The notes beneath the pieces are model-generated. The model did no database searches, was not told the origin of the DNA, and was given only the letters and a program-made list of their open reading frames with translations. DNA of 64,000 nt from NCBI GenBank assembly GCA_027486585.1, contig JAIXOU010000068.1:1-64000 (forward strand), in the 5' to 3' direction. This DNA comes from Verrucomicrobiaceae bacterium. GTDB lineage: Bacteria > Verrucomicrobiota > Verrucomicrobiia > Verrucomicrobiales > Verrucomicrobiaceae. Both the position numbers and the translations under genes were made by a program. Positions 1 through 64,000 of the stretch are shown here, one piece after another; within the stretch, counting starts at the first letter, position 1, and each line of letters begins with the position of its first letter.

Positions 1-2741
1 CACCGACATCGAGCGGCAGATTGCCTGGGTTCTCCCCACCCGCGTGGGGATGGTCCGCAGAGACCTCCAATCTCTCGCAGTACAGAGCAGTTCTCCCCAC
101 CCGCGTGGGGATGGTCCAAGATCGCAGGTTCGAATCCTGCCCCTGTTACCGTTCTCCCCACCCGCGTGGGGATGGTCCGTCTATTCTGGCAGGATGCCAC
201 AACCGGCGTGAGTTCTCCCCACCCGCGTGGGGATGGTCCGAGCAGACGGGCCTTGATGCGCAGGCGGGGCAGGTTCTCCCCACCAGCGTGGGGATGGTCC
301 GAGCATCACGCTCGTGACACTGGCGACATGGAGGTTCTCCCCACCCGCGTGGGGATGGTCCGCCTGCGCTGACCAGAAAGCCGCCATTTCAGCGGTTCTC
401 CCCACCCGCGTGGGGATGGTCCGGTCGTAGTCTGTCGCGGCTTCGATGTCGCAAAGTTCTCCCCACCCGCGTGGGGATGGTCCGCTAGTCCGGAGATTGC
501 CGCGCCTGTAGCCTCTGTTCTCCCCACCCGCGTGGGGATGGTCCGTATCTGTCGCCCAAGTTTCCCGTCACGTTCTTGTTCTCCCCACCCGCGTGGGGAT
601 GGTCCGGCCTCAGCCCAGAGCTTCTGCTGATCTAGCGAGTTCTCCCCACCCGCGTGGGGATGGTCCGGAACGCCGATCGACCCTCCGTTAATCACTCAGG
701 TTCTCCCCACCCGCGTGGGGATGGTCCGAACCGAGGCGGATCACGTCACTGGACGCTTCCGTTCTCCCCACCCGCGTGGGGATGGTCCGAGTCTGTCATA
801 ATGAGTCGGTTATCAAGGATGGTTCTCCCCACCCGCGTGGGGATGGTCCGTTTTTGACCGGGCGGGCCTGGAGGGCCTGGAGGTTCTCCCCACCCGCGTG
901 GGGATGGTCCGGGCCGAGCGTGAGCGATTCCTCGCCCAGATCGGTTCTCCCCACCCGCGTGGGGATGGTCCGGGGAGCTGAGCGGCGCAGTGAAACGCCG
1001 CAACGTTCTCCCCACCCGCGTGGGGATGGTCCGTGGTCCCTCACTGGCGAGGAATGGAGCTTCCAGTTCTCCCCACCCGCGTGGGGATGGTCCGACTCGT
1101 GGCATTCGTGACCGATACCTGAATGAGTTCTCCCCACCCGCGTGGGGATGGTCCGAATAGAATCTGGGTGACCCTGACCTTAGTTTTGTTCTCCCCACCC
1201 GCGTGGGGATGGTCCGCATTGCAGCGTCAACAAAGGCCTCTGCAGCGTGTTCTCCCCACCCGCGTGGGGATGGTCCGATCCGTCATGTCACGGTTGGTTT
1301 ATTTGGGTGGTTCTCCCCACCCGCGTGGGGATGGTCCGCGCGGCAGGCCTGCGGGTGTGGCTGAGAAGCTGTTCTCCCCACCCGCGTGGGGATGGTCCGG
1401 GTGTGGGGCTTCTTTTTTGACACCCCCTCCAGTTCTCCCCACCCGCGTGGGGATGGTCCGGTCTGCACTTCCTTTTTCCACTTGCCGTACTGGTTCTCCC
1501 CACCCGCGTGGGGATGGTCCGCACTTTTTCCCGCATGATGTCGATTACAGGGAGTTCTCCCCACCCGCGTGGGGATGGTCCGATCAGCGGCATGTCACCG
1601 GCCAGCACACGAGCGTTCTCCCCACCCGCGTGGGGATGGTCCGATGAATGAACTCCCCGCGCTCAAAAGGGCAGAGTTCTCCCCACCCGCGTGGGGATGG
1701 TCCGGTGTGCCGTCTGGGTTTACTGGTGAACCGTCCGTTCTCCCCACCCGCGTGGGGATGGTCCGTCAAACGGCTCGTCCAGCGCTGGCACGCAATCGTT
1801 CTCCCCACCCGCGTGGGGATGGTCCGGGGAATCCGCGGAAAAATTGTTTCCGGCGTTCGTTCTCCCCACCCGCGTGGGGATGGTCCGAAATTCTAGAGCG
1901 TGGCATTGTTGAAGGTGCGGTTCTCCCCACCCGCGTGGGGATGGTCCGCGTACAAGGCACTCGAACGGGAGACCGAGAGAGTTCTCCCCACCCGCGTGGG
2001 GATGGTCCGCAGCCTCACAAAGCTAAACGCACCCCTTTGAAGTTCTCCCCACCCGCGTGGGGATGGTCCGTCGGCATCGTCCATGGCACCCGTCGTGTCC
2101 CCGTTCTCCCCACCCGCGTGGGGATGGTCCGGTGTGCCGTCTGGGTTTACTGGTGAACCGTCCGTTCTCCCCACCCGCGTGGGGATGGTCCGACATCGCC
2201 GGCAATGTTTTTCAGCCGTTCGCCGTTCTCCCCACCCGCGTGGGGATGGTCCAGTAGGAAGCGGCGAAGCGACAGGAATCCAATCGTTCTCCCCACCCGC
2301 GTGGGGATGGTCCGCGGCGTTGCCGGGGGTTATTAGCCCGCAGCCGGTTCTCCCCACCCGCGTGGGGATGGTCCGGACACACGACACGGCGATTCCCCGA
2401 ATTCACCGTTCTCCCCACCCGCGTGGGGATGGTCCGCACTTCGCGCGGTGGTGCAGAAACAACGGAAAGTTCTCCCCACCCGCGTGGGGATGGTCCGACC
2501 AGCCCCATCTGGCCTGCCCTGGGCAGCAAGTTCTCCCCACCCGCGTGGGGATGGTCCGCAGTGGGTCGATGGCTGCCAGCTTGATGGCTTGTTCTCCCCA
2601 CCCGCGTGGGGATGGTCCGGTCCACCTGCTACGCATTGACTTCCGAGATGGGTTCTCCCCACCCGCGTGGGGATGGTCCGGCCTCCATCGCCGTGCTGCA
2701 AAACCGCACGTCGTTCTCCCCACCCGCGTGGGGATGGTCCG
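1..2741 (+). CRISPR. Type I-E-like CRISPR array, 45 repeats / 44 spacers, open at left edge
   Basis: Forty-five 29-nt repeats begin at 29 and recur every 61 bp; the last is 2713-2741. Every spacer I checked is 32 nt. The repeat starts GTTCTCCCCACCCGCGTGGG and ends GATGGTCCG. It contains a 7-bp stem (TCCCCAC/GTGGGGA) around a CCGC loop. Length, period and the 3' GGGGAT..CCG end fit type I-E repeats read on the + strand, so the leader and cas genes should lie left of the window; none are inside it. Bases 1-28 look like the end of another spacer, so the array continues leftward. Repeat variants: C-to-A in the loop of repeat 5 (273-301), and a final A instead of G in repeats 2 (90-118) and 37 (2225-2253). 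Spacers 28 and 35 are identical. The terminal repeat is intact. Confidence 0.97.
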
Positions 2742-3200
2742 AAATTTCGTAAACGTCACCGTAACGACCCTGGGATCGAGCTTGAACGGGGGCGTGGGGA
2801 GGCAGAGATATCCCACGTTAGGGACAACCAACTCACGATTTTGAAACTGGGAGACCGGGTTCAGGCTGCAACTGGCTGAGGAAAGCCTCGGATTTGAGGT
2901 TTGAGCTAGGGGCGGTTCTTTGTTCCTAGTTCCTTGTTCTTCCTCCTTCGCTCTTTGAGCTACGGAGGACACGTCATCTCTGATCTCTGTTCTCAGCTTT
3001 CAGTTTTCTGACCTCTATCCGCTATCGACCATCTTCCTCCTTCGCTCTTTGGGAGGAACCGGTTCAGGCTGCAACGGGCTGACAGAAGAGTCGGGGTCGA
3101 GCTATCGGAAGTCATTTTGTCTTGCCGCAATCCGTGTCTGACAGGCGTAACCCTTCCGATTCTTCCTGCCTCTGCTGTCTGCTACTCCAACGTCCTCGCC
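2742..3200. repeat. Array trailer and interspersed repeat modules
   Basis: No convincing gene lies here. A module containing TTCAGGCTGCAAC is at 2857-2884 and again at 3061-3090. A hairpin-forming module (TCCTCCTTCGCTC, short loop, GAGCTACGGAGGA) is at 2939-2975, and a truncated copy is near 3033-3056. Pyrimidine-rich text at 2975-3035 resembles the degenerate heptamer array found at 4584. The same modules recur at 4461-4674, so they form an interspersed family. A GCGTGGGGA word at 2792-2800 could be a decayed CRISPR repeat, but only this short core matches. Confidence 0.6.
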
Positions 3201-3530
3201 TTGAAAACTGCTCTTACCTTGTTCTCCGCCCTGTCCTTCATCGGTTACGGAGCTGCCTGTTTTTTCTCTCGCTACATGAAGCAGGAGTTTTTGCGCTACG
3301 GGCTCGGATCGCAGCGGGTGTGGGTGGGCCTGTTGCAGTGTGGGGCAGGCATGGGTCTGCTGGCGGGCATGCGTGTGCCGTGGATGGGCCAAGTGGCAGC
3401 GGGTGGGCTGGCTCTAATGATGCTGCTAGCCGTTGGGGTCCGCATCCAGATCAAAGACAGCGCCTGGCAGACGATGCCCGCGCTTTTCTACCTGGTGCTA
3501 AACGCTTATCTGGCGCTCGCAGGATTCTAA
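3201..3530 (+). CDS. DoxX-like small integral membrane protein
   Basis: A roughly 109-residue hydrophobic protein with about four predicted membrane segments. It resembles the DoxX-like family, small membrane proteins of mostly unknown function, some linked to thiol or redox processes. It aligns by eye with the protein on the opposite strand at 3543-3905: both have a KxALxLxxAL-type first helix, then EF..YGL, and end with IKDS/VKDP, a PALFYL-like stretch and a last hydrophobic helix. There is no ATG at a sensible place. I use the TTG at 3201 because it starts at the first helix; the open frame extends to 3117 with another TTG. The two genes converge with only 12 bp between their stops. The family call is moderately sure and the start is uncertain. 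Confidence 0.6.
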   Translation: MKTALTLFSALSFIGYGAACFFSRYMKQEFLRYGLGSQRVWVGLLQCGAGMGLLAGMRVPWMGQVAAGGLALMMLLAVGVRIQIKDSAWQTMPALFYLVLNAYLALAGF

Positions 3531-3542
3531 GCCTGAAGCCCA

Positions 3543-3905
3543 TCAAAGGAAGGCGATGGCAAGGCAGAGGGCGAGCACCGCGAGAGATGGCAGTGCTTTG
3601 CTGAAAGGATCCTTCACTTTGAGGTGCATGACAAAGGCTCCAAGCATGAGCGTGCCCATGCCGAGTGCGGCGAGCTGTGCCAGGCCTGCAAACCAGATCG
3701 AGGCAAGCAGCGCCAGGGCAAGGCCTACTTTTAAAAAGCCGATCAGGCAGAAGACGGGATAGGGCAGGCCATAGACGGCGAACTCCTCACGCAGGGTTTG
3801 GGCATTTTTGCCGCGATACGAGGTGGCCTTCCCAGAACGGAGGAGCCAGACGTTCAGAATGCCGAGCGCCACGATGAGTTTTAGAGCAATGAGAAGGTAG
3901 TCCAT
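3543..3905 (-). CDS. DoxX-like small integral membrane protein
   Basis: 120 residues starting MDYLLIALK, with four hydrophobic segments and the pattern EEFAVYGLP near the first loop and LKVKDPFSKALPS before the last helix. This is typical of DoxX-like proteins; the precise function is unknown. I prefer the internal ATG at 3905 to the longer frame (3962) because the extra residues are polar and not membrane-like. It converges on the related gene at 3201-3530, so the two are probably diverged copies of one ancestor. Confidence 0.7.
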   Translation of the reverse strand: MDYLLIALKLIVALGILNVWLLRSGKATSYRGKNAQTLREEFAVYGLPYPVFCLIGFLKVGLALALLASIWFAGLAQLAALGMGTLMLGAFVMHLKVKDPFSKALPSLAVLALCLAIAFL

Positions 3906-4163
3906 GAGGGTGAAGCGAACGATTGAAGCGTTTAAAAAAGGTGGCGCACGAGACTGCGGCACTTCGCCAGAGACTGCAAGCGAATCCCCAGTGAGCGCCC
4001 ATTCACTTGAACGAGCGGACGCGAGGCAACCTCAAATCCCGCGCTCGAACTCTTCCTGCGTGTCATCAACGTCACTTTGGAAACGATGGTAATCGTGGAC
4101 GCGTTGCCGAAGCTGGAGCTAGATTGTTAAGGCTACCCAGCCTCTAACGAAGCTTCCCATCCT

Positions 4164-4406
4164 ATGCGATCCATCATGCCCCCGTTGGCCGTCCTTCCCG
4201 GCTGTGCCATCATCCTCATGGCGAGTCTTTTCCCCAATAGCTCCTTTGCCTTACCGGTGTACATCGGCATCGGCTTGTATGCTATCTTGATGACGGTTTG
4301 GCTGTATCGGAAAGCGGTGCCTGAGGTGAAACGCTCAATTCTGATCGCTGCATCCGGCGCTGTTTTAACGGCCGTTGGGGTCGGCGTGTTCATTTACCTG
4401 CGCTGA
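4164..4406 (+). CDS. Small hydrophobic membrane protein, function unknown
   Basis: 80 residues with two or three hydrophobic segments (about 8-28, 31-48 and 58-78) separated by a short basic stretch (YRKAVPEVKRS). The ATG start is well placed and codon use looks like neighbouring genes. No family was recognised. It lies between the DoxX-like pair and a repeat cluster and has no obvious operon partner. Confidence 0.5.
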   Translation: MRSIMPPLAVLPGCAIILMASLFPNSSFALPVYIGIGLYAILMTVWLYRKAVPEVKRSILIAASGAVLTAVGVGVFIYLR

Positions 4407-4460
4407 GCTTGGCGGCGTGGCAGTCGTCTCCCACAGCGGGAGACCGGGGTGGGAGACAGG

Positions 4461-4572
4461 GATCAGGCTGCAACGGGCGGACGAAAGCTTTCGGCTAAAA
4501 ACCGTGCTTCCTCCTTCGCTCGTTGAGCTTTCATCCTTCCTCCTTCGCTCGTTGAGCTATGGAGGACACGTC
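4461..4572. repeat. Interspersed repeat modules (second cluster)
   Basis: Bases 4461-4487 repeat the TCAGGCTGCAACGGGC module seen at 2857 and 3061. Two further copies of the TCCTCCTTCGCTC hairpin module follow, at about 4507-4530 and 4536-4572. The second is complete with GAGCTATGGAGGACACGTC, as at 2939-2975. The left and right arms of this module pair imperfectly (11 of 13), so it can fold into a hairpin. Confidence 0.65.
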
Positions 4573-4583
4573 TCTCTGACATC

Positions 4584-4674
4584 TATCCGCCATCCGCCAT
4601 CCGCCATCCGCCATCCGCTATCCTCGATCCTCAATCCTCGATCCTCGATCCGCTATCTGCTATCTGCTATCTAC
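4584..4674. repeat. Degenerate 7-bp tandem repeat array
   Basis: Thirteen consecutive heptamers fit YATCCGC/GATCCTC/TATCTGC-type units with no break in phase. The first five are near-identical CATCCGC units, the middle four are variants of GATCCTC and the last ones TATCTGC. It resembles in form the short tandemly repeated heptanucleotide repeats known from cyanobacteria. It is non-coding and sits right after the hairpin modules. Confidence 0.8.
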
Positions 4675-4708
4675 TACCTTTCTTCAACGGACGCGGCGCT
4701 ATTAGGCC

Positions 4709-4788
4709 GCCCTTTCAGGGCTCGGATGTCTTTGCTTGGCATAACCCAGGGCGCTGCCCTGGGCTGCGATGGATCGTCCCGTCGGGAC
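4709..4788. repeat. Cluster of three short palindromes
   Basis: Three hairpins occur in 80 bp: GCCCTTTCAGGGC (4709-4721), CCCAGGGCGCTGCCCTGGG (4745-4763) and GTCCCGTCGGGAC (4776-4788). I recall similar triple-palindrome intergenic elements from Planctomycetes and Verrucomicrobia genomes. It could act as a REP-like element or mRNA end; no poly-T tract follows. The rest of 4789-4953 holds no gene I can support. Confidence 0.65.
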
Positions 4789-4953
4789 TCCAAGCCCCAA
4801 AGTAGCAGAGCATGTCACACAGTAATGGACTTCTTAAAGATAGAGTTGCGAAGCAAACAGTAATTCTGTTAATATCTCAGCTGTTAGGCCAAGAATTCGA
4901 GTCCACACGACCACGTGGAATGCCAATGACCAACAACCAACCAAGTTATCCCA

Positions 4954-5130
4954 ATGAACATTAAAGACCCATTTGTTATCCTTGGAATCACGCTTTTTGT
5001 CTTATCCGCCGTTGCTTCCATTTTTGGCCCGGCTCGCTGGCGCACCAATAAACTCAAACCTAAGTTTGCGGTGATTGCCGGAGTTCTTTTGCTAGCAGGT
5101 ATTGCAATCTATCTGTTTGCACAATCCTAG
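4954..5130 (+). CDS. Tiny two-helix membrane protein, unknown function
   Basis: 58 codons starting MNIKDPFVILGITLFVLSAV. There are two hydrophobic helices (about 7-23 and 38-55) separated by a basic loop (ARWRTNKLKPKF). This is the profile of a real small membrane protein rather than random sequence. It lies 64 bp downstream of an AGCTGTTAGGCC motif that also occurs just upstream of the small lipoprotein gene at 39211. No family was recognised. Confidence 0.5.
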   Translation: MNIKDPFVILGITLFVLSAVASIFGPARWRTNKLKPKFAVIAGVLLLAGIAIYLFAQS

Positions 5131-5312
5131 CCCAAGAGATTTCCAACAAGGGTTCCAACGGCTTTCCGAGTAGCTACACTCTCGTCACCAAACCCATGAG
5201 CAACCCACGCTGTACTTTCCTCATCAATCCGTCGGAACTAAAGCTGCTGACAAATCTCACGATCTGTGGATGATGGGCAAGTTCGCCTAACTAACACACC
5301 CAATTCATCATC

Positions 5313-5444
5313 ATGGAAGTCTTCGGCATGTTTGGATTCACGTTTGGAATGATTGCGTTTTCTATGGCAGCTTCTCTTCAGAGCGAAGTGAATAAGCTCA
5401 AGAAGGAAGTGGATGAACTGAAACAGAAGCTTCCTCATCCCTAA
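5313..5444 (+). CDS. 43-residue membrane-anchored coiled-coil microprotein
   Basis: The N-terminal hydrophobic helix is rich in Met, Gly and Phe (MEVFGMFGFTFGMIAFSM). It is followed by a heptad-like charged segment (SEVNKLKKEVDELKQKL) expected to form a coiled coil. This anchor-plus-coil design is seen in many small bacterial proteins of unknown role. A GCCTAACTAACA motif stands 17 bp upstream, and the same 12 bp precede the small ORF at 25129-25278. Confidence 0.5.
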   Translation: MEVFGMFGFTFGMIAFSMAASLQSEVNKLKKEVDELKQKLPHP

Positions 5445-5532
5445 GACGCCAGCACAACTCAGCGACGACCCACGTGCGAAGCAACGTTCCTCCAAGAAGT
5501 AGATTCAACCCCTGCAACAATCGAACCATACC

Positions 5533-5763
5533 ATGAGCACGCCGAAACCACCCATTGAATCCGACTCCGCATTCTCGGGTCTTTATACGAGCACCTTTTT
5601 GGCTGTCGGAGTAGCGCTCGGAGCTGCGTTAGATAACATAGGATTGTGGTTACCGGTGTTTCTGAGCATTGGTATTACCTTGGATTACGGTGCCTCACAG
5701 AAGAAAACCTCTGAGGGAACGCCCGATTCCGCCAATCAAAACGATCAGGACAAGACAGCGTGA
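5533..5763 (+). CDS. Small membrane protein, unknown function
   Basis: 76 residues: a short polar N-terminus (to about 14), a long hydrophobic region probably forming two helices (about 17-50), then a charged, Gln/Asn/Ser-rich tail. The ATG start is clear. It is the third of four small + strand genes in this stretch. No known family was recognised. Confidence 0.5.
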   Translation: MSTPKPPIESDSAFSGLYTSTFLAVGVALGAALDNIGLWLPVFLSIGITLDYGASQKKTSEGTPDSANQNDQDKTA

Positions 5764-5916
5764 TTTTTGGCACAACAACAGTGAACATGGCATGAGCCGC
5801 AGGCCTTCACGATCCGTTGTCCCGCCAGCGTAGTGCTTCGGGTTGCCTTTGGCAAGCTATCTCACTCCGCAGTATTCCCGCTCACCATCGTCTAATTCGG
5901 AACATTTATTCAGGCC

Positions 5917-6282
5917 ATGAAAGTACTCTACCAAGCTCTGGCTTCCATAGCTCTCTTTCTGATCGTGATGACCAACGTCATCACTTTCGCAACGACACCT
6001 GAAGAATCGACCGCATACCAGCTGGAATCAGCGCCCGCACAATGGCGGATTGAGGTGATTCAAGATAACTCCTTCTTCTCGAAAGCAGACGAGTCCGAAT
6101 TGAAGAGGCATGTTCCCGGCTTTTTCAATCAAGCAGGAACCCCGACCTATGGAAGACTCAACCACTACTCTGTCTCTCTTTGGATTGTTTTCAGCTTTAG
6201 TGTGTTCGGATACTTGAGAGAACGCTACCTGGAGAATAAATCAAAACGGGCGGTAGATGGTGCGCAGGGCAACTCTCACTAG
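5917..6282 (+). CDS. Membrane protein of unknown function, 121 aa
   Basis: The N-terminal hydrophobic segment (about 5-27) acts as a signal or anchor. It is followed by a roughly 55-residue polar domain and a second helix (about 86-101) ending in a basic tail. This suggests a loop outside the membrane between two helices. No family was recognised. It is the last member of the tiny-membrane-gene run at 4954-6282. Confidence 0.5.
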   Translation: MKVLYQALASIALFLIVMTNVITFATTPEESTAYQLESAPAQWRIEVIQDNSFFSKADESELKRHVPGFFNQAGTPTYGRLNHYSVSLWIVFSFSVFGYLRERYLENKSKRAVDGAQGNSH

Positions 6283-6366
6283 TCCTTCAGGTTTCCATGC
6301 TCCAGTTGACTTCAAAATTAACCCCGCGATCAACGCTGGCCCTCGTATCCCGCTACAATCGAACGA

Positions 6367-8007
6367 TCATTTTTCAGCTCCCAAAACACCTTCAAGTCTG
6401 GAAGACCAGGGGTTGGGCTTTTGAATCGCGAGCTCTTGCTGTAGAGATTGGAAGAACGCGGTGAGGCGGTCGGTTTTGGCTTTGAGGATCGGGTCGGTTT
6501 TGAGTTTTCCAAGGAAGGGTTGATCACCGCGGCCTTCGTCGGCGAGATGGGCGGTCATCATGCGGCCGTAGAGGGTGGCGCGATCGTCGGTGGCGATGTT
6601 CATGCCGTAGGGTTCGGCGAAGCCTTGCCACTTGGTGTTGTCTTTAAAGAAGCGGAGCTGGCTGGGGCTATTGAGAGCGCCTGGACTGCCGATTTTGTAG
6701 TGGAAGCCCTCTTGGTTGAGGCTGTCCCAATTGGAGCCGTAGATGGGGCCGCCCTCTTTGGAAAAGGCTCGGTCCATGAGGTGCAGGACTTCGTGATGAA
6801 TGGTGCGGCGGAGGAAGTCCATGGATAAAACTTTCGCCGGATCAAAGCTGCGTAAACCATAGGCAAAGGAGACTTGGGGAAGCCAGCTCATGCCTTGTCC
6901 GGCGACACCGGAGCCCCGGAAATTGAAGGTGTCGAGCATGTAGAGGTTTTTGACGTTTAGTTGCCGCGTGATCGGCTCGGGATAGATCTCCAATTGCTCG
7001 CGGCACATGCGCATGAACGCTTTGAAGTCGGTGAACTTCTTGTCGGTGAAGTAGGAGTATTCTAGCCGAACCTTTACTGGCATGGGAGGGGCAGGGGAGC
7101 CGGGTTCCCAAAGCACTTTGAAGCCCCATTGCTTTTCTAGCTTACTGATGTCGCTTTGGATCTCGGGGTCGGCCTTGATCTTAGCATTGCTTTGGGTGTC
7201 GGTGAGATCATTGAGACAAATCGTGCGCTGATCCTCCGGCACGACCGCAAGAGCGGTCCAAAAGGCCTCGTCGAACTGAGGGTCAAGTGAGGTCATCAAG
7301 CCCTTGATGAGGTCCATGCGTTGTTTCGCTTTGGGGTCGGTCTTGGCAATGGCGATCAGCTCATTGAACTCCCAGGCATCCCATAGAATCTTGTAGAGTC
7401 CTTCGCGTCTGTTGCTCGACTTGACGAGATTCTGAGAGGGGATGGTTTCAAGCTTTGAGTCATCGGACTCCAACGTTTTCCAGTGCGCCAGATGGATGGG
7501 TGAATCCGCGTCCTTCACATTATCTAAGAGGTTGGTGAAAAGGATCTGGTGCAGGTAACCTCGGCCGAGAACTTCGATCGACGGTGTCATGGTCGCCGGC
7601 ACGGTCACGAGGATCGAGTCACTGACCTTCTCCGCGATCAGCGTCGGCGAATAGGTCTGTGCAGCGCCCTTGGCGGTCTTGGAGATGTAGGCGTTCGCGA
7701 GGACTAGATTCTTGGGGCTGTGCTTCTTCACGAACCCTGCTGGGTAACGCTTCAACTCAGCTTCCATCCACGTGAGAATTTGCAGCGCATGGTCGAGATG
7801 CTCCGGCTTGAGGGGGCTCACGACATGGTTTTTAGCAAACACCGTATCATCGACCTGCGCGAGCTTCAGAGAGAGTCCGAAGTCGGATTGGAGGTGCTGG
7901 GCCACCGGGATGAACTTGGGGTCTTGCTCAATCGTTTCGACAGCAAGAGCTGAGGTGACGAACATCAGCGCGGAGGCTAGGGCAAAAGATGGGTGAAAGC
8001 GGAGCAT
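6367..8007 (-). CDS. Secreted zinc metalloprotease-like protein with tandem domains
   Basis: About 546 residues from the ATG at 8007, chosen because it begins a clean signal peptide ending near TSALA. The C-terminal half carries an HExxH zinc site, HEVLH at residues 405-409, with a second His just before it. The N-terminal half looks like a degenerate copy of the same domain. YPAGFVKKHSPKNLVLANAYI (about 88-108) matches YPEPITRQLNVKNLYMLDTF, and HQILF (153-157) stands where HEVLH stands in copy two, so the catalytic Glu and second His are lost. It is probably exported to the periplasm or outside. The substrate is unknown. It is transcribed divergently from the beta-helix gene at 8209. Confidence 0.75.
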   Translation of the reverse strand: MLRFHPSFALASALMFVTSALAVETIEQDPKFIPVAQHLQSDFGLSLKLAQVDDTVFAKNHVVSPLKPEHLDHALQILTWMEAELKRYPAGFVKKHSPKNLVLANAYISKTAKGAAQTYSPTLIAEKVSDSILVTVPATMTPSIEVLGRGYLHQILFTNLLDNVKDADSPIHLAHWKTLESDDSKLETIPSQNLVKSSNRREGLYKILWDAWEFNELIAIAKTDPKAKQRMDLIKGLMTSLDPQFDEAFWTALAVVPEDQRTICLNDLTDTQSNAKIKADPEIQSDISKLEKQWGFKVLWEPGSPAPPMPVKVRLEYSYFTDKKFTDFKAFMRMCREQLEIYPEPITRQLNVKNLYMLDTFNFRGSGVAGQGMSWLPQVSFAYGLRSFDPAKVLSMDFLRRTIHHEVLHLMDRAFSKEGGPIYGSNWDSLNQEGFHYKIGSPGALNSPSQLRFFKDNTKWQGFAEPYGMNIATDDRATLYGRMMTAHLADEGRGDQPFLGKLKTDPILKAKTDRLTAFFQSLQQELAIQKPNPWSSRLEGVLGAEK

Positions 8008-8074
8008 GATAACTTGGAGGTAACGGTGCCTCGGTGGCATTCCATGCGTTCAGTCTGTAGCTAGTTGCTTTTCA

Positions 8075-8101
8075 TTTCATGAGGAGTCGTTTCATGAAGA
8101 G
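8075..8101. promoter_or_regulatory. Direct repeat in divergent promoter region
   Basis: TTTCATGAGGAG (8075-8086) is followed after 3 bp by TTTCATGAAGAG (8090-8101), a 15-bp period between the divergent protease and beta-helix genes. It could be an operator for a dimeric regulator. This rests only on the repeat and its position. Confidence 0.3.
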
Positions 8102-8208
8102 GTCAGGTTAGGGTGAATCTTTGATACATGGGGGCGTCTTGGTGAAATCTCAGGAGAAAGACTCAAGGCTGGCGTTGATCGAAGTTCTTGTCACATTCAC
8201 GGCTTCCT

Positions 8209-10755
8209 ATGATTCGCCCCTTGCTGTTAAGCTTCTTATTTGCCGTATCCGTTCAAGCGGAGATCGAAGTTACCGTCTCGCCGGAGGGTCCTGTGAAGAC
8301 TCTGCTGGCTGCGCGCGATGCTGTGCGCGCTCAGCGCCAATCCGGTGCTGCGGGGAAGGCCATCATCCGCGTGAAGGCGGGCCGCTACGAACTGACGCAG
8401 CCACTCATTCTCGAAGCTCAGGACTCCCATTTGCAGATCCTTGGCACTGGCGACGCGGTCTTCCTCGGCTCGCATCTCGTCACTGATTTTAGCAAGCATG
8501 ACGAACACATCCTGAAGGCCGATGTGTCCAAGATGATCACCAAGGGGCTGAAGTATCGTCAGCTCTTGCTCGATGACGAGCGCTTGATGCTGGCTCGCTG
8601 GCCGAACTTTGACCCTGCGAACCCGCTCTACGGTGGCTGGGCTTTCCTAAATGAAATGCCGAAGGATCTGCCGGCGGATCACGCTTGGAAATCCGAGGCT
8701 TATGTGGCTGCGAAGGATGGCCGCAATTGGGCGCACCCTGAGGATGTGGAGATCGATGTCTTTGCTCAATACGGCTGGTGGAACTTTGTGCTGCCCGTGA
8801 AGTCTCTTGATGCAACGACGCGCAAACTCACGCTGGCCAAGCCCTGTGGTTACGATCTGCATCCGCACAATCGCTTCCACTTTCAGAACGCCCTTGAGGA
8901 ACTCGACAGTCCTGGTGAGTGGTTTCTCGATGCGCGCACCAGCACCCTCTACCTCTGGCCGAGTGCGCCGATGGAAAAGCAGGAGATCCGACTCGTGACA
9001 TCGCCCGGTTTCGTCAGGCTGGCTGAAGGCACGAAGCACGTCATCATCGAGCGCCTCCGATTCATCGGCTCGATGGAAAACGCGATCACTTTCAACAAGA
9101 CCGAAGATTGCAGCGTGCGTGGGTGCGTCTTTAAAAACGTGTCTGGATTTTCTGGCTCCGCCATTAGCATCAATGGTGGTTTTGATAATGAAGCGCTGAG
9201 CAATGACATCCGTGGCTGTGGCAGCAATGGTATCAGTCTGAATGGTGGCGACCGGCCCACGCTCACCGCCTGCGAAAACAAGGCGATCAACAACCACATT
9301 CATCACCTCGGTGTCTACAACAAGAACGCCTGTGGTGTGGCAGCCAGTGGTGTGGGCATCACGATCTCTCACAACCTGATTCATGACGGTCCGCGCATGG
9401 GGGTGCAGATGAGCGGGAACAACATCCTCGTGGAATACAATCATCTGCACCACCTCGTGCTCGAAACCCAGGATGGCGCGGCGATTTATACCGGCGGGCG
9501 GGATTGGATCGGATCACGTGGCAGTGTCTGGCGCTACAATCGCATCCATGACATCGTTGGGTGCGGTCAAGAAAAGGAGGGGTTGAAGGTGCCCTGGTTC
9601 ACGTTCGGTCTCTACCCTGACGACAACACGGGTGGCGTGGATATCATCGGCAACCTGGTCTATCGCTGCGAGTGGACACCGATTCACATGCACAACTCAC
9701 GTGACTGCCTTGTGGAGAATAACATTTTTGCCATGGGCAATAAATTTCAGTTCGACCTGCATGGCTGGACACAGGATCAGCACTACTGGATCGACCACGG
9801 CCCGACCATGATCAAAGGCTATGAGTCGGTGGTGGACCAGCCTGCCTGGCAGTCGATGCGGGGCATGGACCTTCACCCCAAAGAGGCTTTCCGTGAGGAC
9901 GGTACCATGATGAGTGGGGACATCGTTCAGCGGAACATCATGTACTCGAACAAAGCGGGCGTGAAGTATGGCGATCTGCGCAATGTCTCACCCAAATGGA
10001 ACACGATCGACTACAACCTGGCTTGGAATGGCGAGCACCCACTGATGACTGGTCTGAGTGCCGTGGGTAAGGACATCGGTGAACCGCTTGTGAACGAAGC
10101 CTTTGATCAAGTCGAGGCTGGCAAAACGCCGAAGGGATGGGGCTTTAATGCGATGCCCAACAAGACGGTGCGCTGCATCGTCGAGGACGGTGCCTTGGCC
10201 GCCGATTGTGCGACCAGCTCAGATCGCAAAAATTCACACACCACCTTTCATGGGCCGCACCTGCCGATCAAACAAGGCAGTTCTTATCGCGTGAGGCTTC
10301 GAGTGAAATCGACCGAGGCGAAGAGTGTCATCAACCTCTCGCTGGCCTCCTTTGAGAATGGCAAAGGCTACTGGCAGACGACAGGCAAGGGAGTGGTGGT
10401 CACCCCAGAGTGGCAGACTGTTGAAGTGGCGGGCCGAATGCTGAAGGAAGGCGAAGCGCCGTGGAAAGAATGGATGAAGACCTTCTGGCTACGCATCGAT
10501 TGCCGCGCCGACAAAGGACGCATCTTTGTGGATGATCTGAGAATCACCGAGGCTGCCTCCATGGACGAATTCAGTGCCTGGCAGGAAGCTGGTTGGGACA
10601 AACACAGCATCGTCGCGGACCCGATGTTTGTGGATGCCGAGCATGATGACTTCCATCTCAAGCCCGAGTCCCCAGCCATTCAGAAACTTGGTTTCAAGCC
10701 GCTGCCTATTGATGAGATGGGTTTGATGATCGACGAATGGCGGGAGTCGAAGTGA
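8209..10755 (+). CDS. Secreted right-handed parallel beta-helix protein
   Basis: 848 residues from the ATG at 8209, which opens a signal peptide (MIRPLLLSFLFAVSVQA). Residues about 270-500 contain repeated N-x-I/V short-strand units typical of parallel beta-helix (PbH1) repeats, as in polysaccharide lyases and glycosidases. Residues about 625-785 look like a carbohydrate-binding beta-sandwich (PLVNEAFDQVEAG..., ending FVDDLRITEA). The likely role is binding or breaking down an extracellular polysaccharide; the exact activity cannot be read from the sequence. The gene lies in a run of secreted hydrolases. The longer frame from 8188 is less likely because it would bury the signal peptide. Confidence 0.8.
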   Translation: MIRPLLLSFLFAVSVQAEIEVTVSPEGPVKTLLAARDAVRAQRQSGAAGKAIIRVKAGRYELTQPLILEAQDSHLQILGTGDAVFLGSHLVTDFSKHDEHILKADVSKMITKGLKYRQLLLDDERLMLARWPNFDPANPLYGGWAFLNEMPKDLPADHAWKSEAYVAAKDGRNWAHPEDVEIDVFAQYGWWNFVLPVKSLDATTRKLTLAKPCGYDLHPHNRFHFQNALEELDSPGEWFLDARTSTLYLWPSAPMEKQEIRLVTSPGFVRLAEGTKHVIIERLRFIGSMENAITFNKTEDCSVRGCVFKNVSGFSGSAISINGGFDNEALSNDIRGCGSNGISLNGGDRPTLTACENKAINNHIHHLGVYNKNACGVAASGVGITISHNLIHDGPRMGVQMSGNNILVEYNHLHHLVLETQDGAAIYTGGRDWIGSRGSVWRYNRIHDIVGCGQEKEGLKVPWFTFGLYPDDNTGGVDIIGNLVYRCEWTPIHMHNSRDCLVENNIFAMGNKFQFDLHGWTQDQHYWIDHGPTMIKGYESVVDQPAWQSMRGMDLHPKEAFREDGTMMSGDIVQRNIMYSNKAGVKYGDLRNVSPKWNTIDYNLAWNGEHPLMTGLSAVGKDIGEPLVNEAFDQVEAGKTPKGWGFNAMPNKTVRCIVEDGALAADCATSSDRKNSHTTFHGPHLPIKQGSSYRVRLRVKSTEAKSVINLSLASFENGKGYWQTTGKGVVVTPEWQTVEVAGRMLKEGEAPWKEWMKTFWLRIDCRADKGRIFVDDLRITEAASMDEFSAWQEAGWDKHSIVADPMFVDAEHDDFHLKPESPAIQKLGFKPLPIDEMGLMIDEWRESK

Positions 10756-10844
10756 TGATCTAGGCTTCACCGTGCCAAGGATTCATCTCTCTGGCACGGA
10801 TCTAACTGCTGCAAACGTGTGTGTGCTACTGGAGCAGCGCACAG

Positions 10845-11019
10845 ATTATCCTAGATTCAGGAATGGCTGACCGCCAATTTGCATCCGTCATTGATCCCAC
10901 AAGGCTTTTCGCCTCTCGGGCAGTGTCACCCAAGTCACAGCCGCTTCGAGTCGAAGAAGCCTTGTGAAACCAAGCCCTGGCGCAACTCAACGATCTTCCA
11001 TTCCCGAATCTAGGATTAT
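10845..11019. mobile_element. MITE-like 175-bp element with 22-bp terminal inverted repeats
   Basis: The left end (10845-10866, ATTATCCTAGATTCAGGAAT..) and right end (10998-11019, ..TTCCCGAATCTAGGATTAT) are inverted repeats matching at 20 of 22 positions. Inside, CACAAGGCTTTTCG and CGAAGAAGCCTTGTG also pair, giving a long imperfect hairpin. There is no coding sequence. Its size and structure fit a miniature inverted-repeat element. The right end overlaps the stop codon (11016-11018) of the neighbouring DUF6807 gene. No clear target-site duplication was identified. Confidence 0.65.
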
Positions 11020-11999
11020 TTCTTCGCGTAGTCAGCGTAGGCCTCGGCGATATGAGCATCCTTTTCGTCTCCGTCATGAAAGATGAAGCGGTGGCGGAGG
11101 GTGATTTTTTCACCTTTCTTTAACGTGAGAGCGCCGCTTTCAGCTTTGGGATCGAGCGACTGGGTGCCGAAAGGATTTGCTGTGAAGAGGCCGTAAGTGC
11201 GCACATGCCAAGGCGTCGGATGACGGAAACTGCTGGGATGATTCAGCATGGCGACGCCGACGGCTTTACCGCCAACGGTGCCGTGATAATCCACCCAAGT
11301 GGCGCGCTTGCCCCAGGCAGCTTCATCTTTGAGGCCTTCACTGCTGATGATGTGGCCAGTGCCTTTACCGCCTTCTTTACCGCGATCTACGGCCATCTCT
11401 GTGGGAACACGGATGCTCAAACCCGCGTCTTTTTTGTCATCGACAAGGATGTCGGATTCAGAAGCGATGATCTCGATGTCCACGTCGATCAGGCGAGTAG
11501 TGCCTTTGACGGCGAAGGTGTATTTGCGGACTTCTTCAGAGGTCTTTTTGCCTTTAGCATCAACGTAATCTGAGACGGTCTTGATCACAGCCGTCTCGCC
11601 ACCATTGAGTTCAGTGATTTCGCGGAGTTTGATGGCACCGAGGTGTTCGAGTCGTGCGGCACTTTTACCGCCAGCAGGGAAAGTAGCGGCTTCAGCCCAA
11701 GTGTCATAGCCAGCAATGTTTTCATGGCCAAAGCAAAGACCGCGATGATGTGGGTGGTCATGCTGCTCTCCTTCAACGGTCTTCATCGGATAAGCGCGAG
11801 TCATCGTGACGCCGCTGGTGCCGATGATGGGCCAGAGATAGGTTTTATTGGCCTGATCCACGACGAGTTCTGTGAGGAAGGTGCCATCCAACTTTACAAT
11901 GGCACCACCAGTGGGCGTTTTTTCAATGCTGAAGAGGGCGGCTTGGCTTGGCGAGAGTAGGCTGAGCGCGGCGGTGAAAAGAAGGGAATAGAACTTCAT
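11016..11999 (-). CDS. Secreted DUF6807 (PmoA-like) family protein
   Basis: 327 residues from the ATG at 11999, opening a signal peptide (MKFYSLLFTAALSLLSPSQA). The core has the HDHPHHRGLCFGH segment and LNHPSSFRHPTPWHVR, features of the DUF6807 family. That family is often labelled 'methane oxygenase PmoA' in databases, but it is unrelated to true methane monooxygenase. It is widespread in Verrucomicrobia and Planctomycetes, with a suspected role in carbohydrate degradation. The stop codon lies within the inverted repeat of the MITE-like element at 10845-11019, so the native C-terminus may have been altered. It diverges from the esterase at 12047 across only 47 bp. Confidence 0.8.
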   Translation of the reverse strand: MKFYSLLFTAALSLLSPSQAALFSIEKTPTGGAIVKLDGTFLTELVVDQANKTYLWPIIGTSGVTMTRAYPMKTVEGEQHDHPHHRGLCFGHENIAGYDTWAEAATFPAGGKSAARLEHLGAIKLREITELNGGETAVIKTVSDYVDAKGKKTSEEVRKYTFAVKGTTRLIDVDIEIIASESDILVDDKKDAGLSIRVPTEMAVDRGKEGGKGTGHIISSEGLKDEAAWGKRATWVDYHGTVGGKAVGVAMLNHPSSFRHPTPWHVRTYGLFTANPFGTQSLDPKAESGALTLKKGEKITLRHRFIFHDGDEKDAHIAEAYADYAKK

Positions 12000-12046
12000 G
12001 GAGATTGGTTCAAAGGAACGGAGCTCGTCCAACGTTTCTTCCGGCC

Positions 12047-14101
12047 ATGTTCTGTCATCTCCGCTCCTTCCTCTTGTTGTCCGTCCTCTCGCTTGCGGGA
12101 ATTGTTCAGGCTCAACTGGGGCCAAACGGGGCCACGGCTTCATTTAAAGGCAGTCTGCCGCCTAAACCTACCGCTGCACTTTCGGCTGAGCAGGAGGCGG
12201 CAATCGAAAAAGAACTGGCGCTGGTGAAGGCGGAGTTTGAGTCGGTGAAAAAGCATGTGCGCTCAGCGGATGCGGCCATTTTTCTCAAAGCGGTGCGCTA
12301 TGCGTTGGACTTCGATGAATGGTATGACAAAAAGCCAGAAGATGGCGTGAAGAAGGCCAATGCTCTATTGGACGAGGCCAAAAAGCGCATCGCCGCACTT
12401 AAAGAAGACAAGACACCTTGGATGGAAGGGCCTGGACAGAAGGTGCTGGGTTTTTACTCAGGGATCGATGGATCCCCACAGCCTTATGGTGTGGAGATCC
12501 CTGAAGATGTGAAGATTGGCGAAGAGAAGATCCCGATGTGGGTCTGGCTGCATGGGCGCGGGGACACAGCGACGGATCTACATTTTGTGTATAGCCGACT
12601 CATGGCCAAGAAGCCGGGCCAGTTTCAGCCAAAGGGCAGCATTGTCATTCATCCCTTTGGCCGTTACTGCAATGGCTGGAAGTCCGCGGGTGAGACAGAT
12701 GTTTTTGAGTGCCGAAATGACGCCGTAGATCGCTTTAATGTGGATGACAACCGCATCGCGCTGGCTGGTTTTAGCATGGGTGGTGCAGGCGCTTGGCACA
12801 TTGGGGCGCACTATGCGGATCAGTGGGCCTGTGTGCATACGGGGGCCGGCTTTGTAGATGTGAAGCGCTACCAGAAACTGACGCCCGACAAGTATCCGAC
12901 ACACTATGAACAGACACTTTGGAACATCTATGACGTGCCAGCGTACGCACGGAATTTCATGAACGTTCCGCTCATCAGCTACAGCGGCGAGCTGGATTCA
13001 CAGCGTGATAGCGCCGATTACATGACGGAGGTTCTGGCCAAAGAAGGGATCACGCGGCCTCATCTCATCGGCCCAGGCATGGGGCATAAATACCATCCTG
13101 AGACGATCAAAGAGGTGCAGGCCTGGATCGAGAAAGCAGTGGCCAAAGGCCGTGATCCAATGCCGAAGAAAGTCGTTCTGCAAACCCGCTCCCAACGTTA
13201 CACAAAGATGTTTTGGGTGACCCTGCTGCAAGCGGCGAAACCTTTCGAAGATACTCGGATCGAAGCCGAGATCATGAATGACGGAAAGCGTATCGAGATC
13301 AAGACCACAAATGTCACCGCGCTGTGGCTAGATGGTGATGCTTTGAAGCTCAATGAGTGCAGCGTCAGCATCAATGGTCAAACCGTGCGCGAGCCTCGGA
13401 ACTATTCGAGTTCGCCCGCTGAGTACAGCTTTACTCTGTTTGCCGACAAATGGTCCTGTGTGTCAGATCATGAAGCCAGCAAAGCATTGATGAAAGGCGG
13501 AGGCAGCTCGATGGAGGATGGATTGCTCGATGGCTTCACCGTCGTATTGCCTGAAAAATCCTCTGGCAATGCCAAGGTGGATGCCTGGGTGAAGCAAGAG
13601 AGTGAACACTTCATCCAGCGTTGGCGCAGTCTCATGCGCGGAGATCCGATCATTCAGACGAGTGAGCAAGTGCTGCGTTATGGCTTTCGTGGTCAGACGG
13701 TTGTGCTCTGGGGTACACCTGATTCAAATCCTGTGATGGCTCAATTTCTGAATGCGCCGAAACAGCACTGGGTACTTTCAGATCTTAAAAGCAAACTTCC
13801 TTGCGCCTGGAATGCCAAAACCATCACGGTGGGCACGCAGGCCTTCGATGCTGCAAATCAGGTGCTAGTCATGGCCTATCCTTATGGGAACCGTAATAAA
13901 AATCAGATCTGGGGCAGTACTCCCTCCGTCATCCTGAATACAGGACTCACCTTCCGTGAAGCCCATGATAAGACCAACTCCCTGCAAAATCCCAAGCTTC
14001 CTGATTGGGCCATTCTGGATATCACCCAACCAGCGAATACCGAAAGTGCCGGTAAAGTGATGGCCGCTGACTTTTTCGACAGTTTTTGGCAGGCGAAGTG
14101 A
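12047..14101 (+). CDS. Secreted alpha/beta-hydrolase (esterase) with C-terminal extension
   Basis: 684 residues starting at the signal peptide (MFCHLRSFLLLSVLSLAGIVQA). Residues about 130-390 form an alpha/beta-hydrolase: WLHGRGD (oxyanion region), GFSMGG with the nucleophile Ser near 242, and GMGHKYHPE supplying the His. About 290 further residues look like beta-rich accessory sequence with a second degenerate hydrolase-like part (GFRGQTVVLWGTPDSN, VLVMAYPYGNRNK). It resembles predicted peptidases and polyhydroxybutyrate-depolymerase-like esterases in polysaccharide clusters. The substrate is unknown. Confidence 0.75.
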   Translation: MFCHLRSFLLLSVLSLAGIVQAQLGPNGATASFKGSLPPKPTAALSAEQEAAIEKELALVKAEFESVKKHVRSADAAIFLKAVRYALDFDEWYDKKPEDGVKKANALLDEAKKRIAALKEDKTPWMEGPGQKVLGFYSGIDGSPQPYGVEIPEDVKIGEEKIPMWVWLHGRGDTATDLHFVYSRLMAKKPGQFQPKGSIVIHPFGRYCNGWKSAGETDVFECRNDAVDRFNVDDNRIALAGFSMGGAGAWHIGAHYADQWACVHTGAGFVDVKRYQKLTPDKYPTHYEQTLWNIYDVPAYARNFMNVPLISYSGELDSQRDSADYMTEVLAKEGITRPHLIGPGMGHKYHPETIKEVQAWIEKAVAKGRDPMPKKVVLQTRSQRYTKMFWVTLLQAAKPFEDTRIEAEIMNDGKRIEIKTTNVTALWLDGDALKLNECSVSINGQTVREPRNYSSSPAEYSFTLFADKWSCVSDHEASKALMKGGGSSMEDGLLDGFTVVLPEKSSGNAKVDAWVKQESEHFIQRWRSLMRGDPIIQTSEQVLRYGFRGQTVVLWGTPDSNPVMAQFLNAPKQHWVLSDLKSKLPCAWNAKTITVGTQAFDAANQVLVMAYPYGNRNKNQIWGSTPSVILNTGLTFREAHDKTNSLQNPKLPDWAILDITQPANTESAGKVMAADFFDSFWQAK

Positions 14102-14109
14102 TTAACTCG

Positions 14110-14131
14110 CCATTGGCCATGTGGCCAATGG
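14110..14131. terminator. Perfect 22-bp palindrome after esterase gene
   Basis: CCATTGGCCA-TG-TGGCCAATGG forms a 10-bp stem 9 bp after the esterase stop codon. No T-tract follows, so it is not a classic intrinsic terminator. It may stabilise the mRNA end. A related palindrome occurs at 24698-24722. Confidence 0.45.
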
Positions 14132-14185
14132 TAGAACGGCTCGCCAACGAACAAGGATTCCAGACAATCTTTTTCCGACTCACTC

Positions 14186-15922
14186 ATGAAACGCTTATTT
14201 ATCTTTTCCGTCCTCTCCTTGATCGGTTCCTCGTCCTTTGCAGTGCAGCCGAATGTTCTCTTTATCTCAGTTGATGATCTGCGGCCTCAGTTGGGTTGTT
14301 ATGGCGATAAGCTGATCAAATCACCCAATATCGACCGCATCGCGGCGCGCGGCATTGTCTTTGAAAAGGCCTACACCCAGCAGGCGGTGTGCAGTCCATC
14401 ACGCACGGCGATCATGACGGGCCTGCGACCTGATGCGACAAAGGTGTGGGACCTTGAGACACACTTCCGCCCTGCACAGCCGGATTGCATCACGCTGCCG
14501 CAGCATTTCAAAGCCAATGGTTATCAGTGCGAGGCCCTGAGTAAGATCTACCACAAGGGACATGAGGACGGTCGCTCATGGACAGCCCCACATTGGTATC
14601 CTTTTGGCCGCGCTGTGGATACCGATCTGGTGGACTGGACGAAGCAGATCGTCACCAAGCACGACGTCAACACCCTCGAATACTCTTCACCTGAAGCCAA
14701 TGATCCTTCTGTCAAAAAGAAGGACAAAGAAGCTAAAGGTGGTCCGTCCTTTGAAGTCAGCCCTAAAGATGAAAGCGACCTGCCCGATGGTGCCACCGCG
14801 AATGAAGCCGTGAAGCGCCTAGCTGCCTTCAAAGCGAAGGGCCAGCCCTTCTTCCTCGCGGTCGGTTTCTTGAAGCCGCATCTGCCATTTGTGGCACCGA
14901 AAAAATACTGGGACCTCTACGATCCCAATAGCATCCCTTTGCCTTCTATCACGCATTTGCCTGAAGGCGCTCCGCCTTATGTCGGCCACACGAATGGCGA
15001 GATTCACAATTATCCCGGCGTGCCGAAGGAAGATCCGATCCCTGCTGACTTCGCTAAAAATCTGCGTCACGGCTACTATGCCTGCATCAGCTACATGGAT
15101 GCGCAAGTCGGCAAGGTGCTCGACGCGCTTGAAAAAGAAGGTCTCGCCGATAACACCATCATCGTTCTTTGGGGCGATCATGGCTGGCAACTCGGCGATC
15201 ACGGCCTGTGGCATAAACACACCAACTTCGAACTCGCCACCCGCGCGCCTTTGCTGATCAGCGCTCCAGGATCGAAAACGGCTGGTCAGAAATGCGCCGC
15301 CACGGTGGAGTTTGTCGATGTGTATCCGACACTTGCTGAACTCTGCGGCCTCCCAAGCCCCAAAGGCCTTGCTGGGAGCAGTTTAAAAACCTATATCGAC
15401 AACCCATCGGCAGCTTCCACCAAAGTGGCCATCAGCCAATATCCCAAAAAAGCCCCCGAAGGCGCTGTGATGGGCTACAGCATCCGGAATGACCGTTACC
15501 GCGCTACCTTCTACCGTCTGCGCAACGGCTCCCAAATCGTCGGCACCGAGCTTTACGACGAGCAAAACGACCCTAACGAGACCGTCAGCCTCGCTAGCAA
15601 ACCCGAGCACAAGGAGTTGCTTGAAAGTCTCGCCAAAAATCTACCGCCAGTCGGCTCGGACGCTGACAGGGAAGGTGCTAAGTCGAAGAAGGGAAAGGAT
15701 AAGGGCAAAGGTAAACCTGCGATGCCTGCCGCAGCCACATCCACGGATGATCGCGCGGCTCGCTTTGACAAGCTCGACAAAGACAAAGTCGGGAAACTCA
15801 GTCGTGAATTCTACACCACCCACCAATCCGATGCCGCCGCCGCTGGCGAACGTTTCACCAAGTGGGACAAGAACAACGACGGCTTCCTTTCTCGTGAAGA
15901 GTATCTGAAGCAGGGGAAGTAG
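14186..15922 (+). CDS. Secreted sulfatase (iduronate-2-sulfatase-like) with EF-hand tail
   Basis: 578 residues with a signal peptide to about residue 20. It carries the sulfatase signature CSPSR (C69-R73), where Cys69 would be converted to formylglycine by a separate maturase. Metal-binding residues are at FISVDDLRP (D30, D31) and WGDHGWQLGDHG. KPHLPF and the C-terminal YDEQNDPNE segment place it in the arylsulfatase / iduronate-2-sulfatase group. A Lys/Gly linker (about 490-515) leads to two EF-hand-like loops (DKLDKDKVGKLS and DKNNDGFLS) at about 525-575. The first loop looks degenerate; the second is canonical. It is likely exported and acts on sulfated polysaccharides. Confidence 0.9.
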   Translation: MKRLFIFSVLSLIGSSSFAVQPNVLFISVDDLRPQLGCYGDKLIKSPNIDRIAARGIVFEKAYTQQAVCSPSRTAIMTGLRPDATKVWDLETHFRPAQPDCITLPQHFKANGYQCEALSKIYHKGHEDGRSWTAPHWYPFGRAVDTDLVDWTKQIVTKHDVNTLEYSSPEANDPSVKKKDKEAKGGPSFEVSPKDESDLPDGATANEAVKRLAAFKAKGQPFFLAVGFLKPHLPFVAPKKYWDLYDPNSIPLPSITHLPEGAPPYVGHTNGEIHNYPGVPKEDPIPADFAKNLRHGYYACISYMDAQVGKVLDALEKEGLADNTIIVLWGDHGWQLGDHGLWHKHTNFELATRAPLLISAPGSKTAGQKCAATVEFVDVYPTLAELCGLPSPKGLAGSSLKTYIDNPSAASTKVAISQYPKKAPEGAVMGYSIRNDRYRATFYRLRNGSQIVGTELYDEQNDPNETVSLASKPEHKELLESLAKNLPPVGSDADREGAKSKKGKDKGKGKPAMPAAATSTDDRAARFDKLDKDKVGKLSREFYTTHQSDAAAAGERFTKWDKNNDGFLSREEYLKQGK

Positions 15923-16014
15923 GCTTACTTTAGATTCGGGTGGGGAGCGCCCATGAAGCAAGGAGTTATTCAGGCAAGCTTGATGCGTGTTGACGATCCT
16001 GTGTCTCTTGTCGT

Positions 16015-16782
16015 ATGTCCGGTCTTATGACCTTACGTGAACCTGAAATCGTCGAACTCAACACTCCCACGGGACCGATGCGCAGCTTGGTGCTGAGGCC
16101 GGCGGCGGAGGGGCGTTTTCCGGGGCTGTTGTTTCATTCAGAGATTTTTCAGCTTACTGCTCCGATCTGCCGGACCGCTGCTTTTCTAGCAGGACATGGC
16201 TTTGTCGTCGCACTGCCGGAGATCTATCATGAGTACCTGCCTGCGGGCACGGTGCTTGGGTATGATCAGGCGGGCTCGGATGTCGGGAATCGACTGAAGA
16301 CCGAGAAACCGGTCGCGGCTTATGATGATGATAATCGGGCGGTGCTGGAGTTTCTGAAAAACCATGAGGCCTGCACGGGGCGCTTGGGTTCCTTTGGTCC
16401 ATGTATAGGTGGGCATTTAACGTATCGGGCAGCGCTGCTGCCTGAGGTGGCAGCAGCAGCTTGTTTTTATCCAACCGATCTGCATAAACGCAGTCTGGGG
16501 AAGGGAATGAATGATGACTCGCTAGCCCGTGTCGCCGATATCAAGGGCGAACTGATGATGGTTTTTGGCCGTCAAGATCCGCACGTGTCCGACGAAGGAC
16601 GTGCTTTGATTTATCAGACGCTGACGACCGCTGGTGTGAAATTCACCTGGCATGAATTCAATGCCGCTCATGCCTTCCTTCGTGATGAGGGGCTGCGCTA
16701 TGATGCCGAGATCGCCCGTGAAGCCTTGGGAATGACGGTGGATTTCTTCCGCCGCATTTTGGGTTCTCCCGTTGGGGCTTGA
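16015..16782 (+). CDS. Dienelactone hydrolase family protein
   Basis: 255 residues, cytoplasmic (no signal peptide). The nucleophile lies in SFGPCIGGHL, a Cys in the usual elbow as in dienelactone hydrolase. The Asp is in FGRQDPHVSDE and the His in NAAHAFLRDE, completing a Cys-Asp-His triad. The family hydrolyses lactones and small esters; the actual substrate is not evident. It is followed 34 bp later by another hydrolase gene in the same direction, so the two may be co-transcribed. Confidence 0.8.
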   Translation: MSGLMTLREPEIVELNTPTGPMRSLVLRPAAEGRFPGLLFHSEIFQLTAPICRTAAFLAGHGFVVALPEIYHEYLPAGTVLGYDQAGSDVGNRLKTEKPVAAYDDDNRAVLEFLKNHEACTGRLGSFGPCIGGHLTYRAALLPEVAAAACFYPTDLHKRSLGKGMNDDSLARVADIKGELMMVFGRQDPHVSDEGRALIYQTLTTAGVKFTWHEFNAAHAFLRDEGLRYDAEIAREALGMTVDFFRRILGSPVGA

Positions 16783-16816
16783 TATACGGCGGCGGCGATC
16801 AGCGTAGGAGAGGCTT

Positions 16817-17890
16817 ATGCGATCTCTTTTGTCTGCTTTGATGATGTTCTCTGTCCTAGTGGCTTCGGCTCAGGTTCCTCGCCTACGTGGACTTAGCCGC
16901 GAGGATTTGCTGGAGTTTCATGATGCCTCAGGAAGCGTGCAACGGGCTGCAACGACCAACGAATGGGAACAAAGACGTGCTGAGGCGCTGGCTGGATTTC
17001 TAAGTGTCACGGGGCCGCTTCCCGGACAGGCTCAGCGCTGTCCGCTTAATATGAAGATCGAGGATGAGGTGGATTGTGGCAGTTATTTGCGACGTTTGAT
17101 CAGCTATGAATCGAGTCCTGGTGGGCGAGTGCCGGCTTACTTGTGCATTCCCAAAGCTGCCTTGACTGGGCATCCGGTGCCTGCGGTTCTTTGTCTGCAT
17201 CCGACAGAAAATGTGATCGGTCACCAAGTGGTGGTGGGGCTCGGTGGAAAGCCGCATCGACAATATGCGGCGGAGCTTGCGGAACGCGGCTATGTGACCC
17301 TGTCGCCAAGTTATCCATTGCTGGCCAAGTATCAGCCCGATCTGAAGGCACTCGGCTTTTCCAGCGGCACGATGAAGGCGATCTGGGATAACATTCGCGG
17401 ACTGGACCTGCTGGAAACGCTGCCGTTTGTGAAAAAAGAGGTAGGCTTTGCGACCATCGGTCACTCTCTTGGTGGCCATAACAGCATCTTTACAGCTGTG
17501 CTGGAGGCTCGATTGAAGGTGATTGTTTCCAGCTGCGGATTTGACTCGGTGCTGGATTATTATGGGGGCAATCTTAAAGGTTGGGTGCAGGAACGTTACA
17601 TGCTGAAGATGGCAGATTATTTGGGGCGGCCTCAGGATGTACCCTTTGATTATTACGAATTGATTGCGGCCTTGGCACCGCGTCGAGTCTTCATCAATGC
17701 ACCTTTGAAAGATGCTAATTTTAAATGGGATAGCGTGGATCGTGTGGCCGCGGCGGCGAGACCTGTTTTTGCCATGCATGGGGTTGAACCCAATCTGACG
17801 ATCCGGCATCCTGAGAGTGATCACGATTTTCCAGATCGGGAAAGAATGGAGGCCTATCAAATCATTGAATCAGTGCTGGGGAAGCCCTGA
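16817..17890 (+). CDS. Secreted alpha/beta-hydrolase, acetyl-xylan-esterase-like
   Basis: 357 residues with a signal peptide (MRSLLSALMMFSVLVASA). The core has LCLHPTENV, the nucleophile motif GHSLGGHNS and a terminal SDHDFP supplying the His. Organisation resembles acetyl xylan esterases and related secreted hydrolases. It may cleave acyl groups from polysaccharides, fitting its neighbours. The 228 bp to the next gene hold nothing I can support. Confidence 0.75.
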   Translation: MRSLLSALMMFSVLVASAQVPRLRGLSREDLLEFHDASGSVQRAATTNEWEQRRAEALAGFLSVTGPLPGQAQRCPLNMKIEDEVDCGSYLRRLISYESSPGGRVPAYLCIPKAALTGHPVPAVLCLHPTENVIGHQVVVGLGGKPHRQYAAELAERGYVTLSPSYPLLAKYQPDLKALGFSSGTMKAIWDNIRGLDLLETLPFVKKEVGFATIGHSLGGHNSIFTAVLEARLKVIVSSCGFDSVLDYYGGNLKGWVQERYMLKMADYLGRPQDVPFDYYELIAALAPRRVFINAPLKDANFKWDSVDRVAAAARPVFAMHGVEPNLTIRHPESDHDFPDRERMEAYQIIESVLGKP

Positions 17891-18118
17891 GGAAAAGTTG
17901 GTTAGATTATGAATTGGCTTTTTGCACTGTTGTTGGTCCAGCTCTGGCTGGTTTGACCACTTTTATTGTATGGCAGACTGACTCGTTAAATCTTGGGTTT
18001 TGGCAAGCAGTCTGGTCATCTTATTGAATAGGCCAAGAGCTTTCTATTGATGGATTTAGCTTGATTGCCGTTTCTTTATGGCGGCTAGATGTTCCCTAGC
18101 GTCAAGCTATAAGCAGTT

Positions 18119-19414
18119 TCAAAGTCGGCGTGCTTCACTCACATCGAGCTGGGTAATTTTCCAGGCGTTTTGGATCGGACTAACAGTGACTTTGGCGGTG
18201 TAGCGATTCACCCGCGTGTGGGCATGGCCCCAGTGGCCGACGGTGCCCAGGGCGGTCCACTGAACTTCCGTGATGAAGCCTTCATCTTGCGTGGAGGGCG
18301 TCACTTTAAGGATGTCTGCACTGAACTCACTGATGGTGACGCGGGTGCCTTCCCGGCCATCCAGAGTCAATGCTTGAATGGTCTCCAGATAAAGTTTGCG
18401 CAGCAGTTCACCGTCAATACTCAGGGCAAGCACATCGTAAATCTCTGACTCGGCACGATGGTCAAAGGCACGATAGACGTTGCGGAGCAGGGGAGTAAGG
18501 ATGGCTTCGGCTTCGCTGGTTTCTTTGATCTCTGGAATGATGGCTGAGCCGGTAAGATTGATGTTTAACAAGGGCCAACTTAGCACGGCACCAAGAATCC
18601 AAGTGGCGAGAAACGGCATGCTGCCACCGGGTAGATGATGGTCACGGATGCGGATGAAGCCATAAAAGAAAAGACCTGCCGCAATCCAAAGCATTGTGGC
18701 TAAAGGCAGGCGGATGGTCGCTGGCGCAGTCAACGTCGGAACGCTGGCCAAAGGTGTCGGCATCGGCAGTCTGCCCTGCGCTTTCCAGGTGGTTTTGGGT
18801 TGGAGGGTGCTGACTTCAAGCATCTCTGATTTTGGCCCAAAGAAGACGCGGATTGGCAGCACTTTGGTATCGATGACAAAGCCCTGCCAAAAGAGGGTCA
18901 GTTCATCGGGTGCCGGTGGAGTGGGGAACTCCCAGATGAAGCCGATCATGGCGTCGTTGGTGGCGATTTCTGCGCCTTCTTCAAAGGGCAGTGTGGCACC
19001 GGGTTTTCCCTTGATGACACTGGCCCCAATGAAATGACCTTCCAGTTTTTTGCCGCCTGCATTGAGCCAGCACCAGTCAGAAGTCTGCTTGGTGGCGGCA
19101 GCAGTGATTGACTTCTGAGTGGCTGCATCAAGCACTGAAGGGACTTCGTTCAGGGGATTTAGCCATTGCAAAATCCGTTTGGCGTCGATCAATGCTTCAA
19201 AGCGCGTCTGGTAGGGTTCGACGTATAAAAAACCATGAGCGATTTTGATCGGCTCAGTGGGTGCCGGAGCGGGATTCGGCACAGCAGACTGAACTGGTAC
19301 ATTGGAACCTGCTGGGGCAGGTTCCATGATTTTGGCGGCATTGATTCCCTGAATCTGGGCGCAGAGGGTGCCCGCAAAACAGATCATCAAAGCTAGGCCA
19401 TAAAGTGTTCGCAT
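18119..19414 (-). CDS. Exported membrane protein of unknown function
   Basis: 431 residues from the ATG at 19414, chosen to begin the signal peptide (MRTLYGLALMICFAGTLCAQ). A Pro/Ala-rich linker follows, then a domain of about 170 residues. Two hydrophobic helices lie in the middle (IRLPLATMLWIAAGLFFYGF and PFLATWILGAVLSWPLL), and a C-terminal domain of about 140 residues contains YRAFDHRAESEIYDVLALS. No family was recognised with confidence. It lies 32 bp downstream of the oxidoreductase gene on the same strand and is probably co-transcribed. Confidence 0.65.
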   Translation of the reverse strand: MRTLYGLALMICFAGTLCAQIQGINAAKIMEPAPAGSNVPVQSAVPNPAPAPTEPIKIAHGFLYVEPYQTRFEALIDAKRILQWLNPLNEVPSVLDAATQKSITAAATKQTSDWCWLNAGGKKLEGHFIGASVIKGKPGATLPFEEGAEIATNDAMIGFIWEFPTPPAPDELTLFWQGFVIDTKVLPIRVFFGPKSEMLEVSTLQPKTTWKAQGRLPMPTPLASVPTLTAPATIRLPLATMLWIAAGLFFYGFIRIRDHHLPGGSMPFLATWILGAVLSWPLLNINLTGSAIIPEIKETSEAEAILTPLLRNVYRAFDHRAESEIYDVLALSIDGELLRKLYLETIQALTLDGREGTRVTISEFSADILKVTPSTQDEGFITEVQWTALGTVGHWGHAHTRVNRYTAKVTVSPIQNAWKITQLDVSEARRL

Positions 19415-19446
19415 GCTTTGGCTTCGGCTGCGGTTGAGGCTGTGGA

Positions 19447-20868
19447 TTACAGGGCCCAAGGCTTCCTCCATTCCTTAGAAAGCAGATTGGAAGCGGCTTC
19501 ATTGCCATCGATCTTCTCTGTCTGTGGATTCCATTTCAGAGATGCGCTGCCAGTGCGCAGGGCAATGTTGGCCAAGTGAGCCACCGTGATGCTGCGATGC
19601 GAGACTTCGACAGGAGCAGCCGTGGGCTTGCCGTCATAGATGGAGCTGAGGAAATTGTCCGTATGATCTTTGCTCTCGTAGAGATGGATTTCACTTGGGG
19701 TGATTTTTTCCTTGAGGATGGCCGGATCGCTGGCGCTGATCTTACCGCGATTCACATAGATCCATTTACCAGCGTCTCCTTCAAACAAAATGCCGACGTG
19801 GTCGAAGGGCTTCTTGCTGCCTGCTGCTTTCATGGAAGCCTCAACTTCTGGTAGAAGCGCACGGTCAGGACTGGCGACATGCAAGATGACGCCATTTTCA
19901 TAGACGCACTCAAAGTTAAACTCGGAGGCGGTGTTGTAGAGCGCTTTGGAGTCGAGCTTGCCAGTGACGTTCTTTAATTCCAGCGGACCTGTGTTTTCGG
20001 TGCCCATGCCCCATTGGGCGATGTCGATGTGATGGGCACCAAAGTCAGTGATGAGGCCACCGCTGAAATTGAAGTTGTGCCGCCAATTGAGGGGCAAGAG
20101 GGCAGGGCGATAGTCCATTTGTTCCGCAGGGCCTAACCAGAGTTCATAGTCGAAGTCAGCAGGAAGGGGGGCGGGAGCTGTTTGGTCGGCCATGCCATTC
20201 CAGTTGGAGTGGCCACCTGGTAGGCCTACGCGGACGCGCTTGAGTTTTCCGATGCGGTTGTTCCGCACCATTTCGCAGGCCATGCGGAAGTAGATCTCAC
20301 TGCGCTGCTGACTGCCGGTTTGCCAAGTAACGCCTGCTTTGGTGATCTCGTCACTCATGAGTCGGCCTTCACCGATGTTCAAGGCGAGTGGTTTCTGTCC
20401 ATAGATATGCTTGCCCTTCCGCGCCGCGTAGATGGCCATGTAGGCGTGCCAGTGGTCCGGAGTGGAGATCTGCACTGCGTCCAGGTCTTCCTTTTCGATC
20501 ATTTCACGGAAGTCCGCGTATGCGGCACATGCTTTGACTGGCTTGTTAGCAGCTTCAGAATAGTGGGCATCAATGATTTTTTTGCCAGCTTCGCGTCCAC
20601 CGGTTCTTTCCCCTTGGTAGCCGTAGTGTCCATATTCCTTCATGGGATCGGCGACGGCGACGACCTGACACTTTTCGTTAGCAAAAAAGTTCGGCGTCCA
20701 ATCTCCTGCAATGGTTCCCCAACCAATGGCTCCGACGGTGATTCGGTCGGAAGGTGCGGGGCGGCCTGCTTTGGCAAAGATCGACGAGGGCACAATGGTC
20801 GGGAATCCGAGTGCGGCAGCACTGGTGGCAAGAAAACGGCGGCGCGAAAAAGGAATTTGGCGATTCAT
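19447..20868 (-). CDS. Gfo/Idh/MocA family oxidoreductase with Tat signal
   Basis: 473 residues. The N-terminus SRRRFLATSAAALGFP is a twin-arginine signal, so the protein is exported folded. The nucleotide-binding region starts at ITVGAIGWG. The family motif QKPLA (variant of EKPLA) follows, and GGLITDFGAHHIDIAQW holds the catalytic-region residues. Members are NAD(P)-dependent sugar or inositol dehydrogenases and related lyases. Tat-exported versions are very common in Planctomycetes and Verrucomicrobia. The substrate is unknown. Confidence 0.88.
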   Translation of the reverse strand: MNRQIPFSRRRFLATSAAALGFPTIVPSSIFAKAGRPAPSDRITVGAIGWGTIAGDWTPNFFANEKCQVVAVADPMKEYGHYGYQGERTGGREAGKKIIDAHYSEAANKPVKACAAYADFREMIEKEDLDAVQISTPDHWHAYMAIYAARKGKHIYGQKPLALNIGEGRLMSDEITKAGVTWQTGSQQRSEIYFRMACEMVRNNRIGKLKRVRVGLPGGHSNWNGMADQTAPAPLPADFDYELWLGPAEQMDYRPALLPLNWRHNFNFSGGLITDFGAHHIDIAQWGMGTENTGPLELKNVTGKLDSKALYNTASEFNFECVYENGVILHVASPDRALLPEVEASMKAAGSKKPFDHVGILFEGDAGKWIYVNRGKISASDPAILKEKITPSEIHLYESKDHTDNFLSSIYDGKPTAAPVEVSHRSITVAHLANIALRTGSASLKWNPQTEKIDGNEAASNLLSKEWRKPWAL

Positions 20869-20986
20869 AGGCCTGCTTATAAGGTGGAAATGGCTCGAAG
20901 GGCAATGCTGTTGTTCACGAAAGTCACGGGAAAGGCCATTTTGGGCAAGAAAATGTGAATAAGTCGCAGAACCTTGCAGCGCGCAT

Positions 20987-21014
20987 TTGACAAAGGGAAG
21001 CGTCCGCGTAGTCT
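20987..21014 (+). promoter_or_regulatory. Possible sigma-70 promoter upstream of rpmH
   Basis: TTGACA at 20987-20992 matches the -35 consensus exactly; TAGTCT at 21009-21014, 16 bp later, is a weak -10. It lies about 90 bp before the rpmH start in a non-coding stretch. The weak -10 keeps confidence low. Confidence 0.3.
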
Positions 21015-21103
21015 CGGCCCCCCTGTTGCCTGGGTGGCCCTCTCTGGATTGCTCACCCCATCGCCATAGGCCCCATTACTGCCTTCCCACCTCCTAAAAG
21101 ATT

Positions 21104-21286
21104 ATGCCAAAAAGAACCTATCAAGCCTCCAAGCGAACCCGGAAGAGCCAGTTCGGTTTCCGTACTCGGATGAAGACCGCCAATGGTCGTGACATCCTTC
21201 GCCGCCGCCGTCTGAAAGGCCGTAAGCGTCTCATGCCAGTGGGTGTGGAGATCCATTACAAGCGTCACGTGCAGCAGCACACCTAA
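21104..21286 (+). CDS. rpmH: 50S ribosomal protein L34
   Basis: 60 residues. The first 43 carry the L34 hallmark: [26 protein letters not shown] then [12 protein letters not shown]. It is a component of the large ribosomal subunit and binds 23S rRNA. About 15 extra C-terminal residues ([15 protein letters not shown]) extend it beyond the usual 44-47. It is the first gene of the conserved rpmH-rnpA-yidD-yidC block. That block is often close to dnaA/oriC, but no dnaA or DnaA-box cluster was seen here. Confidence 0.97.
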
Positions 21287-21315
21287 TTTGTTCAGGACCT
21301 TGGTGTCCGCGTACT

Positions 21316-21687
21316 ATGCGCCTTCCCTCACGCCTTCATTTGAAGGAGTCTCGCGACTTTGCGCGAATCAAGGCTGAAGGGAGGAGCCAGTCCGGTAGGT
21401 TTTTCGTCCTTGCCATGCGGCAGGATCCTGAAGTTTCAGCTTTCCAATTTGGTCTTATCACGGGTAAGCGACTCGGAAATGCAGTCATCAGAAACCGCCT
21501 CCGCCGACAGATGCGTGAGATCATTCGCGCTCATCAGGAGGGAATAACCCTCGGTTGGCAGTTTGTCACCATCGCACGTTGGCGTGCGCCAGAGGCTGAC
21601 TTTGCCGAATTGGAGCAAGACTGGGTGCGATTGGCAAAACGCCAGGGTTTATTGGTGAAACAAACCAAGCCTGAATCAGCCCCATGA
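21316..21687 (+). CDS. rnpA: Ribonuclease P protein component
   Basis: 123 residues. The RNR motif region ([15 protein letters not shown]) and an N-terminal [14 protein letters not shown] match RnpA, the protein that helps the RNase P RNA remove 5' leaders from tRNA precursors. It follows rpmH and its end overlaps yidD by 4 bp (ATGA), indicating translational coupling. Confidence 0.95.
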
Positions 21688-21929
21688 AACAGGTCACTCG
21701 CATCCTCATCCGTGGCTATCAGATCTTTATCTCACCAGTCATTCATGCCTTTCCGGGCACAGGATGTCGTTTCACGCCGACCTGTTCGGAGTATTTTCTT
21801 CAAGCTGTGGAAAAACATGGCTTTTTTCAAGGTGCATGGCTCGGAAGCCTCCGCATTCTACGCTGCCAGCCCTGGGGAGGTGAAGGTCATGACCCCGTCC
21901 CCGAGTGCTGCTGCAAATCTGAACCCTAA
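21684..21929 (+). CDS. yidD: Membrane protein insertion efficiency factor YidD
   Basis: 81 residues with the YidD signature: [23 protein letters not shown] and [15 protein letters not shown]. It is thought to assist YidC-dependent membrane protein insertion. Its start overlaps the rnpA stop and yidC begins 19 bp downstream. Confidence 0.95.
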
Positions 21930-21947
21930 CATCTGACATTTTCTCTC

Positions 21948-23771
21948 ATGGATCGTAAAGCCTGGCTCGTCATCACTCTTTGTACCTTTGGCCTCATTGC
22001 CAATGTCTATTACGCGAACAAGTATCCGCCCATCGAGAAGGCTCCTGCGCCCGCTGCTGTAGCACCTGCGGCAGCGTCAGCCACGACGGCACCAGCAGCT
22101 GCTACGACTCCAGCCGCAACGATCAGTTCAGCTTCGGGTGTCACGCCGTCTGTGCCTGTAGTCGAGGAAACCCACACTATCACTCGTGGCACGGTCACAT
22201 GGCACTTCTCCAACAAAGGCGGCGGTATTGCCAAAGTCGTTCTGACAGGAACGGATAACCTCACCCTGAATCAGTTCGGCAAAGAGCCTATCGGTGCCCT
22301 GCGTCGCGAGGCTGCTGGCAATGATGCAGTGATCTATAAGGTGATCGAAAAGAGTGACAAAGGCATCACTTTTGAGGGCACAAGTGCTGACGGTATCATC
22401 GTCAAGAAAGTCTATGAAGTGACTGAAGGTGCAAAATCAGACGAACATCTGATCAATCTCAAGCTGACGCTGACCAACACAGGTGCCACCGCCCATAAAT
22501 CTGAAGAATACTATCTCTACAGCGGTGCCGCGAACTCGATGCGCCCTGATGAAGCCTTAAAGCCAAGCTTTTTCTGGAATGACGCTGGTGATGCGACTCA
22601 AAAATTGACCGACTCCTTCTCCGGTGGGTGGTTCTCTACCGAGCAGGCCGAAATGCGATCCACTCATACGCGCCTTCGCTTCAGTGGTGTGATGAGCCGC
22701 TTTGATGCCATCATCCTCAGTCATGAAAGCACGACTGATAAGCCTGGCAAAGTCTGGGCTACTCGCTTCCTGCTGGATCATAGCACGGACAATTTCAAAG
22801 ACCTCTCCACGGCCTCCAAAGACTACGCCATACAATCTGCCATGGGCCTGCCTCCGGTGGATCTGGCACCTGCTGGAACAGTGACTGAAAGCTACAGCAT
22901 CTATGCAGGTCCCAAGGAATACCACCGCCTTGCAGCTCTAGAAGGTCAGCGCGATTTTGTCATGTTCTATGGCATGTTCGGTTTCATCAGTCGTCTGCTG
23001 ACGCAGGTCATGCGCTGGATGCATGACATCAGTGGCAATTGGGGCGCTGCCATCATCCTTCTCACTCTTTGCATCCGCACGGTTCTCTGGTGGCCACAAT
23101 CAAAGGCTCAGTATTCCATGAAACGCATGGGCCTGCTGGGACCGAAGATGAAGGAACTCCAGGTCAAGTACAAGGACGATCCGCAAAAGCAGCAGGTAGA
23201 GACCATGAAGCTCTACAAAGACTATGGCGTCAATCCCGTCGGTGGCTGTCTGCCTATGCTGCTGCAGATCCCCATCTTCTTCGGTTTTTACAGCGTGCTG
23301 CAAAACGCGGCTGAGTTGCGTGGTCAACCTTGGCTTTGGGTTCAGGATCTCTCATTGCCAGACACCATTTATACCCTGAATTTCCCCGTCAGCCTGCCGT
23401 TGATCGGGACACATTTTGATCTTAATCCGCTGCCTCTGATCATGGGAGTCACCATGATCCTCCAGATGAAGTTAACGCCGCAGCCTGCAACTGTGGATAA
23501 GACACAGAAGATGATGTTTACCATCATGCCGTTCTTCTTCCTCTTCATTTGTTATAACTTTGCCTCAGCACTCTCCCTTTATTGGTCCACTCAGAACATC
23601 TTTGCCATCTTCCAGAGCTACATCATGAAGCTTTACATGAAGGAGCCTGTTTTAGAGAAAGTAGAGGCCAAGCCCAAAGCACCGCCTTCCAATAACCCGT
23701 TTTTTAATCCCATGAATCCCAATCATAAGGAGAAAAAGGTCAAACCCAGAGGCCCAAAACTGGGGGGATAG
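21948..23771 (+). CDS. yidC: Membrane protein insertase YidC
   Basis: 607 residues. It has an N-terminal anchor (WLVITLCTFGLIANVYY), an Ala/Thr/Pro-rich linker and a large periplasmic beta domain (about 75-325). The conserved five-helix core (about 340-585) includes MKRMGLLGPKMKELQVKYKDDPQKQQ and GGCLPMLLQIPIFFGFY. It ends in a basic tail (KEKKVKPRGPK) suited to ribosome contact. It inserts and folds inner-membrane proteins. It is the last gene of the rpmH block. Confidence 0.97.
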   Translation: MDRKAWLVITLCTFGLIANVYYANKYPPIEKAPAPAAVAPAAASATTAPAAATTPAATISSASGVTPSVPVVEETHTITRGTVTWHFSNKGGGIAKVVLTGTDNLTLNQFGKEPIGALRREAAGNDAVIYKVIEKSDKGITFEGTSADGIIVKKVYEVTEGAKSDEHLINLKLTLTNTGATAHKSEEYYLYSGAANSMRPDEALKPSFFWNDAGDATQKLTDSFSGGWFSTEQAEMRSTHTRLRFSGVMSRFDAIILSHESTTDKPGKVWATRFLLDHSTDNFKDLSTASKDYAIQSAMGLPPVDLAPAGTVTESYSIYAGPKEYHRLAALEGQRDFVMFYGMFGFISRLLTQVMRWMHDISGNWGAAIILLTLCIRTVLWWPQSKAQYSMKRMGLLGPKMKELQVKYKDDPQKQQVETMKLYKDYGVNPVGGCLPMLLQIPIFFGFYSVLQNAAELRGQPWLWVQDLSLPDTIYTLNFPVSLPLIGTHFDLNPLPLIMGVTMILQMKLTPQPATVDKTQKMMFTIMPFFFLFICYNFASALSLYWSTQNIFAIFQSYIMKLYMKEPVLEKVEAKPKAPPSNNPFFNPMNPNHKEKKVKPRGPKLGG

Positions 23772-23862
23772 TTCAAAGACCGAAGCTTCTTGTCAAAATG
23801 CCCTTGCCTCCCACCTCGGCTGAGTGCATGACTCGGCTGTCACCTCTTCTTCCATTCTGCCC

Positions 23863-24585
23863 ATGCAATTCGTCTTCCCCACACACCTTCAGCTCGTCAG
23901 TGAGAGCAGCGACGGGTTCCATCAGGAGCTTCTTCGTGGTCTGACTCACAAGCTCAATAATCTTTTGGCCGTGATTCAGGGCTTCTCCAGCCTGATTCTC
24001 ATGGCTGACGATCTTGATCCAGGGGTGGCAGAAAACATGCAGCATATTCGTGAAGCCTCCCTCGGAGTCTCCCAGCTCAGTGAGCGTATCCGCTCCGCAG
24101 GTGGCTGCGCCAAGCTGACGCCACAACCTCTTAGCCTGAATGAGTATCTAGGAGTCGTGGAAGGCGCGTTAATGGAGCCTTTTGCCAAAAACAACGTGCA
24201 ACTCCAGGCCGACGTCCAGCAGGGGCTGCCGCCGATCAATGTCGATCCGACCAAGTTTAAAGACATCCTGGTCGAAGTGCTCAAAAACGCTGCCGAAGCC
24301 GCTGCCCCTGTCGGTGGTCGTGCCATGCTGAGGATCGCAGGCCCTGGTATCATCACACCTCCAGAACAGCGCCGTGTGGACATCCTGGTGACCAACACCG
24401 GTAGTCAAATTTCGCCTGATAAGTTGGCCGCGAGTTTCCGTGCTTTCCACGGTTCTAAGACCAGCAATCACCTTGGCCTCGGATTGACCATCGCCTCCAT
24501 GCTTTGCCATCAAATGGGCATCCAAATCGGTATCGCCTCCGAGAACAACGAGACTGTGGTTTGGCTCAGTTGCCCCATTGCCTGA
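23863..24585 (+). CDS. Soluble histidine kinase, no sensor domain
   Basis: About 240 residues. The phospho-acceptor region is GLTHKLNNLLAVIQG (His about 29). The ATPase domain has an N-box LVEVLKNAAEAA and a G-box NHLGLGLTIASML. There is no membrane segment or input domain, so it may take signals from partners. I use the ATG at 23863; an upstream start at 23824 would add 13 residues. It lies just after yidC with no response regulator beside it. Confidence 0.8.
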   Translation: MQFVFPTHLQLVSESSDGFHQELLRGLTHKLNNLLAVIQGFSSLILMADDLDPGVAENMQHIREASLGVSQLSERIRSAGGCAKLTPQPLSLNEYLGVVEGALMEPFAKNNVQLQADVQQGLPPINVDPTKFKDILVEVLKNAAEAAAPVGGRAMLRIAGPGIITPPEQRRVDILVTNTGSQISPDKLAASFRAFHGSKTSNHLGLGLTIASMLCHQMGIQIGIASENNETVVWLSCPIA

Positions 24586-24697
24586 GTTAGGCCCTTTTCC
24601 CTGCGGGCAGCCTTTGGCTTTCTGTCAGTCCTGGGCACTCCACCGCGAATCGTTCAACAACCGTTATCATCGCGGTTTCGCGGAGTGATAACCATGT

Positions 24698-24722
24698 CCG
24701 TTGGCCTTTGTTTGGCCAATGG
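24698..24722. terminator. Stem-loop between convergent genes
   Basis: CCGTTGGCC and GGCCAATGG pair around a TTTGTTT loop between the convergent kinase and DUF695-like genes, so it could serve as a two-way transcript end. A second imperfect palindrome (GTTATCATCGCGG / GCGGAGTGATAAC) lies just before it. The stem resembles the palindrome at 14110-14131. Confidence 0.45.
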
Positions 24723-24729
24723 TCATGCT

Positions 24730-25056
24730 CTAGACAATCTGCTCGTGAAAGTAGTTCTTCGCATAGCGATCAATGAATCCCCATTCGGGATCCTCGTGAG
24801 TGTCGAAATCAATCATCTCATCGGGAAAGAGGAGTTTAGCTTTCTCGAACCGTAGCTTGGCGCTGTGGCGATCAACAACGTAGTGATAGTAGATACGCTT
24901 ACCTCCGAACGTCTCGATCAGCACGGGCGAACCGACTCTGCAGTCTCGCATGACTGTGATCATGGCCAAGTCTAACTCCGCCAGAGCTTCATTGTATGCG
25001 GGTTCAGGAAGTCCGTTGGGTGCTCGCTCTGAAAACGTATGAGTGATGATGGCCAA
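24730..25056 (-). CDS. DUF695-like protein of unknown function
   Basis: 108 residues, soluble. The segment ETFGGKRIYYHYV and the ending DPEWGFIDRYAKNYF resemble the C-terminal pattern of DUF695 proteins. Their function is unknown. It stands alone, with a possible tiny membrane gene 72 bp upstream on the same strand. The family call is tentative. Confidence 0.55.
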   Translation of the reverse strand: MAIITHTFSERAPNGLPEPAYNEALAELDLAMITVMRDCRVGSPVLIETFGGKRIYYHYVVDRHSAKLRFEKAKLLFPDEMIDFDTHEDPEWGFIDRYAKNYFHEQIV

Positions 25057-25128
25057 CGTTGGAAGCTCCTTGCGGCGGGATGGAAATGGTAATCGATCGA
25101 TATGACGAAGCAGCAGCGAGAATCCTTC

Positions 25129-25278
25129 CTATGTATGATTCGATAGGACCCACATGCGCTGAGCCCTGATCTCAAACCAGACAACGTAGCCAATCAAGGT
25201 AGCAAAAACTCCAGCAATAGAGTATATGATAAATACACGATTGGCGCTGTTAGTTAGGCAAGCGTTATGGTTAGGCAA
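25129..25278 (-). CDS. Possible tiny membrane protein or remnant
   Basis: On the minus strand an open frame encodes a peptide with one clear hydrophobic helix (RVFIIYSIAGVFATLIGYVV) followed by a charged tail (WFEIRAQRMW). That is a credible single-pass membrane microprotein. The only start is a TTG at 25278, inside the 17-bp repeats; the real start may be lost. Upstream lies GCCTAACTAACA, shared with the microprotein at 5313. The rest of 25057-25409 holds only the tandem repeat below. Confidence 0.35.
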   Translation of the reverse strand: MPNHNACLTNSANRVFIIYSIAGVFATLIGYVVWFEIRAQRMWVLSNHT

Positions 25279-25286
25279 GCGTTATG
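25253..25286. repeat. Perfect 17-bp tandem duplication
   Basis: GTTAGGCAAGCGTTATG occurs twice back to back (25253-25269, 25270-25286). The words GTTAGGC and AAGCGTTATG resemble the right-hand end of integron attC sites, but no full attC structure was found. Confidence 0.8.
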
Positions 25287-25409
25287 AGCCCAAGAATGGC
25301 GGGTTTAAGACGCCTCATTGATGTTGCAGACTCTTCTGGGCACCGCATTGTCTAGGCGGACGTGATCCGACTCATTTTTGCAGACTGCATCGCAGGGGAG
25401 CTGGATGGA

Positions 25410-26198
25410 TCAATCTCCGCCTTCGGCGTGTTCTTGGACACCGACGAAGGCTTCCTTCGCAGCGGCGAGGGCGTAGTCGCGATTCAGTTTGGTGATCCAG
25501 CGTACGCTGATTTCTTTCGGGCAGGCGGCCTCGCACTCATACTGGTTGGTGCAATTGCCGAAGCCTTCTTTGTCCATCTGGCGGACCATGCCGAGGGTGC
25601 GGCGGTCTTTTTCAGGCTGGCCTTGGGGCAGGGAATTGAGCTGGCCGGCTTTGGCTGAAACAAAGAGCATGGCACTGGCATTTTTGCAGGAGGCGACACA
25701 GGCACCGCAACCAATGCAGGCAGCGGCGTCCATGGCGGCATCAGCGACTTCTTTGCCAACGAGGATGCTGTTGGCATCAGGAGCGGCTCCTGTGCGGACG
25801 GTGACGAAACCGCCCGCCTGCTGAATGCGATCAAAGGCACTGCGATTGACCATGAGGTCTTTGACGACGGGGAAGGCTTTGGCGCGGAATGGCTCGACCC
25901 AAATGGTGTCTCCATCGCGGAATTTACGCATGTGAAGTTGGCAGGTCGTGGTGGCTTTTTCAGGGCCGTGGGCGATGCCGTTGATGGTCATGGAGCACAT
26001 GCCGCAGATGCCTTCGCGGCAATCATGGTCAAAGGCCACTGGATCGCCGCCATCCTGAATCAGGCGCTCGTTGACGATGTCCATCATCTCCAAGAAGGAG
26101 GCATGATCGGGGATCTCACGTGCTTGAATATCCTGGAAATGACCGGGCTGACCTTGATTCTGACGCCAGACTTTGAGTTGGAGGTTGAGGAGTGACAT
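25410..26198 (-). CDS. sdhB: Succinate dehydrogenase / fumarate reductase iron-sulfur subunit
   Basis: 262 residues. Ligands for the 2Fe-2S cluster are C60, C65, C68 and C86 ([10 protein letters not shown]). The C-terminal clusters are bound by [11 protein letters not shown] (C161-C171) and C216, C222 and C226. It passes electrons from the FAD subunit SdhA to the membrane cytochrome SdhC in the TCA cycle. It is on the same strand as sdhC and sdhA, but two unrelated genes separate it from sdhA, which is unusual. Confidence 0.95.
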
Positions 26199-26224
26199 GG
26201 GAGGGGTGCGGTGGTTTTGAAAAA

Positions 26225-26806
26225 TTAGGCCGATAGTGAGACTTCGATTTCCTCGCTGATCTGGCGGAGGTTTAAATGGATCCAGCGTGTGTCGCCGACA
26301 TAATAACCGAGGGCTTCAGTGGCGCGTTGCTGGAGTTGGGCGGTGGTGAAAAAGCGCTTTTGGGCGAGAGCTAGGATGTCTGCCTGATCATTGGTGGAAA
26401 AGCGGGCGAGCTTAGAGACGGCTAGATCAACTGGGCAAAAGACATGGAGTTGAACAAGGCGGCTCTCATTGCCAATGCCCATCCATTCGACACAGCTCTC
26501 GCGATGGTCAGGATGCAGTAGGGCAAATGTGTCGTTATAAGTCGGGTCAAAATAGATGGTGGAGCGTTTTCCGTCCTGTCGAATGTAGTCCACGATCAAC
26601 TGATCATAGGGCAATAGAAGTCGCTTAGAGAAGGTGGCGTCCACGTCTTCCGTGTATCGAGTTCCACAGTGGAAGTGCACGGCCATGCCTCCAGCTAGAT
26701 ACATCATGAGCGGTTCACCCTGGTAATCGCAAGCGCGCAAAATCTGATCAATGCGGTCAAGCATTTCACTCAAAGCTGTGGTGAGTTCTGGATGAAGATC
26801 ATGCAT
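26225..26806 (-). CDS. Nucleotidyltransferase-fold protein (DUF6036-like)
   Basis: 193 residues. [19 protein letters not shown] fits the nucleotidyltransferase pattern: a GG turn, then DxD metal ligands after a short helix. A later [25 protein letters not shown] matches the helical part of DUF6036 / AbiEii-like enzymes. Such proteins are often toxins of type IV toxin-antitoxin or abortive-infection systems; here that is inference. It overlaps the upstream 95-aa gene by 8 bp, so the two form a coupled pair. Both sit inside the succinate dehydrogenase operon. Confidence 0.7.
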
Positions 26807-27086
26807 GGCGAAGCTGTCTTTTCAGCTGGCTGGAGAAGCGCAAGGCGTCGAAACGCAGATCTCGGAGCAATGAGCCTAATTTCTGACTGCATCCAGGAAG
26901 CAAGGTTTCAGCGAGGTTCACGAGCTTTTCGCTATAACCGTACCAATCAGTGCCTGAGAGGAAGAGGCAGATGGCTGCCATCTCATTGGGCGGAATGGGC
27001 TTCGATTCCAGCCAAGCAGCTTGCTCAAACGCGGCCTGCTGGCACGCGCAGAAGTCGAGTAACTGGGCTTCGGAATCGCGATTCAT
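26799..27086 (-). CDS. Small partner protein of the nucleotidyltransferase, unknown
   Basis: 95 residues, soluble and mostly helical (QLLDFCACQQAAFEQAAWLES, KLVNLAETLLPGC), with a basic C-terminus ([11 protein letters not shown]). It is not recognised. Coupling to the nucleotidyltransferase gene by an 8-bp overlap suggests a partner or antitoxin role by analogy with AbiEi/AbiEii pairs. No clear DNA-binding motif is visible. Confidence 0.6.
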   Translation of the reverse strand: MNRDSEAQLLDFCACQQAAFEQAAWLESKPIPPNEMAAICLFLSGTDWYGYSEKLVNLAETLLPGCSQKLGSLLRDLRFDALRFSSQLKRQLRHA

Positions 27087-27096
27087 GAATGATGAA

Positions 27097-27468
27097 TTAC
27101 TTGTAACTGCGGACGCTGAGATGGACTTCCTCGAAGGTGAGCTGCTCTTTGTTCAGTTTCGGCTTGGAAAGGTCACCGGTGTGCTCCCAAGCGGCAGCAT
27201 AACAGTAGTTTTCATCGTCGCGCTTAGCTTCGCCATCGTCGTACTGATGTTCAGTGCGGAAGTGACCTCCGCAGCTTTCTTCGCGGTCCAGCGCATCGTG
27301 GCAGAGCAGTTCGGCAAACTCCATGAAGTCGGCGACACGGCCGGCTTTCTCAAGCTCAGGGTTAGCAGCGGCGCCAGAACCTGGGACTTTGACGTTGCTC
27401 CAAAATTCTTCACGCAGTTCAGGGATGCGTTTGAGAGCTTCGGTGAGGCCTGCCTTGTCACGAGCCAT
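27097..27468 (-). CDS. sdhA: C-terminal part of SdhA, downstream of in-frame TGA
   Basis: 123 residues (GMARDKAGL..., RVADFMEFAELL, ESCGGHFRTE, ending VHLSVRSYK). They are the C-terminal domain of the SdhA/FrdA flavoprotein. The segment lies in the same frame as the upstream ORF, separated only by TGA-GGC; the ATG at 27468 is probably an internal Met, not a true start. It must either be read through with the upstream part or be non-functional. See 27472-29013. Confidence 0.85.
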   Translation of the reverse strand: MARDKAGLTEALKRIPELREEFWSNVKVPGSGAAANPELEKAGRVADFMEFAELLCHDALDREESCGGHFRTEHQYDDGEAKRDDENYCYAAAWEHTGDLSKPKLNKEQLTFEEVHLSVRSYK

Positions 27469-27471
27469 GCC

Positions 27472-29013
27472 TCATTTATCCCAGACCATGAGGCCGAGTT
27501 CGCGGTGGAAGCTGTCCACGCTGCGTTTGCCCTTAATGTTAAGGAACTTGTTGGTGCGGCCCTGGGCGTCTTCGAGAGCTTTAGTGAACTCGGGGTGGCT
27601 GGTGGTGACGTTTCCTGGGGTCTGAGTGACGAGGTAGGGAGCAATGGTGGTCGGAATGACGAAGTAACCATCTGCCAGACCTTGCATGAGGGCGCTGGCT
27701 CCGAGGCGGTTAGCGCCGTGGTCGGAGAAGTTGGCTTCGCCAAGGACGTGCAGGCCGGGGAGGCTGCTCATCAGATTGTAATCGACCCACAGACCGCCCA
27801 TGGTGTAATGCACAGCGGGGTAGATACGCATCGGCTGTTTGTAGCCGCTTTCACCGGTGATCTTTTCATACATCTCGAAAAGATTGCCGTAGCGTTCAGC
27901 GATGGTTTTTTGGCCGAATTGACCAATGGCTTCGGCGAAGTCGAGATAGACGCCACGTCCACCCGGGCCAACGCCGAGACCGGCATCACAGGCTTCCTTG
28001 GCGGCACGGCTGGAGATGTCGCGTGGGGCCAAATTGCCAAAGCTAGGGTATTTGCGTTCCAGGAAATAATCGCGATCGGCTTCTGGGATCTGAGAGGCAG
28101 GCTTGCCGATGTCCGCTTTGTTTTTCGGTACCCAGATGCGTCCGTCATTGCGCAGAGACTCTGACATGAGGGTGAGCTTGCTTTGATAGTCACCACTGAC
28201 CGGAATGCAGGTCGGATGGATCTGCGTGTAGCAGGGATTGGCAAAGTAGGCACCCTTGCGGTGAGCCCGCCAAGTGGCCGTGACGTTGCAACCCATGGCA
28301 TTGGTGGAAAGGTAAAACACGTTGCCGTAACCACCGGTGCAGAGAAGCACCGTGTCAGCGGCATGAGCTTCGATCTTCCCGGTCATGAGGTCGCGGGTGA
28401 TGATGCCCTTGGCATGTCCATCGACGACGACGACTTCCAGCATTTCCGAGCGAGTGTGCATTTCCACACCGCCACGAGCGACTTCCTTATTCAGGGCCGA
28501 GTAAGCGCCGAGCAGAAGCTGCTGGCCGGTTTGGCCACGAGCATAGAAGGTGCGGCTGACTTGAGCACCACCGAAGGAGCGGTTGGCTAGGCCGCCGCCG
28601 TATTCACGGGCAAAAGGCACGCCCTGAGCGGCACATTGGTCGATGATGTTGACGCTCTCTTCGGCCAGACGATGTACGTTGGACTCACGGGCACGGAAGT
28701 CACCGCCTTTAACGGTATCGTAAAACAGACGATGAACGCTATCACCGTCGTTCTGGTAGTTTTTAGCCGCATTGATCCCGCCCTGAGCTGCGATCGAATG
28801 GGCGCGGCGTGGGCTGTCTTGGAAACAGAAACATTTGACCTTATAGCCCAGCTCAGAAAGCGTGGCCGCTGCGGATGAACCTGCTAGGCCGCTGCCGACG
28901 ACAATGACGGTGTATTTGCGCTTGTTCTTCGGATTGATGAGCTTGGAGTCCTGCTTGTGCTTGGACCATCTGAGAGCCATTGGGCCGGAAGGAGTTTTTG
29001 AGTCGAGTGACAT
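27472..29013 (-). CDS. sdhA: Succinate dehydrogenase flavoprotein subunit, interrupted by TGA
   Basis: The N-terminal 513 residues of a flavoprotein of about 638 aa. FAD binding starts at [30 protein letters not shown] is the flavin-attachment region, and [15 protein letters not shown] and [12 protein letters not shown] are dicarboxylate-site segments. The ORF ends ELGLMVWDK, then TGA (27472-27474), then GGC ATG continuing in frame into the C-terminal domain at 27097-27468. As I recall homologues, a Cys (TGC/TGT) stands at the TGA position. Explanations are sequencing error, recent nonsense mutation, readthrough or recoding. It is preceded by sdhC, with sdhB further downstream. It oxidises succinate to fumarate on the cytoplasmic side. 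Confidence 0.93.
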
Positions 29014-29049
29014 AAGGCGGAGAGCGAGAGGGCTGAGGGCAGGGGAGGA

Positions 29050-29763
29050 TTAACGGCCGTAACCAAAGACGAGGATGGCGATTGGGATGGAGCAGTTGCC
29101 GACGAGAATGAGAAGGGCAAATGCATGGCCCAGCTTCTTAAACAAAGGCTCTGTGCGGTGAGTGGAGAGTCCCAGAGTCTGGAACAAGCTGGAGAAACCA
29201 TGGCTCAAATGGCTGCTCAGGAGAAGCATGGCAATGACATAAAAAATGGAAGCAGGTGCCCAGGAGAAGCCGTCGATGACCATTTTGTAAACATTGTGCA
29301 CAGTGTGGCCGTGCAGGTCATAGCTGTAGAGGGAAGGATTGTTGTATTGATTACCCACACGCACCGTGAAGTGCAGAAGGTGATACACGATGAAGGCAAG
29401 AATCGTCAGACCACTCCAGATCATGGTGCGGGAGGATTTGCTAGAGACTTGGGAAGCAACCTTGCCGTAGGCATCGATGCGAGCCGCGCGGTTTTGCTTG
29501 GTCAGTTGAATGGTCGCTACCACATGAATGCCGACGGCTGCCAGCAGGCCCAGTCTTGCGATCCAGACTCCTCCGCCGTGAAGAGCGGTTTGCAGCATGT
29601 GTCCATATTCATTGATGGCTTCGGGTCCGACGAAGACCAATAAATTGCCAATCATGTGGCCGAGGACAAAGATTAGAAGGGCTGCACCGGTCAGGGCAAC
29701 GAGGATCTTCTTGCCAATGGAGGAATGGTAAAAACGGGAAAGGGAATCAAAAACTGCGCTCAT
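29050..29763 (-). CDS. sdhC: Succinate dehydrogenase cytochrome b558-type subunit
   Basis: 237 residues with five hydrophobic helices, as in the single-subunit di-heme b558 family. Candidate heme-ligand His residues are in LGHMIGN, VGIHVVA, VYHLLHFTVR and LSSHLSHGF. It anchors SdhA/SdhB and passes electrons to quinone. It is first in the minus-strand operon. The roughly 200 bp upstream, shared with the cupredoxin gene, should hold the promoters. Confidence 0.93.
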   Translation of the reverse strand: MSAVFDSLSRFYHSSIGKKILVALTGAALLIFVLGHMIGNLLVFVGPEAINEYGHMLQTALHGGGVWIARLGLLAAVGIHVVATIQLTKQNRAARIDAYGKVASQVSSKSSRTMIWSGLTILAFIVYHLLHFTVRVGNQYNNPSLYSYDLHGHTVHNVYKMVIDGFSWAPASIFYVIAMLLLSSHLSHGFSSLFQTLGLSTHRTEPLFKKLGHAFALLILVGNCSIPIAILVFGYGR

Positions 29764-29963
29764 GAGTGGTAAAAGGTCACTTTGGCAATACGACGGCTAC
29801 TCGCAAGCAGGAGCTGCAATTTTCATTCTTCATTCTTTGCAGATGAATTTTAATTTCTTGGGGAGTCTGCTCAGTGACCTGAATTTGTATTTATCAGGCC
29901 TGGGAAATGTTCACTTGGTTTTTAACGTTGATCTGGGAGAGACTTCCAATCATTCTAAAACTC

Positions 29964-30545
29964 ATGTTCCGAACCCTTGCCTGCTTCTTCGTCGCTTCCG
30001 CGTTTTCTTTTTCTGCCGAAACACCGCCGCCAGGGCATGATCATAGCCAAGAGATCCCAGGCTTAAAAAAGGAGCTTTTTGCTGGCATCACGGCAGATGA
30101 TCTGCTGCGTCCAGGGGCGACACCCAACAGCGTGAAGGTGGTGTTGGTGGCTACTTTTAATGCGGCCAATTATGGCATGAATTTCAATGGTTATTCTCAC
30201 GGAAAAGCGGTGCTGACGGTGCCTGTGGGCTGGAAGGTGGATGTGACCTTTATCAACCCAAGTCCGATCCCCCACAGCGCGATTGTGTGTGAAAAGGCGG
30301 AGACAAAGAAGCTGCAAATTGCCGAACCTTACTGGGAAGGTGGAGCGACGCCGAAGCACATCATGGGTCAGACGATGGGAAAATCGGAGTTCAGCTTCAC
30401 GCCCGATGAGGCTGGAGAGTTTGCCCTAGCCTGTGGCTTTCCCTCGCACGCGGTGGCTGGGCACTGGATTTCTCTCAATGTCAGCGCAGAGGCTAAAGTT
30501 GCGACGCTCCAGTTTGGTGACCAGCCCGCCAAAGAAGTGAAATAG
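29964..30545 (+). CDS. Secreted sulfocyanin-like cupredoxin
   Basis: 193 residues from the ATG at 29964, opening a signal peptide (MFRTLACFFVASAFSFSA). The blue-copper ligands appear as H104 (PIPHSAIV), C157 and H162 (CGFPSHAVAGHW). The fourth, axial ligand is usually Met in sulfocyanins (AGMW) but here His167 stands there. It probably carries electrons or copper in the periplasm. It diverges from the sdh operon. Confidence 0.75.
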   Translation: MFRTLACFFVASAFSFSAETPPPGHDHSQEIPGLKKELFAGITADDLLRPGATPNSVKVVLVATFNAANYGMNFNGYSHGKAVLTVPVGWKVDVTFINPSPIPHSAIVCEKAETKKLQIAEPYWEGGATPKHIMGQTMGKSEFSFTPDEAGEFALACGFPSHAVAGHWISLNVSAEAKVATLQFGDQPAKEVK

Positions 30546-30551
30546 GTCAGC

Positions 30552-31604
30552 TTAGAGGCCTAGCTTCGCTTTGATGGCCTCGACACTGGTGTTTTTGAGG
30601 ACGATTTTTCCTTTTGGGTCTAGCAGATAGAGCGTGGGGAAATTGCGCAAATTGAAGATGCTCGTAATCGGGCCACTGGTGGTGCCATCTGACCAGTTGC
30701 GGAAGTTGACTTGATAGTCTTGATAGGCCTTGCGTGCCTCGTCTGGGATGTCGGTATTGATGCCAAGAATGGCGATGGATTTGTCCTTGGTCGCTGTCGC
30801 AAGTTCATTCATCTGTGGCAAAACGCCATGACAGGCATGGCACCATCCACCCCAGAACATCAGGATCACACTCTTGCCACGGTAGTCACTGAGTTTGAAG
30901 CCGCTGCCATCCACGTCTTTGCCGTCGATTTCTGGGCATTCGCTGCCGACCGAGAGATTGGCGAGTTCAAACATGGTGCGCGCTGCCTGATCAGCGAGAG
31001 GGAAGCCATCAATGGTTTCTTTGGCATAGGTGGAGCTGACTTCCTGGAAGTAGTCCATGGCCTTGGATTTAGCGGTCTCAGCGGCCTTTTCATCGGAGGC
31101 TGCTTCATAGAGGCGAAAATACTGCATGCCTAAGGCATAGGTGGCTGCCGCTTTTTCAGGCAGGTTCGGATTGCTCTCGCGCACCGCTTTGAGAATCGGT
31201 TCTGCCATGGTGATTGGATGGTATTCCAGCGCTTTCACCGCTGCGGCAATGCCAGCGCTCTTGGTGTGAGAGGTGCCGAGCATTTGCAGAGCAATCTGAC
31301 CTTCTGGGAAGTTGGCCGCTTGCGTGGCCAGCCATTTCACGCCTAGGGCTGAGCCTGGAGCCTCCAGATGATCTTGGACGATCTTCATGACCTGCGTGGC
31401 ATAGGTTTCTGCACTTGGAATGGTGCCGCGATATTTGTTTTTCTCTTCCTCCGTTTTCGCCTCAATGATCTTCATGGTATTGGCGCGGACCTTTGTCTCA
31501 TACTCGTCGATCACGGCGCGGATCGCTGTCTCAGTCGCATCGGGCTCGGCGTGCAACTGGGCTGCAAGGCAAAGGGTAAGGAGGCAGATTTGGAGTGTTT
31601 TCAT
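30552..31604 (-). CDS. TlpA-like thioredoxin-domain protein
   Basis: 350 residues with a signal peptide (MKTLQICLLTLCLAAQLHA). A helical region of about 200 residues is followed by a thioredoxin-fold domain with the active-site motif WCHAC in MFWGGWCHACHGVLPQM, and a cis-Pro at NFPTLYLLD. It probably acts in periplasmic thiol exchange, as for TlpA/ResA; the N-terminal helical part suggests a specific partner. It converges with the cupredoxin gene, 6 bp apart. Confidence 0.85.
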   Translation of the reverse strand: MKTLQICLLTLCLAAQLHAEPDATETAIRAVIDEYETKVRANTMKIIEAKTEEEKNKYRGTIPSAETYATQVMKIVQDHLEAPGSALGVKWLATQAANFPEGQIALQMLGTSHTKSAGIAAAVKALEYHPITMAEPILKAVRESNPNLPEKAAATYALGMQYFRLYEAASDEKAAETAKSKAMDYFQEVSSTYAKETIDGFPLADQAARTMFELANLSVGSECPEIDGKDVDGSGFKLSDYRGKSVILMFWGGWCHACHGVLPQMNELATATKDKSIAILGINTDIPDEARKAYQDYQVNFRNWSDGTTSGPITSIFNLRNFPTLYLLDPKGKIVLKNTSVEAIKAKLGL

Positions 31605-31622
31605 GGGGGTTTAGGGTGTGAT

Positions 31623-32747
31623 TTAAGGACGTCGGCGGCGAAGGGCCATAAGACCCGTCAAAAGCATGAGGGCAGCGCTTCCCGGCTCTGGAACAGCGAC
31701 AAAGGAAGCATAAACATTGTCGTATAACGTGACGATGACTGGGCTGCTGACTGAGCCATAATTCTCTTGGCGGGGATTGAGAGAGAAATTCTGGGCTGAT
31801 TGTCCGGTTTCAGGGGCTTCTACACGATAAGTCGATCCATCGGTTAATCCGGTTAAAGCGATGTTAAATCCGCCAACACTGTTGGTTTGGCCTGAGGCAA
31901 CCATTTGCCCGGTGGAGTTGTCATAGACAAACACCAGTGCTCCGCCAATGCCTTCGCCAGGGGTGTAGAAGTCATCATCAAAGATGGAATCATTGTAGAT
32001 GCTGCCTGTGAGGATGGCGTCTGAGATGATGCTCACGCCATTGGAACGTAGATTGTTTGCTAGATGCTGCGTCACGCTAAAGGGGCCAGTGACTTCTACA
32101 TTGTTGATGGGAATCGAGACGGTTTGAAAACCAATGCCAATCTCTTTAAAAAGTGGGTCCATCAGGGCTGCGCGGTGCGTGGCCCCAGGCTGAATTCCCG
32201 TGCCGCTGCCTCCGTCTGGACCCCAGTCGATGGCTAAGGCTGTGTGCGCATGAGTCACATCTGAAGCGGTGGCAAAAAGTGTCTGGGCCGAATCTCCCCA
32301 GGATGAGCTATAGCCAGCATTGACGATGCGCTGACCGACACTCAGGCCATCCAATCCATGCGCCTGAGTATCCGTGCTCACCATCAGATTCGAATAAGTG
32401 GTCGAAGCTGCGGCAAGCGAGTTACTCCATGCCAGAGGTGGCGCTGCTATCAGGGTGCTCCATTGAGATGATAACTCTGAAGCACTCACGCCATAAAAAT
32501 TCAATGCCGAGGCCACAGTCAGATGATCTGATTTGGGTGAGTCCCAAGTATTTGCATCGACTAAATTGACCAGCTTATCCAACTCTGCTGCGGGTGCCCT
32601 GCGCATCCGGTTCAATTGCTCAAGCATGAATTGTTGCTCAGCCGTTGGATCTGCCGCGTAGCATGGCGACGCAAAGAGGCCACTGACCCAAAAAGTCAGT
32701 GCAGCCCAACTTGACCTGTTCCAATACAGCATCCGCATAGATCGCAA
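31623..32747 (-). CDS. CAP-domain protein with PEP-CTERM sorting signal
   Basis: 374 residues: a signal peptide, then a CAP/SCP-like domain (LNRMRRAPAAELDKL..., SNLMVSTDTQAHGLDG, GATHRAALMDPLFKEIGIGF). A carboxypeptidase-regulatory-like beta repeat (GGALVFVYDN, GGFNIALTGL) comes next. The end VPEPGSAALMLLTGLMALRR is a PEP-CTERM signal, which directs anchoring through an exosortase. The start is ambiguous among 32747, 32738 and 32732. Its function at the cell surface is unknown. Confidence 0.82.
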   Translation of the reverse strand: MRSMRMLYWNRSSWAALTFWVSGLFASPCYAADPTAEQQFMLEQLNRMRRAPAAELDKLVNLVDANTWDSPKSDHLTVASALNFYGVSASELSSQWSTLIAAPPLAWSNSLAAASTTYSNLMVSTDTQAHGLDGLSVGQRIVNAGYSSSWGDSAQTLFATASDVTHAHTALAIDWGPDGGSGTGIQPGATHRAALMDPLFKEIGIGFQTVSIPINNVEVTGPFSVTQHLANNLRSNGVSIISDAILTGSIYNDSIFDDDFYTPGEGIGGALVFVYDNSTGQMVASGQTNSVGGFNIALTGLTDGSTYRVEAPETGQSAQNFSLNPRQENYGSVSSPVIVTLYDNVYASFVAVPEPGSAALMLLTGLMALRRRRP

Positions 32748-32798
32748 TCTATGGTAATTATGGAAAGTGGCAAACGGGAAGTTTCAGCTTTCTTGATA

Positions 32799-34124
32799 TT
32801 AAATCGCCAATTCCCGCAGCAGGGCTTGGTTCAGGCGGATGCCTGCTTCGAGGTTGGCGATGGGGAAGTTTTCGTTCGGGGCGTGCGCTTGGCAGTCTGG
32901 CAGCGCTAACCCAAGGAGCAGTGTATCAGCTCCAAGCACGTCTTTAAAGGCTTGAACAATCGGAATACTGCCGCCTTCTCGAATCAGGGCGATTTGACCA
33001 CCGAAGGTTGCCTGAAGCGCACGCTGAGCAGCTAGACCGTAGGGTGAGTGTGGGTCCATTAGATAGGAACTGCCTGTGTGGCCGCGCTTGATCTCTAAAC
33101 GGACGGATTTCGGAGCCTGGGCGCGGAGATAGGCCTCTGCCAGATCGAGAATGCGTTCTGGATTTTGGCCTGGGACGAGCCGGAATGACAATTTAAAGAA
33201 GGATTCACGCGGAATGACGGTTTTTGAGCCCTCTCCCTGATAGCCACCACCGATGCCATTGACCTCGGCCGTTGGGCGTGCCCAGCGGCATTCACGTTCC
33301 GTGTAGCCAGCTTCGCCAAAGAGGGCTGGGGCACCCGTCAAAGCCAGCGTTTCGGCTTCTCCGTCTCCCAAGTCTTTCCAAGAGGTGCGTTCCCAATCCT
33401 GGAGATCCCGAACGCCATCGTAGAAACCAGGAATCAAAACTCGCCCTTCTGCATCATGAAGGGTACCGACGAGGCGTGCTGCCATCGTCGCAGGATTAGC
33501 GACTGCGCCCCCAAAGATACCCGAGTGAAGATCAATCGTTGGTCCATGGACTTTTACTTCCATGCAAGCAATGCCTCTTAAGCCATACGTGAAAGTGCCG
33601 ACGCCTTCAGCCACCATGCCTGTATCTGAAATGGCCACGAGATCACAGGCCAGTTCTTCGCGATGTGCTTGCAGGAAGGGTTTTAAATTGGGGCTGCCGA
33701 TTTCTTCTTCGCCCTCAAAGAGAAGGGTCAGATTAACAGGCAGATCACCGTGTTCGGCCAGTGTCTCGGCCAAACCTGAAACATGGGCGATGAGCTGTCC
33801 CTTGTTATCGGTGGCACCACGGCAGTAGATGCGCCCATCACGGATTGTTGGCTCAAAGGGGGGCGAGAGCCACTCGGCAAGAGGCTCCACCGGTTGCACG
33901 TCGTAGTGACCGTACAGCAGCACGGTGCGGCGGCCTTCGAGATGCTTATTTTTCGCTACAATCACGGGATGTCCGGGAGTTTCATGCAGCGTCGTCGTTA
34001 GCCCCATGCCTGTCAGTTTGGAAACGAGCCATTCCGCGCAGGCACGAGTATCGGCATTGAACTTTGAGTCGGTAGAAACGCTGGCAAAGCGCAGGCAAGT
34101 GAGGAGATCGTCGAGTGCGGACAT
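32799..34124 (-). CDS. M20 family metallopeptidase (dipeptidase)
   Basis: 441 residues, cytoplasmic. Metal ligands fit the M20 family: H73 and D75 (YGHYDVQP), D106 (GATDNKG) and E140/E141 (EGEEEIGS). HSGIFGGAVANPA is in the dimerisation-domain region, and a late His (CQAHAPNE) closes the site. Members hydrolyse dipeptides or related amide bonds using two zinc ions. Confidence 0.9.
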   Translation of the reverse strand: MSALDDLLTCLRFASVSTDSKFNADTRACAEWLVSKLTGMGLTTTLHETPGHPVIVAKNKHLEGRRTVLLYGHYDVQPVEPLAEWLSPPFEPTIRDGRIYCRGATDNKGQLIAHVSGLAETLAEHGDLPVNLTLLFEGEEEIGSPNLKPFLQAHREELACDLVAISDTGMVAEGVGTFTYGLRGIACMEVKVHGPTIDLHSGIFGGAVANPATMAARLVGTLHDAEGRVLIPGFYDGVRDLQDWERTSWKDLGDGEAETLALTGAPALFGEAGYTERECRWARPTAEVNGIGGGYQGEGSKTVIPRESFFKLSFRLVPGQNPERILDLAEAYLRAQAPKSVRLEIKRGHTGSSYLMDPHSPYGLAAQRALQATFGGQIALIREGGSIPIVQAFKDVLGADTLLLGLALPDCQAHAPNENFPIANLEAGIRLNQALLRELAI

Positions 34125-34266
34125 GGGAGGTTCAAATTGAAGCGGACTTGTGTTTGTGCAAGCCTACGAGGCTATTCCATAAAGCCCTGAGCCATTTCTG
34201 GCGCTTATTGATGTTGTTGCGTAAAGTGACCGCTCAGAACATTGCTCAGTTAAGATCAGACGTGAC

Positions 34267-35301
34267 TTACTTGGCTGTGACCCATGGCAGTTTGACTTTG
34301 GCGATGTAGATGCTGGCTTTGCCTTCATGGGATGAGTAGTAGCTGACCCAGAGATGGTTTTCATGCCAAAGCAGGCCGGGGTAGCTGCAGTCGCCACCGC
34401 TGGGCAGTTCTAAGATTGGTTCAAGGGAGGTGGGTGTCATTTTATAAAGCACTGTGTGGGCACCGGGTGTTTTGCCCAGACCACGTGACGCTGCGATGAG
34501 GGAGCCGTCTGGCAGTTCGATGAAGTTTTGCCCCTGAACGACATTGGTCAGTGGGGTCCATTTCCATTCGCGGTAGGGAGCTGTAGCACTGCCGATGTAG
34601 CCACGCTTGTCGCCAGCCTCGCGGCGGACGAGTGCTAGAGCGCTGCCGTCTTTGAGAAAGCGCAGGGTGGTTTCATTCGGTTGATTGGGCACTTGCATGA
34701 TGGAGGATAGCTGCCAAACGGAGCCGTCATTACTGGTGTAGGATTTGAGCGACCATTCAGGCTCTGACTTGGGGCCACCGGTGGTCGGGTAGGAGTTGTA
34801 AGAGACACCGTAGAATTTTTTGTCGCTAGGATTCACGGTCGTGCGCCAGAGCCAATCGCCTTCTGCCAGTAGCTTTTGAGTAGGTGTCCAAAACTTGCCA
34901 TCGGTGGTGGTGGAGTAACGCGGGCGGCGGCCTTTGAGATCCTTGGTGCCGCCATAGAGGGAGCCACCGCAGATCATGTAGAGTTGTTTGCCGTCAGGGG
35001 TGATTTCCAGCTTCGGATCACGCAGGTCGGTGCCTTTCTCGCTGATGGTGGCGTAGTCCACCCAAGTGCTGCCGGTGGAGGAGATCATGATGCGAATGCT
35101 GCCATCACTGCCGACATGGTCCTGCGCTTCTCGGAAGCAGCAAAAGAAGAGATTTTTAAACCGAGTCAGGTCGGTGAAAGCTTGATGCCCGCCTTTGTCG
35201 TAGATTTTCTGAACAGAGATCAATTCCGCCTGCGGAGCCTGTGCCATGGCTGAAAAGGGCAGGGCAAAAGAAGCGAGAGTGAGAAGGGCGAGTGTTTTCA
35301 T
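34267..35301 (-). CDS. Secreted sialidase-like beta-propeller protein
   Basis: 344 residues with a signal peptide (MKTLALLTLASFALPFSAMA). Repeats like SSTGSTWVDYA, TTTDGKFWTP and TSNDGSVWQLS resemble the Asp-box of sialidase propellers, and FREAQDHVGSDGSI may hold active-site Arg/Asp. It could be an exo-sialidase-like glycosidase or only a binding propeller. Confidence 0.7.
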   Translation of the reverse strand: MKTLALLTLASFALPFSAMAQAPQAELISVQKIYDKGGHQAFTDLTRFKNLFFCCFREAQDHVGSDGSIRIMISSTGSTWVDYATISEKGTDLRDPKLEITPDGKQLYMICGGSLYGGTKDLKGRRPRYSTTTDGKFWTPTQKLLAEGDWLWRTTVNPSDKKFYGVSYNSYPTTGGPKSEPEWSLKSYTSNDGSVWQLSSIMQVPNQPNETTLRFLKDGSALALVRREAGDKRGYIGSATAPYREWKWTPLTNVVQGQNFIELPDGSLIAASRGLGKTPGAHTVLYKMTPTSLEPILELPSGGDCSYPGLLWHENHLWVSYYSSHEGKASIYIAKVKLPWVTAK

Positions 35302-35426
35302 GCGCGTGTGGATTTAAAAGAACGTTCCTCGACAGGCAAGCCTAGCCTGATTCAATCGAAGATCTTTGTTTGCTTTGTAAACATCTTGGCAATGTAGCGC
35401 TTTGCAGCTCCGTTCTCCGCCTTTCC

Positions 35427-36185
35427 ATGAATTTATTAGAACTGAACGACACTGACCGCGCTCTGTACGAGTGGCAGATGTGGGTGCCTGGCATGGGAGA
35501 AGAGGGCCAGAGGAAACTTAAAGGCGCATCTGTGTTGATTTCCCGCGTCGGCGGTCTCGGTGGATTGGTGGCGATGGAGCTGGCGGCAGCTGGGGTCGGG
35601 CGTCTGATTCTTGCGCATGGTGGGGATCTTCAGATGTCGGACTTGAATCGCCAGCTTTTGCAGACTCGCGCTCAGGTCGGGCGACCGAGGGTGGAGTCGA
35701 TCATTCAGAAATTAATGGATCTGAATCCTGACTGTGAGGTGATCGCTGTGCCTGAAAATGTCTCTGAGTCGAATGCGGATGCCCTCGTCGCTCAGTGTGA
35801 CATCGTGGTCGATGCGGCTCCGCTTTTTCAGGAAAGGCTGGCATTAAATGCCGCTGCAGTTCGTGCAGGCAAGCCAATGGTCGAGTGTGCCATGCATTCT
35901 CTGGAGGCCAGCGTGACCACGTTTATTCCAGGGCGCACGGGTTGTCTGGCCTGTTATGTGACGGAGGTTCCGCAGACTTGGACGCGGCAATTTCCCGTTT
36001 TTGGTGCAGTTTCGGGCACTGCTGCCTGCCTGGGGGCCATGGAAGTGATCAAACTTATCACTGGGCTGGGTCAGCCTTTAGCTGGAGAAATACTCTGCAT
36101 GGATCTCGGGAAGATGCTATTTCGTCGGCTGAAATTGCCAAAGCGTGCGGACTGTAACATCTGCGGAACTTTCACGAGCGACTGA
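35427..36185 (+). CDS. ThiF/MoeB/HesA-type E1-like adenylyltransferase
   Basis: 252 residues from the ATG at 35427. The nucleotide-binding loop is VGGLGG (41-46) and the family signature SDLNRQLLQ follows. Zinc-type Cys pairs are CLAC and CNIC near the end. Such enzymes adenylate the C-terminus of small ubiquitin-like sulfur carriers (ThiS, MoaD) or similar proteins. No carrier gene is adjacent, so the partner is unknown. The GGDLQMSD segment lacks the usual DxD-like acidic pattern. Confidence 0.85.
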   Translation: MNLLELNDTDRALYEWQMWVPGMGEEGQRKLKGASVLISRVGGLGGLVAMELAAAGVGRLILAHGGDLQMSDLNRQLLQTRAQVGRPRVESIIQKLMDLNPDCEVIAVPENVSESNADALVAQCDIVVDAAPLFQERLALNAAAVRAGKPMVECAMHSLEASVTTFIPGRTGCLACYVTEVPQTWTRQFPVFGAVSGTAACLGAMEVIKLITGLGQPLAGEILCMDLGKMLFRRLKLPKRADCNICGTFTSD

Positions 36186-36297
36186 TTTTTCTGAAACTAC
36201 ATCCGCAGAATCTACTCATGTCGTATTTGACGAAGAATTGACGGTGCGCGATGTAATGAGCGTGCACTTACCCTCATCAGTGCCTTTTTATCCCCCT

Positions 36298-37311
36298 ATG
36301 ACAACTCTAACCGCCAGTGCTAACACGCCAGTTTTCCCTTTCGACTTGTTGCGTGGCGACCTCGAAGTCGTGGACAAGGCAATTCGGGATCAGGCCCGCC
36401 ATTTTGATCCTGCGGTAGAAGGTTATGTGGCCTATGTTTGCCAGGCCTCGGGCAAACGCATTCGCCCCGCCTTAGCTCTGATGGCAGGTGGTGCCACGGG
36501 CGGGAAAACAGAGCATCACACGCGCCTTTCAGTCATTCTGGAAATGATCCATATCGCCTCCCTCGTGCATGATGATATTATGGACGGTGCCGGCACTCGA
36601 CGTGGTATCCCGACGGCTGCGGCAAAGTGGGGTAGTGCGCTTAGTGTGCTCCTGGGAGATGCGCTCTTTGCTTATGCGCTTGAGCTTTCGACTGAGTTTG
36701 ATGATTCGGTCGTCTGCCGCAGTATTGCCAAAGCTTCCCGTGATGTGTGCAGTGGAGAGATCTTCCAGACACAGCGCCGCTTTGATTTGAACCTGTCTGT
36801 GGCGGATTACCTGCGCATGATTGAGATGAAGACTGCTGCGCTTTTTGGTGTGGCAGCAGGCATGGGGGCTCGACTCAATAAAGTGCCGGAGCATGTCGAA
36901 GCAGCACTGCACAGCTACGGCATGAAGCTGGGAACCGTCTATCAGATCTATGATGACTGCTTGGATCTCGTCGGAGATGAGGCCAAAGTCGGAAAAACTC
37001 TGCGCACCGACCTGGTGAAAGGAAAACTCACACTGCCAATCTTATATCTCCTCATGGAGGCAACAGACTCGCAGAAGCAAAAGCTTAATAAAATGCTGCT
37101 GCAAGGCGAGCCTATGGACACGACCATCCTAGCAAGCATTGCTGATTATGAGGGGGCCATTGAAAAGGCCGTCAACTTTGCCCAGTCCATGCTCAAAGAA
37201 GCCGTGGAAGAACTGATTTGTCTGGATGACACGCCCTACAAAAAGGGTTTTGAAGATGTAGCGAGTTACGTCCACGGCCTCCTCGACAATTGCCGAGCGC
37301 TTTCTCGTTAA
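36298..37311 (+). CDS. Polyprenyl diphosphate synthase
   Basis: 337 residues from the ATG at 36298; the frame is open further upstream, overlapping the ThiF gene, but that part is not family-like. The first Asp-rich motif is HDDIMD (D92, D93, D96) and the second YDDCLDLVGD near 217. GKRIRPAL and the KGKLTLPILYLL region also fit. It makes long-chain isoprenoid diphosphates for quinone or lipid-carrier synthesis. Chain length cannot be told from sequence alone. Confidence 0.92.
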   Translation: MTTLTASANTPVFPFDLLRGDLEVVDKAIRDQARHFDPAVEGYVAYVCQASGKRIRPALALMAGGATGGKTEHHTRLSVILEMIHIASLVHDDIMDGAGTRRGIPTAAAKWGSALSVLLGDALFAYALELSTEFDDSVVCRSIAKASRDVCSGEIFQTQRRFDLNLSVADYLRMIEMKTAALFGVAAGMGARLNKVPEHVEAALHSYGMKLGTVYQIYDDCLDLVGDEAKVGKTLRTDLVKGKLTLPILYLLMEATDSQKQKLNKMLLQGEPMDTTILASIADYEGAIEKAVNFAQSMLKEAVEELICLDDTPYKKGFEDVASYVHGLLDNCRALSR

Positions 37312-37325
37312 TCCTAGATCTTGGG

Positions 37326-38513
37326 TTACTGGGCGTCAGGCCGCTGCCCAATTTTGACGTTCAGTTGAGCTAGTTGGCCATTGCGTAACAGGGTGAGTTT
37401 AATGATCGTGCCAGGAGTGAAAGCGCGGATTTGGTCGAGCAACTGCCGTGGGGAGGTTAAGTTTTCATCATTCAGTGCCGTGATCACATCTCCAGGCTGC
37501 AGGCCACCAGCTGTGCCTGGGGACTGGGGATCGAGTTCGGTGATAAAGGCACCGATGAGTGACGTGCCGAGCCCCGAATCAATGGCCACGACTTCGGGAC
37601 TAAGAACCAGTCCAAGATAACCCATGCCAGCCGCTGCTGTGGCTGATTTGCCGGCTTTGTTTTGGGCTAAAATGGCGTCGATCACCGATTTGGCATCGTT
37701 TGCTGGCACGGCTAGTCCCACGCCTTGCCAAGCACGCACGTTTTCATCGCCGCGATAGATGGCTACGTTAATGCCGATCATCTCACCACGAATATTGACG
37801 AGAGGTCCACCTGAGTTGCCTGGATTGATGACCGTGTCAGTTTGCAGATAGTCCAGCTGGCTATCACTGAGGTGGCGGTCACGAGCGCTAATGATGCCCT
37901 GCGTTACTGTGCCACTAAGGCCAAAGGGATTACCCACGGCAAAGACAATCTGACCTACTTTTGCAGCGTCACTGTTGGCAAAGGCCAAGGCAGGGAAGTC
38001 TTTCTTGGCACCTTCGATCTTTAGTAGCGCGATGTCGCGTTCACGACTGGCTCCCAGAATGCGGGCAGGGAATTGTTTGTTATCATTGGTGGTCACAAGG
38101 ACTTCATTGACATCGGCAATGACGTGGTAATTGGTGATGATGTGGCCTTCCTTTGAAATGATGGCTCCTGAGCCTAGGCCAGGGATGACCTGAGCACGGC
38201 CGCTGACCAGCCCAAAGAAAGGATGCCAAGCTGTCTGCCCTCTACGTAGCGTCTTTGTGTTCACACTGACCACGCTCGGCAGCACAGCAGCGGAGAGCTT
38301 GGAGAACTCATCATTCATGGCACTCAGAAACTTCACATCTTCCAGGTCCAACTTGGGTGTGCTAGCTGCTGAGAATTTCTCCTCATTGGGTGACTCAGCG
38401 CGGAGGAAATTAAGCAGGCCATAGCCTTCTTTATTTTGTCGCCAAAAGGCAAAGGCAAGCGTCGCAAGAATAAAGACCGATAGGGCAAAAGTGAGGCGGC
38501 GTAATGTTTCCAT
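37326..38513 (-). CDS. HtrA/DegP-type serine protease with PDZ domain
   Basis: 395 residues from the ATG at 38513, starting with a membrane anchor (LTFALSVFILATLAFAFW). The catalytic triad is H130 (TNYHVIAD), D160 (ERDIALLK) and S234 (NPGNSGGPL). One PDZ domain is at about 300-390 (GTAGGLQPGDVITALND). It likely acts in envelope protein quality control. It converges with the polyprenyl synthase, 14 bp apart. Confidence 0.93.
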   Translation of the reverse strand: METLRRLTFALSVFILATLAFAFWRQNKEGYGLLNFLRAESPNEEKFSAASTPKLDLEDVKFLSAMNDEFSKLSAAVLPSVVSVNTKTLRRGQTAWHPFFGLVSGRAQVIPGLGSGAIISKEGHIITNYHVIADVNEVLVTTNDNKQFPARILGASRERDIALLKIEGAKKDFPALAFANSDAAKVGQIVFAVGNPFGLSGTVTQGIISARDRHLSDSQLDYLQTDTVINPGNSGGPLVNIRGEMIGINVAIYRGDENVRAWQGVGLAVPANDAKSVIDAILAQNKAGKSATAAAGMGYLGLVLSPEVVAIDSGLGTSLIGAFITELDPQSPGTAGGLQPGDVITALNDENLTSPRQLLDQIRAFTPGTIIKLTLLRNGQLAQLNVKIGQRPDAQ

Positions 38514-38830
38514 AGGATTGCAGTGAATAGAAGCGAAAGTCTGGGATCTATACGATGACCACGCTAGAGCGGTTAGCAAGAGGCGGCACTAGGATGCCTA
38601 AAATCGAGCAAGTTTGGCAGATTAAGCTCAGTCACACAAAACCTGACTTTTGGCTCAGAATACATGGGGGCAAATCAAGCCAGGGACGACGATTTTACAT
38701 CGCTTGCAGGATTCACGCAGAGGGCAGGATGATTGTTTCTTATCGATTCCTTGGCCTTCCAGCTTTTGCCATGAACTTTTGGGTCGGACGAATCTGCAAA
38801 AGGTGATGGTGCTCGTTCTGCCTTGTGGCT
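38514..38830. other. Intergenic region, no gene seen
   Basis: 317 bp between the HtrA gene and the small lipoprotein gene. The open frames here have no plausible protein features. The HtrA promoter should lie in the left part. No repeat or RNA structure was recognised. Confidence 0.5.
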
Positions 38831-39211
38831 TTAGTTGAGCTCGTATTTAACTTGGGAAAAATGGATGCAAAGAGGCACCCAATCAGAGGTGATTTTAGTT
38901 AAAGGAAAAGTTTTCTTCAAGTTCAGTTGGTCGCTGGGAATTTTATATCCTTTGTTGCGGACTGAAAGGTAGTCGAATCCACCGAAGCTACCCATGTAAT
39001 AGTGATTTAAATTCTTTTCGTCTTCAGGATGTTGAACAAGTTCACTTTCGACAAACTCGTATCGATCCACTTCCCGAGCCGTTGTTGGTACAACTAAAGC
39101 AGTAGGTTCGATTTCTGTGCGAACCGCTTTCGTTGTGGATGGTTTCTCAGATTTGCATCCAAAAGAAATGATGCAAAGGATCAAGGCAATGTTGAAGTTG
39201 GAGAGTTTCAT
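38831..39211 (-). CDS. Small putative lipoprotein, unknown function
   Basis: 126 residues. The N-terminus MKLSNFNIALILCIISFGCK looks like a lipoprotein signal with Cys19 as the lipid site. About 105 polar residues follow with no known motif (YYMGSFGGFDYLSVRNKGYK). AGCTGTTAGGCC stands just upstream, the same 12-mer as before the small gene at 4954. AT content looks higher than in neighbours, hinting at transfer. Confidence 0.6.
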   Translation of the reverse strand: MKLSNFNIALILCIISFGCKSEKPSTTKAVRTEIEPTALVVPTTAREVDRYEFVESELVQHPEDEKNLNHYYMGSFGGFDYLSVRNKGYKIPSDQLNLKKTFPLTKITSDWVPLCIHFSQVKYELN

Positions 39212-39267
39212 GATTCGGCCTAACAGCTTCTTATGTTATACGCAGAGGCAGTGGTCTAATGCGTTGG

Positions 39268-41484
39268 CTACTTTTTAGGCGGAGTGATGTTTTGGATGTA
39301 ATACTCCCTCAAAGCGCTGCCTTCGAGAAGCTGCAGCTGATTTGTGGTCGGCACCGAGGCATAAAGCAGAAACTCGGCTAGCCAGCCATTGAACTGTTCG
39401 TTTGGAGGGACTGGACCTTTACTGGGGTCTTGCGCCTTACCGATGGTGATCCAGCTCAGTGGCGCGCTAGGCGCTTTCAGTTCAGTCCCGCCAATGAATG
39501 TTTTTCCAGCGGCATCCTTGGCTCTTAGTTCTGCCTTACCACTGGCATTGTCCCAGGTGACAACGACTGTGATTGGCAGGCTGGCATTGACGTCACGGCT
39601 CGTGATTTTAGCTTCAGAGGTTCCATTGCAAAGCTGCACGGAGAGGTTTTTCTCAGTGCTCACACGCAAGGTCACGCAAAGGTTCCCCTCTGCACTGGCA
39701 CTGGCGACTCGGCAGGGTAGAGCTTTTTCATCGGCCTGAAAGACGAGGGCCATCGTTAATCCTTTGGGACTTTGCGTGGCGTTTTTTCCGAAGGGGAGCC
39801 TACCGATGTCTCCAGAATTGGAAATATTCAAACATGTTGGTTTGTCGTTGCGCGTGTGGAAGTCCAGCGCGGTACGTCCAGCTTTGACCTGTGGGGTCGT
39901 ATCCCATAAGACTCGCTTGGGAGAGTAATCCGTCGAGCTATTCAGAGCGCGCAGGAAATTGTCATCACCACGGGGCGCTAGATCGTGCCATTCAGTGACC
40001 AGATCATTCACATTGGCATGACCGCCATCTTTTTTGCGAACCCCCACGCTGCTGATTAAATGCAGGCAAAGATCAGCATCCTGCGGCGGGTAGATGCGGT
40101 CATTGGGTAGCTGATACGCCACTTTTTTAGCGGGGGTTGAGCTGACTGATGCGTTGGTGCTTGGTGCAGAACTTTTGTTGGCTTCAGATTTCGGAGATCC
40201 GCTTGAGAAAAGGAACCCAGCGATCACGGCCAGAAGCACCACACCACCTCCGATCATGCCATAGAGCTTCATCTGCGGCGTGAGTTCAAATCCTTTGGCT
40301 GGCACCAGTGGGGCTTTTTTAGCAGCAGGATGTGCCTGACGTCTACCCTGAGGCTGGCGAGGGGCTGCGGCTTTGGGGGCACTCAGCGGCTTGGTTTGTG
40401 TGCCCTGATTCGGCATGGGCACGGCTAATGGGATCACCTCAGCAGCGGGCTGAGCCTGCACTAGAGGCTGGCTTTGCTGCGGCTGATAAACAGGCACATG
40501 TCCCGTCTGGTAAGCCGGCACGGGCCCTGTTTGATAATACATCGGGTGCACCGGCACGCTGCTCGTCGTCACATTGCCTGGATAACCGGGCTGCGGAAAA
40601 ATCACAGGCATTGGCGCATAGTTCATCGGCATCCAGGGCATCATGGCCGGTGCAGATGACATCTTTTCCCAGGAGCGGAATTCCTCGATCGCCTGTTGGG
40701 CATTGGCAGGTCGATCCTCAGGCTTATTGGCCATGAGGCGCAGCACCCAAGCTCCCAGCCATTGCGGCACATGCGGGGCGATGACGTGCAGCGGGATGAT
40801 GTCGTGATTGATGTGGGCATCGATCACCTTATCCACTGTCTCACCATCAAAAGCCTTGCGGCCCGACAGCGCTTCATAAAACACGCAGCCCAGGGAATAG
40901 AGATCCGTCTTTTCATCCACCGGCTTCCGCGTGAGCTGCTCCGGGGCCATGTAAAAAATAGAGCCCATCACGGTGCCTGATTGATCTTCGGTCTGCTTAC
41001 GGGCTCTCATGCCTGAGCGCGCTAGACCAAAGTCGATGATCTTCGACTGCATTCTCCCCCCTGGCAGGCGCTCGACCTTGATGTTTTCTGGCTTGATGTC
41101 TCGGTGCAGAATGTGGCGTTGATGCGCGGCCAGTAGGGCTTCGAGGGTTTGGGAGGCTAGCTCTTTAAAGTCATCGTAGTGAAGAGGCCCCCGGGCTACC
41201 ACGTCGGCTAAATCTTCGCCTTCCAGCAGCTCCATCACCATGAATAGGCCGATATGGTCACTCGCAACGTCAAAGATAGTTACGACATTTGGATTCCGCA
41301 TCGCGGCCAGTGCATCGGCCTCTCGGCGGAGATCGGCAGCCAGCTTATTATCCGTGTCCAGTTCAGCCGCGGCAATCAGTCGTTTAATGGCCACCCAACG
41401 CTTCAAATCATTGTCATATGCGCGATACACCGCTCCCACGCCGCCTGCGCCGAGTTGCTCATAAACTTTGTATCGTTCTGCCAT
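39268..41484 (-). CDS. Transmembrane Ser/Thr protein kinase with LamG-like ectodomain
   Basis: 738 residues. The kinase domain (about 5-265) has a Gly loop LGAGGVGAVY, VAIKRL, the catalytic HRDIKPENIKVE and DFGLAR. A Pro/Gln/Tyr-rich linker (about 280-395) leads to a single membrane helix (LYGMIGGGVVLLAVIAGFLF). The outside part (about 450-735) resembles a concanavalin/LamG-like sandwich (ALDFHTRNDKP, LTMALVFQADE, FNGWLAEFLLYA). It probably senses an extracellular, perhaps carbohydrate, ligand and phosphorylates cytoplasmic targets. No phosphatase gene is adjacent. Confidence 0.88.
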   Translation of the reverse strand: MAERYKVYEQLGAGGVGAVYRAYDNDLKRWVAIKRLIAAAELDTDNKLAADLRREADALAAMRNPNVVTIFDVASDHIGLFMVMELLEGEDLADVVARGPLHYDDFKELASQTLEALLAAHQRHILHRDIKPENIKVERLPGGRMQSKIIDFGLARSGMRARKQTEDQSGTVMGSIFYMAPEQLTRKPVDEKTDLYSLGCVFYEALSGRKAFDGETVDKVIDAHINHDIIPLHVIAPHVPQWLGAWVLRLMANKPEDRPANAQQAIEEFRSWEKMSSAPAMMPWMPMNYAPMPVIFPQPGYPGNVTTSSVPVHPMYYQTGPVPAYQTGHVPVYQPQQSQPLVQAQPAAEVIPLAVPMPNQGTQTKPLSAPKAAAPRQPQGRRQAHPAAKKAPLVPAKGFELTPQMKLYGMIGGGVVLLAVIAGFLFSSGSPKSEANKSSAPSTNASVSSTPAKKVAYQLPNDRIYPPQDADLCLHLISSVGVRKKDGGHANVNDLVTEWHDLAPRGDDNFLRALNSSTDYSPKRVLWDTTPQVKAGRTALDFHTRNDKPTCLNISNSGDIGRLPFGKNATQSPKGLTMALVFQADEKALPCRVASASAEGNLCVTLRVSTEKNLSVQLCNGTSEAKITSRDVNASLPITVVVTWDNASGKAELRAKDAAGKTFIGGTELKAPSAPLSWITIGKAQDPSKGPVPPNEQFNGWLAEFLLYASVPTTNQLQLLEGSALREYYIQNITPPKK

Positions 41485-41727
41485 AGTGATTCTCTGGTGA
41501 ATTATGAACTAGGTGAAACGGAATGCACCCACTTTGGCAAGGAGGATATGAATAAAATGATCTTAGAGCTAACCAGACCTATGCATAAAACTCTACTGCG
41601 ACTTGCTGCTAGCCCTCATTTGAGGCGAATAGGTTAGGCTAAACACCATTCGTTAAGTTTCCGGTTCTCAACCTTGGTGTTGGGTATCTCCGTCGGTTAT
41701 CAATGAGTCAATCAAGCGAAAGAGAAC

Positions 41728-41751
41728 GGGCCAGATCTGGTGATCTGGCCC
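41728..41751 (-). terminator. Stem-loop downstream of GAPDH gene
   Basis: GGGCCAGATC and GATCTGGCCC form a perfect 10-bp stem with a TGGT loop, about 30 bp beyond the gap stop codon. A moderately T-rich tail (GTTCTCTTTCG) follows on the minus strand. It is a likely terminator for gap. The remaining sequence between 41485 and 41780 has a 29-codon ORF after AAGGAGG (41548-41637), which I do not call. Confidence 0.65.
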
Positions 41752-41780
41752 GTCGAGAAGCTTGGTCTATCTGAAAAGAA

Positions 41781-46649
<4,869 letters not shown>

Positions 46650-46660
46650 TTACTTGTAAC

Positions 46661-47131
46661 TTACTGAAATACAGGGGAAATCAGAAACAAGCGGCTTTCA
46701 CGACCACGCAAAGCTGCCTTGTATTGATTGATGCTAGCGACCTTAGCAGCCTTGACGGAGAAATAAGAAGAGGACTGTTGTTTGCTTGAGCCAGTGACTT
46801 GTTGATCCAAGGCACGAAGACCACAAACAAAACCCACAAGAACAGCAGAGGTCAGGATACTGCTCAAAAACAATGTGAAGTAAGTGCTAATTTCACTCAG
46901 TAGCGAGGGCAATGTGTGAGTGAGTTGAGACACGAAGCTTAGCAACATCGACTCCTGACCTGTACTGCGTGCCGAGGCGAGATCCAGCATGAAAAGGCAG
47001 CCTCCACAAATGACCACTAAAGCTGTGATTAAGAAGGCATAATCGAAGCTGCCGAGCGCAGACTTTGAACTGCTGCGGCGGGAATAGTTTGGTTGAGACA
47101 AATATGAAACAGAGGAAAGTGAAAGGCTCAT
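46661..47131 (-). CDS. Membrane protein of unknown function
   Basis: 156 residues from the ATG at 47131. Two hydrophobic helices (about 31-50, AFLITALVVICGGCLFMLDL, and about 84-108, STYFTLFLSSILTSAVLVGF) are linked by a polar loop, and the tail is Ser/Lys-rich. No family was recognised. It converges with the permease fusion, 11 bp apart. Confidence 0.5.
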   Translation of the reverse strand: MSLSLSSVSYLSQPNYSRRSSSKSALGSFDYAFLITALVVICGGCLFMLDLASARSTGQESMLLSFVSQLTHTLPSLLSEISTYFTLFLSSILTSAVLVGFVCGLRALDQQVTGSSKQQSSSYFSVKAAKVASINQYKAALRGRESRLFLISPVFQ

Positions 47132-47352
47132 GGTAATTATAAAGAATGCAATCTGCGAAGATAAATGCAAATTGATAATCAATAAAACTGAACATTTTCT
47201 TAAGAGTGGTCGCCTGAACAGTTGTTTTCATCAGGGCCGAAAAAAGATCCATGTCTTTGAAACAAGCAATGCTTCTTTCCAAGAGGAGCACTCTATGACA
47301 TTCCCAATTTTGCCTGACTTAACTCATCAGATTTCAGGCTAGAAGTCTGTTG

Positions 47353-48126
47353 TCATTTAGTGGCACGACGTGCCAGGAATTCTTCAGCCAGTGCGGTGTA
47401 GGCAGCAGCACCTTTTCCATTTGGCTCATACTCGATGATGGATTTTCCAAAGCTTGGCGCTTCGCCTAAACGAACGGTTCTTGGGATAATCGAATTGTAG
47501 ATGACTTCAGCAAAGTAGTTCTTCACATCTCCGACCACCTGTTGAGACAGATTGGCGCGTGAGTCGTACATGGTCATGACGATGCCTTCGAGCAGTAAAT
47601 TTGGATTGGCTCCGCAATCTCTGATTTGCTGGACGACTCCGACGATTTTGGAGAGTCCTTCAAGGCCGAAATACTCGCATTGCAAAGGCACGAGCAGTTC
47701 GTCAGCCGCAGCAAGAGCGGAAGTCATGAGGACTCCAAGGGAAGGGGGGCAATCCAGCAGGATGTAATCGAAATGGCCGGACTGGCGTAGCGGATTGAGC
47801 ACTTCCCGAAGGCGGGCGAGGTGATTGCCGTTTTGAGCCAATTCAATTTCACAACCAGCCAGCTCCTGGTGAGAGCGGATGATCGAAAGGTTTGGGAGTC
47901 GCGTGCTACGAATGGCTGTGTGTGGGTCGGTGCCGAGCACAAGTGCTGGGTAAAGGCTGCCGCCATCCTCCTGCGCAAGCCCCAGCCCGCTTGTGGCATT
48001 TGCCTGGGGATCGAGGTCGATGAGTAAGACACGTACGCCACGCTGAGCGAGGCATGCGGCCAGATTGATTGCGGTCGTGGTTTTACCCACTCCACCTTTT
48101 TGATTCGTGATTGCGACGATCCTCAT
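47353..48126 (-). CDS. ParA/Soj family ATPase
   Basis: 257 residues with the deviant Walker A KGGVGKTT (10-17), LLIDLDPQANATSGLG (Walker A' region) and YILLDCPPSLG (Walker B). It is close to chromosomal ParA/Soj, which position origins or large complexes by ATP-driven DNA binding. No parB gene is next to it in the window, so the partner must be elsewhere. It diverges from the SNF2 gene. Confidence 0.9.
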   Translation of the reverse strand: MRIVAITNQKGGVGKTTTAINLAACLAQRGVRVLLIDLDPQANATSGLGLAQEDGGSLYPALVLGTDPHTAIRSTRLPNLSIIRSHQELAGCEIELAQNGNHLARLREVLNPLRQSGHFDYILLDCPPSLGVLMTSALAAADELLVPLQCEYFGLEGLSKIVGVVQQIRDCGANPNLLLEGIVMTMYDSRANLSQQVVGDVKNYFAEVIYNSIIPRTVRLGEAPSFGKSIIEYEPNGKGAAAYTALAEEFLARRATK

Positions 48127-48165
48127 AAGTAACCTTGACGCTAGACTTTGAATGGGAACGATGCG

Positions 48166-51100
48166 ATGCGCCAGAAAGAAATGGAAATTACAGAGAAATG
48201 GCTTGGAGAAATCGGTGGTTGGCAGGTCATGAAAGCGGCCCGCGGCCTCGTGGATGCTGGATTGGTGTCTTTAAACTCCTCGGATGGTGATAAAATTCGA
48301 GGTCTAGCAGGTCATGGTAAAATGAAATTTGCCTGCGGTTTGGCTATTCGCTCGGCTCGGGATGTGGACAATTTGTGTACATGTCCTACCTCACGTCGCG
48401 GCATGATCTGTGAGCATTCCATCGCTGTCGCACTGATTTTATTGAAGCCGCAGAGTGCTAAAGCGCCCGTGCAGGCAGCGGCAAGCGCATCTGCTCCCGG
48501 CGCAGGGATGCCTTTAAAAGCAAAGCGAGTTCCCAAAAAGCTGTCTGGGCAATACACGGCTTATTTGCCTGAAGCTCTCACCTCGGGCGTTTTGCGAGAG
48601 CCAGTCGGCGTGTATGTGAAGTTCAATTCTGGCGGAGAGGGGGAGGAGTCTCTTCTTGCTGCCTGGCTGGCTGAAAAGGGTGTCATTGGACAAAGCGCGC
48701 CCCTGTCCTTGAATGCCAATCTCTTCTCGGAGTTTCTCGAAAGCGCGGCAGATCACCCGCGACTCGTTGCCGGAAAACCTTCCGGTGGCGGTTCTGAGGT
48801 GTCGATCTCTGCTGAGGCTGTGCGCTTGCCATTGCGGGTCGAATCCTCGGGAAATTCTGACCATGTTCTGCTCAGTCTGGATGCGGCAGGGCAGGGCCCG
48901 TTGATCAAAAGTCAGCCTTCAGCTTGGTGGGCTTGTCGAGAAACGGTAACGCTCTTTAAGTTGCCGCCCCTTTCCAAAGATCTCGCCCAATTAGTCGCGG
49001 AATTGCCCTGCCGTCGTCCGCTTCGCTGGTTCATTGCTAACAGGGAAAGTGTTACAGACGCGTTTCAGGTAGAGCTTGAGGGGGAAGGGCTGACTAACTT
49101 CCATGTTGCTCCAGTAGCCTGTGAATTTGAACTGACGCTCAACGGGTCTCTTCAGTCGCTCGATGTGACCGTTGCAGCGCTCCATCAGGGACGTCGTTGG
49201 CCGATCTCGGAAAAGCCGGATATTGAGTCGATCAATCAAATCTACCCCATTCAGGATCAATCGTCCAAAGGCGTTTACTATACCCAGAATGCAGACGCTG
49301 AATTCCGCCTTTTTGCCTTCCTCAAGGGGCTTGGGTTCAGGCTTTCCACGGGAATTGATCCTGTTACCAAAGTAACTCCCTATCGACTCGCCGGCGCAGA
49401 GGCTGTGATGGGCTTTTTTGCCTCTGAATTGCCGCGTTTGAAGAAGCTTTTTAAGGTCGTCGAAAGCGAGCGCTGGCTTGCGGCGACGAAGGGCATCTCT
49501 CGCATCCAACCACAGATCCGACAGCGTCCTGCGGATGCCGGCAGCGCGGGTTCCGGTTCTGATTGGCTGGCCATGGAGTTTGGTTATGAGGCGTCGGACG
49601 GGTTCAGACTGCCGCGTGCTGAAGTGTTGCGGCTGGTGCGCTCGGGCCAGAGATCTGTGCAGGGGAAAAATGGTAAAAAATACCTTCTGGACCTGCAAAG
49701 TGTGGAGGAATTCGAGGACACGCTTCGCGACGTGCCGCTGCAGCTCACGCCGGACGGTGCGCGCATCAGTGCCCTGCATTCCAGCTATTTCCAAGGAGGC
49801 AACTTCGACGAGCAGGCAGGCCTACCCGACGAGGGCTCGGTGCTTTCACAATTGGGGGATCTCGGTGCCCGCCTGCGCCCCTACCAGCTACTGGGAGTGC
49901 GCTGGATGGATTCTTTGGTTCAGGCAGGGCGGGGTGGGGTCTTGGGGGACGAGATGGGTCTTGGCAAAACGGTGCAAAGCATCGCCCTGGTCATGATGCT
50001 GATCGCACGTCGTGCTCCCGAAGATCGGAATCCCGTGCTGATTGTTTGCCCGAAGTCGCTGACGGGAAACTGGCGTGCCGAGTTTGAGCGCTTTGCACCG
50101 CATTTAAAGGTGATCATTTCTCAGGGCAGCAATCGTGCGGCGGTACTGAAGTCTGTGGAGACTCAAGACGTCATCATCACCACTTATCAATTGGTCTTAA
50201 GAGATCTTGAGGTGCTGAAAAAACGGTCCTGGGCGCTGCTATTATTGGATGAGGCCAGTTACATCCGTAACCCTGATACTGACGCCTCCAAGGCTATTCG
50301 ATCCCTCTCCTGCGATGCTCGTCTTGCCCTGACAGGTACCCCGGTCGAGAACTCGACTCGGGATCTTTGGGCCATCTACCAGTTTGCCTTACCAGGTTAT
50401 CTGGGCAGCCGCGACAACTTCAAAGAACGCTTTGAGCAACCGATTCAGGGCGGTATGGACACACCGGCTGGGATTTCTGCCAGCGAGCGTTTGAAGAAGC
50501 TGCTGCGGCCTTATTTCCTGCGCCGAACCAAGCGTGAGGTGCTCAAAGATCTGCCGGATAAAATCGAGCAAGTCCTCTGGTGTGATCCTTCGCCAGCGCA
50601 GGCAGAGGTTTATCGGCGCTTGCTGGAAGAGGGCCGTGAGGAGATCAAATCCGCACGAAAGCGCTCTGGTCAAGGCGGAGCTAAGATGACCATGTTCACC
50701 GTCCTGCTGCGCCTGCGTCAGGCCTGCTGTGACTTGCGGCTGACAGGTCTGCAAAAAGACACGCTGGCTGGCCTGGAGCCAGATGACCTCTCCGGCAAAT
50801 GGCCCATGCTGCTTGAGCGACTGGATGCCATCTTGGAAGGGGGCGGCAAAGTACTGATCTTTAGCCAGTTCGTCCAATTTCTAAAACTGGTTCGTGCTGC
50901 GCTGGATGCGCGTGAGGTCAGTTATGCCTATCTTGATGGCAGCAGCCAAGATCGTGAGGCTCAGGTGAAGTCCTTCCAGACAGAGAAGGAGCGGCGAGTC
51001 TTCCTCATCAGCCTGAAGGCTGGCGGTTATGGCTTGAATCTCACCGCGGCTGATCACGTCATTCTACTCGATCCCTGGTGGAATCCGGCGGTGGAATCTC

Positions 51101-51300
51101 AGGCCATCGACCGTGCTCACCGTATCGGTCAGCAGCGTGTCGTTACTGCCTATCGCCTAGCCATGCGCGGCACGGTCGAGGAACGCATCCTGGCCCTGCA
51201 AGCCAAGAAACGCGGCCTTGTCGAGGCCGCGATTGATGATCATTCACCGCTCATGAGTGGCCTGCTGGAAAGCGATCTGGAGTCGCTGATTGATGGCTGA
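48166..51300 (+). CDS. SWIM-domain SNF2-family DNA helicase/ATPase
   Basis: 1044 residues from the ATG at 48166; a TTG at 48148 is possible. A SWIM zinc finger lies near the N-terminus (C71-x-C73...C82-x-H84). The SNF2 core has Walker A GDEMGLGKT near 595-603, motif II LLLDEASYIRN (DEAS rather than DEAH) and motif III LTGTPVENS. The second lobe has LKAGGYGLNLTAADHVI and DRAHRIGQ. It is a bacterial HepA/RapA-like remodeler that uses ATP to move along DNA; the actual role is unknown. Confidence 0.92.
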   Translation: MRQKEMEITEKWLGEIGGWQVMKAARGLVDAGLVSLNSSDGDKIRGLAGHGKMKFACGLAIRSARDVDNLCTCPTSRRGMICEHSIAVALILLKPQSAKAPVQAAASASAPGAGMPLKAKRVPKKLSGQYTAYLPEALTSGVLREPVGVYVKFNSGGEGEESLLAAWLAEKGVIGQSAPLSLNANLFSEFLESAADHPRLVAGKPSGGGSEVSISAEAVRLPLRVESSGNSDHVLLSLDAAGQGPLIKSQPSAWWACRETVTLFKLPPLSKDLAQLVAELPCRRPLRWFIANRESVTDAFQVELEGEGLTNFHVAPVACEFELTLNGSLQSLDVTVAALHQGRRWPISEKPDIESINQIYPIQDQSSKGVYYTQNADAEFRLFAFLKGLGFRLSTGIDPVTKVTPYRLAGAEAVMGFFASELPRLKKLFKVVESERWLAATKGISRIQPQIRQRPADAGSAGSGSDWLAMEFGYEASDGFRLPRAEVLRLVRSGQRSVQGKNGKKYLLDLQSVEEFEDTLRDVPLQLTPDGARISALHSSYFQGGNFDEQAGLPDEGSVLSQLGDLGARLRPYQLLGVRWMDSLVQAGRGGVLGDEMGLGKTVQSIALVMMLIARRAPEDRNPVLIVCPKSLTGNWRAEFERFAPHLKVIISQGSNRAAVLKSVETQDVIITTYQLVLRDLEVLKKRSWALLLLDEASYIRNPDTDASKAIRSLSCDARLALTGTPVENSTRDLWAIYQFALPGYLGSRDNFKERFEQPIQGGMDTPAGISASERLKKLLRPYFLRRTKREVLKDLPDKIEQVLWCDPSPAQAEVYRRLLEEGREEIKSARKRSGQGGAKMTMFTVLLRLRQACCDLRLTGLQKDTLAGLEPDDLSGKWPMLLERLDAILEGGGKVLIFSQFVQFLKLVRAALDAREVSYAYLDGSSQDREAQVKSFQTEKERRVFLISLKAGGYGLNLTAADHVILLDPWWNPAVESQAIDRAHRIGQQRVVTAYRLAMRGTVEERILALQAKKRGLVEAAIDDHSPLMSGLLESDLESLIDG

Positions 51301-51305
51301 TCGGA

Positions 51306-51785
51306 TCAATCCTCCGTTATCTCTTCTTCGCCGTGGCCTTCATCGGCCATGCGTTGGATGATGCCGCTGAGGTACTCGATGTAGCCATGCACATCGAGGC
51401 TATCAGCCTCGGGCTCGCCGTGGGCGGAGTAGAGCCAGCCGACTTCATAGGGATCGGTGCGGACGATGCAGGCGTCTTGTTTCAAATAGGGGTTTCCTTC
51501 GGCAAAGGTACCATTCATCACGCCATAGACATCAGAGGCGGCTTTGAAGCCTTCCACCCAACCGACGATCTTTCCAGGTTCCATCGTCTCGCCTGCTTTG
51601 AGCTGCCATTCACAGTCTACGAGTTCGCCAAGCATCCTCGTGGCGAATTTGGTGAAGCCCACACGCCAGAGATTCGGCTCACCTTCGACGGCAGCCATCC
51701 AGTAGTGTGACTTTGAGTAACGGTAGGCTTCTGGGAAGCGTGCGGAAAATCGGGCGTGCTTAAAGCGGACGGTCGGTAATGACAT
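51306..51785 (-). CDS. Glycine-cleavage H-protein-like (GcvH-like) protein
   Basis: 159 residues from the ATG at 51785; the frame extends further but that part is not family-like. WRVGFTKFATRMLGEL and PGKIVGWVEGFKAASDVYG match the lipoyl-domain H protein. K81 is the expected lipoylation site, where classic H proteins have ESVKAASD. The rest diverges (VMNGTFAEGNPYLKQDACI). No gcvT or gcvP lies nearby, so it may be an H-like protein outside glycine cleavage, for example in lipoate relay. It converges with the SNF2 gene. Confidence 0.8.
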   Translation of the reverse strand: MSLPTVRFKHARFSARFPEAYRYSKSHYWMAAVEGEPNLWRVGFTKFATRMLGELVDCEWQLKAGETMEPGKIVGWVEGFKAASDVYGVMNGTFAEGNPYLKQDACIVRTDPYEVGWLYSAHGEPEADSLDVHGYIEYLSGIIQRMADEGHGEEEITED

Positions 51786-51838
51786 GAGATGAGTCGCCAG
51801 GGCTATGAAGCCCTTGTTTCTGAATCGTGGTGGAGGCG

Positions 51839-53041
51839 TTATTTGGCTGCATCCAGGCAAACGACATGCCCAGGTGTGTTGCGGGCAAAAAGCTTGCCAT
51901 TGGCCAATACCGGCGCGCTCCAGCAGCGACCACTGAGAATCTGGCTGCGATTGATTTCCTCAAACTTTTCCGTGGTGGCTTTGGCGATGACGAGCTCGCC
52001 TTTTTCAGTCAAAATGATCAGGCGACCATCCGCCGCCATGAGAGAACCAAAGCCGATGCTTTTTTCTGCCCAAACTTCCTTACCGTCTTTCAAGCTCACG
52101 CACTTGAGTGAGCAACGGCTGTTTTGATCTCCGTCGATACCGTAGAGATGACCATCAATCAGAACGCTGGAGTTGAATTGGTTTTTGAGGACTTTGCTCT
52201 CCCAGATTTTTTCCGGTTGGCTGGTTGTCAACTTGATCAGGGTGCAACCTTTGTTGTAGCCGCTGGAGATGAAAAGAGTGTCGCCGCTGAGGATCGGATC
52301 TGCTGCATTCACGGCATAGCGCGTATTCCATTTGTAGGACCAAAGTGGCGTGCCATTGGCCACTTCCACCGCTACATAATTGTCAGCGCTGCCCAGGATG
52401 GCTAGGTCCTTGCCATCGCGGGTGATGGGATACGGGGTCGAGTAACCGGCGCTATCCACCTCACTTTTCCAGACGATCTTGCCGTCGGTTTTGTCCACTG
52501 CCATGCCAGCTTTTCCTACATTCAGGATGAGCAGCTTTCCCTGCACTAGCGGGGCACCCGCATAACCCCACTCGGGCACATTGGAGTCGGTTTCCTTTTG
52601 CACATTCTTCTCCCAGACGACTTTGCCTGTGGCTGCTTCAAAGCAGAATAGATCTCCCCAGCGGCTCAGATGGTAGAGTTTCCCCTCATCCAGGGTCGGA
52701 GTCGCTGAGGTGCCGCCTTCATAATATTTATCGCCCAGATCGGCGGGGTAATCATGCTTCCAGAGCGTCTTGCCGGTTTTAGCACTCAGGCAAAAGACGC
52801 TATCTTTACCGTCAGCATGACCGGAAGTGAAGAGAAGATCGCCAGCCGTAACGAAGGAGGAAAAACCCAGTCCCACTTCAGCCTCCCAGAGCACTTTGGG
52901 TTCAGCCGCGATGTTCCAGTCTTTTTCCGCTGAGATGCCGTCCCGAGTCGGTCCGCGCCAAGTTGACCAATCGGCCGCTTGGATCACGGGGAGGCAGGAA
53001 AACAGGCAGAAGGCCTGGGTGAGGAAGCTTGGCGTTTTCAT
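51839..53041 (-). CDS. Secreted PQQ-like beta-propeller protein
   Basis: 400 residues with a signal peptide (ending near PVIQAAD). Repeated blades such as FCLSAKTGKTLWKHDYP, FCFEAATGKVVWEKNV and DKTDGKIVWKSEV match the PQQ/WD-like propeller family (W-x-G-P start, A-x-[ST]-G-K-x-[LV]-W). Such proteins, common in Planctomycetes and Verrucomicrobia, are usually secreted with unknown ligands. No catalytic motif is visible. Confidence 0.88.
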   Translation of the reverse strand: MKTPSFLTQAFCLFSCLPVIQAADWSTWRGPTRDGISAEKDWNIAAEPKVLWEAEVGLGFSSFVTAGDLLFTSGHADGKDSVFCLSAKTGKTLWKHDYPADLGDKYYEGGTSATPTLDEGKLYHLSRWGDLFCFEAATGKVVWEKNVQKETDSNVPEWGYAGAPLVQGKLLILNVGKAGMAVDKTDGKIVWKSEVDSAGYSTPYPITRDGKDLAILGSADNYVAVEVANGTPLWSYKWNTRYAVNAADPILSGDTLFISSGYNKGCTLIKLTTSQPEKIWESKVLKNQFNSSVLIDGHLYGIDGDQNSRCSLKCVSLKDGKEVWAEKSIGFGSLMAADGRLIILTEKGELVIAKATTEKFEEINRSQILSGRCWSAPVLANGKLFARNTPGHVVCLDAAK

Positions 53042-53087
53042 GAGATTTCAAATACGCCCCGTCAATCACAGATGGCAACCATGGTTT

Positions 53088-53291
53088 TCAACGAAGTTCA
53101 CGAATCATCCAGCCTTCTTGGCTCATCAGGATGCTCGGCCCATTGTTTTCTGGCAAGCCACCTTTGGTCTCGACACCGAGAGCACACCTATCAGCCTGTT
53201 GCACTTGGACCGCGGGCTTGAACTCGACTTTGGCAAAGCCGCTGGCATCCACATAGACGATGCCTTTATTGACGGTCTCATGGGCCGTATG
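53088..53291 (-). pseudogene. C-terminal remnant of an RskA-like anti-sigma factor
   Basis: The minus-strand frame has no start codon and is closed by TGA just upstream (53292-53294). It encodes VNKGIVYVDASGFAKVEF, then ALGVETKGGLPENNGPSIL. This matches the end of RskA-type anti-sigma factors, which typically read VEPKGGSP..TGPV. The N-terminal and membrane parts and the partner sigma-factor gene are missing, so it is a decayed fragment. The + strand frame over the same DNA has no recognisable features. Confidence 0.6.
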
Positions 53292-53324
53292 TCATCACGT
53301 CAAGAATAGTCGGATGCAGGAGGT

Positions 53325-53344
53325 CTCACACCCGTTGGTGTGAG
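53325..53344 (-). terminator. Hairpin downstream of MFS transporter gene
   Basis: CTCACACC-CGTT-GGTGTGAG is a perfect 8-bp stem with a 4-nt loop, about 50 bp past the stop codon of the minus-strand MFS gene. There is no T-tract, so its role as a terminator is not certain. Confidence 0.4.
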
Positions 53345-53392
53345 AGCTATGACGAACGAATTTCTATCTGCGCGGCCCAATGCCACTATCTG

Positions 53393-54922
53393 TTAGCTAA
53401 GCGAGCGGCCTTTGGTCTCTGGTGCGAACCAGATGAGGGCCATGCCGAGAAGATAAACACAGGAAAGAATAGAGTAGGCATTGGCCTCGGTGCCGAAGAG
53501 CTTCACCAAGTTAGCAAGCTGAAGTGAGCCGATGGCGGCGATGAGGCGACCAAAGTTGAAGCAGAAGCCCTGACCGGTGGCTCGCACGCTTGTCGGAAAT
53601 AACTCTGGGAAATAAAGCGGGAAGAAGCCATAAAAGGATGCCGTCAAGCCACCCAGCAAGAAGGCGCTGACGTAGAACCAGACGCTGATGGCGTCATCAG
53701 TGAAAGGTTGATTGGTTTTGAAAAAGCCAATAGCGGCCCCTAAGCTAAGCACGCAGAGCAGAGTGTAGGTGAATCGACGACCTAGTTTATCAGCGATGAG
53801 GGGTGTGATCAGTGAGATCAGGATGGCACCAAGGGCGGTGGCGATGACGGTGTACTCGATGATTGGTAGTGTGCTGCCAGCTGGTAGGAGTCCGCTGGCC
53901 CATTTGGCCGCTTGTTGCGTGGAGCCCCAAGTTCCGAGAAGTGCTACCGATGCCAATCCAGCGCCTAAAATGAGGTGCTTCAAAACGAGGCTGTGTTCAG
54001 TGGTCTTAATCGTCTGTGCAGCCGCAGAGCGCAGCATGTATTGACGCACAGGATGCAGGTATCCCCACATGGCAACCGCAAGGCCAATCAGGGTAATGAG
54101 AGCTGCTAAAGGTGTGCCCATCGTCGTCATAGGAGACCAGACATAAATGATGACTAACGCCGCGCAGGCCGCGAGTAGGACGCCCATTAGATCCCAGGTA
54201 GCCCAGTGGGAGGTTTTGCCAGAAGCTTTTTCTTCCTCCCATTTGTGAGATTCTGGCACAAAAACGAGGATGAAAAAGTTAATCAAGGCCGGCAGTGCCC
54301 CACTAACGGCAATGAAGCGCCAGGCACGGTTATGCAGCAGATAGTCCGCCGTGCTTTGGTTCAGGCCAAGACTGCCCAACATGCCTGTCACGGTTTCGAT
54401 GGAAGCATTGAGTTTTAGACTCAGAATTCCTGTGAGCAAAAAACCGATATTTGAGGCAGCTCCAATCAACCCGGCGATCCAAGCACGGTTTTTCCCAGCC
54501 CACAGTTCATTGACCAAAGCGACGCCAAGTGACCACTCTCCACCCATGCCTAAAGAGGCGATGAAGCGCAGGCCTGCGAAATGCCAAGCTTCCGTCACAA
54601 AGGCACAGAGACCGGTGAAAATGGCAAAGGTGAAGATGGCAAGAGCCATCGCCTTGACTCGGCCAATTTTGTCACCCAACCAACCAAAGAGAACGCCACC
54701 CGTAGCCGCACCGACGAGGAAGACGGCGATGATGACCGTGAACCACTGTCCCTGCACCAGGGGTGAAGCATTTGGCAGCAAGTCCTGCAGTGCTGGTTTG
54801 CCGATCAGCGGGAAGAGCCCCATTTCAAACCCATCAAAGAGCCAGCCTAAAAAGGCAGCGACGAGTGCAGCGATGTATCCGCGTCTGGCGGCAGGTGAAA
54901 CAGAGGTAGCAGGTGTGGACAT
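53393..54922 (-). CDS. Major facilitator superfamily transporter
   Basis: 509 residues with about 12 hydrophobic helices. The first-loop motif GWLGDKIGRVKAMA is typical of MFS, ADKLGRRFTY is its second-half counterpart, and FVPESHKWEEE/PETKGRSLS resemble the sugar-acid and metabolite:H+ symporter groups. The substrate is unknown. Extra residues in the central part lengthen it beyond the usual 400-450. Confidence 0.9.
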   Translation of the reverse strand: MSTPATSVSPAARRGYIAALVAAFLGWLFDGFEMGLFPLIGKPALQDLLPNASPLVQGQWFTVIIAVFLVGAATGGVLFGWLGDKIGRVKAMALAIFTFAIFTGLCAFVTEAWHFAGLRFIASLGMGGEWSLGVALVNELWAGKNRAWIAGLIGAASNIGFLLTGILSLKLNASIETVTGMLGSLGLNQSTADYLLHNRAWRFIAVSGALPALINFFILVFVPESHKWEEEKASGKTSHWATWDLMGVLLAACAALVIIYVWSPMTTMGTPLAALITLIGLAVAMWGYLHPVRQYMLRSAAAQTIKTTEHSLVLKHLILGAGLASVALLGTWGSTQQAAKWASGLLPAGSTLPIIEYTVIATALGAILISLITPLIADKLGRRFTYTLLCVLSLGAAIGFFKTNQPFTDDAISVWFYVSAFLLGGLTASFYGFFPLYFPELFPTSVRATGQGFCFNFGRLIAAIGSLQLANLVKLFGTEANAYSILSCVYLLGMALIWFAPETKGRSLS

Positions 54923-55079
54923 GAGTGGAAAAAACGCAATCTCTTCGCAGGATCATTCAAAGTCACAAGGGATGAAAAGCTTTATCTTCAAATAAGAGGA
55001 TATTTCATGATAAATTCAAGGAAAGCCGTTGGCCAACTCCACCGTCATGTTTGATAGTGAGACACTCTACGTTCAGATC

Positions 55080-56261
55080 ATGCAGACCAATCATCACCGT
55101 CAAGAAACCCAGGACTGGGGAAGAAAAAGTTCCCAGATGGTCATCACGCTCGCCTGCCTGATGGTCGTCCTTGCTGGGATGAAGGCGGCCGCTGGCATCA
55201 TGGTGCCAATGGCGTGTGCCTTTTTCCTGGCTGTTTTAAGCTTTCCGCTGCTTGCTTGGCAGGTGAAGCATCGCATTCCAGGACCGATTGCCTTAATTAG
55301 CACGATGCTGGTGAATTTAGGCTTCGTGGCCGTGCTGGTGACACTTGCTGTCAGGCTGCTGATTAGTTTCAATCGTGATCTGCCTCGCTATCTTCGTGGA
55401 TTGCAGAGTTACATGAGCGAGTTTGCTGCATGGCTAGAAAAGAATGGGGTTGAGGGTGCAACGGTGACTTTTGGCAATCTGTTCGACTGGAACAAGGTGA
55501 TTAGCTATGCCACCAGCCAAGATGTGATGAGCACGATTGGATCTTTGCTAGGAAGCACCTTTGGCACAGTAGCTAGCGTGTTGGCTGGCGTGATCATGGT
55601 TTTGATCTTGATGATGTTTGTGCTCATGGAGGCTCAAGGCACTGCCAGTCGATTGCATAGTGTGCATGTCGCCGGCGGACCTGATTTCAGCGGTCTGTTA
55701 CGCAGTGCGAGTGATATTCAAAAGTATCTTGGAGTGAAGACTCTCATCAGTGCTCTGACCGGTGTGCTTGCTGGCGTCTGGTGTTATTTCCTGGACCTTC
55801 AGTATCCGCTGCTTTGGGCGATTTTGGCCTTTTTATTCAATTACATTCCTGCCGTCGGCAGCACGGCTGCTAGTATTCCAGCTATTATCGAGGCCCTTGT
55901 TCAACATGGCACCGGTGGGGCCATTGGCGTGGCCATTGGTTACATTCTGGTGAATTTTTGCTTGGATAATTTTGTTCAGCCGACCCTTTTAGGAAATCGT
56001 TTCGGTATTTCGCCTCTGGTCGTCGTGTTATCTGTCATTTTTTGGGGTTGGCTTTGGGGACCCGTCGGTATGTTCTTAGCGGTCCCATTGACGATGGTCA
56101 TCAAGGTACTTTTGGATAACAATGATGAGTTCCGCTGGATCTCCGTAGCGATGGCCAAGAAGAAGATCCGCCGAGGCGAGGTGGAGATGGTTGGCTACGA
56201 CCTTTCCGATGAAGATATCATTGGCGGCGGAGCCAGTACGGAAAGCCCAAGCCGAGACTGA
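55080..56261 (+). CDS. AI-2E family transporter (TqsA/PerM-like)
   Basis: About 393 residues with seven or eight hydrophobic helices. FNYIPAVGSTAASIPAII, LVNFCLDNFVQPTLLGNRFGISPLVVVLSVIFWGWLWGPVG (quoted as two parts in the protein) and VPLTMVIKVLLD are family features. Members include autoinducer-2 exporters and Na+/H+ antiporters; the substrate here cannot be told. The start is uncertain among a TTG at 55029 and ATGs at 55047 and 55080. Confidence 0.88.
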   Translation: MQTNHHRQETQDWGRKSSQMVITLACLMVVLAGMKAAAGIMVPMACAFFLAVLSFPLLAWQVKHRIPGPIALISTMLVNLGFVAVLVTLAVRLLISFNRDLPRYLRGLQSYMSEFAAWLEKNGVEGATVTFGNLFDWNKVISYATSQDVMSTIGSLLGSTFGTVASVLAGVIMVLILMMFVLMEAQGTASRLHSVHVAGGPDFSGLLRSASDIQKYLGVKTLISALTGVLAGVWCYFLDLQYPLLWAILAFLFNYIPAVGSTAASIPAIIEALVQHGTGGAIGVAIGYILVNFCLDNFVQPTLLGNRFGISPLVVVLSVIFWGWLWGPVGMFLAVPLTMVIKVLLDNNDEFRWISVAMAKKKIRRGEVEMVGYDLSDEDIIGGGASTESPSRD

Positions 56262-56281
56262 GCGATGAATCAACTGCGCCT

Positions 56282-57742
56282 CTAAGCTTTAGTGACCTTG
56301 TCGATCGCAGTCGCTTTCTTTGAGGCTTTTTTGACCCCACCAGGGTCGAGTCGAGCTTGCACGTCCGTCACAGCAAGCCCCAAGAACTTAGCGGTCTTAG
56401 GAGCGTTTTCTTCAAAATGCCGATAGGCAAGACGGACAATTTCTTTCTCCATCCACGGCATTAGCTCAATGTCTGGAGATGTCTGCGCTACGTGGATGAG
56501 TGTCGTTAAAGCATCCCTCATCCGCGTCACTGTGGTGGCGGGATTTGCGTGGCGACTGGCTCCGACACTGCCCAGGGGAATATCAGAAGGCAATAGGACA
56601 TCCGAGTTTGAAAGTGCGCAGGCACGCTGAATGGTGTTTTCCAGTTCGCGGACGTTTCCTGGCCAATCATAGGCTTCTAGCAAAGCCAAGGCGTCGTCTG
56701 TAAAGCGCATGGAGGGGCCTCTCTTGCGGCTTGATTGGCGATGCAAAAAGAATTCAGCCAAGAGACGCACATCCTCACGACGCTCACGAAGAGGCGGAAT
56801 ATGAATGCGGACGACATTAAGGCGGTAAAATAAATCTTCGCGGAAGGTTCCTTTGGCCACCTCGGCCTCCAGATCCTTATTGGTGGCAGCGAGAACACGG
56901 ACATCACATTTAAGCGTCTGATTGCTTCCGACTCGGCTGAATTCACCTTCTTGCAAAACACGCAGGAGCTTGCTCTGTACAGCTAGCGGCATGTCGCCAA
57001 TCTCATCCAGGAAAAGGGTTCCGCCGTCACATTGCTCAAAGCGGCCAATGCGCTGGGTGACTGCACCGGTAAAGCTGCCTTTCTCATGGCCGAAGATCTC
57101 ACTTTCCATGAGATTGTCAGGTATGGAAGTGATGTTGATGGCAACGAATTCTTTGAGCGTTCGCGGGCTGAACTTATGAATGGCACCTGCGACGAGTTCT
57201 TTGCCGCAACCGCTTTCGCCTGTCACCATGACCGGCGCATCACTGCGGGAAACACGCCCAATCATTTTAAAGACATCCTGCATTGGGCCTGATCGACCAA
57301 TGATCGTCTCTTGAATGGTCTCGGCAGGTACTTCAGAAAACTGAGCCCGCGTGATTCGGCGTGACTCGTTTGAGCGTAAGGCACTCTCGACAATGGTCCT
57401 TAACTCATAAGGAAGTTTTTCCTTTCCAAGGACGTCATAGGCTCCCAGCCGCATGGCTTCAATGACATTGCTAGTGCTGGCAACACCGCTGAATAGAATG
57501 ACCATGGCATTGGGATCATTCATCCGAATGCGTTTCAAAAGCTCGATGCCTGAAATACCCGGAAGACGTACTTCCGCCAGCACAATGTCCGCCCGATTTT
57601 TCTGATAGATGGAGAGCGCTTCGTCTGCTTTTTCTGCTGTCACGACGACAACGCCTGGTGCCTTTAAATGAGCAGCTGCCCAACCAAGAAAGTCTGGGTC
57701 AGTATCGACAATAAGGATTCGGGAGTCAGGAGCGGCGGACAT
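56282..57742 (-). CDS. Sigma-54-dependent NtrC-type regulator with Glu at the phospho-site
   Basis: 486 residues. The receiver domain (7-120) keeps acidic D13/D15, S85 and a Lys at 107/109, but Glu57 (LAEVRLPG) stands where the phospho-acceptor Asp should be. The AAA+ domain has Walker A GESGCGKE, the sigma-54 loop GSFTGA (variant of GAFTGA), [10 protein letters not shown] and an Arg-finger region. A FIS-like helix-turn-helix end follows ([15 protein letters not shown]). It activates sigma-54 promoters. The Glu may mimic phosphorylation, making it constitutively active or differently controlled. It may share a transcript with tsaB, 47 bp upstream. Confidence 0.92.
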
Positions 57743-57789
57743 TACAAAGATGAATTCCTTTCGTACAGGGTCAAAATGGGTACGTCAAT

Positions 57790-58473
57790 TTAAGAACGAC
57801 GTTCTGACAGCTCTTTTCGATGCATATTCGTCTCAATGGGTACCGTTTTTCCGACCTTCTTGGCAATCGTGACGAAGGCCTCCTGTAGATAAATGGGTTC
57901 CAATTGGTCTGTTGATTTAGAGTTCACCTCTTCATCAGACCACTGACCCACGATTCTTCCAAGTTGTTGAGCCTCTGGTTGATAGCATTCAAGATCCATG
58001 GAAATAGAAGGTGCTTTTGTATCTAAGGTGATCCACTTGCCGCCTTTCGAAATCTCAGCAAGTGCCAGCTCTGCTGTCTGAAGGGTGGGAGGGACGATCA
58101 ATTGGCCATCTGAAACGGTGGCTGTGTAGAAGCTACCTCGGCGTGCATCTCCAAGTACATGATAATGAGGTAGATGAATCGTTGCAATTGATGGCAAGCC
58201 GACCACCGGCCAACCTCTAGATAAGGCAATCCCTTGAACTGCAGCAATGCTGATTCGCACGCCAGTGTAGGAGCCAGGACCGGTGCCGACAGCAATCACT
58301 GCTTTTTGTTTGCCGATGATGGCCAAAGCTTCTCGGAGAGGTGGAAAAACCTGTGCGTTATGAGACCGCTCGGATTGAAAGGAGGTCTCAAACAACACCT
58401 CTTGACCTCTTGTGACTGCGATAACGCCACGAGCGGAGGAAAGATCAAGTGCGAGTACGGTGCGTTCTGTCAT
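57790..58473 (-). CDS. tsaB: tRNA threonylcarbamoyladenosine synthesis protein TsaB
   Basis: 227 residues from the ATG at 58473. It starts TERTVLALDLSS and contains VGTGPGSYTGVRISIAAVQGIA, the TsaB hallmark. TsaB pairs with TsaD and TsaE in making t6A37 on ANN-decoding tRNAs. Its ATG overlaps the tsaE stop by 4 bp. Confidence 0.92.
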   Translation of the reverse strand: MTERTVLALDLSSARGVIAVTRGQEVLFETSFQSERSHNAQVFPPLREALAIIGKQKAVIAVGTGPGSYTGVRISIAAVQGIALSRGWPVVGLPSIATIHLPHYHVLGDARRGSFYTATVSDGQLIVPPTLQTAELALAEISKGGKWITLDTKAPSISMDLECYQPEAQQLGRIVGQWSDEEVNSKSTDQLEPIYLQEAFVTIAKKVGKTVPIETNMHRKELSERRS

Positions 58474-58889
58474 AGGGCAGACTTCTCCATCACACGCCTT
58501 TCGCCTGTAGGCAAGGACTCGAAGACAAACCATCTTGTCTGCGAAGGAAGTAAATCAGGAAAAAGGTCAGCCCACTCAACAATGATCACCCCGGGTTCAT
58601 CCAGAAAATCGTCCCAACCAACAGTGTAGACCTGAGCGGCATCATCCATCCTATAGAAATCAAAGTGAAACACGGGTAGCCTGCCATCAAGATACTCATG
58701 AACCAAGGTGAAGGTGGGACTAGTGGCATCGATTTTTGATCCCAGACCTGCAATGATGCCTTTGGTGGCCTGGGTTTTCCCGGCTCCCAAATGACCACAG
58801 AGGGCAATCACATCCCCAGCCTGTAACTGTTCGCCAAGCGCTTGTCCCCATTTTTGGGTTGCGTCGGCTGTGGCTAAAGTCTGGTTCAT
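58470..58889 (-). CDS. tsaE: tRNA threonylcarbamoyladenosine synthesis ATPase TsaE
   Basis: 139 residues from the ATG at 58889. Walker A is GHLGAGKT (32-39), then TSPTFTLVHEY, HFDFYRM and IIVEWADLFPDLLP, as in TsaE (YjeE). It drives the TsaB/TsaD complex. It overlaps tsaB by 4 bp and follows the cls-like gene by 10 bp. Confidence 0.93.
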   Translation of the reverse strand: MNQTLATADATQKWGQALGEQLQAGDVIALCGHLGAGKTQATKGIIAGLGSKIDATSPTFTLVHEYLDGRLPVFHFDFYRMDDAAQVYTVGWDDFLDEPGVIIVEWADLFPDLLPSQTRWFVFESLPTGERRVMEKSAL

Positions 58890-58899
58890 TGTCAAAAGT

Positions 58900-60366
58900 T
58901 TAGAGGACGGGAATGAAAAGGCGGGCAATGCCGTTGCGCAAGCGTTGAGGCAGGGGTGTCATCTCAAGCATTTCAGAGGTGACTTCATGGCTCTCAGTTT
59001 TTTTTGCCTCAAATATGCCGCTGAGATTAGAAGCCAGTTCCTCGTCGTGGCACACAAGATTGAATTCAAAGTTTAATCGCAGGCTGCGCGGGTCCCAGTT
59101 TGTGGAGCCAACACAGGACCATGCGTCATCAATCAGGAGGATTTTTGAATGATCAAAAGGGGCGGGAGATTCATAGATTCGGCAGCCAGCCTCTAGTAGA
59201 TCTGCATAGAGGGTGCGTGCGGCCCAAGCCACCATGGGAATGTTGTTTTTTTCTGGAGTTATGATGCAGACCTCAACACCACGAACTGCACACAAGTTGA
59301 GTGAAGCCAATAAAGTTGGGGGTGGTAAAAAATACGGGGTGAGAATACAAATTCGGTGCCTTGCCGCATTGAGAGCAGCAAATAAGGCCACAGGCATGGC
59401 CTCAAAGTCTTCATCTGGTCCGTCCACGATACCCAAAACATGGGCAGAACCTTTTGCCGGTATCTCTGGAAACCAAAGCTTTTCATCCAACGACTCACCA
59501 TGGCAAAAACTCCAATCTTCAGCAAACACACGCTGCATTTGAGCAACGACGGGACCTTCAATACGGAAATGTAAATCGCGAACAGGATGGGCAGGTGTGC
59601 GCAGGAGCATGTTTCCTTCCCGAATGTTCATACCGCCAGTGAAACCGATCTTTCCATCCACAATGAGCAGCTTTTTGTGATTGCGGAGATTCATGGTCAA
59701 TAGCCGAAGAATGAATCGGTTTGGCATAAAGCGCCTCACCGGCACACCCAAGCGGCCGAGTTCACGAGTCACCGGAGGCCAGGAGTATCGAGTGCCCGCA
59801 TCATCCACGATCACCCGAACTTCGACTCCACGCTCGTGGGCAGTTGCTAATTCACGGACAAAATCTGCTCCGATGTGATGCGCCTCAAAGATGTAGGAAG
59901 CTAGGGCGATGCTTGATTTTGCCGAACGGATCGCCTCTAGCATGGCAGGCATCGCCTCATCCCCATTGATCAAGGTTTTGATCGTGTTTCCAGAACTAAA
60001 GGCAAATCGCGAGATGCGATCCAAGACCATAGCTAAAGAACAATCACGCTCAGCGACAGCAGGGTTCTCATTTGAAAACAATGGACAAGTAGGCAAGGGG
60101 TCACGGTAGGCGGGGCCAATGCTGCCGCGATAATGACGACCGCGGCGCCGCACAAAGTTGATTCCCAAAATGCCATACAAACAGGCACCAAACAGTGGTG
60201 AAAAGATCACCAAAGCGACCCAAAAAGCGGCTGAACGATGATCCTTCTGACGCGTGAAAAGATGGAATAGAGCTATTAAGCTCAATCCAACTGCAAGAAA
60301 TGATAACGCGCTCATGAATGAGCTGAGCGCTAAAACGAAAGCGAATGCCATCATACTTGCTACCAT
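58900..60366 (-). CDS. cls: Cardiolipin synthase (phospholipase D family)
   Basis: About 488 residues. Two N-terminal membrane helices come first. The two HxK(x)4D motifs are NHKKLLIVDGKIGFTGGMN and FDHSKILLIDDAWSCVGSTN. The family joins two phosphatidylglycerol molecules to cardiolipin. The start is uncertain: the ATG at 60366 is preferred, a TTG at 60390 would overlap the terminator at 60390-60424. It is likely co-transcribed with tsaE and tsaB. Confidence 0.9.
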   Translation of the reverse strand: MVASMMAFAFVLALSSFMSALSFLAVGLSLIALFHLFTRQKDHRSAAFWVALVIFSPLFGACLYGILGINFVRRRGRHYRGSIGPAYRDPLPTCPLFSNENPAVAERDCSLAMVLDRISRFAFSSGNTIKTLINGDEAMPAMLEAIRSAKSSIALASYIFEAHHIGADFVRELATAHERGVEVRVIVDDAGTRYSWPPVTRELGRLGVPVRRFMPNRFILRLLTMNLRNHKKLLIVDGKIGFTGGMNIREGNMLLRTPAHPVRDLHFRIEGPVVAQMQRVFAEDWSFCHGESLDEKLWFPEIPAKGSAHVLGIVDGPDEDFEAMPVALFAALNAARHRICILTPYFLPPPTLLASLNLCAVRGVEVCIITPEKNNIPMVAWAARTLYADLLEAGCRIYESPAPFDHSKILLIDDAWSCVGSTNWDPRSLRLNFEFNLVCHDEELASNLSGIFEAKKTESHEVTSEMLEMTPLPQRLRNGIARLFIPVL

Positions 60367-60389
60367 TGGCCGAAGCTTGGCATTCAGCA

Positions 60390-60424
60390 AAAGAAAACGC
60401 CGCCGAGAAAGAACTCGGCGGCGT
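60390..60424 (-). terminator. Intrinsic terminator of the prepilin-like gene
   Basis: ACGCCGCCGAG and CTCGGCGGCGT form a perfect 11-bp stem (60397-60424) with a 6-nt loop, followed on the minus strand by TTTTCTT. This is a classic Rho-independent terminator, 27 bp past the stop of the gene at 60451-61323. Confidence 0.85.
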
Positions 60425-60450
60425 CAACAAGGGTATTCAGAATTGAACGA

Positions 60451-61323
60451 TTACTGACCAGGAGCACCTGGAAGAGCAGGCAATCCGCCTGGCGCACCTG
60501 GAAGCGGTGGAAGGCCACCAGGAGCGCCCGGAAGAGCAGGCAGGCCACCTGGGGCACCTGGAAGTGCTGGCATACCACCTTGGCCGACGCCTGGAACATA
60601 ACCAGGCATGCCGCCGGAGTCGTTACTGCCACCAGACACAATATTCAAAATCTGCTGTGGTTGGTTTTGGCTTGCCATCGTGAAGATGTCGAGGCCCCCA
60701 GCCAGAGATTTCGGACCGACTGCGCCGCCTTTTTTGCTAGCAAGTTGCTCCACATTCACAGAGTTGTCATTGCGGCCAATGATCACCTTACCACCACGCC
60801 ATGTGCGGCCCGGCTTCAGCTGACCTGCAGCATCGCAATTCCATTGTGGCGGCCAGCTGGCAGCAGACGGGTTTTCAAAAACAAGTGGCATGATGCCGCT
60901 GCTAGAAGTCGTCTGTGCTTGAGTCAGTGCCCAGTGATTTTCACCGGCACCCAGAGCTTTATCATAGCTCGGGGACGTGCCGATGTTTCCATCTGGTTGG
61001 AACATGGTAGCCTTGGCTCCGAAGATACGCTCATCTTGAATGACTTCTTCAGAGATCAGCACGCGGAAGGCGTCATTGGCTGTGACGGCCTTGCCTCCCG
61101 TTTGTGGATTGTTGTAGGAGTCTGGATAGATGGAGTTTTGCTCTTGGGCAAAGATCTTCATAGCCATGATGATCTGACGGCAGTTATTGGACGTGGAGGT
61201 TTGGTTGGCCATGTCCTGAATGACGTTGAAAGTAGGGACCGCCAAGCTCGCGAGAATCGCGATAATGGTGATCACCACCAGGAGTTCAATGAGGGTGAAA
61301 CCTCTTTGGAGTGCTCGTTTCAT
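60451..61323 (-). CDS. Type II pseudopilin/prepilin-like protein with Gly-Pro repeat tail
   Basis: 290 residues from the ATG at 61323. The N-terminus MKRALQRGFTLIELLVVITI is a class III prepilin signal: cleavage after G8, then FTLIELL. This is the form shared by pseudopilin-like proteins abundant in Verrucomicrobia/Planctomycetes. The C-terminus has about four tandem 10-residue units of the type GGLPALPGAP, encoded by about 30-bp DNA repeats (about 60454-60580). The tail is Pro/Gly-rich, likely extended. Function unknown. Confidence 0.85.
   Translation of the reverse strand: MKRALQRGFTLIELLVVITIIAILASLAVPTFNVIQDMANQTSTSNNCRQIIMAMKIFAQEQNSIYPDSYNNPQTGGKAVTANDAFRVLISEEVIQDERIFGAKATMFQPDGNIGTSPSYDKALGAGENHWALTQAQTTSSSGIMPLVFENPSAASWPPQWNCDAAGQLKPGRTWRGGKVIIGRNDNSVNVEQLASKKGGAVGPKSLAGGLDIFTMASQNQPQQILNIVSGGSNDSGGMPGYVPGVGQGGMPALPGAPGGLPALPGAPGGLPPLPGAPGGLPALPGAPGQ
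60454..60580. repeat. 30-bp tandem repeats encoding GGLPALPGAP units
   Basis: About four copies of a 30-bp unit inside the prepilin-like gene encode the 10-residue tail repeat; one copy has PPLP instead of PALP. In-frame copy changes would alter tail length without breaking the gene. Confidence 0.8.
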
Positions 61324-61511
61324 AGTAGTGCGTTTTATTGGTTTTTTATTATGTATGAGCACCGAGAAGGAATCCCTGTGCTCACCTCGATTAGACTCAT
61401 TTTGCTTCAAAATGGCGAGAAAAATCTTTTAAATATTTCAAAAATAGCATGGATTTAGGTGCCAGAAGTTGCATTGAAATGCTGGTTGATTCCGTTTATG
61501 TCTGAATTGCT

Positions 61512-62135
61512 ATGCACGCCACTCTTTTGCTCGTCACCTCTTTCCTTGTTTTACTCCTTTGTTCCTGCGCCTCGACCAGTCAAGTAAGTCTGGATTACGT
61601 GCCAGGATCTGGGCGGATGCTGCAAGGCAGTGCTGAGTTTGTCACGCAGCCCTTTGTGGATCGCCGTGATGTTGGACCGAATGAGCTTGGGACGGTGCGC
61701 ACACAGTTGGGTACACCTCTTGAACATGTTCAAACGCGCATTCCGGTGGCCCAAATCGTCACCAATGCTTTTGGTCACGCTCTGCAGTCCAGGAAAATGC
61801 TTTCGGCCAAATCAGCCGCGCGCTATATGATCACGGGTGAGGTGCTGGATCTTCAGTGCAATTTGTTAGTGCGACCTTATGGCTACGCCAAGTTGCGAGT
61901 GAATGTCATCGAAGCAGGGACTGGACGTATCGTTCATAGTGGCATCTATGAAGGTGAACGTCAGAGCAGTGCCTATATTCCTGGCAGCGGTACGCCTGTG
62001 CCAATGCTCAGTGATCTGGCCTCTAGTGCGCTGCAAGAGGCCGTAGATCAGGCTTTGGATGATCCCTCCATGCGTGCTCAGTTAGGGGGTGGACGCCCGA
62101 TGGAGTCCAATTCTTGGCAGCCTGGGGTCATTTAA
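61512..62135 (+). CDS. Putative outer-membrane lipoprotein, unknown function
   Basis: 207 residues. The lipoprotein signal ends LLLCSC with Cys19 as the likely lipid site. The body contains a FVDRRDVGPNELG segment, TNAFGHALQSRKM, YMITGEVLDL and AGTGRIVHSGIYEG. These resemble lipoproteins of the YajG/LPS-assembly-like type (ITGEVLD...), but the match is loose. It precedes the SDR gene by 18 bp. Confidence 0.7.
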   Translation: MHATLLLVTSFLVLLLCSCASTSQVSLDYVPGSGRMLQGSAEFVTQPFVDRRDVGPNELGTVRTQLGTPLEHVQTRIPVAQIVTNAFGHALQSRKMLSAKSAARYMITGEVLDLQCNLLVRPYGYAKLRVNVIEAGTGRIVHSGIYEGERQSSAYIPGSGTPVPMLSDLASSALQEAVDQALDDPSMRAQLGGGRPMESNSWQPGVI

Positions 62136-62153
62136 TTTTACCGGATCACCGCT

Positions 62154-62909
62154 ATGTTTAATCAAACTTCATTGGAGCAGCGTGTTGGAATTGTCACTGG
62201 AGGTGCTCGCGGCATTGGCTATGCGATCGCTGAACGATTGCTCAAAGAAGGTGCATCCGTTTGTCTTTGGGACATGGATGCAGCAGCTCTGGCTGAAGCC
62301 AAAACATCTCTCGGGTATCCTGAAAAGGTTTCCACAGCTCAGGTCGATGTCACACAGGAAGTTTCTGTCGCGGCAGCGGTGGAGTCCACGCTCAGTTCTT
62401 GGGGGAAGATCGATCTTTTAATCAACAATGCTGGTATTGCAGGAAATAACGCCAAGCTTTGGGAAATGTCTCCTGGGGATTGGCAGCGCGTAATCGATAT
62501 CAATTTGACAGGTCCCTTTCTGACATGTCGGGCAGTGGTTCCGCATCTATTAAAAAACGGCTACGGTCGCATTGTCAATATTGCCTCCATTGCTGGTAAG
62601 GAAGGCAACCCCAACGCATCTCACTACAGCGCATCCAAAGCTGGCGTCATCGCGCTGACGAAGAGTCTGGGAAAGGAGTTGGCCACTTCTAATATTCTTG
62701 TCAATTGCATCACGCCAGCGGTAATCGAGACGGACATCCTTCAGCAATGCACACCTGAACATGTGCAATACATGCTATCAAAAATTCCCATGAACCGCTT
62801 TGGTCAAAAGCACGAGGCGGCAGCGCTGGTAGCTTGGCTCTGTTCTGAGGATTGCTCTTTTACTACAGGTGCGGTTTTTGACCTCTCTGGCGGCCGTGCG
62901 ACCTATTAA
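62154..62909 (+). CDS. SDR family oxidoreductase (FabG-like)
   Basis: 251 residues. The NAD(P) motif TGGARGIG, the NNAG motif and the catalytic Ser...YSASK are all present. The final DLSGGRATY is common in SDRs acting on sugars or 3-oxoacyl substrates. Its substrate is unknown. It probably shares a transcript with the genes before and after it. Confidence 0.9.
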   Translation: MFNQTSLEQRVGIVTGGARGIGYAIAERLLKEGASVCLWDMDAAALAEAKTSLGYPEKVSTAQVDVTQEVSVAAAVESTLSSWGKIDLLINNAGIAGNNAKLWEMSPGDWQRVIDINLTGPFLTCRAVVPHLLKNGYGRIVNIASIAGKEGNPNASHYSASKAGVIALTKSLGKELATSNILVNCITPAVIETDILQQCTPEHVQYMLSKIPMNRFGQKHEAAALVAWLCSEDCSFTTGAVFDLSGGRATY

Positions 62910-62959
62910 TTTTGAGTTCCATGATTGACGTGAAGCCACTCAGGTTAAATCGTTGAATC

Positions 62960-64000
62960 ATGCTTCGCCGACATCTGCTCCTCTGCTTGCCGGTATTGCT
63001 GGCACCGAGTAGATCTTCATTTGCTGCTACCTTTAAAGGTCAGCGTTTAGGCTTGGCGATTCAGTCCTATGCTCACCGCTGGAAGGGAAACCATTCCAGC
63101 ATTCAATTCCCTGCCTTCCGTGATGTTTTAGATGTGATGGATCATGGTAGAGAGATTGGTGTCGGCAGTTTGCAAATCGGCGTGGCCGACTGGGATCGCG
63201 ATCTTGCCCAACAGGTTCGGGCTTCTTCTGAGTCTTATGACATGAAAGTCGAAGGCAGCCTGAGGCTTCCTCAGGCTGTCGGAGATGTGGACCGCTTTAC
63301 CCGTGAACTCAGAATCGGAAAAGAAGCTGGGATTACGATCTTTCACACGGTCCTAGGACCTCGACGTTATGAGGCCTTCTCGAAGCTTTCAGATTTTGAG
63401 CAATGGAAAGGCACGGTGCGCCGCACTCTGGAATGGGCCGAGACTGTTGCTCGTAAAGTAGGTGTGAAGATCGCGATTGAAAATCATCAGGATTTTCAGG
63501 TCGCCGAATGGCTTGAGCTGATGAAGGCCATCTCCAGTTCACAGGTTGGTATATGCCTGAACACAAGCAGCAGCTTGGGTCTTCTGGAATTGCCCCTTGA
63601 GACCGTTCGCCAGCTAGCGCCCTACACTTTTTCTGTGCACTTATCAGACTTAGCCGTGCATCAAGTGGAAGATGGATTTGAGATGGCTGCCGCGCCGCTT
63701 GGACAAGGCATTTTGAATCTTCCTGAAATGCTCAGCATTCTGCGCAGCGAAGCACCACGAGTGGAATATCATCTGAAGATGCCCACAATTGATGCTCAGC
63801 ACATTCCCTGTCTGCGTGATTCTTATTGGGATACGATGCCTAACAAATCAGGTGTCGATCTCGCCAGAACTGTGGCGCTAGTTCAAAAATGCGGACTGAC
63901 CAAGCTCCCTCAAATCTCCAGTATTTCAGAGCAAGGAAAGCTGGTTTTGGAGGAGAAAAATATCCTGGACAGTTTTCACCATGCCGCCAAATCACTGGGC
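62960..64000 (+). CDS. Sugar phosphate isomerase/epimerase-like TIM-barrel protein, truncated by window edge
   Basis: The open frame starts at the ATG at 62960 with a signal peptide (MLRRHLLLCLPVLLAPSRSSF) and continues without a stop to the window end (347 codons). RLGLAIQSYAHRW, VKIAIENHQDF and SVHLSDLAV are typical of the xylose-isomerase-like / AP-endonuclease-2 TIM barrel. It lies 50 bp after the SDR gene, so a shared transcript is likely. Its substrate is unknown. The C-terminus is outside the window. Confidence 0.85.
   Translation, partial: MLRRHLLLCLPVLLAPSRSSFAATFKGQRLGLAIQSYAHRWKGNHSSIQFPAFRDVLDVMDHGREIGVGSLQIGVADWDRDLAQQVRASSESYDMKVEGSLRLPQAVGDVDRFTRELRIGKEAGITIFHTVLGPRRYEAFSKLSDFEQWKGTVRRTLEWAETVARKVGVKIAIENHQDFQVAEWLELMKAISSSQVGICLNTSSSLGLLELPLETVRQLAPYTFSVHLSDLAVHQVEDGFEMAAAPLGQGILNLPEMLSILRSEAPRVEYHLKMPTIDAQHIPCLRDSYWDTMPNKSGVDLARTVALVQKCGLTKLPQISSISEQGKLVLEEKNILDSFHHAAKSLG

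Follow-up and report, generated by a model that had tools for sequence, protein, structure and literature searches.

A private in-frame TGA at a conserved cysteine codon of an otherwise intact sdhA, with no sign of recoding

The closest described counterpart of the gene reported here is the SdhA of succinate:quinone oxidoreductases with a b558-type SdhC (NF005749/TIGR01811). The sdhA in the window (the whole 64,000-nucleotide stretch of Verrucomicrobiaceae DNA analysed) belongs to the same family over its whole length, and the gene set is also sdhC-sdhA-sdhB. In the relative of solved structure, 9lay chain A, the motif WDKCGM contains a cysteine; the gene here has TGA instead. A TGA at the cysteine site of homologues is the point shared with bacterial selenoproteins, in which UGA is read as selenocysteine. 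Unlike them, this genome has no selA that we could find, no SelB match over the cut-off and only ordinary tRNAs among its tRNA-Sec matches, and the TGA is neither followed by a significant hairpin nor common to relatives. The locus also resembles a nonsense mutation or a consensus base error, in that a single base is changed, in one assembly only, and the rest of the gene is intact; it is unlike the usual examples of either in affecting a core gene for which no spare copy was found. We conclude with high confidence that the TGA is a private one-base change from TGC at a cysteine codon of an otherwise intact, conserved sdhA, and that recoding plays no part in it.

The features of the locus are collected in Table 1. 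Translated, sdhA has 638 codons before its final stop, among them the TGA, which is the one internal stop. Profile searches matched the first half of the product to positions 5–516 of NF005749 (957.3 bits against a cut-off of 866) and the second half to positions 519–641 of the 641 in the model (174.3 bits), so that the family match is full length, with the first half over the cut-off. The Pfam domain PF02910 covers SdhA residues 503–637 and thus spans the stop. The preliminary description of this DNA, which saw two open reading frames in a common frame, separated by TGA GGC and together making a full-length SdhA of about 638 residues, was therefore correct on both counts.

Table 1. Features of the sdhA locus, with positions in the window.
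Feature	Position	Strand	Remark
sdhB, iron-sulfur subunit, intact	25410..26198	-	NF005746
Two small genes between sdhA and sdhB	26225..27086	-	
sdhA	27097..29013	-	Interrupted once; rest full length
ORF, last 123 residues of SdhA, C-terminal domain	27097..27468	-	ATG opens the ORF three bases past the TGA
In-frame TGA, sdhA codon 514	27472..27474	-	Cys (TGC/TGT) in 29/29 same-genus relatives
ORF, first 513 residues of SdhA, FAD-binding part	27472..29013	-	
Mild cluster of private changes just before the stop	27472..27620		sdhA codons 465–514
sdhA codon 509, ATG (Met)	27487..27489	-	Private C-to-A; Leu in each of 39 sequences from relatives, with some genomes represented by two
sdhC, cytochrome b558 family, intact	29050..29763	-	TIGR02046

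One of the two small genes between sdhA and sdhB encodes a DUF6036 nucleotidyltransferase of 193 residues, and the other is a 95-residue ORF with no Pfam match. Their occurrence at this position is patchy: both are present in 7 of 29 same-genus relatives and the 95-residue ORF without the DUF6036 gene in two, while 20 have neither, and there the gap between sdhA and sdhB is 22–48 nt. They may possibly form a mobile or toxin–antitoxin-like pair.

Alignment of codon 514 showed TGC in 26 and TGT in three of the same-genus relatives. A second set, comprising 80 loci of a species-genome collection, has TGC in 58, TGT in 10 and a valine codon in 12, that is, cysteine in 68/80; the two sets were gathered by different routes and partly overlap. 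The three closest relatives, whose SdhA proteins are 99%, 98% and 98% identical to this one, all have TGC. The statement in the preliminary description that homologues have cysteine at this position is thus borne out, with valine as the exception. A stop inside SdhA was found in this genome alone among 56 genomes, and again in this genome alone among the matches listed for 386 genomes of the order, 350 of which have a match at the threshold. Of 387 genomes sampled from the phylum, a pattern search for the TGA motif picked out two, this one and G683; since the pattern consisted only of Trp-Asp/Glu-Lys before TGA, other contexts would be missed. The G683 match was rejected as an unrelated sequence, its best similarity to SdhA having an E value of 0.079. 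We also rejected a TGA-bearing match in the relative G002, where NadB ends naturally at this TGA, preceded by the same RRY terminus.

The gene was under strong purifying selection along its length until recently, as judged from codon differences. Compared with the relative G056 there are 77 synonymous and seven non-synonymous differences, the stop included. When these are polarised with G003, 37 synonymous and six non-synonymous codons are private to this genome, and 35 and one, respectively, fall on the G056 branch; downstream of the stop, the private codons are two synonymous and no non-synonymous. With six private non-synonymous codons to one, the branch does not look perfectly ordinary. 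Codons 468–514 hold four of the six, and there is a mild clustering of private changes near the stop (eight in 78 nt, permutation P 0.04), including Leu509Met, 15 nt before the stop. This hints weakly at constraint having been relaxed or at a locally poor consensus. Transfer of the stretch 489–514 from another relative was considered and rejected, as no single one of the 39 sequences has the private bases.

We then consider how isolated the stop is. G056 is 97.0% identical to this contig over 50.3 kb of alignment. When its ORFs were compared with the contig, 48 of 57 matched, and five were flagged as containing stops; in the reverse comparison 48 of the contig's 50 ORFs matched and none was flagged. 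One flagged ORF lies antisense to sdhB and was rejected as an interrupted gene. On our reading, two more can be set aside, as their stops precede the likely start codon, and another, whose partial match of 104 residues lies within a short repetitive region, is taken as non-coding. Read in this way, sdhA appears to be the only gene with a real internal stop in the roughly 50 kb common to the two. A wider scan of 1.29 Mb of this genome for stops flanked by coding sequence gave 27 candidates including sdhA (11 TAA, 10 TGA and 6 TAG). Twenty of the others were compared with Pfam; 12 had a match, in no case crossing the stop, and eight had no Pfam match. Interrupted genes are therefore not abundant, and TGA is not in excess among the stops.

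The preliminary description had listed error, fresh nonsense mutation and selenocysteine recoding among the causes without choosing between them, and of these the first two still stand whereas the last has found no support. We consider it somewhat probable that the TGA is a consensus error, or a minority variant, in the assembly. Against this, nothing elsewhere in the stretch points to poor quality, the comparison with G056 revealed no disrupted gene other than sdhA, and there is no over-representation of C>A among the private changes that would speak for damage along the contig (40/473 here compared with 49/536 in the relative).

It is possible, if rather doubtful, that the stop is instead a real and very recent nonsense mutation. 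It would then remove the C-terminal domain of SdhA and probably inactivate the enzyme. Two observations weigh against a real mutation: no decay is seen downstream of the stop, and no spare copy of sdhA was found. The preliminary description had reasoned that a second intact sdhA would make the interrupted gene a simple pseudogene, and our search of the genome recovered only one other SdhA match, of 29% identity, which is NadB, L-aspartate oxidase (791.9 bits against a cut-off of 629). The gene is thus not a pseudogene backed by a second copy that we could find; at a genome completeness of 97.23%, it is possible but unlikely that one lies in the part that is missing.

In this genome UGA acts as a stop, with recoding not involved. 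The release factor RF2 is present (489.7 bits against a cut-off of 370), and of the 774 stop-to-stop frames that reach 250 codons or more, 351 end in TGA. The RF2 gene itself, prfB (L197, G000:C8:14213-15465), has the usual in-frame TGA at its CTTTGAC programmed frameshift site. Frameshifting at such a site depends on UGA being a stop. Among 43 distinct tRNAs none has a UCA anticodon; this tRNA set is incomplete, as scoring covered 150 of 208 candidates and brought up no tRNA for Asn or Ile-GAT. A genome with reassigned UGA, in which it is no longer a stop, would be expected to have lost or altered RF2 and to have many in-frame TGA codons, and this genome shows none of these features. General reassignment, which the preliminary description had excluded, is rejected here too: RF2 is present with its UGA frameshift site, no set of TGA-interrupted families was found in 1.29 Mb, and none of the 20 further candidates compared with Pfam has a family crossing its stop.

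A real TGA with SdhA still being made, either as a split or as a leaky flavoprotein subunit, is on the whole quite improbable. In the split form, ribosomes would terminate at UGA and begin again at the AUG three bases further on, and the enzyme would work as two chains, of 513 and 123 residues, that assemble. The arrangement UGA-GGC-AUG does place a start codon beside the stop, and the absence of decay in the second part would fit; but the same AUG is an internal methionine of the unbroken gene in relatives, and so it is not there for the sake of restart. The break also lies within PF02910, and relatives have a single-chain SdhA. We regard this arrangement as very unlikely. Partial readthrough by a near-cognate or suppressor tRNA, yielding enough full-length SdhA, seems more unlikely still. 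UGA is a leaky stop, the part after it is intact, and the tRNA set has the gaps described above, all of which speak for readthrough; against it stand an RF2 that scores over its cut-off and has the UGA frameshift site, the lack of a UCA anticodon among the tRNAs found, the lack of TGA-interrupted families and the lack of a conserved stimulating structure at the TGA. Nothing favours restart or readthrough over a private nonsense change. No counterpart was found in those parts of the literature available to us on sdhA and UGA readthrough, on succinate dehydrogenase and selenocysteine, on stop-codon errors in MAGs, or on the Prosthecobacter debontii genome.

Profile searches for the selenocysteine machinery gave no match to selA in this genome (97.23% complete); this search exceeded its cut-off in one of the 14 genomes used as controls. 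For SelB there were eight matches, none over the cut-off (best 192.5 against 242.25 bits; controls over the cut-off in 2 of 14); the best of these sits in a 400-residue frame beside tRNA genes and is probably EF-Tu. The search for tRNA-Sec, in which 150 of 859 first-look candidates were scored and controls were over the cut-off in 5 of 14 genomes, gave seven matches, of which one narrowly exceeded the gathering score (48.1 against 47). ARAGORN identifies this one as tRNA-Ser(tga) and the other six as Leu, Cys, Gly, Ser, Ser and Trp tRNAs, and all seven were rejected. The inverted repeat TGAGGC...GCCTCA is indeed present, beginning at the TGA, and is completed by the TGC-to-TGA change itself. 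The 55 nt from the TGA do not fold significantly when compared with dinucleotide shuffles (z −0.46; an equal or better fold in 67 of 200 shuffles). In three close relatives the region takes a different fold, without the hairpin. The judgement in the preliminary description that the repeat is far too weak for a SECIS element is borne out. Insertion of selenocysteine at the UGA under the direction of such a hairpin, for which the conserved cysteine site and the repeat are the points in favour, is close to refuted and has next to no chance of being correct: it would need selA, selB and selC all to lie in the missing part of the genome, and the valine found at codon 514 in 12 of the 80 loci makes a catalytic cysteine or selenocysteine unlikely.

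The private one-base change at codon 514 thus shows that a single base at a cysteine codon can mimic selenocysteine recoding, and four checks (the codon in relatives, the selenocysteine machinery, RF2 and paralogues) return the case to the ordinary. Were the stop real and tolerated, it would be unusual for a core respiratory enzyme to have withstood it.
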